44,710 bases of DNA from an uncultured Ectothiorhodospiraceae bacterium (GTDB lineage: Bacteria; Pseudomonadota; Gammaproteobacteria; UBA6429; Thiohalophilaceae). The notes beneath the pieces were generated by a model. That model ran no database searches. It was not told where the DNA came from and worked only from the letters and a program-made list of their open reading frames with translations. How positions within the stretch are numbered: the first letter of the stretch is position 1; each line of letters starts with the position of its first letter. Of the stretch, positions 1 through 44,710 are shown one piece after another. The DNA lies in assembly GCA_947258695.1 (NCBI GenBank), contig CAMYJG010000010.1, positions 1 through 44,710 of the forward strand. The letters are read 5' to 3'. The position numbers and the translations under genes were made by a program.

Positions 1-909
1 TGAATTTAAAGTAACAATTTTTCGTTTTTTTAATCTGTATGAAAAATCATGCAACTTAAGATCACCGCTAAGCTGTTTAATACTTTCATTTTCCCAGTTT
101 AGCCATAAACTAAAATCAGCCATGCCTGCTATGAGTTCAGTCTCAGGTATTTTAATATAATATTGTAATGGGTTAAGATTAAAACCTTTACTATCAATAA
201 ATGTTTTAAGTTTTAACGTAGACGGTGATGTTATATCTCCTTCAATATCTGCTGCTAATTTTATTTTATCTCCAAGAATATTCGGCAATTTACTTTCAAG
301 CAATAACTGGTAGCGTTCAGAACTTTTCTTCAACAATAAATTTATATCATCAAAAAACCAGCTTACACCTGCATTTTGTTCATCCTTCCAGGTAAAGCTA
401 CTATCTTCTACACCAATTTCACCTTGTTGTAACAACCAATTATTTAAAAACGCGTTCGGCTCACTCTCTACTTTACTTAAGCCAGCTAAATCTACGCCCT
501 TAATTTTATAACTACCCTCGACTGTTCGGGTGACATGAAGATTCATCCCTTTTATAGTTAATTGTGATGGCGTAATTTTTTGAGACAGCAATAAATCTTT
601 GAAAGAAATACCAACATCGATACGAGAAAGCGAAAATAACGATTTTTTAGTTTTGCTTGAAATGAGTTCTACGTTGTGAAAGATCAAAGTTGGCACCAGG
701 CCACTTAGTTCTGCATCCATACGCCCAATTTTCACCGGCTGTAGTAACAAGCTCGAAGCAAGCTGCTCAACTTCGGCCTGGTACAAATTTGCAGTTGTTA
801 GTAAAAGCCGTAAGCCTGAAACGGCCAATGCCACAACAATAACAACTATAGCAACGCTATAGCCAACGATTGCTTTAAACTTGTGAAAAAGGGGATGCAT
901 TTTAGACAT
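1..909 (-). CDS. yhdP: YhdP-family AsmA-like envelope protein, N-terminal part (cut by window edge)
   Basis: An open frame runs from an ATG at 907-909 to the window edge, giving 303 codons without a stop. The product starts MSKMHPLFHKFKAIVGYSV and has one N-terminal membrane segment (about residues 10-32), followed by a beta-rich periplasmic stretch with the AsmA/DUF3971 look ('VKIGRMDAELSGLVPTLIFHN'-like opening). YhdP-family proteins (TIGR02099) are very large bridges that help move phospholipid to the outer membrane. The family assignment leans on position directly downstream of rng, as in E. coli maf-rng-yhdP, plus the N-terminal architecture. A second in-frame ATG at 898-900 is an equally possible start; neither has a clear Shine-Dalgarno. 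The gap to rng is 20 bases, so it is probably translated from the same transcript. Confidence 0.8.
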   Translation of the reverse strand, partial: MSKMHPLFHKFKAIVGYSVAIVVIVVALAVSGLRLLLTTANLYQAEVEQLASSLLLQPVKIGRMDAELSGLVPTLIFHNVELISSKTKKSLFSLSRIDVGISFKDLLLSQKITPSQLTIKGMNLHVTRTVEGSYKIKGVDLAGLSKVESEPNAFLNNWLLQQGEIGVEDSSFTWKDEQNAGVSWFFDDINLLLKKSSERYQLLLESKLPNILGDKIKLAADIEGDITSPSTLKLKTFIDSKGFNLNPLQYYIKIPETELIAGMADFSLWLNWENESIKQLSGDLKLHDFSYRLKKRKIVTLNS

Positions 910-929
910 TTATTTTTACAGCAACTCTT

Positions 930-2396
930 TTACATTAAAACAACATCAAAATGTTCCTGGCTGTACTCAGATTCAACCTGAAAGCGAATTGGTTTACCGA
1001 TAAACTCTTCCAGTTCTGCAATGCTGGTGGATTCTTCATCCAGCATAAGATCTACCACAGGTTGTGCTGCAAGAATTAAAAACTCCTGAGCATCAAACTG
1101 ACGTGCCTCGCGAATAATTTCACGAAAAATATCATAACAAATTGTTTCTGCTGTTCTTAAAGAAGCACGTCCATTACAACAAGGGCAAGGCTCACATAAA
1201 ATATGTTCCAGGCTCTCACGGGTACGTTTTCGTGTCATCTCTACCAGCCCTAGTGAAGAAACCTCGCATACATTTGTTTTTGCATGATCCTTATCAAGAT
1301 ATTTTTCTAATGAACGTAATACCTGCCTTCTGTGCTCAATATCAGACATATCAATAAAATCAATAATAATAATGCCACCAAGATTTCTTAATCGTAACTG
1401 ACGTACAATGGCATGTGCTGACTCAAGGTTTGTTTTAAATATGGTTTCTTCCAGATTTCTATGTCCAACAAACGCACCGGTATTCACATCAATAGTGGTC
1501 ATAGCTTCAGTTTGATCGATGATTAAGTATCCACCGGACTTAAGTGGTACTTTTCTCTCCAGGGCTTTTTGGATTTCATCTTCGACACCGTAAATATCAA
1601 AAATCGGGCGCTCACCTGGATAATGCTCAATCCTGTTTTCCAGCTCGGGGATAAATTTACTCGCAAATTTTTTCACGGTTTCGTAAGTTGACTTGGAATC
1701 GACCCGCACCTTTTCTATATCTATGCCGCTCAAATCCCGCATAGTTCGCATCACCAGCGACATGTCTTCGTGGATCAAGGTTCCAATTTTTGCTGTGCGA
1801 TATGCCTCAAGAATATTGCTCCATATTTTTTGTAAAAACTGCATATCCTTATAGATAGCTTGTTCGCTTATACCTTCTGCTACAGTTCGGGCAATATAAC
1901 CGCCTTGATCAAACTCATCAGCATAGCCCGAAATCGTGTCTTTAAGTCGTTGCCGTTCAGAGTCATCTTCAATCCGTTGTGAAATACCAACATGAGATAT
2001 TCCCGGCATATAAACTAAATATCGTGATGGAAAAGAAATTTGAGTGGTTAAGCGAGCGCCTTTCGACCCCATGGGATCTTTGATCACCTGTACCATCAAT
2101 TCCTGGCCTTCACGCAATAATTCCATAATGATATCGGAAGGTTCGCCGCCATCACCATTTTTACCATTAGGCTGAGCTATATCTGAAACATGCAAAAATG
2201 CCGTGCGTTCCAGCCCGACTTCTAAAAAAGCTGCTTGCATGCCAGGTAAAACCCGGCAAACCTTGCCTTTATAGATATTACCCACCAGGCCGCGTTTACG
2301 CTCACGTTCTATATCTACTTCCTGTAATAAACCATTTTCGACATAAGCCACCCGTGTTTCTTGCGGGGTAATATTGATTAATAATTCTTCACTCAT
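930..2396 (-). CDS. rng: Ribonuclease G
   Basis: 488 residues, the usual length for RNase G (E. coli 489) and far shorter than RNase E. It opens with MSEELLINITPQETRVAY and carries an S1 RNA-binding domain (about residues 38-130, 'GNIYKGKVCRVLPGMQAAFL'). The catalytic metal-binding part contains TIDVNTG and IIIIDFIDM, and the zinc-link cysteines lie in CEPCPCC near residue 405. The enzyme is a single-strand endonuclease that matures the 5' end of 16S rRNA and takes part in mRNA decay, in the cytoplasm. It lies between maf and yhdP, the classic gammaproteobacterial order. Confidence 0.96.
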   Translation of the reverse strand: MSEELLINITPQETRVAYVENGLLQEVDIERERKRGLVGNIYKGKVCRVLPGMQAAFLEVGLERTAFLHVSDIAQPNGKNGDGGEPSDIIMELLREGQELMVQVIKDPMGSKGARLTTQISFPSRYLVYMPGISHVGISQRIEDDSERQRLKDTISGYADEFDQGGYIARTVAEGISEQAIYKDMQFLQKIWSNILEAYRTAKIGTLIHEDMSLVMRTMRDLSGIDIEKVRVDSKSTYETVKKFASKFIPELENRIEHYPGERPIFDIYGVEDEIQKALERKVPLKSGGYLIIDQTEAMTTIDVNTGAFVGHRNLEETIFKTNLESAHAIVRQLRLRNLGGIIIIDFIDMSDIEHRRQVLRSLEKYLDKDHAKTNVCEVSSLGLVEMTRKRTRESLEHILCEPCPCCNGRASLRTAETICYDIFREIIREARQFDAQEFLILAAQPVVDLMLDEESTSIAELEEFIGKPIRFQVESEYSQEHFDVVLM

Positions 2397-2420
2397 AGCG
2401 GTCCTTTATCTATCCTAAGC

Positions 2421-3035
2421 CTATGATACTACTAAGAAATCTGAACGAATACCTGCTTTATTCAGAAGTTTATTTGTTTCATATACGGGTAATCCCATTA
2501 CCCCTGAATAACTACCTGATAAATGTGTGATAAATACGGCTGCCAGACCTTGAATCGCGTACGAACCCGCTTTATCGTCACATTCTCCCGTCTCTATATA
2601 TTGCTCAATTTCTGTATTTGATAATTGGTTAAATGTCACATTACTGACACTTAGTACGTGATTTAATTCAACTGGGCTGTTATTTTCAGCTTTTGTGGCC
2701 AATGCAACAGCCGTTATCACCTGGTGAGTTTTTCCCGAAAGTAAATCTAACATCCTTTTCGCATCAGCTTTTGAGGATGGTTTCCCCAGAATTTTTCCAT
2801 CAACAACTACCGCGGTATCAGAACCCAAAACAGGAATAAAGTCTTGCTTACTATTCCAGCCGGCTAATGCCTTTACTTTAGCCAAACGGATAACATAATC
2901 TTCTGCTATTTCATCGCTTAATAATGTTTCATCAACGTCGACTGACAAGGTAGTAAATGGAATAGCGAGTTGCTTTAATAATTCGCGTCTGCGAGGAGAT
3001 TGGGAGGCAAGATATAGCGAGGGTTTATTAGTCAT
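2421..3035 (-). CDS. maf: Maf-like nucleoside triphosphate pyrophosphatase (YhdE type)
   Basis: 204 residues starting MTNKPSLYLASQSPRRREL. The Maf signature S-Q-S-P-R-R-R-E-L-L is at residues 12-21 and a second conserved patch, VLGSDTAVVVDGKILGKP, at about 69-86. Maf proteins hydrolyse non-canonical or excess nucleoside triphosphates (YhdE prefers dTTP/UTP) to monophosphate and pyrophosphate. The gene sits 24 bases upstream of rng, with which it forms the maf-rng-yhdP unit. A 93-base gap separates it from rlmH; I see no convincing promoter there. Confidence 0.93.
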   Translation of the reverse strand: MTNKPSLYLASQSPRRRELLKQLAIPFTTLSVDVDETLLSDEIAEDYVIRLAKVKALAGWNSKQDFIPVLGSDTAVVVDGKILGKPSSKADAKRMLDLLSGKTHQVITAVALATKAENNSPVELNHVLSVSNVTFNQLSNTEIEQYIETGECDDKAGSYAIQGLAAVFITHLSGSYSGVMGLPVYETNKLLNKAGIRSDFLVVS

Positions 3036-3128
3036 AGTTTTATGATATTACTACACTAATGCATCTCAGCGTGATCTAAAGTGGGAAAATGTAAATTGCA
3101 ATGTAAGGCTTTTCTTATTCTATGATTT

Positions 3129-3596
3129 TTACTTATGGTACGGGTGGCCTTTAAGTATGGTGGTTGCGCGATAGAGTTGTTCAGCAAGAACAACTCTGAC
3201 AAGAGGATGGGGCAAGGTTAAATTCGAAAGAGAAATCGTTTGCTGGGCTTGTTTCAGACAATCCTGGGCAAGTCCCTCTGGTCCACCTACTAAAAGAGCG
3301 ATATCTTGCCCGGATGCTTGCCAGCTTTTTAACTCTTTTGCTAACTCTTCAGTTGAACAAGCTTTTCCGAGTACATCTAAGGCGATAATTTTTGCCCCTT
3401 TTGGGATAGCGGCTATCATTTTTTCACCTTCTTGCTGCGTAAGCCGCTTAATGTCACTGTTTTTGTTTCGTTTGCCTGCTGGAATTTCTACCAGTTTGAT
3501 TTTACTTTCTGGCGGCATTCGTTTTGCGTACTCAGCATAACCCGCTTCAACCCAATCAGGCATGCGATGACCGACAGCGATAAGATGGATTAACAT
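3129..3596 (-). CDS. rlmH: 23S rRNA pseudouridine-1915 N3-methyltransferase RlmH
   Basis: 155 residues, exactly the family size. It is a small SPOUT methyltransferase that methylates pseudouridine 1915 in helix 69 of 23S rRNA on the 70S ribosome. The SAM-binding knot is visible as [11 protein letters not shown] (about 99-109), followed by the C-terminal helix [17 protein letters not shown] and the conserved ending KGHPYHK. It follows rsfS by 19 bases, so the two ribosome-associated genes are very likely co-transcribed. Confidence 0.97.
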
Positions 3597-3615
3597 AATT
3601 AGACCGAATTAAGGA

Positions 3616-3954
3616 TTAAGTAGCTGAGGGGCTATCCTCACCCCAAAGTTTTTCCAGGTTATAAAATTCCCGGATCGCAGGTTGCATAATATGTACAACA
3701 ACATCACCTAAATCAACTAATACCCATTCACTGGTTTCATCTCCTTCAATACCCAGTGCAGGATAACCTGCTTTTTTTGCTTTATCAGAGACACTATTAG
3801 CTAATGCTTTGACCTGGCGTGAAGTTTTGCCACTGGCAAATATCATAATATCAGTAACGCTGCTTTTATTAACAACATCAAGAACTTTAATATCAATACC
3901 TTTGATGTCTTCCAGCGCTTCAATGGCCAGGTCACAAAGTTGTTTACTATTCAT
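3616..3954 (-). CDS. rsfS: Ribosome silencing factor RsfS
   Basis: 112 residues of the RsfS/Iojap family, containing DIMIFASGKTSRQVKALA and the conserved tail motif EWVLVDLGDVVVHIM. RsfS binds ribosomal protein uL14 and blocks joining of the subunits when nutrients run out. It lies 9 bases after nadD and 19 before rlmH, the standard nadD-rsfS-rlmH order. Confidence 0.96.
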   Translation of the reverse strand: MNSKQLCDLAIEALEDIKGIDIKVLDVVNKSSVTDIMIFASGKTSRQVKALANSVSDKAKKAGYPALGIEGDETSEWVLVDLGDVVVHIMQPAIREFYNLEKLWGEDSPSAT

Positions 3955-3963
3955 AAATTAACC

Positions 3964-4590
3964 TTAATAAATATTTTGCTGTTGGATCAGGGTAAGTACT
4001 GAATCCGGTAAAAAAAAATGTATACTTTTATTTTCCTGCCAGTATTGGCGAATCGTTGTAGCAGAAATATCCAGTTGAGTAACAGGCACAAAACAAACTT
4101 TACCATTGTCACTTCTCTTCATAGTATCAACATCAACAATACGCTGTTTTAGCAGTGTTAAAACTCTCTTGTTTAACTTAACTTTGCTATCACAAGCAGG
4201 ACGTTGCATAACCACAATATTTGCAAGATCTAAAATGCGCTGCCATTGATACCACTGCTCTAAACCATTAAAGGCATCGGTACCTAAAATTAGGCACAAT
4301 GATTCAGATTTAAAATCTTTTTTCAAACTGGCCAAAGTATCAACCATGTATGAAGGGCCATGCCGACGAATCTCTCGATCATCGGCTACGAAAGTTTTTT
4401 CGCCAGCAATAGCTGCACGCACCATTGCCAGGCGTTGTAATGGCTCTGCGACAGGTTTATTTCTATGAGGTGGTTCGCCACAAGGAATAAAACGAACTTC
4501 ACTTAAAGATAAACATTGTTGTACATCTAACGCGGTGCGCAGATGTCCATAATGAATGGGATCAAACGTTCCTCCCAAAATACCAATCAT
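3964..4590 (-). CDS. nadD: Nicotinate-nucleotide adenylyltransferase
   Basis: 208 residues. The nucleotidyltransferase motif GGTFDPIHYGH is at 6-16 and the C-terminal ISATTIR motif at about 175-181. The enzyme converts nicotinate mononucleotide and ATP to deamido-NAD in the cytoplasmic NAD pathway. The gene starts 6 bases after proA ends and is followed closely by rsfS, so it is inside one long minus-strand transcript. Confidence 0.96.
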   Translation of the reverse strand: MIGILGGTFDPIHYGHLRTALDVQQCLSLSEVRFIPCGEPPHRNKPVAEPLQRLAMVRAAIAGEKTFVADDREIRRHGPSYMVDTLASLKKDFKSESLCLILGTDAFNGLEQWYQWQRILDLANIVVMQRPACDSKVKLNKRVLTLLKQRIVDVDTMKRSDNGKVCFVPVTQLDISATTIRQYWQENKSIHFFLPDSVLTLIQQQNIY

Positions 4591-4596
4591 GATAAA

Positions 4597-5856
4597 TTAC
4601 TGGCGAATGTGGCCATCACCGATCACGATATATTTTTGCGAAGTTAAACCCTCCAGTCCAACCGGACCACGAGCATGAATTTTATCAGTACTGATGCCTA
4701 TTTCTGCCCCAAGGCCATATTCAAAGCCATCAGCAAAACGCGTCGATGCATTGATCATCACCGAACTGGAATCAACTTCCATCATAAACTGGCGCGCAAT
4801 CGTAATGTTTTCTGTCATAATGCTTTCGGTATGACCGGAGCCATGTTTATGAATATGATCAACTGCCTCAGCAAAACCATCAACAACACGAATAGAAAGA
4901 ATAGGCGCAAGGTATTCTTCATCCCAATCTTCTTCTGTTGCGGCTTTTATGCCTGGTAGTATTGATTGCGTAATTTCACAACCGCGTAATTCAACACCCT
5001 CATCGGTATATAATTGCCCCAACTCAGGCAAAACATCCGCCGCTACAGTCTGGCTAACAAGTAATGTTTCCATGGTATTACAGGTACCATAACGTTGTGT
5101 TTTTGCATTAAATGCAACGCTGACTGCCTGATGTAAATTTGCATCATCATCGATGTAAACATGGCAAACACCATGAAGGTGTTTAATCACTGGTACCCGA
5201 GCATCCGCACTAACCCGCTCAATTAAGCCTTTGCCGCCTCGTGGCACGATAACATCGACATACTCTTGCATGGTAATAAGTTCACCTACGGCAGCACGAT
5301 CTGTTGTTTCAATAACCTGAACCGTGGCTTTGTCTAAGCCGGCTTTTTCAAGACCTTCATGAATACATGCTGCAATGGCCTGATTTGAATGTTTCGCTTC
5401 TGAACCGCCACGCAATATAGCCGCATTACCCGACTTCAAACATAATGCTGCTGCATCAGCCGTGACATTTGGACGTGACTCATAAATGATACCAATCACG
5501 CCTAATGGAACCCGCATTTTTCCAACCTGAATACCACTTGGCCGATAATTCAAATCTGTTATCTCGCCAACAGGATCGGCCAAAGAGACGATTTGACGAA
5601 TACCTTCGGCCATACCAGCAACACGTTCTTCATTTAATGCCAGCCTGTCTAATAAAGCTTCATCGAGACCATTTTTTGCGCCGGCCTCCATATCTTTTTT
5701 ATTTGCTACCAACAACTCATCACTGCGTGATTCAATCGCATCTGCAATTGCTAAAAGAGCCGCATTCTTCTGTCCCGTATTTGCACGGTTCAATTCACGA
5801 GAAGCCGCGCGGGCATTTTGGCCCAGTTCGTTCATATACTTTTTAATATCTTTCAT
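4597..5856 (-). CDS. proA: Glutamate-5-semialdehyde dehydrogenase (gamma-glutamyl phosphate reductase)
   Basis: 419 residues, standard ProA length. Seen are [18 protein letters not shown]-like cofactor-site sequence near 115-135, the conserved [12 protein letters not shown], and the catalytic cysteine in [13 protein letters not shown] (about residue 259). It reduces gamma-glutamyl phosphate to glutamate semialdehyde in proline synthesis. In E. coli proA pairs with proB; here it stands alone between holA and nadD, 15 bases after holA. No proB is in the window. Confidence 0.97.
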
Positions 5857-5871
5857 TCAATTAATCTCTGA

Positions 5872-6915
5872 TTATCTTGTCGCAATTTGTTCGGCAGTTA
5901 AGGGAAATAGCGCAACTCCCGCAATGCGTAATGTTAATTGTAGCAACTCATCCCATGGTTTGCCTGTAGCCAAGCCTTTGCACATGCGTTCAATCCGACC
6001 GGCAACAAGTAAAAAAGCCTGCCAACGCTTTAAACCATGACGTTTTAAACCTGCATTCAAAACAATTTTTCGCTTATCCCAAATACGGTGCTGTTGAAAT
6101 ACCTGTTCTAATTTTTGTCCTGCAGAAACGGCTCGCGACATTTTCTCCAGGATACGAAGTTGGTACATTAGGGCGCCTAGTACGTGTAAAACATCTTCAC
6201 CTTCACTTTTTAAGGTATGTAAGATACGCGAAACGCGTACAGCATCTCCTTGTAATGCAACATCAACTAAAGCAAAGGCATCAAAGCGAGCACTATCACT
6301 CACTGCTTCAATCACTTGTTCCGCACTAATCGGGCCTTCACCGTAAAGCATACGCATTTTTTCCAGTTCCTGATCAGCAGCCAGAAGATTACCTTCCACC
6401 TGCTCAGCTAAAATGGTTAATGCATCTTCATTGGGTTGCAAACCACGCAATTGCATTCTCTGTTTCAGCCACCCCGGTAACTGCTGAAGCTCAAGTGGCC
6501 ACACTGCCAGGGTTGCACCTGCGCTATCTAAAGCTTTATACCACTTACTCCTGGTCTGGCTTGAATCCAGTTTGCCTGAAACGATCAGCAGTAAGGTATC
6601 ATCAGGTATCTGACTGGTATAATGAACCAGTGCTTTACTACCTTTATCGCCTGGTTTACCGGTCGGTATACGAAGCTCAATCACTTTACGCTCAGCAAAG
6701 AGTGACATACTACCCGCCGACTGCAACAGCACATCCCAGTCAAAGCTACGATCTACATGATAAATTTCACGTTCACTATAACCTTGTGAAGCCGCTGTTT
6801 CACGAATCATTCGCACGGCCTCATCTTGCTGAAAAGGTTCATCACCACTTATAAAATAAACGGGCTGCAAAGACTTCTCAAGGTGAGATTTAAGTTGGTT
6901 AAAGTTTAATTTCAT
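5872..6915 (-). CDS. holA: DNA polymerase III delta subunit
   Basis: 347 residues (E. coli 343). It begins MKLNFNQLKSHLEKSLQPVY with the HolA N-terminal motif YFISGDEPFQQDEA at about 20-33; the middle has the AAA+-like clamp-loader fold and the C-terminus the collar helices. Delta is the wrench that opens the beta sliding clamp. Its ATG overlaps the lptE stop by four bases (ATGA), indicating translational coupling. Confidence 0.94.
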   Translation of the reverse strand: MKLNFNQLKSHLEKSLQPVYFISGDEPFQQDEAVRMIRETAASQGYSEREIYHVDRSFDWDVLLQSAGSMSLFAERKVIELRIPTGKPGDKGSKALVHYTSQIPDDTLLLIVSGKLDSSQTRSKWYKALDSAGATLAVWPLELQQLPGWLKQRMQLRGLQPNEDALTILAEQVEGNLLAADQELEKMRMLYGEGPISAEQVIEAVSDSARFDAFALVDVALQGDAVRVSRILHTLKSEGEDVLHVLGALMYQLRILEKMSRAVSAGQKLEQVFQQHRIWDKRKIVLNAGLKRHGLKRWQAFLLVAGRIERMCKGLATGKPWDELLQLTLRIAGVALFPLTAEQIATR

Positions 6916-7469
6916 TTAACTTTATTGGCCTGCTCAGCTTTTTTTTTGCTTTTTAAAGAGGAACTCTTCAGTGAAAACATCAGGCGACGTGTTAACTGTA
7001 ACATTGCAGCTTGTCGCATATCATTGTTTAAACGTGCTTCCTCATCCGCTTTAGCGATAACCTGGTTAGCGTCAAACAAATACTCTCGTTTAGCTGTTAT
7101 TGATTGCGCCGGGATTACATCTATATATGATTGTTTTTCATTTTCAGCTACTTTTTTTAATAATGAAAAACTTAACTGATAATTCAATTCGTATTGGTTA
7201 GCCCGACCTGCATTATCTAAAGATAGAACACGCTTTGAAAAATTATCTCGTGTAATTTTTAATACGACAGGCGACTCATCTAAAACACTGACTTTTGCTG
7301 CTGCTAAAGCTCGGGATAATTCACGCCCTAACTCACTATGCTTATTGACACCCTGAATCTCAACTTCAGGTAATACTGAAGAGAGATCCTGGCTTCCACG
7401 CAGGTGAAAACCACAAGCAACAATGAAAGTAGCAAGTAAAATTAAAAATGAATATTTTATATTTTTCAT
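6912..7469 (-). CDS. lptE: LPS-assembly lipoprotein LptE
   Basis: 185 residues. The N-terminus is a lipoprotein signal (membrane segment 7-18, lipobox IVAC with the lipidated cysteine at 19), directly followed by the LptE hallmark GFHLRG. LptE is the outer-membrane plug of the LptD barrel that delivers LPS to the cell surface, so the organism makes LPS or LOS. The C-terminus is lysine-rich, as in many LptE proteins. It starts 15 bases after leuS. Confidence 0.94.
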   Translation of the reverse strand: MKNIKYSFLILLATFIVACGFHLRGSQDLSSVLPEVEIQGVNKHSELGRELSRALAAAKVSVLDESPVVLKITRDNFSKRVLSLDNAGRANQYELNYQLSFSLLKKVAENEKQSYIDVIPAQSITAKREYLFDANQVIAKADEEARLNNDMRQAAMLQLTRRLMFSLKSSSLKSKKKAEQANKVK

Positions 7470-7484
7470 AACTGACTAATCTAT

Positions 7485-9947
<2,463 letters not shown>

Positions 9948-10140
9948 CTATATCTTTGATTTATATACAAATAATGGATGCGCCGCGAAAAAGCGCGCAA
10001 AATAAAATTATAAAGGTGTAAGGATACAGTAGACGGCGAATACTCCACAATAAAACTCTGATATAGATCAACACTTGTTAGCTAAAATTGTGTTGTTATG
10101 CTTATATTGATAATGAAATTTTTTAGTGAGGGACACCAAA

Positions 10141-10674
10141 ATGGACAAAAAAGACGTCGGCGATAAGCTCCTCAATGCCTACCACACCATGCAGGAACAG
10201 ATAAAAGATCTCTGGCACAAGGCTGAAGAAAAAGCTGTACCTACATTATCTGAAAATATAGAAAAAGCAGCTGAAAAAGCCTCGGAGTTGGGAGAGTTAA
10301 CCAAAGAAGAGGCTCAAAAATTAGGTAGCTATATTCAACGCGACCTGGAAGATGCCGGGGAATATTTATCTGATTATGCTGCTAAAAATGGTCCACAACT
10401 GGAAAACTGGATTAAGGACGAGCTCGAGTTTGCTGAAACAAAATTTGCCGAAATGTTTGCCGACTTAGCCGATAAAACGCGCCTGGAGCTCGATGCCTTA
10501 GCTGAGCGGGCTCGTCAGGTAGGTGTTTGGCATACCGGTGAAATCACCAACGTCGGGGTACTCTATTGTCAAAACTGTGATGAAGTGTTGCACTTTAAAA
10601 AACCCGGCCACATTCCGCCTTGTCCGAAATGTAAAGGAACAGAGTTTAAAAAAGTGTTTAATAAATCGGGATAA
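10141..10674 (+). CDS. YbeL-like zinc-ribbon protein (DUF1451 family)
   Basis: 177 residues from the ATG at 10141, chosen because a GAGGG Shine-Dalgarno lies about eight bases upstream; a GTG 15 bases earlier would overlap that site. The first 120 residues are charged and alpha-helical, probably coiled-coil (repeated Ala/Glu/Lys heptad-like pattern). The C-terminus is a four-cysteine zinc ribbon, CQNC...CPKC. Members of the DUF1451 family such as E. coli YbeL sit next to leuS, exactly as here; their function is unknown. It is divergent from leuS and convergent with the FkbM-like gene. Confidence 0.85.
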   Translation: MDKKDVGDKLLNAYHTMQEQIKDLWHKAEEKAVPTLSENIEKAAEKASELGELTKEEAQKLGSYIQRDLEDAGEYLSDYAAKNGPQLENWIKDELEFAETKFAEMFADLADKTRLELDALAERARQVGVWHTGEITNVGVLYCQNCDEVLHFKKPGHIPPCPKCKGTEFKKVFNKSG

Positions 10675-10743
10675 GCTACTACCAAGATTCTTATCTTCAG
10701 AAATAGCGAAAAAGGATACACAGAAGCAATGCTCTGCTATTTT

Positions 10744-11649
10744 CTATATATTATTTTTAACACAAGAAGTTAATATCTTATCAATTGCTTGGTATGTCGG
10801 ACCCGGAGTGGTCGCCAACAGATGATATCTTACTGGTTCATAGTGTTCTTCAGCCGTGTAAGGTGCTAAAAATTTATCACCGACTAAATCGTCCCTAACA
10901 AAAAATGCATTTACTCCCGCTATATCACAGCCAACCAGCTTGTATCCTTTTTTCGCAAAATCTACCTCGAGATATTTGAGCGATACCCCCATATAGTCAT
11001 CACCTGCCCACATATGCGTCGGGTTATAATCTACAGTAAACATAATTGGTGGAAAAAATTTAGCATTGTATTCAATAACGACTACCCGTGGGTTAATAAC
11101 GGATATTTCATTAAAAATATGAACGTCATTACCATCGATATCGACAGACAACAAATCAATTTCTGTTTCACTAATTTTTGATGAAATAAGATCGTTAATA
11201 TTATCTTTAGTAATAAAAGCTTCTGTAATCTGTAACTGTTTTGTATCTAAAACACTTTTAAAGTGATCATTGATATTATTCACAGACTTGGATGAACCCT
11301 CGAGCCATAAACCACGCCATCCCTGAAAAAGTAACGCCAAGGTATTATTTTCTAAACCATCGCCAATTCCAAATTCAACAAACACTTTATTTGTTGTACC
11401 GACACGCTTAAATATCTCTAAAATAATGCCATCTTCTTCATTTTGAGAATACAGTTTTTTACCATACTTACTGAGTATTTTCGGGTTCTGATACCGTTCA
11501 TCACGTTTCAAATTATCCTTGTACATATTCACACTTATACGACGCATGTATTCAATATTTCTATTCATAAATTTAGTATGCTTTGCATTTCGTATTTTTG
11601 TTGAAATACGCTTACGTAGCATTCTTATTTTTTTTAACATGCTTATCAT
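10744..11649 (-). CDS. FkbM-like SAM-dependent methyltransferase
   Basis: 301 residues. A basic N-terminal 50 residues precedes a Rossmann methyltransferase core: motif I is VFVEFGIGDGLENNT (about 89-103), an acidic end of strand 2 is LWLEG, and LLSVDIDGNDVHIF resembles the strand-4 motif of FkbM-family enzymes. YSQNEEDGII before motif I is common in that group. Such enzymes usually O-methylate sugars or polysaccharides, but the substrate here is unknown. An AAAGGA Shine-Dalgarno supports the ATG at 11649; a second ATG nine bases in is possible. It lies 29 bases behind lnt on the same strand, with more A/T-rich codon use than lnt's neighbours, so it looks like a late addition to that operon. 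Confidence 0.7.
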   Translation of the reverse strand: MISMLKKIRMLRKRISTKIRNAKHTKFMNRNIEYMRRISVNMYKDNLKRDERYQNPKILSKYGKKLYSQNEEDGIILEIFKRVGTTNKVFVEFGIGDGLENNTLALLFQGWRGLWLEGSSKSVNNINDHFKSVLDTKQLQITEAFITKDNINDLISSKISETEIDLLSVDIDGNDVHIFNEISVINPRVVVIEYNAKFFPPIMFTVDYNPTHMWAGDDYMGVSLKYLEVDFAKKGYKLVGCDIAGVNAFFVRDDLVGDKFLAPYTAEEHYEPVRYHLLATTPGPTYQAIDKILTSCVKNNI

Positions 11650-11678
11650 TTATTTGTTTCCTTTAGTACATCAGTAAA

Positions 11679-13244
11679 TTATTTTACTTTTATAAAGTTA
11701 AGTTTGTAATTAATTATCAGCATTACCAAAACCATAACAATCAAAAATAATACCGGGCGATTACCATAAATTACATATGGCGTAGATCCGGTTCTTGGTT
11801 GAGCAAAATCATTTATAACATAAGTTTCGAACTGAGGGGAACGAGATTTTATTATCCCCTTGTAGTCTATCAATGCAGAAACACCATTCGTTGTCACCCG
11901 CATCAGATCTCTGCCCGTTTCTAATGCTCGCATCTGTGAAATCTGTAAATGCTGATGTGGCGCAAATGAATCGCCGTACCAGGCATTATTACTGGCATTA
12001 AGAATTAATGTTGCCTCAGGTAAAAAACGAATTAAGTCTTCCCCAAAAGCATCTTCATAACAAATAGTCGGTGCTATTTTCTGTCCTGCGGCTGTTAATA
12101 AATCTTGATCATATTTACCCGGAGTAAAACCCGACATAGGCAGATCAAAAAAAGTGATAAGTCCCCTTAATAATGAAGATAACGGCACGTATTCGCCAAA
12201 TGGTACAAGATGGTTTTTGTGGTAAAACTGTATTTCATTATTTTTATCTGCAGTACTGTTTATTGCCAGTAAACTGCTGAAATATTCATCTTTTTCACGA
12301 TCTAATACTGGTAGACCTAAAATAATATCTGTTTTATTTTTTTTTGCATCATTTAATAATGGCTTTAATACATTCTTTTCTAATTGATGATAAAAAATAG
12401 TTAGTGAATTTTCTGGCCAGAGAATAAGATCACTATCCCAATTTTTTTTAGTTAATGAAAGATAACGTGTTTTTCTTTTTTCAAAATGGTCAGGGTGCCA
12501 TTTAGTTTTTTGATCGACATTTCCCTGTATTAAACTGACTTTTATCGGTTTACCATTCGCTTCTGTCCAATCTAATTGAGAAAAAAGATAACCACCTAAC
12601 CATATAATAGCCAGGCTAAAAATAACCAGCACATATTTTTTATATAACAAGGCTACAAGTAAAAGCGAAGCGCTTATTACCGTTATCCATGATAAACCAT
12701 AAACTCCAAGAATCGGTGCGTAACCGGATAAAACACTGTTTGTCTGGCTATATCCTAAATTTAACCAGGGGAATCCTGTTAAAAACCAGCCACGAAACCA
12801 TTCTACTAAAACCCAGAACACAGGAAACACGATAAGAAGAATCATAGTTTGGTTCTTGATATCAAGTTTATTTAGAAACAATACACTTAAATAAGCTTGT
12901 AAAGAAAAATATGCTGCAATAATACTCACCCAGATAACTGTAAGTAGGACTGAAGTTACAATTGAGCTATAACCGAAAACATAAATAGCGACAAAGACCC
13001 ATGATACCCCGATACCAAACAAGCCCAGGCCATACCACCAGCCTAACCAGGCAGCGCGACGTGGTGACGCAAACAATAAAAAATAAAAAAACACGGCCGG
13101 GCTTATTGCAGCAAGGAAATAAAAATCAAGCGGTAAAAATGCCAGCGCCATGCAAGCCCCCGCGATAAAAACGCTTAAATACTGAATAAAGGAAGTGGAA
13201 AATCGCGGGTGTATATGAGTATAAGGATTAATCGAGCTCAACAT
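11679..13244 (-). CDS. lnt: Apolipoprotein N-acyltransferase
   Basis: 521 residues (E. coli 512). Several transmembrane segments fill roughly residues 20-225, and one more closes the C-terminus (about 495-515). Between them is the periplasmic nitrilase domain with the Glu-Lys-Cys triad: Glu in WPENSL, Lys in YHKNHLVPFGEYVP and Cys in TICYEDAFGE. Lnt adds the third acyl chain to lipoproteins in the inner membrane, serving the several lipoproteins in this window. Its start overlaps the corC end by 17 bases, with GGA eight bases upstream. Confidence 0.96.
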   Translation of the reverse strand: MLSSINPYTHIHPRFSTSFIQYLSVFIAGACMALAFLPLDFYFLAAISPAVFFYFLLFASPRRAAWLGWWYGLGLFGIGVSWVFVAIYVFGYSSIVTSVLLTVIWVSIIAAYFSLQAYLSVLFLNKLDIKNQTMILLIVFPVFWVLVEWFRGWFLTGFPWLNLGYSQTNSVLSGYAPILGVYGLSWITVISASLLLVALLYKKYVLVIFSLAIIWLGGYLFSQLDWTEANGKPIKVSLIQGNVDQKTKWHPDHFEKRKTRYLSLTKKNWDSDLILWPENSLTIFYHQLEKNVLKPLLNDAKKNKTDIILGLPVLDREKDEYFSSLLAINSTADKNNEIQFYHKNHLVPFGEYVPLSSLLRGLITFFDLPMSGFTPGKYDQDLLTAAGQKIAPTICYEDAFGEDLIRFLPEATLILNASNNAWYGDSFAPHQHLQISQMRALETGRDLMRVTTNGVSALIDYKGIIKSRSPQFETYVINDFAQPRTGSTPYVIYGNRPVLFLIVMVLVMLIINYKLNFIKVK

Positions 13245-14130
13245 CAGCTGGTTCCGTGGCCTTTTCGCTTGATGGATTTTTAGCCGGTGAGATTTCTAAC
13301 AAGTCTATTCTTCGATTGCTTGAGCGTAACACTTTAAATTCTAATACATTAATATTAATAATCTCACCACGTTTAGGAACATGACCTAGTGCATTCATTA
13401 CAATTCCACCGATAGTATCAAACTCCTCATCACTAAACTCAGTTTCAAAGTGTTCATTAAAATCTTCTATTGGTGTGATAGCTTTTACCGTAGCACGTCC
13501 ATCTGCATGTTCGAAAATATAGGTGTCCTCATCAAAATCGTGCTCATCTTCAATTTCACCAACAATTTGTTCCAGCACGTCTTCAATCGTAACCATTCCG
13601 GCAACACCGCCGTATTCATCCACAACAATGGCAATATGATTTCGGGTACTCTTAAATTCATTTAACAAAACATTAAGCCGTTTACTTTCAGGAATAAATA
13701 CTGCCGGACGCAGTACATCACGGATGTTGAGTTTATTATCACTCGCACTAATTAAATATGGCAGCAAATCTTTTGCCAATAAAATGCCAACGACTTCATC
13801 CTTACTATCGGCGACAACTGGAAAACGAGAATGCGCAGATGCAACCATTGTATCCAGAAGCTCATCTTCATTTGAGTCAAGCTCAAGCATAATCATTTGT
13901 GAGCGAGGGATCATAATGTCACGTACCTGCATTTCAGCAACCTGCAAGGCGCCATCAATCATGTTGTAAACTTCATGGTCAATAACATTATTTTTTTGAG
14001 CTTCATTTAACACGGCCATGAGTTGCCCGCGATCTTTTAACTCACCTTGTAATGCCTGACCCAAACGTTCAACCCAGGAACGATTTTGTTTAGTTTCTTT
14101 TTCCGGGCTAGCCGGCTGTTCTTCACTCAT
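13228..14130 (-). CDS. corC: CorC/YbeX-type CBS-domain protein
   Basis: 300 residues. Two CBS domains (about 70-195: '[14 protein letters not shown]', then '[22 protein letters not shown]') are followed by a CorC_HlyC transporter-associated domain (about 210-285). Unlike the membrane-bound homologues it has no transmembrane segment. The family is linked to magnesium/cobalt efflux and, as YbeX, to ribosome maintenance. Its ATG overlaps the ybeY stop by four bases, so the two are translationally coupled. Confidence 0.93.
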
Positions 14131-14597
14131 TGTTCTATTTCCCGATAGGGATCGGGATACCCCAGTTGTGACAATATTTGTTTTTCTTTTGTTTCCATAA
14201 CACTTGCATCTTTATCTGTCAGGTGATCATAACCCAGCAAATGTAGCGCACCGTGCACAATCATATGCGCCCAGTGTGCTAACTCATCTTTTTTTTGCTG
14301 TTTCGCTTGTTGCATAACTACATCAGCACAAATAATTAAATCACCTAATAAATTCAATTCTACGTCATCTTCTATTTCTGCAGGCATCTCAAATGGGAAA
14401 GATAATACATTTGTTGAGCCTGATTTATGACGGTATTTTTCATTTAACTCAGCACTTTCTTTTTCACTAACAAAGCGTACCGTTAACTCCGCATCCCCAT
14501 GATGCTCATAGGTTAACGTTGCTTTCAACCAACTCAAAATATCTTCGTCGGTCGGTAAGGCGTCCACCTCACGTTGAATATCTAAATTGATCTCCAT
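14127..14597 (-). CDS. ybeY: Endoribonuclease YbeY
   Basis: 156 residues. The metal-binding motif H-x3-H-x5-H is clear in HGALHLLGYDH at about 115-125, with the family's NVLSFPFE further upstream (about 85-92). YbeY is a single-strand endonuclease needed for 16S rRNA 3'-end maturation and 70S quality control. It sits between phoH and corC in the conserved miaB-ybeZ-ybeY-ybeX-lnt order. Confidence 0.96.
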   Translation of the reverse strand: MEINLDIQREVDALPTDEDILSWLKATLTYEHHGDAELTVRFVSEKESAELNEKYRHKSGSTNVLSFPFEMPAEIEDDVELNLLGDLIICADVVMQQAKQQKKDELAHWAHMIVHGALHLLGYDHLTDKDASVMETKEKQILSQLGYPDPYREIEQ

Positions 14598-14629
14598 TAA
14601 TATACAAAGACTTTAAATCTAATTCGCTA

Positions 14630-15604
14630 TCAACTTATTTCACCACCGTGAGCATCATACGCTTCTACGATGCGCTGAACGAGTGGATGGCGGACAACAT
14701 CTTTTGGAGTAAAGAAACTAAAACTTAAACCATCGACATCTGATAAAACATCAATAACCTGGCGCAAACCAGATTGTTGCCCCTTCGGTAAATCAATTTG
14801 CGTAACATCCCCTGTTACCACGACCTTAGAACCAAAACCAATCCGGGTTAAAAACATTTTCATTTGTTCCACTGTCGTGTTTTGTGCTTCATCAAGGATA
14901 ATGAATGACTCATTCAGTGAGCGCCCACGCATATAAGCCAACGGCGCTACTTCAATAACGTTACGCTCCATTAAACGGGCCACCTTTTCAAAACCAAACA
15001 TTTCATACAATGCATCGTAAAGTGGTCGTAAATAAGGATCGATTTTCTGTGCCAGGTCCCCGGGTAAAAAACCCAATCTTTCACCCGATTCTACCGCGGG
15101 CCGGGTTAAAATAATTCGACGCACTTCTTCTCGTTCAAGCGCTTCAACTGCTGAAGCAACCGCAAGATATGTTTTACCTGTACCCGCCGGTCCCACACCA
15201 AAACTGACGTCATGATCCGCCATAGAACGTAAATAGTGTTGCTGGCTAGCTCCTCTACCACGTATTAAGCCGCGCTTTGTTTGAATAACGACCTCTTCAC
15301 CAGAACGTGCCTTTTTATTAAGAACATGAACAGATGACACATCATGTAGATGTAAATTTACTATTTCTGGTGATAAGGTGTTCTTATCAGTCTCAAGATA
15401 AAGCTCGCGTAATACGTCTTCAGTTGCTTCAGCTGATTTTTTTTGACCAATGATTCTAAAATTGTTGCCACGATTATTTATTTCAACTCCCATACGGCGT
15501 TCTATGAGTCGTAAATGCTCATCAAGTTGGCCACACAAGTTTGCCAGGCGCTGGTTATCAGCAGGATCGAGTGTAATATCAAGAGAATGTGCGGAGGTAT
15601 TCAA
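14630..15604 (-). CDS. ybeZ: PhoH-like ATPase (YbeZ)
   Basis: 324 residues. An N-terminal KH-like RNA-binding part is followed by the PhoH ATPase: Walker A GPAGTGKTYLA at about 137-147, Walker B FIILDEAQN at about 234-242, and VVVTGDVTQID after it. YbeZ interacts with YbeY in ribosomal RNA processing. It lies 14 bases after miaB and 32 before ybeY on one transcript. Confidence 0.95.
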   Translation of the reverse strand: MNTSAHSLDITLDPADNQRLANLCGQLDEHLRLIERRMGVEINNRGNNFRIIGQKKSAEATEDVLRELYLETDKNTLSPEIVNLHLHDVSSVHVLNKKARSGEEVVIQTKRGLIRGRGASQQHYLRSMADHDVSFGVGPAGTGKTYLAVASAVEALEREEVRRIILTRPAVESGERLGFLPGDLAQKIDPYLRPLYDALYEMFGFEKVARLMERNVIEVAPLAYMRGRSLNESFIILDEAQNTTVEQMKMFLTRIGFGSKVVVTGDVTQIDLPKGQQSGLRQVIDVLSDVDGLSFSFFTPKDVVRHPLVQRIVEAYDAHGGEIS

Positions 15605-15618
15605 AATAGTGAGAGGGA

Positions 15619-16983
15619 TTAACCGTTATGAGCAGATACTGGCGCCATAGTGGAATCAACTATATCCACTAATTCACCACGTAAAGAGTTAGGCCTAACT
15701 TCAGTAATTTTCACGTTTGCAAAATGACCAATCAATGATTTATCTGCTTTGAAGTTTACCACACGATTGTTTTCTGTGCGTCCACTGACTTCAGTTTCGT
15801 CTTTTCTAGATGCCCGTGTAACTAACACACATTGAACGGTACCCATCATACTATTACTAATATCGAGTGTTTGCTGATTTATCCGTGCCTGCAAGATTTG
15901 TAAACGTTCTTTTTTTACCTCTTCAGGCACATCATCCGGCAAGCTTGAAGCGGGAGTACCGGGGCGGGCACTGTAAATAAAACTATAAGATAGATCAAAT
16001 CCCACTTCAGCGATCAAATTCATTGTATCTTCAAAGTCTTTATCTGTTTCACCGGGGAAACCAATAATAAAGTCCGATGAAAAACATAAATCAGGACGCA
16101 CTTCGCGTAACTTGCGTATTGTTGCCTTGTACTCAAGTGCCGTATGCTTACGTTTCATTTGTGCCAGGATACGATCTGAGCCACTTTGTACCGGCAGGTG
16201 TAAATGGCTAACTAACTCAGGGACATCGGCATAAACCTGTATCAGGTTATCGTTCATTTCAATCGGGTGCGAGGTAGTATAACGAATACGGTCAATACCA
16301 TCGATCGCAGCAACATAGGTGATTAACAAGGCAAGATCAGCCACGGTACCGTCATTCATTTCACCGCGATAGGCATTCACATTCTGACCGAGTAAATTCA
16401 CTTCCCGGACACCCTGTTCAGCTAAAGTAGCAATTTCGGCAATAATATCGTCAAATGGACGGCTAAATTCCTCGCCACGGGTATAGGGCACAACACAAAA
16501 AGTGCAGTATTTACTACAGCCTTCCATGATCGAAACATATGCACTGGCACCATCGGTCTTCGGCTCAGGCATAAAATCAAATTTTTCAATTTCCGGGAAT
16601 GAGACGTCAACGACGGACTTATGCTTCTGCAGCGCATTCGTCAGCATAGTCGGCAAGCGATGTAAGGTTTGTGGGCCAAAAATGAGATCAACGTAAGGCG
16701 CTCGTTTAAGAATGGCTTCTCCTTCCTGGCTTGCCACGCAGCCACCCACACCGATGACCAATTCAGGGCGTTTATCTTTTAATTTACGCCACATCCCTAA
16801 GTTTGAAAATACTTTCTCCTGAGCACGTTCACGCACTGAACAGGTGTTTAAAAGTAAGACATCCGCCTCTTCAGCAATATCTGTCGTTTCTAGTCCATGA
16901 GAAGCTCGAAGTACATCGGCCATTTTGGCGGTATCGTACTCATTCATCTGGCAACCAAAGGTTTTAATGTGTAATTTGCGCAT
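15619..16983 (-). CDS. miaB: tRNA-2-methylthio-N6-dimethylallyladenosine synthase MiaB
   Basis: 454 residues. The N-terminal UPF0004 domain supplies three cysteines ([25 protein letters not shown]) for the auxiliary 4Fe-4S cluster. The radical-SAM motif CSKYCTFC (Cx3Cx2C) follows at about 157-164, and a TRAM domain ends the protein (about 380-445). MiaB methylthiolates A37 of tRNAs reading UNN codons. It heads the operon; the 248 bases upstream (16984-17231) are a non-coding spacer to the divergent signalling operon, in which I see no confident promoter. Confidence 0.97.
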
Positions 16984-17231
16984 TTTTTAACCACATATTT
17001 TAGGACGGAGAAAGGTATCATTTTGCCTGCTTTTAATCCAGCAAACACATAATAAAAGTGTCAAACAGGCCAGAAAAAATTAAATTAGCCTCATATATTA
17101 TAGTGTTTTCTCCGTATTACATGAATTCCTGATAATACTGCTCATACATTTCATTTTATGGTCGATATCTTTTCTGAGTAAATTAAAACTCACGACATTA
17201 AATATTTAAATCGCTTACGGAGCAGGTAAGA

Positions 17232-17591
17232 ATGAGTGAAATAAGAAATATTTTAATCATTGATGACAGTAAAGTTTCCCGAATGATGGTCAAAGCCATC
17301 GCAAAACAACATTTTCCTGATGCGGTCGTTTTTGAAGCCGGAAATGGGGATGAAACGCTAAAGTTAGAAATAAACCAAGAGCTCACCCATATTATCTGTG
17401 ACTACAATATGCCTGGTATGGATGGCCTTACTCTTTGTGAAGAACTAAAGAAGCAACATCCCAGTAGTTATATCACCCTGTTGACAGCGAATGTTCAAGC
17501 GGCAACAAGAAATAAAGCCGAAGACAGTGGGATCCATTTTACAAAAAAACCGGTCACTGAAGAGCGCATCTTATCCATATTGTCTAAATAA
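17232..17591 (+). CDS. Single-domain (CheY-like) response regulator
   Basis: 119 residues, only a receiver domain. The acidic pair is Asp11/Asp12, the phospho-acceptor Asp57 in CDYNMPGMDG, the switch Thr85 in LLTAN and the conserved lysine at 105/106 in TKKP. GGAGCAGG 8-15 bases before the ATG is a good ribosome-binding site. With no output domain it must act by protein contact, as CheY does. It is the first gene of a three-gene unit with a CheC-like phosphatase and a histidine kinase, which suggests that its phosphorylation is set by the kinase and cleared by the phosphatase. Confidence 0.9.
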   Translation: MSEIRNILIIDDSKVSRMMVKAIAKQHFPDAVVFEAGNGDETLKLEINQELTHIICDYNMPGMDGLTLCEELKKQHPSSYITLLTANVQAATRNKAEDSGIHFTKKPVTEERILSILSK

Positions 17592-17601
17592 GGAAGCTAA
17601 C

Positions 17602-18222
17602 ATGGTAGAGCTTAGTGAATTACAACAGGATATGCTCACTGAGCTATTCAACATAGGGATGGGAAACGCCGCGTCTGCATTAAGTGAAATGGTGTCTGAA
17701 GCAATACTGCTATCGATTCCAGAAGTCTCATTCATGGAAAAATCTGAATTGACGAATCTGCTTGAAGCGGATTCAGGAGGCCACATAAGCGGAGTCTCAC
17801 AACAATTCCATGGTTTAATATTGGGGCAAGCCTTGTTAACTTTTCCAACAGATAAAAGCCTTGAGCTTGTACGTCTGCTACTTCAAGACACAGTACCACT
17901 GGAAAACCTGACCGAATTTGAAGAAGAAGCATTAACGGAGATTGGTAATATCATTCTTAATGCCGGCTTAAGTTGTTTAGCGGATATTTTTGAAGATGAA
18001 ATAACCAGCGACTTACCTATTTTTAATAGCGGCAGTTGCTCTGAAGTTATAGAACATTCTAATCAAACTAATTCAGCACAACAAACTGTGCTGTATTTAC
18101 AAGTTGATTTCAATATAGAAAAAAATGACATAAAAGGATATGTCATGTATTTATTTGATATCCAATCAATGGATAAGCTAGCTACATCAATTGAAAGTTA
18201 TATTGAAAAACTCACTGCCTGA
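17602..18222 (+). CDS. CheC-like phosphatase of CheY-type regulators
   Basis: 206 residues from the ATG at 17602, which has an AAGGA site seven bases upstream; a longer frame upstream overlaps the response-regulator gene and is rejected. Two copies of the CheC active-site pattern E-x2-N are seen: Glu14/Asn17 in LTELFNIGMGNAA and Glu113/Asn116 in LTEIGNIILNAG. This matches the pseudo-two-fold CheC/CheX/FliY fold that dephosphorylates CheY-P. The gene begins 10 bases after the receiver gene and its stop shares one base with the kinase ATG (TGATG). Confidence 0.85.
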   Translation: MVELSELQQDMLTELFNIGMGNAASALSEMVSEAILLSIPEVSFMEKSELTNLLEADSGGHISGVSQQFHGLILGQALLTFPTDKSLELVRLLLQDTVPLENLTEFEEEALTEIGNIILNAGLSCLADIFEDEITSDLPIFNSGSCSEVIEHSNQTNSAQQTVLYLQVDFNIEKNDIKGYVMYLFDIQSMDKLATSIESYIEKLTA

Positions 18223-19367
18223 TGCCCACTCCGACTAAGACAATACCTTCTGAAGAATTACTTACCCAGGTCATCGACACAAATGCAACCGGTATAACTA
18301 TTCTAGATAAGAGTATGAATATTATCTTCTGGAACCAATGGATGAGCAATGCTTCATCTTTAGCTAAAGAAGATGTGTTACACAAAAATTTATTTTCAGT
18401 CTTTCCTGAAATGAAGAATAGTCGTATCGAAAAAGCAATTGAATTAAGTATATCTAAAGGAAACGCATCTTTTATATCGCATACTTTTAATAAAAACCCT
18501 TTTCCTCTTTACAGTAATGGCGATAAAAACAAATCCATTCGACAGCTTACCTATATAAAACCCGTCAATTTAAAGAATAATGAACGCTATTGCTTCATAC
18601 AAATAAACGACTCAACCACATCAGTCTATAGAGAAGAACAACTAAGAAAAATGGCTCATGACGCTCAATCTTTAACTAAATTAAAATCAGGTTTTGTTTC
18701 ATCAGTTAGTCATGAACTGAGAACACCATTAACATCAATAATGGGAGCACTAGGCTTACTTAAAAATGGGACTGATAAGGTTAACCCAGAAAATATGAAA
18801 ACGATGTTAGACATCGCTTATAATAATGCAGACCGGTTATTATTGTTAATTAGTGATCTCCTGGATATGGAAAAAATAGAATCCGGAAAAATGGATTTTA
18901 ATTTCAGCACGATAAATATTAATGAGCTGATTGATTTATGTATAACGCAAAATAAAGGCTTGTCTGATAAATATAAAGTGCAGTTCAACTTTAACAAAGA
19001 CGACAATATACCATTGGTATTCGCAGATAAAGACAGAATCATTCAGGTGCTTAACAACTTAATGTCGAATGCAGTAAAATTCGAACCGAATGGAGGAACA
19101 ATTGAGATTACTAGCTCACATGAAAACAACAAGGTACATGTGGCTGTACTCGATCATGGTTCTGGAATACCCGATGAGTTTAAAGATAAAATCTTTAAAG
19201 CTTTTACTCAGGCAGATGTAAGTAACACAAAAAATATTTCAGGCACCGGGCTAGGACTCGCCATATCTAAAACAATTATTGAACAACACCATGGCGAGTT
19301 AAATTTTGATTGCAATAATAAGCGAGGCACCTGTTTTTATTTTACCCTTCCAGTAAATAAACAATAA
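18222..19367 (+). CDS. PAS-domain sensor histidine kinase
   Basis: 381 residues, no membrane segment, so a cytoplasmic kinase. A PAS domain covers about 12-130 (NATGITILDKSMNIIFWNQ), HisKA has the phospho-acceptor His164 in SVSHELRTPL, and HATPase_c shows the N box (Asn279/Asn283, LNNLMSNAVKF), D/G1 box DHGSGIP (311) and G2 box GTGLGLAI (341). It is translationally coupled to the CheC-like gene by a one-base overlap. The natural partner is the single-domain receiver two genes upstream. The signal sensed by the PAS domain cannot be read from the sequence. Confidence 0.92.
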   Translation: MPTPTKTIPSEELLTQVIDTNATGITILDKSMNIIFWNQWMSNASSLAKEDVLHKNLFSVFPEMKNSRIEKAIELSISKGNASFISHTFNKNPFPLYSNGDKNKSIRQLTYIKPVNLKNNERYCFIQINDSTTSVYREEQLRKMAHDAQSLTKLKSGFVSSVSHELRTPLTSIMGALGLLKNGTDKVNPENMKTMLDIAYNNADRLLLLISDLLDMEKIESGKMDFNFSTININELIDLCITQNKGLSDKYKVQFNFNKDDNIPLVFADKDRIIQVLNNLMSNAVKFEPNGGTIEITSSHENNKVHVAVLDHGSGIPDEFKDKIFKAFTQADVSNTKNISGTGLGLAISKTIIEQHHGELNFDCNNKRGTCFYFTLPVNKQ

Positions 19368-19403
19368 AAAAAGGCGCTTGAATATACCTCAAAGCGCCTT
19401 TTT
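19368..19403. terminator. Bidirectional intrinsic terminator between the kinase operon and amt
   Basis: A perfect 12-base inverted repeat: AAAAAGGCGCTT at 19368-19379 pairs with AAGCGCCTTTTT at 19392-19403 around a 12-base loop. The G/C core ends in a T run on both strands, so it can stop transcription of the kinase operon from the left and amt from the right. Both genes end within 20 bases of it. Confidence 0.9.
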
Positions 19404-19422
19404 AATTCTAACTTAAAACGTG

Positions 19423-20613
19423 TTAATCATCTGACTCTGAAGCGATTTTGTGAATACTCAGATCCGCACCCTGATATTCTTCTTCATGGCTGAGGCGAAT
19501 ACCAACCAATGATTTGATCACGCCATACACCAAAAAACCACCGACTAAAGCAATGGCTATACCAATGATTGTCCCGGCTAACTGAGCCATAAACGTTACT
19601 CCACCCAGACCACCCAGTGCAGTACTACCAAAGATACCAGCGGCTATTCCACCCCAGGCACCACATAGCCCGTGTAATGGCCACACACCCAGGACATCAT
19701 CAATTTTCCATTTATTTTGCGCCATAGTGAATGTCCAGACAAATAAGCCTCCTGCTACACCACCGGTTACTAAAGCACCCAGTGGGTGCATGATATCTGA
19801 ACCCGCACATATCGCCACAAGCCCCGCTAAAGGACCATTATGAACAAACCCAGGGTCATTTTTACCAACAATAGTGGCCACCAGGATACCGCCTACCATA
19901 GCCATCAGTGAGTTCACCGCAACTAAGCCGGCTATGGCATCAATGGTTTGCGCCGACATAACATTAAAACCAAACCAGCCCACGGTGAGAATCCAGGCGC
20001 CTAAGGAAAGAAAAGGAATACTTGATGGTGGGTGAGCAAATACTTCGCCACCTTTACCATAACGACCGTAGCGATGACCTAATAAGACAACCGCCCCTAA
20101 AGCTATCCAGCCGCCCATGGCATGAACCACAACGGAGCCGGCAAAATCATGGAATTCTGCGCCAAACGTCGCTTCAATCCAACTTTGCATGCCAAAGTTA
20201 CCATTCCAGGTCATCCCCTCGAAAAAGGGATAAATTAAGGCCACGATAATAAAGGTCGCCGCTACCTGGGGATAAAAACGCGCGCGTTCTGCTATACCAC
20301 CTGAAACAATGGCTGGGATAGCGGCAGCAAATGTTAGTAAAAAGAAAAATTTCACTAACTCATAGCCATTTTTCTCGCTTAATGCTTGTGCCCCTTCAAA
20401 AAAACCGACACCGTAGGCAATACCATAGCCAATAAAGAAGTAACCTATGGTCGATACTGAGAAATCGACAATAATTTTAACCAATGCATTGACCTGGTTT
20501 TTCTTTCTAACCGTGCCCACTTCCAAAAAGGCAAAGCCAGCATGCATGGCAAGTACCATGATGGCGCCAAGCAATATAAACAATACATCTGTTGCGGTCT
20601 TAATATTTTCCAT
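19423..20613 (-). CDS. amt: Ammonium transporter (Amt/MEP family)
   Basis: 396 residues from the ATG at 20613, which has an AGGGGAG ribosome-binding site; a TTG 18 bases upstream would swallow that site. About eleven membrane segments are seen, with Amt-type sequence such as FAFLEVGTVRKKN, DFAGSVVVHAMGG (conserved pore histidine) and the second pore histidine in HGLCGAWGG. The C-terminal tail RLSHEEEYQGADLSIH is the regulatory tail typical of Amt proteins. It moves ammonium or ammonia across the inner membrane. There is no glnK beside it, which is unusual; mazG lies upstream. Confidence 0.95.
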   Translation of the reverse strand: MENIKTATDVLFILLGAIMVLAMHAGFAFLEVGTVRKKNQVNALVKIIVDFSVSTIGYFFIGYGIAYGVGFFEGAQALSEKNGYELVKFFFLLTFAAAIPAIVSGGIAERARFYPQVAATFIIVALIYPFFEGMTWNGNFGMQSWIEATFGAEFHDFAGSVVVHAMGGWIALGAVVLLGHRYGRYGKGGEVFAHPPSSIPFLSLGAWILTVGWFGFNVMSAQTIDAIAGLVAVNSLMAMVGGILVATIVGKNDPGFVHNGPLAGLVAICAGSDIMHPLGALVTGGVAGGLFVWTFTMAQNKWKIDDVLGVWPLHGLCGAWGGIAAGIFGSTALGGLGGVTFMAQLAGTIIGIAIALVGGFLVYGVIKSLVGIRLSHEEEYQGADLSIHKIASESDD

Positions 20614-20668
20614 TGAACTCCCCTGAAACAAGAAAAAGCCGTTAATTTATTTTTATCAGCTTATTTTC

Positions 20669-20734
20669 GCACCATGATGGAGATAATAAAAGAATTACAA
20701 CTACGAAAATGCGGCTTTTTGCACCAAGATGAGG
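20669..20734 (-). promoter_or_regulatory. Two NtrC-like half-palindromes upstream of amt
   Basis: Two copies of GCACCA-NNN-TG lie 52 bases apart at 20669-20682 and 20721-20734, about five helical turns. NtrC sites have the form TGCACCA-NNN-TGGTGCA; here the left halves are perfect and the right halves degenerate (TGGAGA and TGAGGA). Position upstream of an ammonium transporter fits nitrogen control. I did not find a properly spaced GG-N10-GC sigma-54 promoter between the sites and the gene, so this stays tentative. Confidence 0.35.
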
Positions 20735-20770
20735 AGTCGCACTATTATTGGGCAATGAATTAAGTATAAA

Positions 20771-21565
20771 TTATTCCTCAGATTTAACTGATTTCCACAA
20801 ATTCTCTAATTCATTACTGTTCATCTCTTTCATTGGTAAATTTTTCGCTTTCACCTTTTTTTCAAGCTCACGAAAACGACGCTCAAACTTCAAGTTCGCT
20901 TTACGCAAGCTCTGTTCCGCATCCACACCGGCATGACGAGATAAATTAATACAGCTAAAAAAGAGATCCCCAATTTCATCTTCCAATCTTGCATATTCTT
21001 GTTTATCTGCCTCAAGCTCATATTGAACTTCCTGCAATTCTTCATGAACCTTATCTATTACCCCTTTTATATCTGGCCAATCAAATCCTTCTCTTGCCGC
21101 TCTTTTTTGTATTTTTTCGGCTCGCATTAAAGAAGGCAGTGTTCTACTGACATCATCAAGATAACTTAAATTGGTGTCTTCTCCAGACTTTGCTTCACGC
21201 TCAATTTGTTTTAGCTTCTCCCACTCTTTTGTTTGTTCTTTAGCACTCGCGACCTTTGCATCAGAAAAAACATGTGGATGACGAAAGGTCAGTTTGTCAC
21301 AAATCGACTGTACAACCTCGTTAAAATCAAATGATTTTTGTTCTTCGGCTAATTGGCTATAAAAAACAACCTGAAATAATAAATCACCCAATTCACTTTT
21401 TATATCAACCATATTATGACGCTCGATTGCATCAGCAACTTCATAGGCTTCTTCAATGGTGTATGGAATAAGTGACTGAAAGTCCTGCTCAAGATCCCAT
21501 GGACAACCTGAAACCGGGTCACGTAACGCACGCATAATCTCTATAAGTCTCTGGATAGACTGCAT
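20771..21565 (-). CDS. mazG: Nucleoside triphosphate pyrophosphohydrolase MazG
   Basis: 264 residues with two tandem all-alpha NTP-PPase domains, the normal MazG size. Domain 1 has CPWDLEQDFQSLIPYTIEEAYE and the metal-binding ELGDLLFQVVFYSQ; domain 2 has ELQEVQYELE and LEDEIGDLFFSCINLSRH. It hydrolyses NTPs and dNTPs, including damaged ones, and can lower ppGpp. It is upstream of amt on the same strand with a 157-base gap. Confidence 0.95.
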   Translation of the reverse strand: MQSIQRLIEIMRALRDPVSGCPWDLEQDFQSLIPYTIEEAYEVADAIERHNMVDIKSELGDLLFQVVFYSQLAEEQKSFDFNEVVQSICDKLTFRHPHVFSDAKVASAKEQTKEWEKLKQIEREAKSGEDTNLSYLDDVSRTLPSLMRAEKIQKRAAREGFDWPDIKGVIDKVHEELQEVQYELEADKQEYARLEDEIGDLFFSCINLSRHAGVDAEQSLRKANLKFERRFRELEKKVKAKNLPMKEMNSNELENLWKSVKSEE

Positions 21566-21641
21566 CGATATTTACCTGTGATTAATCAACACAGGTATTT
21601 AATCATAAATGACTATAAATAAGAAAATGGGATCTAAGCTG

Positions 21642-21948
21642 TTCACGGATAGTGAGAAATTAGAGAACAAGGCGGAAGTTGACGAAAAAGCGGACGAGCC
21701 CATGGAAGGGCGAAGGTACGAAGCCAAGGATGGCTGAAGATAGAACAATGCAGGAGCAATTGTCGAGAACAACGCAGGAGCAGTTGTCGAGTGTACAATA
21801 AGGCCGTTCTCGCACCGTCCTGTGCTTCACAGCATAAGAACATCCATGTTCAAATAAATGAGCATTTTGAGAGAACTTTCGTAGTGCCCCACATTAGAAT
21901 TAATATAGAGGGTGCAACGCAGTAATCTAGTTTCTCACTTTTCGTGAA
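21642..21948. repeat. MITE-like repeat, long copy (307 bp)
   Basis: A non-coding element filling the largest gene-free stretch in the window (21566-21948). Its ends form a 23-base imperfect terminal inverted repeat matching at 20 of 23 positions (21642-21664 against 21926-21948, core GTGAGAAA / TTTCTCAC). The outer 48 bases of the left end (AGAGAACAAGGC, then AAAAGCG) and the last 30 bases of the right end (AACGCAG, ATCTAG) recur in the shorter copy at 29558-29677. No transposase is encoded, so any mobility would be in trans. A short open frame through it is low-complexity and rejected. The right end touches the stop codon of the HDOD gene. Confidence 0.75.
21747..21794. repeat. Tandem 24-base duplication inside the long repeat element
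   Basis: Two head-to-tail 24-base units, 21747-21770 and 21771-21794, share the core GCAGGAGCA-TTGTCGAG with 4 differences, including an A/G change in the middle. The duplication is absent from the short copy at 29558-29677. Confidence 0.75.
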
Positions 21949-22848
21949 TTAATAGGAGGGGTAGGAACGGGGTAATATCGTCTCTAACGCTTCTGTAAAT
22001 AAAGGACCGGCTTCACGGAAAATATGCTCTTTTACACTTTCATCTAAACCAGTAATTTCCCATGCCCTGGGATTAATATCCTGCAAAGGAGTCTCAGCTT
22101 TCATATCCAGGCCTTGCTCAGCCTCATCAGTAAAAATATTGGCCATGTGTACCAGGCATGTTTCCATCACACCTGTTTTTGCCATTTCTGGCGCATGATG
22201 ATATGCAACCGCCTCAAATAAAGTCTCCGGCATATTCCATTCTCTCATCAACTCTCCGCCTACTTCAGCATGGTTAAAGCCCAGGAAATCCTGTTCAACT
22301 TCAAACTCTGAACGGGTACCAGAATCAGCTTCGAGTGCAATCATTCTTGTTTCGGTAGGCATACGCTGAGCAATAATGAGTTTACCGATATCATGTAAGA
22401 GCCCGGCAACAAATAATCGCTCACTGTGTAATACGTGGCATTGCTCTGCCAATAAACGTGCGATTACTCCGCAATACAAGCTATGCCGCCAAAAGCGAAC
22501 CTTGTTTAGGATTTCATCCGGTACATTTGAAAAAGTTTCAACCGCTGATGCCGCTATCACTAGCCCTCTTAACTCACGCAAACCGACTACTGTTACCGCA
22601 CGAGATACTGTTTCAATTTTTGATTGAAATCCATAATAAGAACTATTGACGATTTTTAATAAGCGGGCAGTTAAACTGGTATCCTGACTGATAATTTGAC
22701 CGAGATCGGCGGCGGTTACAGTCGGTTCATCCAGCATTTCGTTTACCCGAATACATACTTCTGGTAATGATACTAAACGAATAGATCCTGTCACGAGTTC
22801 TTTCGGGGTGAGGTTGCTCGCTTTAATTTTGGAAGTTTGTTCACTCAT
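21949..22848 (-). CDS. HDOD-domain signalling protein
   Basis: 299 residues. The HDOD domain occupies about 20-215: SLPEVCIRVNEML, SSYYGFQSKIETVSRAVTVVG, and the HD-like LFVAGLLHDIGKLI (about 143-156) followed by HAEVGGELMREWNMP and YHHAPE. HDOD proteins are HD-GYP relatives thought to lack phosphodiesterase activity and to act as regulators in signalling, motility or competence. The flanking receiver/GGDEF protein and HEAT protein fit a signalling region. The coding end coincides with the edge of the repeat element: the stop TAA is at 21949-21951. Confidence 0.9.
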   Translation of the reverse strand: MSEQTSKIKASNLTPKELVTGSIRLVSLPEVCIRVNEMLDEPTVTAADLGQIISQDTSLTARLLKIVNSSYYGFQSKIETVSRAVTVVGLRELRGLVIAASAVETFSNVPDEILNKVRFWRHSLYCGVIARLLAEQCHVLHSERLFVAGLLHDIGKLIIAQRMPTETRMIALEADSGTRSEFEVEQDFLGFNHAEVGGELMREWNMPETLFEAVAYHHAPEMAKTGVMETCLVHMANIFTDEAEQGLDMKAETPLQDINPRAWEITGLDESVKEHIFREAGPLFTEALETILPRSYPSY

Positions 22849-22961
22849 AGTATTGGTTCACGACCAAAATGAAAAAAACTTTAGCGACAAATACCATCAG
22901 GAGCTTAACTACGTCACAAGTTGTATAATTTTAGGTTAAAACCCGGCTAAATCACTGATTT

Positions 22962-23543
22962 TTATTGTTGATTTTCTTCATCCAACAAGCGCTGCAAGGC
23001 CTGTTCTGCAACGGCTTGCACGGCGCTATCTGTATCATGAGTTAAGTACTTCAGTATGGGCATGGTTGAATTCAGGTTACGAGCAACTTCCAGCCGAATA
23101 TCGACTTCCTTATCTTTGGAAAGAATCTCCAGCGCAATGACAGGAACATATTCAAAACGGGCTACCACGCTGCGAACCGCAAGCATAGAATCACGGGCCA
23201 GGATGGGATAAATATCATCAGCTGCTGAGAGATTGGTAGCGAGTGAAATTTTTACTGATTGATCCGGATCGCTTGCTAAACGTTTAAGAATGTTTTTAGG
23301 TGTTTTACGGTTACTGGCTACACGTTTTCGTATTGAAGCGTCTTTGTCACGTGATAACTCATCAAACATCTCTGCCGTCGTAGCCGGGTGTCCTGCTTGT
23401 CGATAACGCTCTTCATAAAGCGTGTTTTCAGCTAATAAATCATTTGCATAAATGAGTCCCGAATAAAATATAAATAAAAGGCTAGTTATCCACTTTAATT
23501 TGTTGGTAAATTTCCCCTTATAAAAACAAAAATGAAAATGCAT
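22962..23543 (-). CDS. Exported HEAT/LRV-like repeat protein
   Basis: 193 residues with a good AGGA ribosome-binding site seven bases before the ATG. A signal peptide covers about 1-34 (basic start, hydrophobic WITSLLFIFYSGLIYA), so the product is periplasmic or otherwise exported. The rest is made of about five helical repeats of about 24 residues (for instance DASIRKRVASNRKTPKNIL, then DQSVKISLATN and VDIRLEVARNLNS), the pattern of LRV/HEAT-type repeats. Such repeats bind proteins; no catalytic motif is present. Function unknown. Confidence 0.7.
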   Translation of the reverse strand: MHFHFCFYKGKFTNKLKWITSLLFIFYSGLIYANDLLAENTLYEERYRQAGHPATTAEMFDELSRDKDASIRKRVASNRKTPKNILKRLASDPDQSVKISLATNLSAADDIYPILARDSMLAVRSVVARFEYVPVIALEILSKDKEVDIRLEVARNLNSTMPILKYLTHDTDSAVQAVAEQALQRLLDEENQQ

Positions 23544-23624
23544 GATTTTTCCTGTTTAAATTATTCAATATAACTAACTATACACCGCGCCATATGCTCA
23601 CAGAAAACTTAATCTGATGATAAC

Positions 23625-23653
23625 TTGGCATTATATAGATAAAACGTTATGCT
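23625..23653 (+). promoter_or_regulatory. Sigma-70-like promoter for the receiver-GGDEF gene
   Basis: TTGGCA (23625-23630, five of six to TTGACA) and TATGCT (23648-23653, four of six to TATAAT) are separated by exactly 17 bases. Transcription would start near 23660, leaving a leader of about 65 bases before the TTG start at 23725. Pattern only; no upstream evidence. Confidence 0.45.
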
Positions 23654-23724
23654 AAAGTACAATAAAAAACAATTGTTCTGCCTTGTTAATTAAATAGTTA
23701 AATTAAATATGACCCAGGTGCAAT

Positions 23725-24876
23725 TTGTCTGAAGAGCAACAAAAATCAGAGCAACAAAAACCTCGCATACTAGCCGCTGATGATTCACGAGTGATGCGGC
23801 GGGCAATGTCTAAAATTCTCAGTAAAGATTATGATGTCGTCGAAGTTGAAAATGGCGAAGATGCATGGACCGTGTTATTGAATGATGATTCAATCCATGT
23901 CGTTTTTACTGATCTTAACATGCCTTTTCTTGATGGTTATGGCTTACTTGAACGCATCCGTAGCTCAGAAGATGACCGCATTAATGAAACTCCGGTTATC
24001 ATCATTACCGGTAAAGATGATGATGATGATGCTAAACAAGAAGCCTTAAATAAAGGTGCAAATGACTTCATTACCAAGCCATTTGATTCATTTCAATTGC
24101 AAACGCGCGCTAAAGCTCATGTCACTTTAAAACAAACAACCACTAAACTTAGTGAGACATCAGACAAACTTGAACGACAAGCCACCGTTGACGAAACAAC
24201 CGGGCTGGGTGGACAACGCTATTTTTGTAAAGTCGGTGACGAAACGCTGTCATACGCAAACCGTCATGGTGGCCAATTTATAATTGCCCGCCTTGATATT
24301 GATGATTTTAATAGCCTTTTTCTCAAGCATGGCAAAAAGATCATGGATAAAGTACTTCATGCCATAGGAGAAAAACTGAACCAGCTAGTGCGTCAAGAAG
24401 ACACGCTTGCGCGTATTGGTGTCTCCAAGTTTGCCCTGATCCTAAAAGAAACAAACATGGATGAAGTGATACTCCTTACTGAACGTATTCGCGAAGAAAT
24501 TCAGAATTTAGCATTTAAGCTTCCTGAAAACGCGGGTGTGCTGAAAATGACATTAAGTGCGGGGCTACATGAACCCGAACTTAATTCAGAGCTAACATTT
24601 AATGAAATAATCACCGATACTGAAAATTATCTAAACCAGGCTGTAGCTGATGGTGGTAACAGAGTTGTAAGCCATGCTTCTGAGAATGCTCCACTACAAA
24701 AACCCGTTGAAGATATTAATGTTCTCGAGCTTCTGGAAAAGCTAAAAGATAATAAACCTGATGAACTTTTACCAAAAGTTGACTCTATTCTTTATCACAT
24801 AACACCTTTACTTAAATTCCTGGCTGACAATGCAAGAAGCCAATTGCAGGCAGTACTCAGGCAAATTAGCAAGTGA
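23725..24876 (+). CDS. Receiver domain fused to a degenerate GGDEF domain
   Basis: 383 residues from a TTG at 23725, preceded by an AGGTG site; no ATG fits the frame before the receiver domain. The receiver (about 13-128) has Asp19/Asp20, phospho-acceptor Asp63, Thr95 and Lys118. A 30-residue coiled linker (about 135-152) leads to a GGDEF fold (about 150-320, DETTGLGGQRYF, ARLDIDDFNSLF). The active-site loop reads GVSKF at 232-236 instead of GGDEF, so cyclase activity is very unlikely. A helical C-terminus of about 60 residues follows. It is likely a phosphorylation-responsive scaffold or a GTP/c-di-GMP-related effector without catalysis. Confidence 0.88.
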   Translation: MSEEQQKSEQQKPRILAADDSRVMRRAMSKILSKDYDVVEVENGEDAWTVLLNDDSIHVVFTDLNMPFLDGYGLLERIRSSEDDRINETPVIIITGKDDDDDAKQEALNKGANDFITKPFDSFQLQTRAKAHVTLKQTTTKLSETSDKLERQATVDETTGLGGQRYFCKVGDETLSYANRHGGQFIIARLDIDDFNSLFLKHGKKIMDKVLHAIGEKLNQLVRQEDTLARIGVSKFALILKETNMDEVILLTERIREEIQNLAFKLPENAGVLKMTLSAGLHEPELNSELTFNEIITDTENYLNQAVADGGNRVVSHASENAPLQKPVEDINVLELLEKLKDNKPDELLPKVDSILYHITPLLKFLADNARSQLQAVLRQISK

Positions 24877-24879
24877 ACA

Positions 24880-25377
24880 TTATTGTCCTGCCCACCAAAG
24901 CCTTAATCGCAAACCAAGTTCAGTGCTATAGCCCACCTCACTAAATTCGATTTTATTATCATGATTGATTATAAGTGTCACAGGCACTCCTTTAATATTA
25001 TATTTTTGACTCAATTCCCCTTGTTGATCATTAATTACTTTAAAGGAAAGTTTTTCCTGCTGCATATAAGACTTAAGCTCATCATCACTGCCTGACTGCA
25101 TCGCAATGGTTACCACAGGATAATCGTTTGAAATATTTTCAATACTGGATTGTTCAAACTTACAAACCGGGCACCAAGTTGCCCAAAAATGAAGTAAAAT
25201 AGGCCTACGTTTTTCCTGGTATAGTTCAAACTTTTGTTCGTTTAACATGGCAGCATTAATATTGGGTGCAGCCCCAGAAATGATATCGCGCTGCGTCCAA
25301 GCTCGAACTGCCAGAATAATCAAAATAATTAAAGATATTTCAATCAGCCACCGATATTTATTTTTAGAAATTTTCAT
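24880..25377 (-). CDS. Membrane-anchored thioredoxin-like protein (TlpA/ScsD type)
   Basis: 165 residues from the ATG at 25377; a GTG at 25407 would add 10 residues and neither has a clear ribosome-binding site. One membrane anchor (about 10-27, WLIEISLIILIILAVRA) precedes a periplasmic thioredoxin fold with the active site WATWCPVCKFE and the cis-proline loop GVPVTLII. Such proteins reduce or oxidise disulfides, for example in cytochrome c or envelope protein folding. The gene ends three bases from the receiver-GGDEF gene, convergent. Confidence 0.82.
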   Translation of the reverse strand: MKISKNKYRWLIEISLIILIILAVRAWTQRDIISGAAPNINAAMLNEQKFELYQEKRRPILLHFWATWCPVCKFEQSSIENISNDYPVVTIAMQSGSDDELKSYMQQEKLSFKVINDQQGELSQKYNIKGVPVTLIINHDNKIEFSEVGYSTELGLRLRLWWAGQ

Positions 25378-25463
25378 TTTGTTATTTTTATTGCCCTTTA
25401 TTGACACTTTATTAGAAGGTTAATAAAGTAACTATATACACATAGATTAGACAGGTTTTTAAA

Positions 25464-26282
25464 ATGGTATTTGTAAAAGACTTTTCGAGCATTACTCGTA
25501 TAAACGCTTTTTTAATTCATTTCTCAATTAGTTTAGTAATCTTCTTTATTTTACTATATTTCATATTGGTACAGTGGTATCCGCAACCTTTATTTTCAAC
25601 CGATGGAGGTTGGCGCGTCATTCGCATTATTGTAGGAGTAGACCTGGTTCTTGGCCCACTTCTGACTCTAATTGTTTTCAAGCCAGGTAAAAAAGGCCTA
25701 AAGTTTGATCTAACAATAATCGCTTTTGTTCAGTTTTTAGCTTTAACCTGGGGTGTTTGGACGACGTATAATGAACGACCCGCAGCTGTAATTTATACTC
25801 TCGATTATTTTACCCCGGTACCTGCATATCAATTAGCAGAACAAGGCGTTACGGCTAAAGATTTAAAAAAGTTTGGTAATGATTGGCCTATATTGATTTA
25901 TATCGATATACCAAAAAAAGATATCACAAAAATTCTGGCAGAAGCGTTAGGGTCAGGGATACCTGTTTATCTGCTCTCAAAGTACTACTCTAAATTCGGC
26001 AAAGAACAAGCCCAAGTATTAAAAGAAAATTCAATGAACATTGAGAAGTATGTTGAAGATAAACCTAAATTAAAAAAACTCTATCAACATTCATTAATAA
26101 CCCGTTCCGCAAATACAAACATATCGTATTTGGCATTGCATTCTCGTGATAAATGGGTAACAGCAGTATTTGATTTAGATTCTATGCGAATCATAGACAC
26201 AATTGACATTGAGCCTTCTGCTTATACTCTTGCACAGAAAGTTAAACGAAAAAAGAAAAATGAAAACAAAGGGAATAAATAA
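25464..26282 (+). CDS. TfpX/TfpZ-like type IV pilin accessory protein
   Basis: 272 residues with about four membrane segments near 15-40, 52-68 and 80-103, and a soluble C-terminus. The family signature is GVDLVLGPLLTLIVFKPGKKG and NERPAAVIYTLDYFTPV. TfpX/TfpZ proteins are inner-membrane chaperones for major type IV pilins, and their genes usually sit next to pilA. No pilin gene is visible in this window, so here it is an orphan. It ends in a lysine-rich tail before a hairpin shared with fabB. Confidence 0.75.
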   Translation: MVFVKDFSSITRINAFLIHFSISLVIFFILLYFILVQWYPQPLFSTDGGWRVIRIIVGVDLVLGPLLTLIVFKPGKKGLKFDLTIIAFVQFLALTWGVWTTYNERPAAVIYTLDYFTPVPAYQLAEQGVTAKDLKKFGNDWPILIYIDIPKKDITKILAEALGSGIPVYLLSKYYSKFGKEQAQVLKENSMNIEKYVEDKPKLKKLYQHSLITRSANTNISYLALHSRDKWVTAVFDLDSMRIIDTIDIEPSAYTLAQKVKRKKKNENKGNK

Positions 26283-26285
26283 ATA

Positions 26286-26306
26286 CAGGCTATTAAATAT
26301 AGCCTG
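26286..26306. terminator. Terminator-like hairpin between the TfpZ-like gene and fabB
   Basis: A perfect 7-base stem, CAGGCTA (26286-26292) with TAGCCTG (26300-26306), around a 7-base loop. It lies between two convergent genes. On the minus strand it is followed by a T-rich run (TATTTATTTATT), so it would serve the fabAB transcript better than the plus-strand gene. Confidence 0.55.
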
Positions 26307-26322
26307 CAATATTTAATACTAA

Positions 26323-27534
26323 TTATATCTTTTTAAAGATTAAACTGGCGTTGGTTCCACCAAAACCAAAACTATTTGACATAACACAATCAAACTCGGC
26401 ATTGTCGATATGTTCACGAACAATCGGGTAGCCTTCAGCATCGGGATCAAGATCGTCAATATTTGCTGATGCAGTAATAAAGCCTTCTTCTTGCATAATT
26501 AAAGAATAAATAGCTTCATTAACAAGAGCATGGCCTGTCAATGATTTGGTTGAAGCAATATGTGGCATGTCCTCACCAAAAACTTTTTTAATCGCTTCCA
26601 GCTCACGGATATCACCCGCTGGTGTACTGGTTCCATGTGCATTTATGTAATTAATTTTTGAACCTTCAGGAACAGTCGCTAACGCTTGTTGCATACAGCG
26701 TTGCGCACCTTCACCTGATGGCGCAACCATGTCATAGCCATCCGAAGTAGCACCATAGCCTACCAGCTCGGCATAAATTTTTGCACCACGGGCTTTAGCA
26801 TGTTCGTACTCTTCCATAACGAGTACGCCGCCGCCGCCGGAAATAACAAAACCATCGCGGTTAGCATCAAAGGCACGCGATGCTTTTTCTGGCGTCTCAT
26901 TATATTTAGACGACATCGCACCCATACCATCGAATAATACGGAAAGCGTCCAGTGAAGTTCCTCACCACCACCAGCAAAGACAATATCCTGTTTCCCTAA
27001 TTGAATTTGTTCCGCGGCATTACCAATACAATGTGCACTGGTTGAACAAGCCGAGGTAATCGAATAGTTACAGCCCTTAATTTTAAATGGTGTCGCCAGG
27101 CAGGCAGAGTTTGTACTCGACATGCCGCGAGTTACCATATAAGGACCAACACGCTTTACCCCTTTCTCGCGCATGGTATCTGCAGCAAGCACAATATTTT
27201 CTGTTGAAGGACCACCCGAACCTACGATTAAACCTGTACGAACATTAGAAACCTGGCTTTCATCAAGCCCTGCATCTTCAATCGCTTGTTGCATAGCAAT
27301 GTAATTGTAAGCCGCACCATCACCCATAAAACGCTTCACTTTACGATCTATTAAACTAGCAAGATCAATATTGAGTGCGCCATAAACACGAGAACGAAAA
27401 CCCATTTCTGCATACTCTTCACTGGCAACAATACCAGAGCGTCCTTCACGCAAAGAGGCTGCTACTTCTTCTTTATTATTGCCGATACTGGAAACAATAC
27501 CCAGTCCGGTTACTACTACACGCCGCTCGGCCAT
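26323..27534 (-). CDS. fabB: Beta-ketoacyl-ACP synthase I
   Basis: 403 residues, the FabB length (E. coli 406). The Cys-His-His triad is visible: Cys in [12 protein letters not shown] (about 164), His in [11 protein letters not shown], and His in [12 protein letters not shown]. FabB elongates the cis-unsaturated intermediates of the FabA branch. It follows fabA by three bases, so they form the classic fabAB pair of gammaproteobacteria that make unsaturated fatty acids anaerobically. Confidence 0.97.
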
Positions 27535-27537
27535 GTC

Positions 27538-28056
27538 TTAAAAATCCTCAGTCGATGTAAATAATCCTACACGTAAGTCCTTCGCTTCATAAATTACGCG
27601 CCCATCCACTTCCATGCGTGCATCTGCAATGCCCATAATCAATTTGCGCATAATGACGCGCTTTAAATCAATATAATAAGTGATTTTTTTATTTTTGGGT
27701 GTCACCTGACCAGAAAATTTCACCTCTCCTGAACCCAGGGCACGACCTTTACCTGGTCCACCCATCCAACCAAGGTAAAAACCAACCAACTGCCACATCG
27801 CATCCAGTCCCAGGCAACCTGGCATAACAGGATCACCTTCAAAGTGGCATTCAAAAAACCATAAATCTGGGCTAATATCGAGTTCAGCGACAATTTGCCC
27901 TTTACCGTTGGCCCCACCATCTTCTGAAATATTCACGATGCGGTCAATCATTAACATCGGAGGTAAGGGTAATTGTGCATTCCCTTCACCGAAGAGATTT
28001 CCCTTACCGCATTCCAGAATTTCTTCCCGGCTATAACCACTTTTCTTCTCAAACAT
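27538..28056 (-). CDS. fabA: Beta-hydroxydecanoyl-ACP dehydratase/isomerase
   Basis: 172 residues, identical in length to E. coli FabA (172). The catalytic hotdog motif [21 protein letters not shown] contains the catalytic His and Asp. FabA dehydrates and isomerises the C10 intermediate to start unsaturated fatty acid synthesis. The 151 bases upstream separate it from the LpxA-like gene; I see no confident FabR or FadR operator there. Confidence 0.97.
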
Positions 28057-28207
28057 AATTTATCTCAATTGTTATAATTCTTAGCCGTTTTGTCCTGAAA
28101 AATACGGTACGTGTGAAAGGATGGCTTAATTTTGATCCCTTTCCGGCCCAATAAAAACCGGTATTTTACCTTTGAAAACGAAATAAAACAAAGTCGAAAT
28201 AGGCCAA

Positions 28208-28990
28208 TCAGGCCTTATCGCGGTGAAATCCACGTTTTGAAGCCTGGATAAAGGAGACAAGATGCTGGGCAGAATGGTGACCTAATTGTTCAAGTTGGGT
28301 AAGGCGTTGCTCCAGCTTGGAATCACTGTTAAATATCAATTGATAAGCATTTTTTAAGGTTTTGATATCCTCGACTTTAAAACCGGCTCTACGAAGGCCA
28401 ACTTTATTCAAACCACTAACACGAGCTGGATTTCCATCAACCATCATATACGGTAGTACATCCTGAGTAATTTTGGCATTTCCACCGAGCATCGCCAGGC
28501 TACCAATATGCACAAACTGGTGCACCATCACGCCACCAGAGATAAAGGCTTTATCCTCTACGGTAACAAAGCCTCCAAGACCCGTGCTGGGAGCAATAAT
28601 GACATTGTTTTCTAACTGACAATCATGCCCGAGATGAACCTGTGTCATCAGGTAGTTTTCATTACCCAAGCTTGTTGCTTGGTTTTCCTGGCTGGCACGG
28701 TGAATCGTAACAAATTCTCGAATCGTGTTTTTATCGCCGATTTTTACAAAGGAAGCCGTTGCTGCATCAAAACCTAAATCTTGTGGTAAACCACCTATCA
28801 CAGCATGTTCATGAACTTTATTTTCACTGCCCAGGCAGGTACCAGATTTTAATACCACACCGCTCGAGAAAATATTATTGTCAGAGATAACCACGTCATC
28901 TTCGATAACCACATACGGCCCAATCACATTACCGCTACCCAGTTGTGCCCTGTCAGAAACTAATGCTGTAGGATGAATTTGATTGCTCAC
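28208..28990 (-). CDS. LpxA-like UDP-GlcNAc acyltransferase (left-handed beta-helix)
   Basis: 260 residues (E. coli LpxA 262). A left-handed hexapeptide-repeat beta helix fills 1-190, then the LpxA C-terminal helices (GNPARVSGLNKVGLRRAGF). The catalytic His of LpxA appears in VHLGHDC and the next conserved His in GGVMVHQF. Two key places differ from E. coli: the third active-site His region reads GSLAM rather than GAHVM, and the acyl-ruler region GGNAK replaces GGCSG. The gene also lacks its usual neighbours lpxD, fabZ and lpxB. So this may be a second acyl-ACP-dependent acyltransferase and not the main LpxA. Confidence 0.7.
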   Translation of the reverse strand: MSNQIHPTALVSDRAQLGSGNVIGPYVVIEDDVVISDNNIFSSGVVLKSGTCLGSENKVHEHAVIGGLPQDLGFDAATASFVKIGDKNTIREFVTIHRASQENQATSLGNENYLMTQVHLGHDCQLENNVIIAPSTGLGGFVTVEDKAFISGGVMVHQFVHIGSLAMLGGNAKITQDVLPYMMVDGNPARVSGLNKVGLRRAGFKVEDIKTLKNAYQLIFNSDSKLEQRLTQLEQLGHHSAQHLVSFIQASKRGFHRDKA

Positions 28991-28993
28991 TGC

Positions 28994-29527
28994 CTAATCC
29001 TTATTACCTGTTGATATGCTCTTTTTGTTTTGAGAATCTTCTTTTCTAAGCTGGTATCCCTTTGGCCTGATTGCAACAGTATTAACTATTTTGCTGCAAC
29101 GTACACCGTCGTTACGATAAAAGCCGTATTCAAATGTTGGGGTACTTCTTCCCTTTGCGGCTAAATCATTTTTAATTTGTTGTTCAGTTTCTGCACTAAA
29201 CTCAAAGCGAAGCTCAAGATCAGAACTTCCCTCATGCTGAAAATCAATATGTTGCGATCGGGTCCAGACTTCATGGCCAGGAAACAGTTTAGCACAAACT
29301 AAAGCCGCAATCGGATCGGCAACGGCGGCCTGGTAACCACCAAACATACTGTCACCCATGTTTTTTGAAAACATGTTTAAAGGGAGTTTTAAACGAACGA
29401 CTCGACCATGATCAGAAATTTCCAGTACCTTCACCCGCATTAAAAAAAAAGGCGGGTACCACTCCAGGAATTTTTTTTCCGGAATAAATGGGAGACGTTT
29501 TAATAATGCAAATATATTAAAAGCCAT
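28994..29527 (-). CDS. Hotdog-fold DUF4442-type acyl-CoA/ACP thioesterase
   Basis: 177 residues, about 18 of them a disordered lysine-rich tail. The fold is inferred from the GDSMFGGYQAAVADPIAAL segment (about 57-75), the conserved helix of DUF4442/YiiD-C-like thioesterases. The gene starts upstream of the LpxA-like gene and ends three bases before its ATG, so the two are translationally linked and probably act on the same acyl chains. The partner fabA/fabB genes lie downstream on the same strand. No catalytic residue is unambiguous. Confidence 0.65.
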   Translation of the reverse strand: MAFNIFALLKRLPFIPEKKFLEWYPPFFLMRVKVLEISDHGRVVRLKLPLNMFSKNMGDSMFGGYQAAVADPIAALVCAKLFPGHEVWTRSQHIDFQHEGSSDLELRFEFSAETEQQIKNDLAAKGRSTPTFEYGFYRNDGVRCSKIVNTVAIRPKGYQLRKEDSQNKKSISTGNKD

Positions 29528-29557
29528 AATTAAATTCTTCTAAATACAAAGTGATTA

Positions 29558-29677
29558 CATGGATAACGAGATGTTAGAGAACAAGGCATAAGCCGACGCA
29601 AAAGCGCAGTTTGCAATTAGCAAATGAGCATTATAAGGAGGTTTATAACGCAGTTATCTAGCTTCTCGTTATTCGTG
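29558..29677. repeat. MITE-like repeat, short copy (120 bp)
   Basis: A homologue of the long element at 21642-21948 with a shorter interior. Its ends (29558-29578 and 29657-29677) are inverted at 17 of 21 positions with the core AACGAG / CTCGTT. Shared internal bits are AGAGAACAAGGC, AAAAGCG, AAATGAGCATT and AACGCAGT-ATCTAG. The right arm contains the stop codon of amrS (29669-29671) and its last two codons. Confidence 0.75.
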
Positions 29678-30739
29678 TTCATATTTTTTAAGTAAGACAC
29701 CTTCATCCCCACAACAAGAAGCTGCGCATTTTTTAATCTGATGTATCTCTTCTTCTGTGCCTGTTAAATATGTACTAACTGGCATATTTTCTTCTGCACA
29801 ATCACAGCCTTTATCATCATACACATAAACGTTTTCTAAACCGACTTCCTTAGCAATATCATGAGCTTGCCACAAGGACTCCGAGGGTGTCATGGGAATA
29901 TGACTTAACTTATAAGCAGGGAAAAATCGGGTGATATGCCATGGACTATCTTCACCCAGGTTTTCTTTAATCCAGCTTGCAATTTTTCGATAACCCTCAA
30001 CATCATCGTTTTTCCCTGGAATGATATTGGTGCGCGTCTCAACATGCATACCTAAATCATGTGCTTTTTTTACCGAAGCTAAAATATTATCGACAGTTGC
30101 TAATTTACAAATATCATAATAAAACGCATCATCCATGCTTTTAATATCTGAACATAAAACATCAACATGCGGCGCCATTAACTCTAATGCTTCATCCGTA
30201 ACAAAACTATTCGAAACATACACGGTATACAAACCGTTTTCTTTTGCCAGCATTGATACATCAATAACATACTCTAACCACACAGCAGGTTCAGAATAAG
30301 TGAAAGCGATGCCTTGTACATTTAATTTTTTAGCTGCATCAACCAAATCTTGAGGTGTTGCATAAGCAGAACTTGATTCCCCTTTTGCCAAGTCATCCAA
30401 CGCGCTGACACCCCATGAAATTTCCAGGTTATGGCAACCATCGCAACGAAAACTGCAACCGTAACTTCCGACAGACATCACCTGGGTACCCGGTTGAAAA
30501 TGCTTCACCGGTTTATCTTCGATGGCGCCAACATCAATCGCTGAAATAATGCCATAAGAGAGGTTATATAATGTACCGTTACGATTAACATGTGCCTGGC
30601 AAAAGCCACGTTGACCATGTTTTAATTTACAGCGCCATAAGCATAAATGACAACGCGTTGTGCCATCATCCAGTTTTTCTTGTAACCGGGTTTCCTGCAG
30701 CTGGTATTTTTCTATATCTTGTTTTGTTTTCATAATCAT
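29669..30739 (-). CDS. amrS: AmmeMemoRadiSam radical-SAM enzyme AmrS
   Basis: 356 residues from the ATG at 30739; the frame extends further upstream but overlaps the ATP-grasp gene, and AGG lies about ten bases before this ATG. Four N-terminal cysteines (CHLCLWRC and GFC) precede the radical-SAM motif CSFRCDGC (Cx3Cx2C), then YSEPAVWLEYV and THIIPGKND-like segments. AmrS belongs to the conserved AmmeMemoRadiSam set whose chemistry is not settled. Memo-like and AMMECR1-like partners are not in the window. Instead it follows an ATP-grasp ligase by 11 bases. Its last codons and stop lie in a repeat element. Confidence 0.88.
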   Translation of the reverse strand: MIMKTKQDIEKYQLQETRLQEKLDDGTTRCHLCLWRCKLKHGQRGFCQAHVNRNGTLYNLSYGIISAIDVGAIEDKPVKHFQPGTQVMSVGSYGCSFRCDGCHNLEISWGVSALDDLAKGESSSAYATPQDLVDAAKKLNVQGIAFTYSEPAVWLEYVIDVSMLAKENGLYTVYVSNSFVTDEALELMAPHVDVLCSDIKSMDDAFYYDICKLATVDNILASVKKAHDLGMHVETRTNIIPGKNDDVEGYRKIASWIKENLGEDSPWHITRFFPAYKLSHIPMTPSESLWQAHDIAKEVGLENVYVYDDKGCDCAEENMPVSTYLTGTEEEIHQIKKCAASCCGDEGVLLKKYEHE

Positions 30740-30750
30740 ACAAATACAAC

Positions 30751-32043
30751 CTAATTTATTGCAGTTAAATCGCCACCAATTTTCCACAAAGGAGCCACAA
30801 CAATATTCAAACAATCGTGTGCATCTCTTAATGCCTGTTCTGCTTCTTTTGCAGTGGGAGCTTCGGCAAAAATAAAACCTAAATAATTATTGCCTTCAGG
30901 CAAAGGAAGCAATTCATACCCTTCCCTAACCTCGATACTCAGTTCATTGATAAATGGGACTCGTTGCGCAGCTAATATACCTTCAACTCTTTTTAATATT
31001 CCTGCAGTAGGAATCGGAATCATAAGCACCCCGGCAGCGGATTGCATCGGATTAGCTTTAACCGGTTTCCCCATCGCATGTAATAACACTAACTCTTCAA
31101 GTGAATATCCTGTACCGAGGGAAAGTAAACGACCACACATACCACCTATAGTGCGGGCAGCCACCTCTAAAATCCAGACACCCTTTTCATTAATACGGCA
31201 TTCGGCGTGTACCGGACCTTCTCGCAAACCATATGCCTGGCAGACTTGAAGTACCGTGTGTTTAATTTCCTGCTGAATTTTTTCAGAAAAAGAGCTTGGG
31301 GTAATATAGTAGGTTTCTTCAAAAAAAGGGCCGTCAAGTGGATCCGGTTTATCAAAAATAGCTAATACTTCCAGCTCACCCTTGTTAAGCATGGCTTCAA
31401 CAGCAACTTCCTTGCCGGGAATAAATTCTTCCAGTAAGACGTTTTCTCGTAGCGACTTATCAACATGCAGTTCTTTTGACAACATTTTAGCGACACGTTC
31501 AACCGCTTGCTCTAATTCAAGCGGAGTATTAACACGTATCACCCCTCGACTAGCGGATAGCGCGACAGGTTTAATAACGGCAGGAAACTCAACATTGATT
31601 GCCTGTTGAGAAACTGGCTTATTTATATTTAACAGGTCAAAGGCAGGTATATTAACGCTCGATTGCTTTAAACATAAGCGTGCTAAATCTTTACGCTGAG
31701 CAATTTTAACCGCTTGTGGAGGGTTGTGTGGTAAATGTAATTTTTCAGCAATACTGGCAGCCAACTCAGTGATCACATCATCTGTGCCAATAATGCCTGT
31801 AAAGGCTTGCTTGTCCGCTTCAGCAACAATAGTTGCAATCGTTTGCTCTATTTCCTGAAAATCGACATGCAAACCTTGCACATAGTCTGACACAATAGAA
31901 TGCTCACCTTGTGAGGCAATCAGAACATCAACATTGAGTTGTTTTGCTGCTGCTAAAAAAGGAGCTGTTCGATAACTACCGTGAGGAGCGATAACTAACA
32001 CCCGATCCCGAGGCAATAAAGCTGGGTTGGATCGGGGTAACAT
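30751..32043 (-). CDS. ATP-grasp ligase of unknown substrate
   Basis: 430 residues. The N-terminal Rossmann-like domain (about 14-105) starts DRVLVIAPHGSYRTAP, and the ATP-grasp core (about 105-315) has AVIKPVALSASRGVIRV (phosphate-binding loop), LLEEFIPGKEVAVEAML and the metal-binding WILEVAARTIGGMCGR. The C-terminal domain of about 100 residues ends in an aldolase-like or ligase lid. The family (carboxylate-amine ligases related to BacD-type L-amino-acid ligases) joins an amino group to a carboxylate at ATP cost. It is directly followed by amrS, so the two are probably one pathway or modification system. Confidence 0.8.
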   Translation of the reverse strand: MLPRSNPALLPRDRVLVIAPHGSYRTAPFLAAAKQLNVDVLIASQGEHSIVSDYVQGLHVDFQEIEQTIATIVAEADKQAFTGIIGTDDVITELAASIAEKLHLPHNPPQAVKIAQRKDLARLCLKQSSVNIPAFDLLNINKPVSQQAINVEFPAVIKPVALSASRGVIRVNTPLELEQAVERVAKMLSKELHVDKSLRENVLLEEFIPGKEVAVEAMLNKGELEVLAIFDKPDPLDGPFFEETYYITPSSFSEKIQQEIKHTVLQVCQAYGLREGPVHAECRINEKGVWILEVAARTIGGMCGRLLSLGTGYSLEELVLLHAMGKPVKANPMQSAAGVLMIPIPTAGILKRVEGILAAQRVPFINELSIEVREGYELLPLPEGNNYLGFIFAEAPTAKEAEQALRDAHDCLNIVVAPLWKIGGDLTAIN

Positions 32044-32085
32044 AGTTGATAGGGTGTATAAATTTAAGTGTTTACTAAATGCTGG

Positions 32086-32460
32086 TTACGCACAACCACC
32101 GCCGCCTGAACCACAACCTCCACAAGCACCAGAACCACCAACCGCCTGGAATACATTATTAAATACAAACGAAGCATTCAAGCCCTGTTCAACATAATCA
32201 ATATCACAGCCTTGTAAATAACCTAGCGCAACTGCATCGACCAGCATTTTAAAACCCTCACCATCATGAACTTTGTCCGTCGGTAAAGCTTCTTCAGCAT
32301 AAGTCATGCCATAGGTCATGCCGCCACAACCACCACCAGATACAAACACACGGATACCTTCAACGTTATCTTCAGCGGCGTTGACTATCTGAGCCATCTG
32401 AGCAGCAGCGCTGTCTGATAAACTAACTTCATGTTCCATTAATGTGGTATTAAAACTCAT
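32086..32460 (-). CDS. erpA: A-type iron-sulfur carrier (ErpA/IscA-like) with CxxC tail
   Basis: 124 residues from the ATG at 32460, which has AGGAG seven bases upstream; the frame continues further but without support. The HesB-type fold is clear: VSGGGCGGMTYGMTYAEE (first cysteine), GCDIDYVEQGLNASFVFNN. Typical ErpA/IscA ends in CGCG; here the tail reads ACGGCGSGGGGCA, giving C-x2-C plus a third cysteine four residues from... the end. Such carriers pass 4Fe-4S clusters to enzymes such as the radical-SAM proteins in this window. Whether it is ErpA or another A-type paralogue is unresolved. Confidence 0.75.
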   Translation of the reverse strand: MSFNTTLMEHEVSLSDSAAAQMAQIVNAAEDNVEGIRVFVSGGGCGGMTYGMTYAEEALPTDKVHDGEGFKMLVDAVALGYLQGCDIDYVEQGLNASFVFNNVFQAVGGSGACGGCGSGGGGCA

Positions 32461-32602
32461 ACTCATTCTCCTGCCCGCTAAGGCTTGAATCAACTTGACT
32501 AAAATCGGATAATGTCGAGCCATATCCGAGTCTTATTGTATACATTCTAACACAGGTTCTGATTCTCGCGATATTTAGTGTTAGATATAGAGGAATATCA
32601 TT

Positions 32603-32887
32603 ATGTCACGCATGGTTTTTTGTAAAGTTTTAAAAAAAGAAGCACCTGGTTTAGAGACTCACACTTACCCAGGAGAACTGGGAGATCGGATTTTTAACGA
32701 AATTTCTGACGAAGGCTGGAAAAAGTGGTTAGAACGCTTAACCACCATCATTAATGAAAATGCCTTAAATACGGCCGATCCAGCCAGTATAAAAGTTATT
32801 GAACAACATATGCTGGGCTTTCTTTTTGGTGAAGGCGATCAAGGCCAATTACCCGACGGATTTAAACCTCAAGGTGGCAAAAAGTAA
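32603..32887 (+). CDS. yggX: YggX Fe(II)-trafficking / oxidative protection protein
   Basis: 94 residues of the YggX family, with the conserved Cys7 in MSRMVFCK and the C-terminal GFLFGEGDQGQLPDGFKP. YggX protects Fe-S enzymes from oxidants and helps repair. The gene is divergent from the ErpA-like carrier, so two iron-sulfur maintenance genes share the 142-base spacer. It leads a plus-strand trio with the small unknown gene and the Nudix gene. Confidence 0.95.
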   Translation: MSRMVFCKVLKKEAPGLETHTYPGELGDRIFNEISDEGWKKWLERLTTIINENALNTADPASIKVIEQHMLGFLFGEGDQGQLPDGFKPQGGKK

Positions 32888-32899
32888 TTATTTACTCAC

Positions 32900-33097
32900 A
32901 TGAAAAACCTCAATACCTACCCGATATCTGAATTAAAGCTTATATATTCCTTGCTACATAACCAGGTGCTTGAGCAACCTGCACTAATGGATAGCGAGCT
33001 ACTGCATGACTTGCAAAGTTATCTTCAATCCCAGGCAAGCCAGGATAATGTCGATGTCTCTGCTCATGCTGAATGGGCCGCCTGGTTGGCTAATTAA
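32900..33097 (+). CDS. Small hypothetical protein
   Basis: 65 residues, acidic and predicted helical, no cysteine, no membrane segment, rich in Leu, Gln and Ser, ending AEWAAWLAN. It lies 12 bases after yggX and three before the Nudix gene on the same strand; this tight placement and the even codon use argue for a real gene. I do not recognise the family and can see no catalytic motif. Confidence 0.6.
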   Translation: MKNLNTYPISELKLIYSLLHNQVLEQPALMDSELLHDLQSYLQSQASQDNVDVSAHAEWAAWLAN

Positions 33098-33100
33098 TTT

Positions 33101-33658
33101 ATGAAGTATTGTAGTGAATGCGGCAAAACCGTCGTCCACCGTGTACCAGAGGGGGACAACCTGCCTCGTTTCATTTGTGAACATTGCGACATCATTCATT
33201 ACCAAAATCCAAAGCTAGTTGTTGGCTGTCTGCCGGTCTGGAATGAACAAGTGCTGCTTTGTAAACGTGCCATCGAGCCCTGCTCCGGGCTATGGACATT
33301 GCCCGCTGGCTTTATGGAAAACCAGGAATCACTCGAAGAAGCTGCTCTACGTGAGTCAGATGAAGAAGCCAATGCAAATTTGGAAATCGAAAGCATATAC
33401 TCGGTTATAAGCTTACCGCATATTAACCAAATCTATGTGTTATACCGGGCAAAACTGCTGGATCTGGACTTTTTTGCCGGTCCAGAAAGTTTAGATGTTC
33501 AGCTTTTTAATGAAGAAGATATTCCCTGGGAAAAACTCGCATTTAAAACCATTGAGTTTACATTAAAACGTTTTTTTGAAGATAGGAAAAACGACCATTT
33601 CCCAGTACATAACACGGTAGTTTCAAAACGGAATCGTTTAGGGCAGGAAATAGATTAG
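33101..33658 (+). CDS. Nudix hydrolase with N-terminal zinc ribbon
   Basis: 185 residues. An N-terminal zinc ribbon (CSECGKTV...CEHC, residues 4-30) precedes the Nudix domain. The Nudix box is GFMENQESLEEAALRESDEEA, fitting G-x5-E-x7-R-E-x2-E-E (about 72-93). The arrangement is that of the NudC-like group, which cleaves nucleoside diphosphate derivatives such as NADH or ADP-ribose. It follows the small gene by three bases, so is likely translationally coupled. Confidence 0.85.
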   Translation: MKYCSECGKTVVHRVPEGDNLPRFICEHCDIIHYQNPKLVVGCLPVWNEQVLLCKRAIEPCSGLWTLPAGFMENQESLEEAALRESDEEANANLEIESIYSVISLPHINQIYVLYRAKLLDLDFFAGPESLDVQLFNEEDIPWEKLAFKTIEFTLKRFFEDRKNDHFPVHNTVVSKRNRLGQEID

Positions 33659-33660
33659 TA

Positions 33661-34110
33661 TTATTTTTTACTCCAGCGTAAACGGCTCATTACCCAGTTG
33701 CCGCCCTCTTTAATCCAACGAGACTCAACGTTATAAGCCTGTCCTCTTTCCGGTAACCAGTCACCTGATCCAAGTAACAACGTGTCCATAATGACATCCG
33801 CCGTGGTGTTATCTATCGAAGAACCATGCAGCCTGATTTCCCTGTTTAAAACTGTCACGGAAATATTTTTATTACGACGAAACTGGTAATGAACGAATAA
33901 GAAAAATTTTTCATTATTCATCTTTTCAGAAACTAAAAAGTCTTTCGCCAGGTACTGACGGATTTTTTTAGCATCTTTATCTTCTATGACTTCGAGTAGT
34001 TTATCCAACTGTTGGTTAAGTAAATCTTTATCGTCAGTTTTTGTACATGATAAAAGCAGCAATGAACTCGATAGAATAAAAACTGTTAATACTATTTTTT
34101 TAATCATCAT
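33661..34110 (-). CDS. Small exported lipoprotein of unknown function
   Basis: 149 residues from the ATG at 34110 (a second ATG follows directly). A lipoprotein signal (IVLTVFILSSSLLLLSC, lipobox LLSC) is followed by about 125 residues with a conserved-looking NTF2/SnoaL-like length and pattern (DKLLEVIEDKDAKKIRQYL, then beta strands to a C-terminal GNWVMSRLRW). The substrate or partner is unknown. It is divergent from apbE with a 51-base spacer, and convergent with the Nudix gene. Confidence 0.6.
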   Translation of the reverse strand: MMIKKIVLTVFILSSSLLLLSCTKTDDKDLLNQQLDKLLEVIEDKDAKKIRQYLAKDFLVSEKMNNEKFFLFVHYQFRRNKNISVTVLNREIRLHGSSIDNTTADVIMDTLLLGSGDWLPERGQAYNVESRWIKEGGNWVMSRLRWSKK

Positions 34111-34161
34111 CTTTATATAATAGTCAAAATCACAAACAAATGGTTGTTTAGAAAAAATATA

Positions 34162-35157
34162 ATGCATATCTCCACTATCAACTATAAAAGATTAATTCTA
34201 GTCATTTCTATAATGACCCTGTTTCTCAGTTCACAAGTTCAGGCCGAGTGGTTTAAAGCCGATCGCGCCATTATGGGTACCGCGATTCACGTTGAATTAT
34301 GGCACAACGACAAAGCAGTTGCAGATAGGCTCATACAAAAAGTATTTGATGAAATGCAAAGAATTGATAAGTTAATGAGCCCTTATAAAAAAGACAGTGA
34401 GCTTAGCTTAATCAATAACTTGGCTGCTAAACAACCGCTCAAAATTAGCTCAGAACTTTTTGATTTAATTCAGAAATCTATCAATGTATCGACACTATCT
34501 AACGGTGCTTTTGATATTACTTTCTCAAGTGTCGGGCAATTTTACGATTACCGGAAAAGAATCAAGCCCACTAAAGCTCAAGTAGAAAAAAACTTAAAAA
34601 AAATAAATTACAAAAGCATTAAGCTTAACTCGAGCAATAACACCATCTACTTCACTCAACAAGGAACACGGATAGACTTAGGTGGAATAGCAAAAGGACA
34701 TGCTGTTGATAATGCGATTCAACTATTACAGGAAAATGGCATTACCCAGGCCATGGTCTCTGCAGGTGGTGACACCCGTATTATTGGTGATAAAGGTGGA
34801 CGCCCCTGGTATGTCGGTATCCGCCATCCCCGTAAAAAAGGAAAATCTGCTGTTATTCTGCCGTTAAGTCAGTCAGCCATATCGACATCGGGTGATTATG
34901 AGCGTTATTTTATAAAAGACAATGTTCGCCACCATCATATTATCAAGCCCAGTACAGGCGACTCTGCACGTGAATTAAGAAGCGTTAGTATACTAGGAGC
35001 TGACAGCACTACCGTTGATGCACTGTCCACTACGGTGTTTATATTAGGTTTAAATAAGGGAATGAAATTAATTTCTGAGTTGCCAAATACAGAGGCCATT
35101 ATTATCGATAACAATGGCCGCATGCATTACAGTACTGGTCTAGCAACTACTAAGTGA
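34162..35157 (+). CDS. apbE: FAD:protein FMN transferase ApbE
   Basis: 331 residues from the ATG at 34162; a TTG 18 bases upstream is rejected. A signal peptide of about 22-30 residues (LILVISIMTLFLSSQVQA) makes it periplasmic. The ApbE motifs are seen: MGTAIHVELW, SNGAFDITFSSVG, and the flavin-binding RIDLGGIAKGHAVDNA. ApbE covalently attaches FMN to Thr/Ser of Nqr, Rnf, NosR and FMN_bind proteins; none of those targets is in the window. It overlaps the 3' end of the Tat-exported gene by eight bases, tail to tail. Confidence 0.94.
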   Translation: MHISTINYKRLILVISIMTLFLSSQVQAEWFKADRAIMGTAIHVELWHNDKAVADRLIQKVFDEMQRIDKLMSPYKKDSELSLINNLAAKQPLKISSELFDLIQKSINVSTLSNGAFDITFSSVGQFYDYRKRIKPTKAQVEKNLKKINYKSIKLNSSNNTIYFTQQGTRIDLGGIAKGHAVDNAIQLLQENGITQAMVSAGGDTRIIGDKGGRPWYVGIRHPRKKGKSAVILPLSQSAISTSGDYERYFIKDNVRHHHIIKPSTGDSARELRSVSILGADSTTVDALSTTVFILGLNKGMKLISELPNTEAIIIDNNGRMHYSTGLATTK

Positions 35158-36721
35158 TTTGTCCAAAAGCAGTATAACTATCCCTGACAACCGAGCTTCC
35201 TAAACTATGATTAGGGAACAGCGTTTCAAACTGACCTTCCTCCCCATGCAGAGCCATGTAGTTTAGTATCACGGCCTCAACCAGTGAGTTCACGTTATTG
35301 GCCATTGCGGTTGAATTATTTGTTTCAACCGAGGCACCTGGACGATACCAGCCTATCTGTTGATGTAGCATTTGCTGATCAGGTGTTCCGCCCAGAAGGG
35401 TTGGTGTATTGGTTGGGTGATAGACCAGGAAGAATGAAGCTGCAGTTGAAGAGTTATCACCAGTCCAGACTAGCTCGCCATTAGCCGCAGGATCAGGTGT
35501 ACCGTTACTGGCAACTGAACCGTCACTGAATACATATATCATGAGTGGTTTACCCACTAACTCAGCATATTTTAAACAGGCACCAATACAACGTCCCGCT
35601 CTCAAGTCCCTTGCATTACCCGTGGTACGGTTTCCAGTGTGATAGTCATAACCACCCATACTAATAGTACCGGCACCGGCAAGCCCATTAACAACCATTT
35701 TCATAACCGATGCGGCTTTATTAAACTCACGATCATTAACATAATCCAAACCGCCATTAGCAAAAGCTGTGGCTATATTTACATCACCATTAACATCTAA
35801 CTTGGTTCCGCTTCCATAGCCTTCAACCATGTCCGCTGATTGAACATAGTTACACTTCACTTGTTCTTTAATATTTGCATCATCAGTTGGAGACAAACCT
35901 GTATCCACATTTGAATTATCCATTTTTGCAGCACTGAGGCGTTGAATGGTTTCCATAACCCTGGTCGCATTATCAACACCCATCTTAGCCGCCAGTTCAC
36001 CTGTATCGACTAAACCACTGACGTCACCGGCACGATCTATTTTGGTGGGTCGAGCTGTTAAATCGATCATCGTACTAGGTGACATTGAATTACCACCTGA
36101 ATCAGAATTTCGAGAACCGATTAGTCCCATGATATCGCCCACTGCACCGGTTTTATAAATGCCGTACATCGGATTATGTGGGTTATTACCCGTATCGTTA
36201 GCAGAGCGCGCAGGAATAACAGCACCATTAACTCTTGCTACAGTACTACCTGCATAGCACTCTAGCATTCCTTGCAGCATTTTACTTTCGGTATGAAAAG
36301 GTAAACCAAAATCACGATTCACAAATAACTCTGTTCCACCAAATGATGGAATACGATCACCTGCTACACCCAGTTTGCTATAACCTGATGCGGTTAACGA
36401 ATCTTCAATTCCTCCCTGGCCGCCAACTAAAACATTTGAGCCAGCGATATTTGCTCCACCTGCCAAATCAAAACAGATAAAAGGAATTTTTCCCGCACCG
36501 TCTTGAATGCCACAGGCATTTTTCAAATCGATCATATCTTGAGATAGCGCATGAGCCGGTCTTGAGCCAGCAAGCATGCTTAACATAGTCGGAGCAATTA
36601 CCGCACCGGCACCTGATATAAAGCCCTGCCTAATAAAATCTCGCCGTGTGACAGGCCGAGGATGATCAGGATGCAATAATGGTTCATCCGGATGAAGGGT
36701 TCTAATTTTCTTCTTCGCCAT
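35150..36721 (-). CDS. Tat-exported DUF1501-like protein
   Basis: 523 residues with an AAGGAAG ribosome-binding site. A Tat signal sits at 24-60 (twin arginine at Arg26-Arg27 in TRRDFIRQGF, then GAGAVIAPTML and the cleavage region AHA). The core resembles DUF1501, alkaline-phosphatase-like proteins: KIPFICFDLAGGANIAGSN near the start, MGGYDYHTGNRTTG near 355 and LMIYVFSDGSVASNG near 395. Homologues in proteobacteria are often named GspF, which is a misnomer. It carries no heme motif and folds with cofactors before export. Position after the LamG-heme gene implies one operon. Confidence 0.72.
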   Translation of the reverse strand: MAKKKIRTLHPDEPLLHPDHPRPVTRRDFIRQGFISGAGAVIAPTMLSMLAGSRPAHALSQDMIDLKNACGIQDGAGKIPFICFDLAGGANIAGSNVLVGGQGGIEDSLTASGYSKLGVAGDRIPSFGGTELFVNRDFGLPFHTESKMLQGMLECYAGSTVARVNGAVIPARSANDTGNNPHNPMYGIYKTGAVGDIMGLIGSRNSDSGGNSMSPSTMIDLTARPTKIDRAGDVSGLVDTGELAAKMGVDNATRVMETIQRLSAAKMDNSNVDTGLSPTDDANIKEQVKCNYVQSADMVEGYGSGTKLDVNGDVNIATAFANGGLDYVNDREFNKAASVMKMVVNGLAGAGTISMGGYDYHTGNRTTGNARDLRAGRCIGACLKYAELVGKPLMIYVFSDGSVASNGTPDPAANGELVWTGDNSSTAASFFLVYHPTNTPTLLGGTPDQQMLHQQIGWYRPGASVETNNSTAMANNVNSLVEAVILNYMALHGEEGQFETLFPNHSLGSSVVRDSYTAFGQIT

Positions 36722-36756
36722 GATATGACTTCCTTACACTCTATTCATCGTTAATA

Positions 36757-39345
36757 TTACTGTATAGACATGGCAGCACTGCCTAATACCGAGGTACACA
36801 TTGCTTTAATAATATCGTTTGTGCTTGAACCAGCATTATCTAAGCGGGTGAAAAGGTTACCCGGATAAGTGCCGCCTTGAGCCGTATTGATTAATTCATC
36901 TGTCACTTGTGCTCGTGTCGGAGCATTAATCAATTCAGCTCCTTCTGCTACAACTGGTATACCAACCATGCGATCATACAAAGCATTTACTACATCTTCT
37001 TTTACTGCATAGGTACTAAATGCTGTGCCTACCGCTTGTCCAAAACCATTAAAGTTATACGGAGCAACGTTGAAAAAATTACCTCTCAACGTTGTATCTT
37101 GTACCAGCTGATCACAATACTCAAAAGCAAGTTGCGATATACCTATAATATTTGCTGGTACGAATGCATTTATATCTTCGGCAGCTGGTAACTGTTGTAT
37201 CACGTTCTGATAAGCGGTTAAAACAGCTGTATTACTTGTTGGCACACCGGTTAACTCAGACATCATGCCATTAACTTCAGAGAATGTTTTAACACCAATA
37301 TCAGACTGAGGATCCAGATCTGCTGGAACAGCAGGTGCAGCCGGTGTGGCGACAGCAAACGGATTATTTTCCGTACCCAGTGTTTCAAAAGTAAGGAAGA
37401 AATCATCTATTTGAGTACCTTGTTGCACCTCAACCATCGTACCTAAGGTCGATATTTCCTGGAAATTTTGGTTAATCACCAATGGACTTCCATCCGTCGC
37501 TTTAATATTGGTAAATGACTGAGCAATCGTTGCTTCTTTACCATTAATGCCGATACGCATGCCAGCAATAGGTATATTAATTGCGGGCACTGGATTACCC
37601 AGGTTGACATAAACAGGGTTACTAAACAGGTAACTATAGGTATCAAACTGCTCAGCCTGTAGTTTTATATAACTATCTGCAGGTACACCCGGCACATGAC
37701 TGATACTAAACAGGAGGAAGAATTTTTGACCTACCCCTGCCTGGAAATTTTGCGTGATTTGTTCATCCGATAAAACCCGGTTGTGAACCGCAACCATACG
37801 GAAAATCCCTTGCCATGCATTACTACCATCAAACGAGCCTACTTCGTTACCCAGTATAAAAGATAACCTGTCATTCCAGATGCTTTGATTATTAACGTCT
37901 TTTATTGCACCCATATTATTCGCTGGATCATAATTTGATTCAACACCATTAATATAAACGCGATTGCCCTCCGTCGCATTATAAGTAATCACAATATGTT
38001 GCTGTGAGATTTGCACATCATCTACCGTTTCTTTTGAGACAGCATTACCATCCAGGTTATTCTCTGAGCGAGTAAAAGTCCGATACTCGTTATCATATTG
38101 AGAAAACGTAAAGTTACGCGACGTACTTCCAGAATATGAAATCATGGTTTTACGTTGCATTTCAAGTGACGGAATCACCCAGGCCTCGATTGAATATTCC
38201 TGGCGTAATTCAGCTTCTTCAATTAATTTCTGACTGGTTTGATAAGAAGCTTGCGCCTGTCCATTTCTGAATTGAATGCCATATCCGCCTACCCAGTTAT
38301 AATCACCTGAGATAGATAAATGCATTAAAGGTTCAACATTACTGGTGTCGTACGCCACGTTGCCATCACCAGTTTTAAATTCCCAGAGTGCAATCTGATT
38401 TGAAACATGACGCTCACCAGCCGTGGCAATGATGGCTTCCGGTGGTTGAAGTTTCATTGCTTTACTGACAATTAAATCTGGATCAATTGGAGTCGGATCT
38501 GTAATTGAATTGGCGAATGCAGTTATAGCATTTTCCATTTCCTGTGATGAATAAACACAATCTGGACTAGGATCAGGCGTCGCAGGATCATCCCAGCAGT
38601 TATGCGACTGTTGGCGTAACCGATAAACTAAGCGAGAACCTGCAGGATCGAGCAAATCAATTTTTTGTTGTGCATCTTGATAGGCCTGGTTGATATCACT
38701 TGAGGCAAATGAACCAGTAGCACCATTCCTGGTTGGAGATGCATGACAGGTTGCACAATTGGTTTGTAACAAATTATGCAAAGCAGTGAAATTAGCCGGT
38801 GATGCAGGGAACTGTTTTACATTAGCCACATCACGCAATGGACTTGGTGCAGTCAAAGTATAACTTGCTACTGCTTGTGTCGTACTCGTCAGGTTATTCC
38901 AGTTATCAAGGAAACCTTTAATCGCATCAGCACAATCTGCTTCCGTAGCTAACCAACATGCCTGAGGTTTATGACCATTTCTGACTTTTGTCACTAAAAT
39001 TGAATCATTGGTTGATGCAAGATTCACATACGGACGAACAGCTTGATAATTATCATTCAGCGTTACACCGAGTTCGTTGTCGTTAGCATCAACAAATTGA
39101 GGTACTTGCCCAATCTCAGCGTTATGGCATTTGCCACATCGATTTTCATCCGATAAATTTTTCCAAACTTCATTATAATAACCCATCGCTTCAGAGCCTG
39201 CTTTGTCTAAAAAGTCTGCCTCTGTAGCTTGAATGCCCGAAGGTGCATTTTCTGAAGTTCCAGCACCACCACCACACGCAACCAAACCAGCTAGTGATAG
39301 TAATATGAGTATATTTTTTTTGATTATATTCGATGTTAATGTCAT
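36757..39345 (-). CDS. Di-heme LamG-domain lipoprotein
   Basis: 862 residues. The lipobox LVAC has its cysteine at 24. Two c-type heme sites, CGKCH (70-74) and CATCH (197-201), lie in the first 200 residues. A LamG/concanavalin-like sandwich covers about 318-535 (WEFKTGDGNVAYDTS, YSIEAWVIPSLEMQRKTMISY, NRVYINGVES). The last 300 residues are of unknown fold and look helical towards the end. The protein is probably outer-membrane anchored, with heme redox and a carbohydrate- or protein-binding module in one chain. It lies 35 bases upstream of the DUF1501-like gene and 48 downstream of the mono-heme gene, so the three are one operon. Confidence 0.75.
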   Translation of the reverse strand: MTLTSNIIKKNILILLSLAGLVACGGGAGTSENAPSGIQATEADFLDKAGSEAMGYYNEVWKNLSDENRCGKCHNAEIGQVPQFVDANDNELGVTLNDNYQAVRPYVNLASTNDSILVTKVRNGHKPQACWLATEADCADAIKGFLDNWNNLTSTTQAVASYTLTAPSPLRDVANVKQFPASPANFTALHNLLQTNCATCHASPTRNGATGSFASSDINQAYQDAQQKIDLLDPAGSRLVYRLRQQSHNCWDDPATPDPSPDCVYSSQEMENAITAFANSITDPTPIDPDLIVSKAMKLQPPEAIIATAGERHVSNQIALWEFKTGDGNVAYDTSNVEPLMHLSISGDYNWVGGYGIQFRNGQAQASYQTSQKLIEEAELRQEYSIEAWVIPSLEMQRKTMISYSGSTSRNFTFSQYDNEYRTFTRSENNLDGNAVSKETVDDVQISQQHIVITYNATEGNRVYINGVESNYDPANNMGAIKDVNNQSIWNDRLSFILGNEVGSFDGSNAWQGIFRMVAVHNRVLSDEQITQNFQAGVGQKFFLLFSISHVPGVPADSYIKLQAEQFDTYSYLFSNPVYVNLGNPVPAINIPIAGMRIGINGKEATIAQSFTNIKATDGSPLVINQNFQEISTLGTMVEVQQGTQIDDFFLTFETLGTENNPFAVATPAAPAVPADLDPQSDIGVKTFSEVNGMMSELTGVPTSNTAVLTAYQNVIQQLPAAEDINAFVPANIIGISQLAFEYCDQLVQDTTLRGNFFNVAPYNFNGFGQAVGTAFSTYAVKEDVVNALYDRMVGIPVVAEGAELINAPTRAQVTDELINTAQGGTYPGNLFTRLDNAGSSTNDIIKAMCTSVLGSAAMSIQ

Positions 39346-39393
39346 CGCTTATTACTCCATCGATCAAACGATATTTGTATTTATTCGGAAAAA

Positions 39394-40821
39394 TTACGGG
39401 CCTTTACAATATGCCGCAGTTTCAGCAAATACCTGCTTTAATTCATAACCTGGACCGCTATTGACCATATATGACGATTTAAAATTGCTTAGAATGCTAT
39501 TAACCGCAGTATGGTCAGTTGAATTACCGGGTTTGCGTAAACAAACTGCTTGAAATACTTTTTCCACCTGGCAGCGAGCAAACATTTCACTATAGGCCAA
39601 TTCTTGTCCCATTGATTTTGCGCCACTGCCTTCACCGTCAACAACAGTTAATGGCGTTGCATTCCAGTTAGGTATGCTGGTATTGGGTGTGACATTATCG
39701 CCAACAACTGAATTTTTGCCCTGACGCCAGTAGTTAATCCAGCTATCATCGGTTGTGATATAGCCCGGTTTAAAGTTATCCGCGTTTATTAAGTTTTTTG
39801 CCTGAACCACGCCATCAGTAAATTCCAGTGTAGTAGTGGACTTGTTGTACTCGTAATAAGCAAATGCCTGGGTCATCGGATCCATCGTAGTATGACAACC
39901 TATACACTCATTCATATAAATTCGGCTATCTCCACCTGGGCTACGAGACACATCCTGGCGTATACGATCTGCAGGTAGAGTCGCGTCCTTCAACTGCTCC
40001 ATATCGTTACAAAGGTGGTTAAGAACCGTAAAACGGAACATGGCACGGTTGGTGCCATCAACAAAGAAGGCCTTGGCACCCGCACGGGTAGTCATTACGC
40101 CAGCTGTTTGTGTGTTATTTAGCACACCACCAGTGTTAGCTGCTTGAGAAACTTTCAGCAGAACATCATTTGCAGGATCAACTGAATCTGGCCCAACAAC
40201 GGTTGGATTGGGGTTTTGGACAAAGCCCAGGTTTAAACCGCTATCTTGTAGTTGCTGGAAATGAGCATTACTTGAATAACTGTACCCTGTTGATAGCTCA
40301 GGACGTGAAGTATTCCCTATATATAAGACATCATCAAAAAGAATTTTACGAAAATCGTCATCATCACGAACAACCCCGATAACGGTGGTTGTGTAATCAT
40401 TCAATATCCCTTCATCATCCATATCTTCAGGAAAAACTGCACGGGCTTCATTTGTCCAGGGAGTAATCAGGTTAACCAGGGTAGCGTTATAAAAGTTTTT
40501 ATTTTCCATTGCGACGTAGGCAGCAGCAATTTCTCCTGCTGATGCCCCTAAAGTAGCATTTGCAACAGCATTCGGGTAATCAGAAGCAGCAACAGTTGTT
40601 GTACCATCAATCAAATCGACCATTTTATTTAAAACCGCAGTACTTGGAGCAGTACCAGTCAAACGGTCATGTATTCGCTTAGCTTTAGTGCGGTTATCAG
40701 CAAAAGCATTTCCGGCAGCTAGCAACACAATGCTCAAAAATAAGACTGACCGTAATATAATAAGGTGGTAATTTGATGTCATTTCCAGCTTTTCTTTATT
40801 GTTTATTGTTAAATTCTGCAT
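39394..40821 (-). CDS. Exported mono-heme DUF1588-like protein
   Basis: 475 residues; AAAGG about nine bases before the ATG at 40821 supports this start. The signal peptide is around 20-41 (LRSVLFLSIVLLAAGNAFA). One heme site, CIGCHTTMDPMTQAFAYYEY, begins at Cys306; this resembles the DUF1588 motif of planctomycete-type cytochromes (CxxCH-x2-DP-x-G/Q-FA-x-E). Other cysteines (271, about 438, 448 and 472) may form disulfides. It is the first gene of the minus-strand operon, divergent from the HzsA-like gene. Confidence 0.7.
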   Translation of the reverse strand: MQNLTINNKEKLEMTSNYHLIILRSVLFLSIVLLAAGNAFADNRTKAKRIHDRLTGTAPSTAVLNKMVDLIDGTTTVAASDYPNAVANATLGASAGEIAAAYVAMENKNFYNATLVNLITPWTNEARAVFPEDMDDEGILNDYTTTVIGVVRDDDDFRKILFDDVLYIGNTSRPELSTGYSYSSNAHFQQLQDSGLNLGFVQNPNPTVVGPDSVDPANDVLLKVSQAANTGGVLNNTQTAGVMTTRAGAKAFFVDGTNRAMFRFTVLNHLCNDMEQLKDATLPADRIRQDVSRSPGGDSRIYMNECIGCHTTMDPMTQAFAYYEYNKSTTTLEFTDGVVQAKNLINADNFKPGYITTDDSWINYWRQGKNSVVGDNVTPNTSIPNWNATPLTVVDGEGSGAKSMGQELAYSEMFARCQVEKVFQAVCLRKPGNSTDHTAVNSILSNFKSSYMVNSGPGYELKQVFAETAAYCKGP

Positions 40822-40952
40822 TTTTTAACGCCTTTGATAACTGCTTCACCATGTATGCTCATTTATTAGTCTACATTGTTGATATGAGAAGCAAACATCA
40901 CTAAATGTTTTTCTCAGATTACAATAGTAGGAGGTTTCAAAAAATATTAGTA

Positions 40953-40993
40953 TGAACCTGTTCACAAATAGACACACTTTTTTACAATGTGTG
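40953..40993. promoter_or_regulatory. Inverted repeats in the divergent control region
   Basis: Between the two diverging transcripts (40822-41030, no other gene) lie TGAAC-CT-GTTCA at 40953-40964, and CACAC (40973-40977) with GTGTG (40989-40993) around an 11-base A/T core. These look like operator or dimer-binding sites serving one or both directions. No regulator gene is nearby and the motif is not recognised. Confidence 0.35.
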
Positions 40994-41030
40994 AAACCGT
41001 TCGCTGAATATTTACCTCAACAGCACCATA

Positions 41031-43910
41031 ATGAAGTCATTCTCTAAATTGGTCACGGGCTGTATCCAGATGTTTCAGACTATAAAATACAAATCTCCTA
41101 GCTTTATACTGAGCGCTAGCTTCTTATTTACCAGCTTTTTATTACAAACTGGTTGCGGCGGCGGTGAATCCGATGAAGGTGCATCTGGAATTGAAAACAA
41201 CCCTATAGCCTACATTAAACGTGCTACTCCCCGTGATGATCAAGGCGATATCGAAACCAATGATGTCAGAGTTCCGGTTAGTTTCACTCCGGGCGGTGAG
41301 CTTTACTTAAAAACTCGCTCAACACCGGACTCACCAGAAATAAATATTACCGACCGTTTAACAAATGGGGCTGGCGATGTTCAAGGGCTCAGCGTTTCTT
41401 TTGATGGAAAAAAATTACTTTTTTCGATGCGCCTGGAAGATCCTGATCCAAATGATGATCTCACTCCAAGCTGGAATATCTACGAATATGATATTGAGTC
41501 AGATACACTAACTCAGCTGACCGCGCTTTCTAATCCCAATCCTACCGATGATTTATTTGAAGATGACATCTCACCGCATTACCTGCCTAGTGGTGATATT
41601 ATTTTCTCTTCAAACCGCCAGGTAGAAAGTAAAGGTATTCGCGGGAATGAGTACAGTAACGATTTTACCGCAACCGATGAAAATCGTAATAACCGTGCAT
41701 TTTTATTACATGTGCGCAGTCAGGATGATGGCTCAATAAGACAGGTCTCGTTTAATCAAAGCCACGACCTGGATCCAACTATTTTACAGGATAGTGGCCT
41801 GGTACTTTTTAGCCGCTGGAACCATATGGGCGGCAGAAATGATGTTAGCTTATACACCATGACGCCGGATGGTACAGATGTGAAAATGTACTATGGCTCT
41901 CATAGCCATAATACCGGCCAGGATCCTAATGCACGAGCATATACTAAAGCCCGCGAAATGGATGATGGACGCCTGCTGGCGATTTTACGTCCATTTGTTA
42001 CCAGCTTTGGCGGTGGTGATACAATTGTCATTGATGCAAAAAACTTTGCTGACAATACTCAACCTACCTGGGAGCAACAAGGCGCTGTATCGGGTACTGC
42101 ACAAACCGTTCTGACAGATAACGTGGTTGACTCATTAGGCATCTCATTAAAAGGTTATTATAACGCTATTGCTCCTATGTTAGATGGCAGTGGCCGTTAC
42201 CTGATGAGCTGGACTCAATGCCAGATATTATCTGACCCGGCGGATCAAAATTCCGACATTCTTCCTTGTTCTTTAGCAACATCAGCACAGCTAACTGATC
42301 CGAATGTCACCCTGGCACCACCGAGTTACGGTATCTTTTTGGTTAATCCGTCCACCCAAACTCAATTACCTCTGGTTAGGTCTGAATCCGACACACTTAT
42401 CACAGATATTGCGGTCGCATACCCAAGAAATACACCACCTATTGTTAATGCTTCATCAGACCTCGATAGTTCACTGGCAAATGTTGGCATAGGCGTTTTA
42501 CATATTCGTAGCGTTTATGACTTTGATTCAAGTTTTGGCACATATAATAATGTAGCCTTCCCAGCTGAACTTGATCCTGCTGATGACACTGATTTGGATT
42601 ATAAATCAGCAGACGATACGGTTATTAACCTCCCACTTGAAGTGGCAAACCCTAAAAATACAACCGCAGATGAGCGCCCTGCCCGTTTTATTCGTATAAC
42701 TAAAGGCGCATCTATTCCACCTCGTGATGTTAAAAATTTAGCCAATACAGCATATGGTGTCAGTAGACAACAAGGCATGCGCGAAATCATCGGTTATGCC
42801 CCGATTGAACCTGATGGTTCGGTAAAAATTAAAGTACCAGCGGATGTTCCGTTAACTTTAAGCATACTAGATAAGGATGGTCGTCGAATGGGTGGCCGTC
42901 ATCAATCATGGTTTACCGTCAGACCCGGTGAAACATTAGAATGTATCGGTTGCCATGTTCATGACACAAACGATCAAGCCAGCAATAAACCGCATGGTCG
43001 TATTAGTCAAGAATACTCTCTAAACCAGGGTGCACCCTCTTTCCCATATGTTTTCAGAAATTCGGTCGCCTCGTTATTTGCCGAGTTCGAGGAAACCATG
43101 GCAGAAGCACGAACACGTAGTGATGATAATGTGATGCAACCCAGTATCGATTTAATCTACGATGATGTCTGGACAGATGATGTTGCAGCAAATCGCTCAG
43201 TCGATGCCAGCTTTGTTATTGATTACTCAGGTGTAAATTACTTAGCTTCTTCTCCTGCAAAGTCTGCATGCGATGATGGCATGGGTAACCCAAATACTTA
43301 TGATAATACCCTAAATAGCTTCACTTACTGCCGTATCGTGATTAATTATGTTGAGCATATTCAACCTATTTGGGAAGAAAACCGAACATACCTAGATCAA
43401 ACAAGTACCTTAGTTACTAATAATTGTACGACTTGCCATAATTTAGCCAATGTAACAGAAACTTATGGTCAACTGGAATTAACTAATAACGCTTCTGATT
43501 TGGTCGGTGAGCATATGACTTCATACCAGGAGTTATTTAGAAATGACATTGAACGAAATGCTGATGGGACAGAAATGGAAATTATGGTTCTTCAAGATAT
43601 TTTAGTAAATGGACAAACCATTGACCTGGATATGGATGGAAACCCTGATCAACAACTGGTTACCATTCCAGACCCAGATGCAGCGACAATAACGCCGTCA
43701 ATGTCTACAGCAGGTGCTCGTTCAAGCCGTAAGTTTATGGAGCTGATGACAGGGCAGGATATTGATGGAAATATGGGCAATCAGCCGACGGATACTAAAA
43801 ACCACCACCTGATGTTGACCCCATCTGAGTTGAAACTGATAACAGAATGGCTGGATATTGGGGCGCAATATTATAATAATCCAGTACATGTTAATGCGCC
43901 AGTAAACTAA
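41031..43910 (+). CDS. HzsA-related di-heme beta-propeller lipoprotein
   Basis: 959 residues. A lipoprotein signal ends in the lipobox LQTGC (Cys42). Residues about 60-470 have PD40/TolB-type propeller blades (VQGLSVSFDGKKLLFSMR, HYLPSGDIIFSSNRQ, HDLDPTILQDSGLVLFSRW). The middle part contains GYAPIEPDGSVKIKVPADVP, LDKDGRRMGGRHQSWFTVRPGE and heme site 1, CIGCH (638-642), as in hydrazine synthase alpha. Heme site 2, CTTCH (799-803), is in the C-terminal part. This is the domain order of the HzsA family. The partners HzsB/C are absent, so the reaction is unknown. No good ribosome-binding site precedes the ATG; an internal ATG at 41070 also keeps the lipobox. Confidence 0.75.
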   Translation: MKSFSKLVTGCIQMFQTIKYKSPSFILSASFLFTSFLLQTGCGGGESDEGASGIENNPIAYIKRATPRDDQGDIETNDVRVPVSFTPGGELYLKTRSTPDSPEINITDRLTNGAGDVQGLSVSFDGKKLLFSMRLEDPDPNDDLTPSWNIYEYDIESDTLTQLTALSNPNPTDDLFEDDISPHYLPSGDIIFSSNRQVESKGIRGNEYSNDFTATDENRNNRAFLLHVRSQDDGSIRQVSFNQSHDLDPTILQDSGLVLFSRWNHMGGRNDVSLYTMTPDGTDVKMYYGSHSHNTGQDPNARAYTKAREMDDGRLLAILRPFVTSFGGGDTIVIDAKNFADNTQPTWEQQGAVSGTAQTVLTDNVVDSLGISLKGYYNAIAPMLDGSGRYLMSWTQCQILSDPADQNSDILPCSLATSAQLTDPNVTLAPPSYGIFLVNPSTQTQLPLVRSESDTLITDIAVAYPRNTPPIVNASSDLDSSLANVGIGVLHIRSVYDFDSSFGTYNNVAFPAELDPADDTDLDYKSADDTVINLPLEVANPKNTTADERPARFIRITKGASIPPRDVKNLANTAYGVSRQQGMREIIGYAPIEPDGSVKIKVPADVPLTLSILDKDGRRMGGRHQSWFTVRPGETLECIGCHVHDTNDQASNKPHGRISQEYSLNQGAPSFPYVFRNSVASLFAEFEETMAEARTRSDDNVMQPSIDLIYDDVWTDDVAANRSVDASFVIDYSGVNYLASSPAKSACDDGMGNPNTYDNTLNSFTYCRIVINYVEHIQPIWEENRTYLDQTSTLVTNNCTTCHNLANVTETYGQLELTNNASDLVGEHMTSYQELFRNDIERNADGTEMEIMVLQDILVNGQTIDLDMDGNPDQQLVTIPDPDAATITPSMSTAGARSSRKFMELMTGQDIDGNMGNQPTDTKNHHLMLTPSELKLITEWLDIGAQYYNNPVHVNAPVN

Positions 43911-43936
43911 ATAGTTGTACAATATACGCTAAAATA

Positions 43937-43961
43937 ATAGTACATGTATGGACTATATAAT
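43937..43961 (+). promoter_or_regulatory. Perfect -10 box with overlapping palindrome before the SH3/barrel gene
   Basis: TATAAT at 43956-43961 is a perfect -10, without a recognisable -35. A 20-base imperfect palindrome (43937-43956, ATAGTaCATg / TATGgACTAT, 8 of 10 pairs) fills the place of the -35 and spacer. That suggests an operator covering the promoter. Transcription would begin near 43968. Confidence 0.35.
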
Positions 43962-43977
43962 AAATTTTAAGGAATAG

Positions 43978-44008
43978 ATGTACCGGCTTTTCTAAAACAA
44001 AAGTCGGT
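43978..44008 (+). other. Five-codon leader frame and hairpin covering the next gene's ribosome-binding site
   Basis: A tiny frame ATG TAC CGG CTT TTC TAA (43978-43995) has AAGGA four bases before it. Its body forms the left arm (43982-43991) of a 10-base stem with 43999-44008 (one G-U pair, 7-base loop). The right arm includes GGT, the beginning of the GGTGA site at 44006-44010 used by the ATG at 44019. Translation of the leader could thus open or close the site. No T run follows, so it is not a terminator. Confidence 0.3.
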
Positions 44009-44018
44009 GAAAATACTC

Positions 44019-44710
44019 ATGCGACTTAGAACTCTTCTTTTCATTTTATTTCAAAATGCAATCTTATCGCTCGCCTATGCTGAAGAGTCAGTGCAAGTCG
44101 TCAAAGTTGCAGATCCATTCCTTGAGATGCACACAGGTCCTAGCGTGGGTTATCCAATAACCAACATTGTTAAACGTGATGAAATCATATCAATTATTAA
44201 AACCCGTACCCAATGGTACCTCATTAAAACCAGGAAACATTTTGAAGGCTGGGTCCATCGTTCTCAATTAGTCAAAACACTAACTCTTGATGATGAAAAA
44301 GTCGCAATTAAAGATGTAACCCAGGCAGATTACCTCGAACATGACTGGGAAATGAGCATGATTGGGGGTGATTTCGGTGGCATACCGATGATGACCTTAT
44401 CAACTAGTTATGCTTTTACTCAAAATCTATCTGCAGAACTATCTTTCTCACAAATAGTAGGGGATTTTTCAAGCCGTACGATCCTCGGAGCAAACCTAGT
44501 ACATCATCCCTTCCCAGACTGGAGGGTATCGCCTTACTTCTCGATTGGAACAGGGTTGATAAAAACATCAACAAGATCAACATTAGCACAGCTTAAGGAT
44601 ACAACGGATGCTTTAGCAAATGTCAGCCTGGGCGCACAAATGTATTTAACGCGGCGTTTTCTTTTACGTGCAGATGTAAAAAAACATATTATCTTTCAAA
44701 GTAAAGACAA
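44019..44710 (+). CDS. SH3-domain / outer-membrane beta-barrel protein, N-terminal part (cut by window edge)
   Basis: 230 codons with no stop before the window edge. A signal peptide (1-21, LLFILFQNAILSLAYA) is followed by a bacterial SH3 domain (about 25-88: VADPFLEMHTGPSVGYP, KTRTQWYLIKTRKHFEGWVHRSQL). From about 110 the alternating hydrophobic strands (MIGGDFGGIPMMTLSTSYAF, LSAELSFSQIVGDFS, SPYFSIGTGLI, NVSLGAQMYLTRRFLLRAD) look like an OmpA/OmpW-type barrel. GTG at 44007 is an alternative in-frame start, but lies in a hairpin. It follows the HzsA-like gene by 108 bases and probably belongs to the same system. Confidence 0.75.
   Translation, partial: MRLRTLLFILFQNAILSLAYAEESVQVVKVADPFLEMHTGPSVGYPITNIVKRDEIISIIKTRTQWYLIKTRKHFEGWVHRSQLVKTLTLDDEKVAIKDVTQADYLEHDWEMSMIGGDFGGIPMMTLSTSYAFTQNLSAELSFSQIVGDFSSRTILGANLVHHPFPDWRVSPYFSIGTGLIKTSTRSTLAQLKDTTDALANVSLGAQMYLTRRFLLRADVKKHIIFQSKD

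Follow-up and report, generated by a model that had tools for sequence, protein, structure and literature searches.

The 44,710-nucleotide stretch of DNA from an uncultured Ectothiorhodospiraceae bacterium analysed here (the window) is best explained overall as carrying, on balance probably, the heme-bearing outer half of a single machine that spans the envelope. The machine's predicted gene set comprises an Agl/TolQR-type motor made of one ExbB and two ExbD proteins, TPR proteins of the periplasm and a TonB-like transducer of GltG/AgmX type. Kept with the motor are three barrels predicted to lie in the outer membrane (one with an SH3 domain, the OMP_myx barrel and DUF3570), the HzsA-like and LamG di-CxxCH lipoproteins, a mono-CxxCH protein, a Tat-exported protein of predicted alkaline-phosphatase fold and the thioredoxin-like/DUF4266/ApbE genes. 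We consider it highly likely that the heme block and the motor genes form one functional machine; a polymer-plus-redox function is a tentative proposal. The sequence-only reading had recognized five consecutive genes for exported proteins (one Tat substrate, two lipoproteins, one secreted protein and an SH3/barrel protein) with five CxxCH sites arranged 2 + 1 + 2. All five ORFs are present in the window at the positions below, export-type signals are seen, and the CxxCH sites can be read directly from the ORFs. Its five-gene boundary was too narrow: the block sits in a locus of ∼ 20 genes with the motor and the thioredoxin/DUF4266/DUF3570/ApbE sets, which reaches ∼ 16 kb past the window and also includes the ApbE gene. 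The window genes are:

34144-35157, plus strand: ApbE-like FAD:protein FMN transferase (PF02424, E 4.9e-82)
35150-36721, minus strand: 'DUF1501-like' Tat-exported protein, predicted alkaline phosphatase superfamily (523 aa; twin-arginine motif TRRDFI)
36757-39345, minus strand: LamG di-CxxCH lipoprotein (862 aa; lipobox-like LVAC; Laminin_G_3 E 1.8e-13)
39394-40821, minus strand: secreted mono-CxxCH protein, distantly DUF1585/DUF1588-like (PSD2/PSCyt3) (475 aa)
41031-43910, plus strand: HzsA-like di-CxxCH lipoprotein (959 aa; lipobox-like QTGC; HZS_alpha E 5e-18)
44007-44710 and past the window end, plus strand: SH3 domain and outer-membrane barrel (SH3_3, barrel model)

The minus- and plus-strand blocks are divergent with a gap of 209 bp, and the ApbE gene is convergent with the DUF1501-like gene, overlapping it by 8 bp. 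The heme-binding motifs are CGKCH and CATCH (LamG protein), CIGCH (DUF1588-like protein), and CIGCH and CTTCH (HzsA-like protein). The SH3/barrel protein scores 32.1 bits with SH3_3, above the cut-off, and 25.9 bits with the barrel model, below the cut-off of 28.7; its gene crosses the window end into a scaffold stretch of N. A NUDIX gene (33101-33658) and a small lipoprotein gene (33661-34167) were tried as machine parts and left out, each occurring in 1 of 80 named loci (see below) among the matches listed; this low count is a weak control, as the NUDIX gene lies within ∼ 10-20 kb in 16 genomes of our own set, about where the 10-kb flanks end.

The block genes are one conserved unit. The co-occurrence expected from the sequence-only reading held for the four CxxCH/Tat genes, which are found together in 21 of 58 genomes and on a single contig in 19. 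Among the 23 genomes with the DUF1501-like gene, 22 have the LamG gene, 21 the DUF1588-like gene and 22 the HzsA-like gene, versus 0, 0 and 5 of the 35 without it. A phylum sample gave 8 of 398 genomes, all 8 of the same class, the sample being silent on how many of the 398 fall outside that class. Presence sets for the co-occurrence and linkage counts were transcribed by hand from the search results; a contig-end fragment (G037) was counted in the 58- and 274-genome presence sets and is not one of the 22 genomes of the linkage count. A set of named loci was collected through the HzsA-like protein (at least 592 stretches, at least 560 confirmed, 80 kept, 10 kb flanks), so its own presence in 80/80 is uninformative. 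There, a gene was scored as present when an ORF exceeded 40 bits with a profile derived from the 58 genomes, and motifs were counted in ORFs above 300 bits and a length limit. Among the matches listed, the minus-strand trio is complete in 46 of the 48 loci with at least 6.5 kb upstream, and SH3-OMP, OMP_myx and DUF3570 are present in 65/65 with at least 3.5 kb downstream (TlpA in 55/65).

As the sequence-only reading had anticipated, the CxxCH sites are nearly always retained in relatives and named loci, and thus do not reflect chance. In the relatives, both LamG sites are found in 19/19 full-length proteins (two truncated ones excluded), the DUF1588-like site in 20/20 and the first HzsA-like site in 24/24; the second HzsA-like site is absent in four (G015, G022, G027, G032) and lost through truncation in G005. 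The named loci, among the matches listed, give two LamG sites in 55 of 57 full-length proteins, one DUF1588-like site in 63/63, and at least two HzsA-like sites in 74/79; 43/57 LamG and 65/79 HzsA-like proteins fit a simple lipobox pattern.

Downstream of the window (contig G000:C10, same coordinates) the plus-strand series goes on as far as the GltG-type gene, and two more genes come after it:

44824-45444, plus strand: OMP_myx_plus barrel (172 bits, cut-off 60)
45465-45974, plus strand: TlpA-like (AhpC-TSA 1.8e-28)
45999-46220, plus strand: DUF4266 (2.4e-23)
46165-47355, plus strand: DUF3570 (1.3e-36)
47373-47900: 175-aa protein of no known family, conserved in place in relatives
47919-49814, plus strand: TPR
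49811-52663, plus strand: TPR
52653-53291, plus strand: TPR lipoprotein
53774-54400, plus strand: ExbB (MotA_ExbB 2.9e-26)
54403-54906, plus strand: ExbD
54915-55409, plus strand: ExbD
55345-56334, plus strand: GltG-type (GltG/AgmX-type; NF033768 68.6 bits, cut-off 40)
56335-57021: 228-aa barrel-like protein
57242-60244: cNMP/rhodanese/coiled-coil protein

One MotA/ExbB-type and two ExbD-type genes (ExbD 2e-13, TolR-type 1.5e-10) are adjacent, an order kept in relatives. The GltG equivalog model gives 59.3 bits, far short of the 650 that it requires, and the GltE equivalog model 51 bits (cut-off 225); three TPR proteins are candidates for GltC, GltD and GltE. Among 274 sampled genomes of the class, a GltG-type domain is present in 32 of the 35 with the block versus 29 of the 239 without (Fisher 1.7e-21, P values being inflated by relatedness); it exceeds the cut-off in 0 of 14 control genomes. 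Block and GltG-type gene share a contig at ≤ 25 kb in 16/22 cases in the 58-genome set and in 13/35 in the class set, where 0.63 are expected. Twelve relatives have a single run, DUF1501-like-ApbE-175aa-TPR-TPR-TPR-ExbB-ExbD-ExbD-GltG, with ApbE following the DUF1501-like gene on the same strand (an opposite-strand ORF intervenes in G015 and G027), whereas in other families the motor run is attached to the DUF3570 side instead. Since the run is joined to either side in different families, both halves stay together through rearrangement. The 175-aa or TPR genes occur in at least 35 of 80 named loci among the matches listed, a lower bound because the 10-kb flanks cut off motor genes. In a GltG/ExbD tree (made without L161, which has no ExbD gene), all 31 linked copies and all but three of the 14 unlinked ones are separate from a five-tip clade that includes a copy adjoining type VI secretion genes.

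An Agl/Glt 'core' without assigned function was described in gammaproteobacteria (Luciano, 2011; PMC3169522): AglR/Q/S-, GltG-, GltE- and TPR-type proteins (including GltC, GltD and GltE orthologues) in a single region with one extra gene that has no homologue in Myxococcales. The locus downstream of the window resembles this core in having the motor, GltG-type and TPR proteins in one region, with a putative GltE-type protein and, as a candidate for the additional gene, the 175-aa gene. It differs from the core as described there in that the heme/alkaline-phosphatase-fold block and the TlpA/DUF4266/DUF3570/ApbE genes accompany the motor; cytochrome, thioredoxin and DUF do not occur in the main text of that paper. 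In Myxococcus, Agl moves surface Nfs proteins and glycans (PMC3858216). The motor type, GltG-type and putative GltE-type parts and TPR scaffold are shared with the Agl-Glt gliding and Agl-Nfs spore-coat machines described there; unlike them, our locus has heme lipoproteins and a phosphatase-fold protein. Among Group A gliding parts (GltA, B, F, H, I, J, K) the sole candidate match is the OMP_myx_plus barrel (172 bits).

These data bear on a view that we judge unlikely: that the locus holds two independent, merely syntenic systems, the heme and phosphatase-fold proteins being a set of surface enzymes and the Agl/Glt-type motor a system of its own. Several genomes favour it. G086, on a single 3.4 Mb contig, has the trio, no GltG match and the HzsA-like gene as two ORFs; G096 and G265 have the trio and no HzsA-like gene within the stretch examined; Woeseia (L139) and Povalibacter (L140) carry GltG-type genes over cut-off on other contigs; and the organism's own genome has a second full Agl/Glt core (L203) with no block within the stretch examined. 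Further exceptions are G119 (block, no GltG match over cut-off), the G037 fragment (part of the DUF1501-like gene only, no GltG match), L090 (chromosome CP070738; HzsA to DUF3570 present, trio and motor over cut-off absent), L109 (175-aa and TPR genes, no trio) and the 29 class genomes with GltG-type genes and no block. The enrichment of the GltG-type domain in block genomes, the 25-kb linkage and the persistence of the junction despite rearrangement argue against independence. A different division of labour, where electrons cross the outer membrane (respiration, mineral reduction/oxidation) by way of hemes, thioredoxin and flavin proteins and the motor merely assembles the conduit, would suit a locus in which barrels, ApbE, TlpA and DUF4266 accompany five CxxCH sites. 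No window protein is multiheme, however, each having at most two CxxCH sites; the lone Mtr-type match (13.1 bits) is far under the cut-off of 30; and it is hard to see what alkaline-phosphatase-fold and LamG proteins would do in a conduit. We regard it as distinctly unlikely.

Two further alternatives concern individual proteins. The 'HzsA-like propeller' of the sequence-only reading holds as homology. The profile matches the solved hydrazine synthase alpha subunit (PDB 5c2v_A) at 2e-20, with homologous propeller, middle and C-terminal stretches and two heme sites, and together with the HZS_alpha match this would favour hydrazine-synthase-like nitrogen chemistry. In hydrazine synthase, Tyr591, four residues after His587, is the proximal ligand of heme αI (PMC12607021). 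The window protein lacks it, and 0 of 100 distinct HzsA-like homologues have a tyrosine at positions +1 to +8 after the first CxxCH (three named loci, L067, L068 and L070, duplicate contigs already present as G007, G006 and G019 and were dropped from the distinct counts here and below). The NCBIfam hydrazine synthase model scores 50 against a cut-off of 800, no beta/gamma partner (HzsB/C family match) is seen among the annotated neighbours in the locus, and non-anammox homologues without key residues are reported (PMC12758564). Hydrazine synthesis was rejected because the tyrosine is absent and the equivalog score low; we give such chemistry next to no weight.

In PVC loci, DUF1501 and DUF1552 are the families found as neighbours. 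DUF1501 membership had been proposed for the Tat-exported protein. Its Tat motif pattern is found in 45 of 51 full-length homologues (named loci, among the matches listed). Pfam DUF1501 (PF07394) matches 0 of 19 homologues at E ≤ 1 and none in the organism's own genome, and comparison with 13 real DUF1501 proteins of the same class gives a profile-profile probability of 4-6%. Its AF2 model (pLDDT 75.6) matches the alkaline phosphatase superfamily in VIA (Z 12.1, rmsd 3.9, 225 residues), the rows shown being phosphodiesterases, sulfatases, phosphatases, phosphoglycerate mutases and MCR-type transferases; Foldseek matches are weak (best E 2.0e-3, none ≤ 0.001). With Pfam, profile comparison and fold all tried, DUF1501 membership was not borne out and the superfamily fold alone is supported; as modelled, the protein has an alkaline-phosphatase-superfamily fold. 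For the DUF1588-like protein of the window, both models of the PSCyt3/PSD2 pair stay below cut-off (E values 0.13 and 0.18); in its family PSD2 is matched in 9/19 members (best 6.7e-5) and PSCyt3 in 5/19 (best 0.0096). Its model (pLDDT 66) gives one weak VIA match among 25 chains (Z 3.7), and a profile search found no solved relatives of either family at E ≤ 0.1.

Laminin_G_3 is found in 19/19 LamG homologues; it does not set the locus apart, as had been suggested, being already one of the carbohydrate-binding modules of planctomycete-type PSCyt proteins in Verrucomicrobia, which, some with LamG, adjoin sulfatase and carbohydrate genes (PMC5615132). Proteobacterial Tat-type DUF1501 proteins are described as co-located with chitin synthase genes (PMC5122149). 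A planctomycete-type PSCyt/PSD carbohydrate system simply transferred into gammaproteobacteria would account for the similar protein kinds: CxxCH domains, LamG, a PSCyt3/PSD2-like protein and adjoining partner genes of unassigned family (PMC5615132). The window proteins, however, fall below Pfam thresholds, are divided among three proteins and are far in sequence from the PVC families, with DUF1501 unmatched and PSD2/PSCyt3 matched weakly, and their fixed pairing with the HzsA-like lipoprotein, barrels and motor is absent from the available text of that source; transfer is in our view improbable. The weak DUF1501 profile match aligns GGWDTH with GGYDYH.

Clusters of ApbE, DUF3570, thioredoxin and DUF4266 have been described (Meheust et al., 2021; PMC8238504), and all four gene types are present together here (PF02424, AhpC-TSA, DUF4266 and DUF3570 matches). 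A CxC-ending DUF4266-like ORF adjoins DUF3570 in 76/90. Unlike in those clusters, DUF3570 here never has both [ST]GA[ST] flavinylation motifs (0 of 87 distinct proteins; one motif in 15, none in 72; with the three duplicates, n = 90, none in 75, one in 15, two in 0). DUF3570 as a flavinylated electron carrier is unsupported because the two-motif pattern is absent. Neither AglR nor DUF1501 is mentioned in the main text of that paper.

Returning to the single trans-envelope machine, we infer a motor-driven, redox-active handling of surface polymer, and the surface machine with a redox step predicted by the sequence-only reading is plausible. A proton-driven motor may pull or move the barrel-lipoprotein complex via the TPR proteins and GltG, on the model of Agl driving Glt/Nfs in Myxococcus. 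At the cell surface, a carbohydrate-type polymer would be met by the hemes of the LamG and HzsA-like lipoproteins, and this polymer, or its anchor, would also be the target of the alkaline-phosphatase-fold and DUF1588-like proteins. TlpA/DUF4266 may keep periplasmic redox centres working; so may ApbE. The transport of Nfs proteins and glycans by Agl and the sulfatase, carbohydrate and chitin synthase gene neighbours of PSCyt and DUF1501 proteins cited above speak for this reading. Nothing in the sequence names a substrate. We speculate, with considerable doubt, that the stand-alone gammaproteobacterial Agl/Glt core is the motor for a redox-active surface complex, in which proton-motive force would mechanically move the heme lipoproteins against an extracellular substrate or along it, coupling force and electron transfer at the outer surface. 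We know of no case of such coupling.

The gammaproteobacterial core was proposed as a basal surface transporter in 2013 (PMC3858216), and no description of the combination of heme block and motor was found in the open-access literature, preprints excluded. A conserved heme-type set kept with motor genes in many gammaproteobacteria offers a testable clue to the motor's role outside gliders. If the partnership is physical, three orphan groups (HzsA-like, PSCyt/DUF1501-like and DUF3570/DUF4266) would be united in one machine. The core's constant partners are assayable products, namely predicted covalent-heme lipoproteins, a phosphatase-fold protein and defined barrels, and one carrier has a strain number, Povalibacter uvarum DSM 26723 (L140).

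The gene block on contig CAMYJG010000010.1 is co-conserved across genomes and linked to motor genes. The five open reading frames and five CxxCH sites claimed at 35150–44710 by the sequence-only reading are real, as judged by reading of ORFs and motifs, and the + strand gene series continues 3′ of the run of N in which the window ends.

Genes of the locus, in order along the contig (domain matches within the window from Pfam; draft genome size, 3.2 Mb)
34144–35157, + strand: ApbE
35150–36721, − strand: Tat protein (DUF1501-like)
36757–39345, − strand: 862-aa protein, Laminin_G_3 domain (LamG, two CxxCH)
39394–40821, − strand: 475-aa protein, PSD2/PSCyt3 (sub-threshold only)
41031–43910, + strand: 959-aa protein, HZS_alpha (HzsA-like)
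from 44007, + strand: last protein of the window, SH3 and a sub-threshold barrel
3′ of the window, + strand: second barrel, OMP_myx_plus (9e-51)
next, + strand: TlpA-like protein
next, + strand: 73-aa protein ending in CGCN, DUF4266 (2.4e-23)
next, + strand: DUF3570, then a 175-aa protein
next, + strand: two large TPR proteins, then a TPR lipoprotein
next, + strand: ExbB, then two ExbD
next, + strand: TonB-like protein of GltG type, its C-terminal domain AgmX/PglI
next, + strand: 228-aa protein
57242–60244 (L062:2243–5245), + strand: 1000-aa protein; a cNMP-binding domain, a rhodanese domain and a long stretch that is charged and coiled-coil-like

The run of N lies in the scaffold at the window end, 44710 (about 4710–4775 of stretch L026), inside the SH3-barrel gene. 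The 1000-aa cyclic-nucleotide-binding/rhodanese protein is possibly a regulator; long proteins whose N-terminus, judged by eye, resembles its own lie near GltG in seven of the eight relatives listed.

The protein identities were partly revised. The Tat protein has no Pfam match in the scan of the window and its predicted structure adopts an alkaline-phosphatase-superfamily (AP) fold; it carries the DUF1501-like landmarks GGYDYHTG and FSDGS. As a Pfam family assignment the name ‘DUF1501-like’ is not supported: none of 19 homologues matches, and the profile match to real DUF1501 is only 4–6%. The ‘DUF1588-like’ label of the 475-aa protein finds PSD2 and PSCyt3 matches behind it, but both are sub-threshold. 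The HzsA-like protein does align with hydrazine synthase alpha, over propeller, middle-domain and C-terminal stretches, but it lacks the heme αI tyrosine: in hydrazine synthase this heme is ligated by Tyr591 (PMC12607021), whereas of 100 distinct homologues none has a tyrosine close to the first CxxCH. The two flavinylation motifs were sought in DUF3570 and found in none of 87 distinct proteins; a Chlorobium protein is described as losing flavinylation only when both sites were changed (PMC8238504). CxC-ending DUF4266-like ORFs adjoin DUF3570 in 76 of 90 cases.

Among 58 genomes, including the window's own, the DUF1501-like gene occurs in 23, LamG in 22, the DUF1588-like gene in 21 and the HzsA-like gene in 27. 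The sequence-only reading took lack of co-occurrence in other genomes as a refutation of its idea of a system; all four genes are present in 21 of the 58 and on a single contig in 19, and contig ends split the block in G024 and G028. LamG and the DUF1588-like gene are restricted to genomes with the DUF1501-like gene. The HzsA-like gene is found without the DUF1501-like gene in five genomes; three of these belong to one genus (g14), where the genes run ApbE-HzsA-barrels-TlpA-DUF3570-TPR, the trio of DUF1501-like, LamG and DUF1588-like genes is absent, and two of the three continue to GltG within the stretch covered. In the g14 stretches (L059, L060 and L061), which are without the trio, the HzsA-like protein is extended at its C-terminus, and the extension bears a third CxxCH.

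The conserved order is DUF1501-like, LamG and DUF1588-like on one strand and, running divergently, HzsA-like, SH3 barrel, OMP_myx barrel, TlpA and DUF3570. It recurs in 80 named loci, kept from at least 560 found through the HzsA-like protein, and within the stretches covered all four genes are present in 57 of these 80. Where at least 6.5 kb lies upstream the trio is found in 46 of 48 named loci (exceptions, L090 and L109). The loci are labelled Gammaproteobacteria, Chromatiales, Woeseia, Thiodiazotropha, Povalibacter, Steroidobacter, tubeworm symbionts and others; outside these stand one Rhodospirillaceae and three labelled merely Proteobacteria or Pseudomonadota. A cultivated strain, Povalibacter uvarum DSM 26723, is among the carriers. 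CxxCH counts are almost always kept, in the relatives and in the named loci. The DUF1501-like family occurs in 35 of 274 genomes of the class sample (true DUF1501, 56 of 274) and in 8 of 398 of the phylum sample, all eight from the window's class. Two stretches (L224 and L225, from G265 and G096) have the trio in one run without an HzsA-like gene. In the single-contig genome G086 (L219) the trio is present, the HzsA-like gene reads as two ORFs and a GltG match is absent; this trio locus may be decaying.

The GltG-type domain is above cut-off in 38 of the 58 genomes; among those carrying the DUF1501-like gene it is 22 of 23, among the others 16 of 35 (Fisher, 6e-5), and within the window's own family 21 of 21 versus 11 of 16 (P 0.01). 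The class sample, whose genomes are related by descent, gives 32 of 35 with the block versus 29 of 239 without (Fisher, 1.7e-21). The domain lies within 25 kb of the block on the same contig in 16 of 22 relatives and in 13 of the 35 class genomes, where random placement predicts 0.63. Of the six remaining relatives, G006, G010 and G013 are joined through other run genes before the contig ends (HzsA to GltG, or DUF1501-like to 175-aa/TPR/ExbB), and contig ends interrupt the region in G005, G011 and G028. Named genomes carry the domain above cut-off in 15 of 16 cases, and two ExbD genes adjoin the GltG-type gene in 14 of 16 named loci examined. The motor run lies 3′ of the DUF1501-like gene and ApbE in 12 relatives. 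In the window's own genus and in G050, G132, G097, G256 and G190 it comes after DUF3570, some of these having ApbE in the interval, and in G188, G095 and G235 block and motor are close through other arrangements. Such reshuffling with proximity retained argues for function rather than inertia.

The motor region probably corresponds to the gammaproteobacterial Agl/Glt core as described in PMC3169522, seven genes plus one additional gene in a single region, a description that leaves function open; its TPR proteins are putative counterparts of GltC, GltD and GltE. Such cores have been proposed as basal surface transporters, and Agl has been shown to move glycans and Nfs proteins (PMC3858216). What is new here is the constant heme/AP-fold/HzsA-like partner block beside this core. 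Tat-type DUF1501 genes are described next to bacterial chitin synthases (PMC5122149) and PSCyt proteins as containing carbohydrate-binding modules (PMC5615132), both of which hint weakly at polymers. On gene evidence, block and motor are probably parts of one machine, a motor-driven surface complex that would act on an extracellular polymer and include a redox step. Its chemistry we infer as follows: LamG would bind the polymer, the predicted hemes (CxxCH) would be redox centres, the AP-fold Tat protein may act as hydrolase or transferase, and TlpA/DUF4266 would provide thiol care.

In a midpoint-rooted ExbD/GltG tree (48 tips, a short alignment of 470 columns, no myxobacterial sequences), all 31 block-linked copies, two of them (genus g14) linked to HzsA only, lie outside a five-tip clade (support 1.0), as do 11 of 14 unlinked copies. 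The window's own genome holds a GltG/ExbB/ExbD/ExbD set directly behind type VI secretion genes (L202, G000:C2:127000–146999; neighbours DotU, IcmF and a kinase with an FGE-sulfatase domain), and this copy belongs to the five-tip clade. The same genome has a full core, 175aa-TPR-TPR-TPR-ExbB-ExbD-ExbD-GltG, in a stretch with no heme block and an adjoining soxY gene (L203, G000:C8:45000–63598); in the tree its long branch lies among the linked copies.
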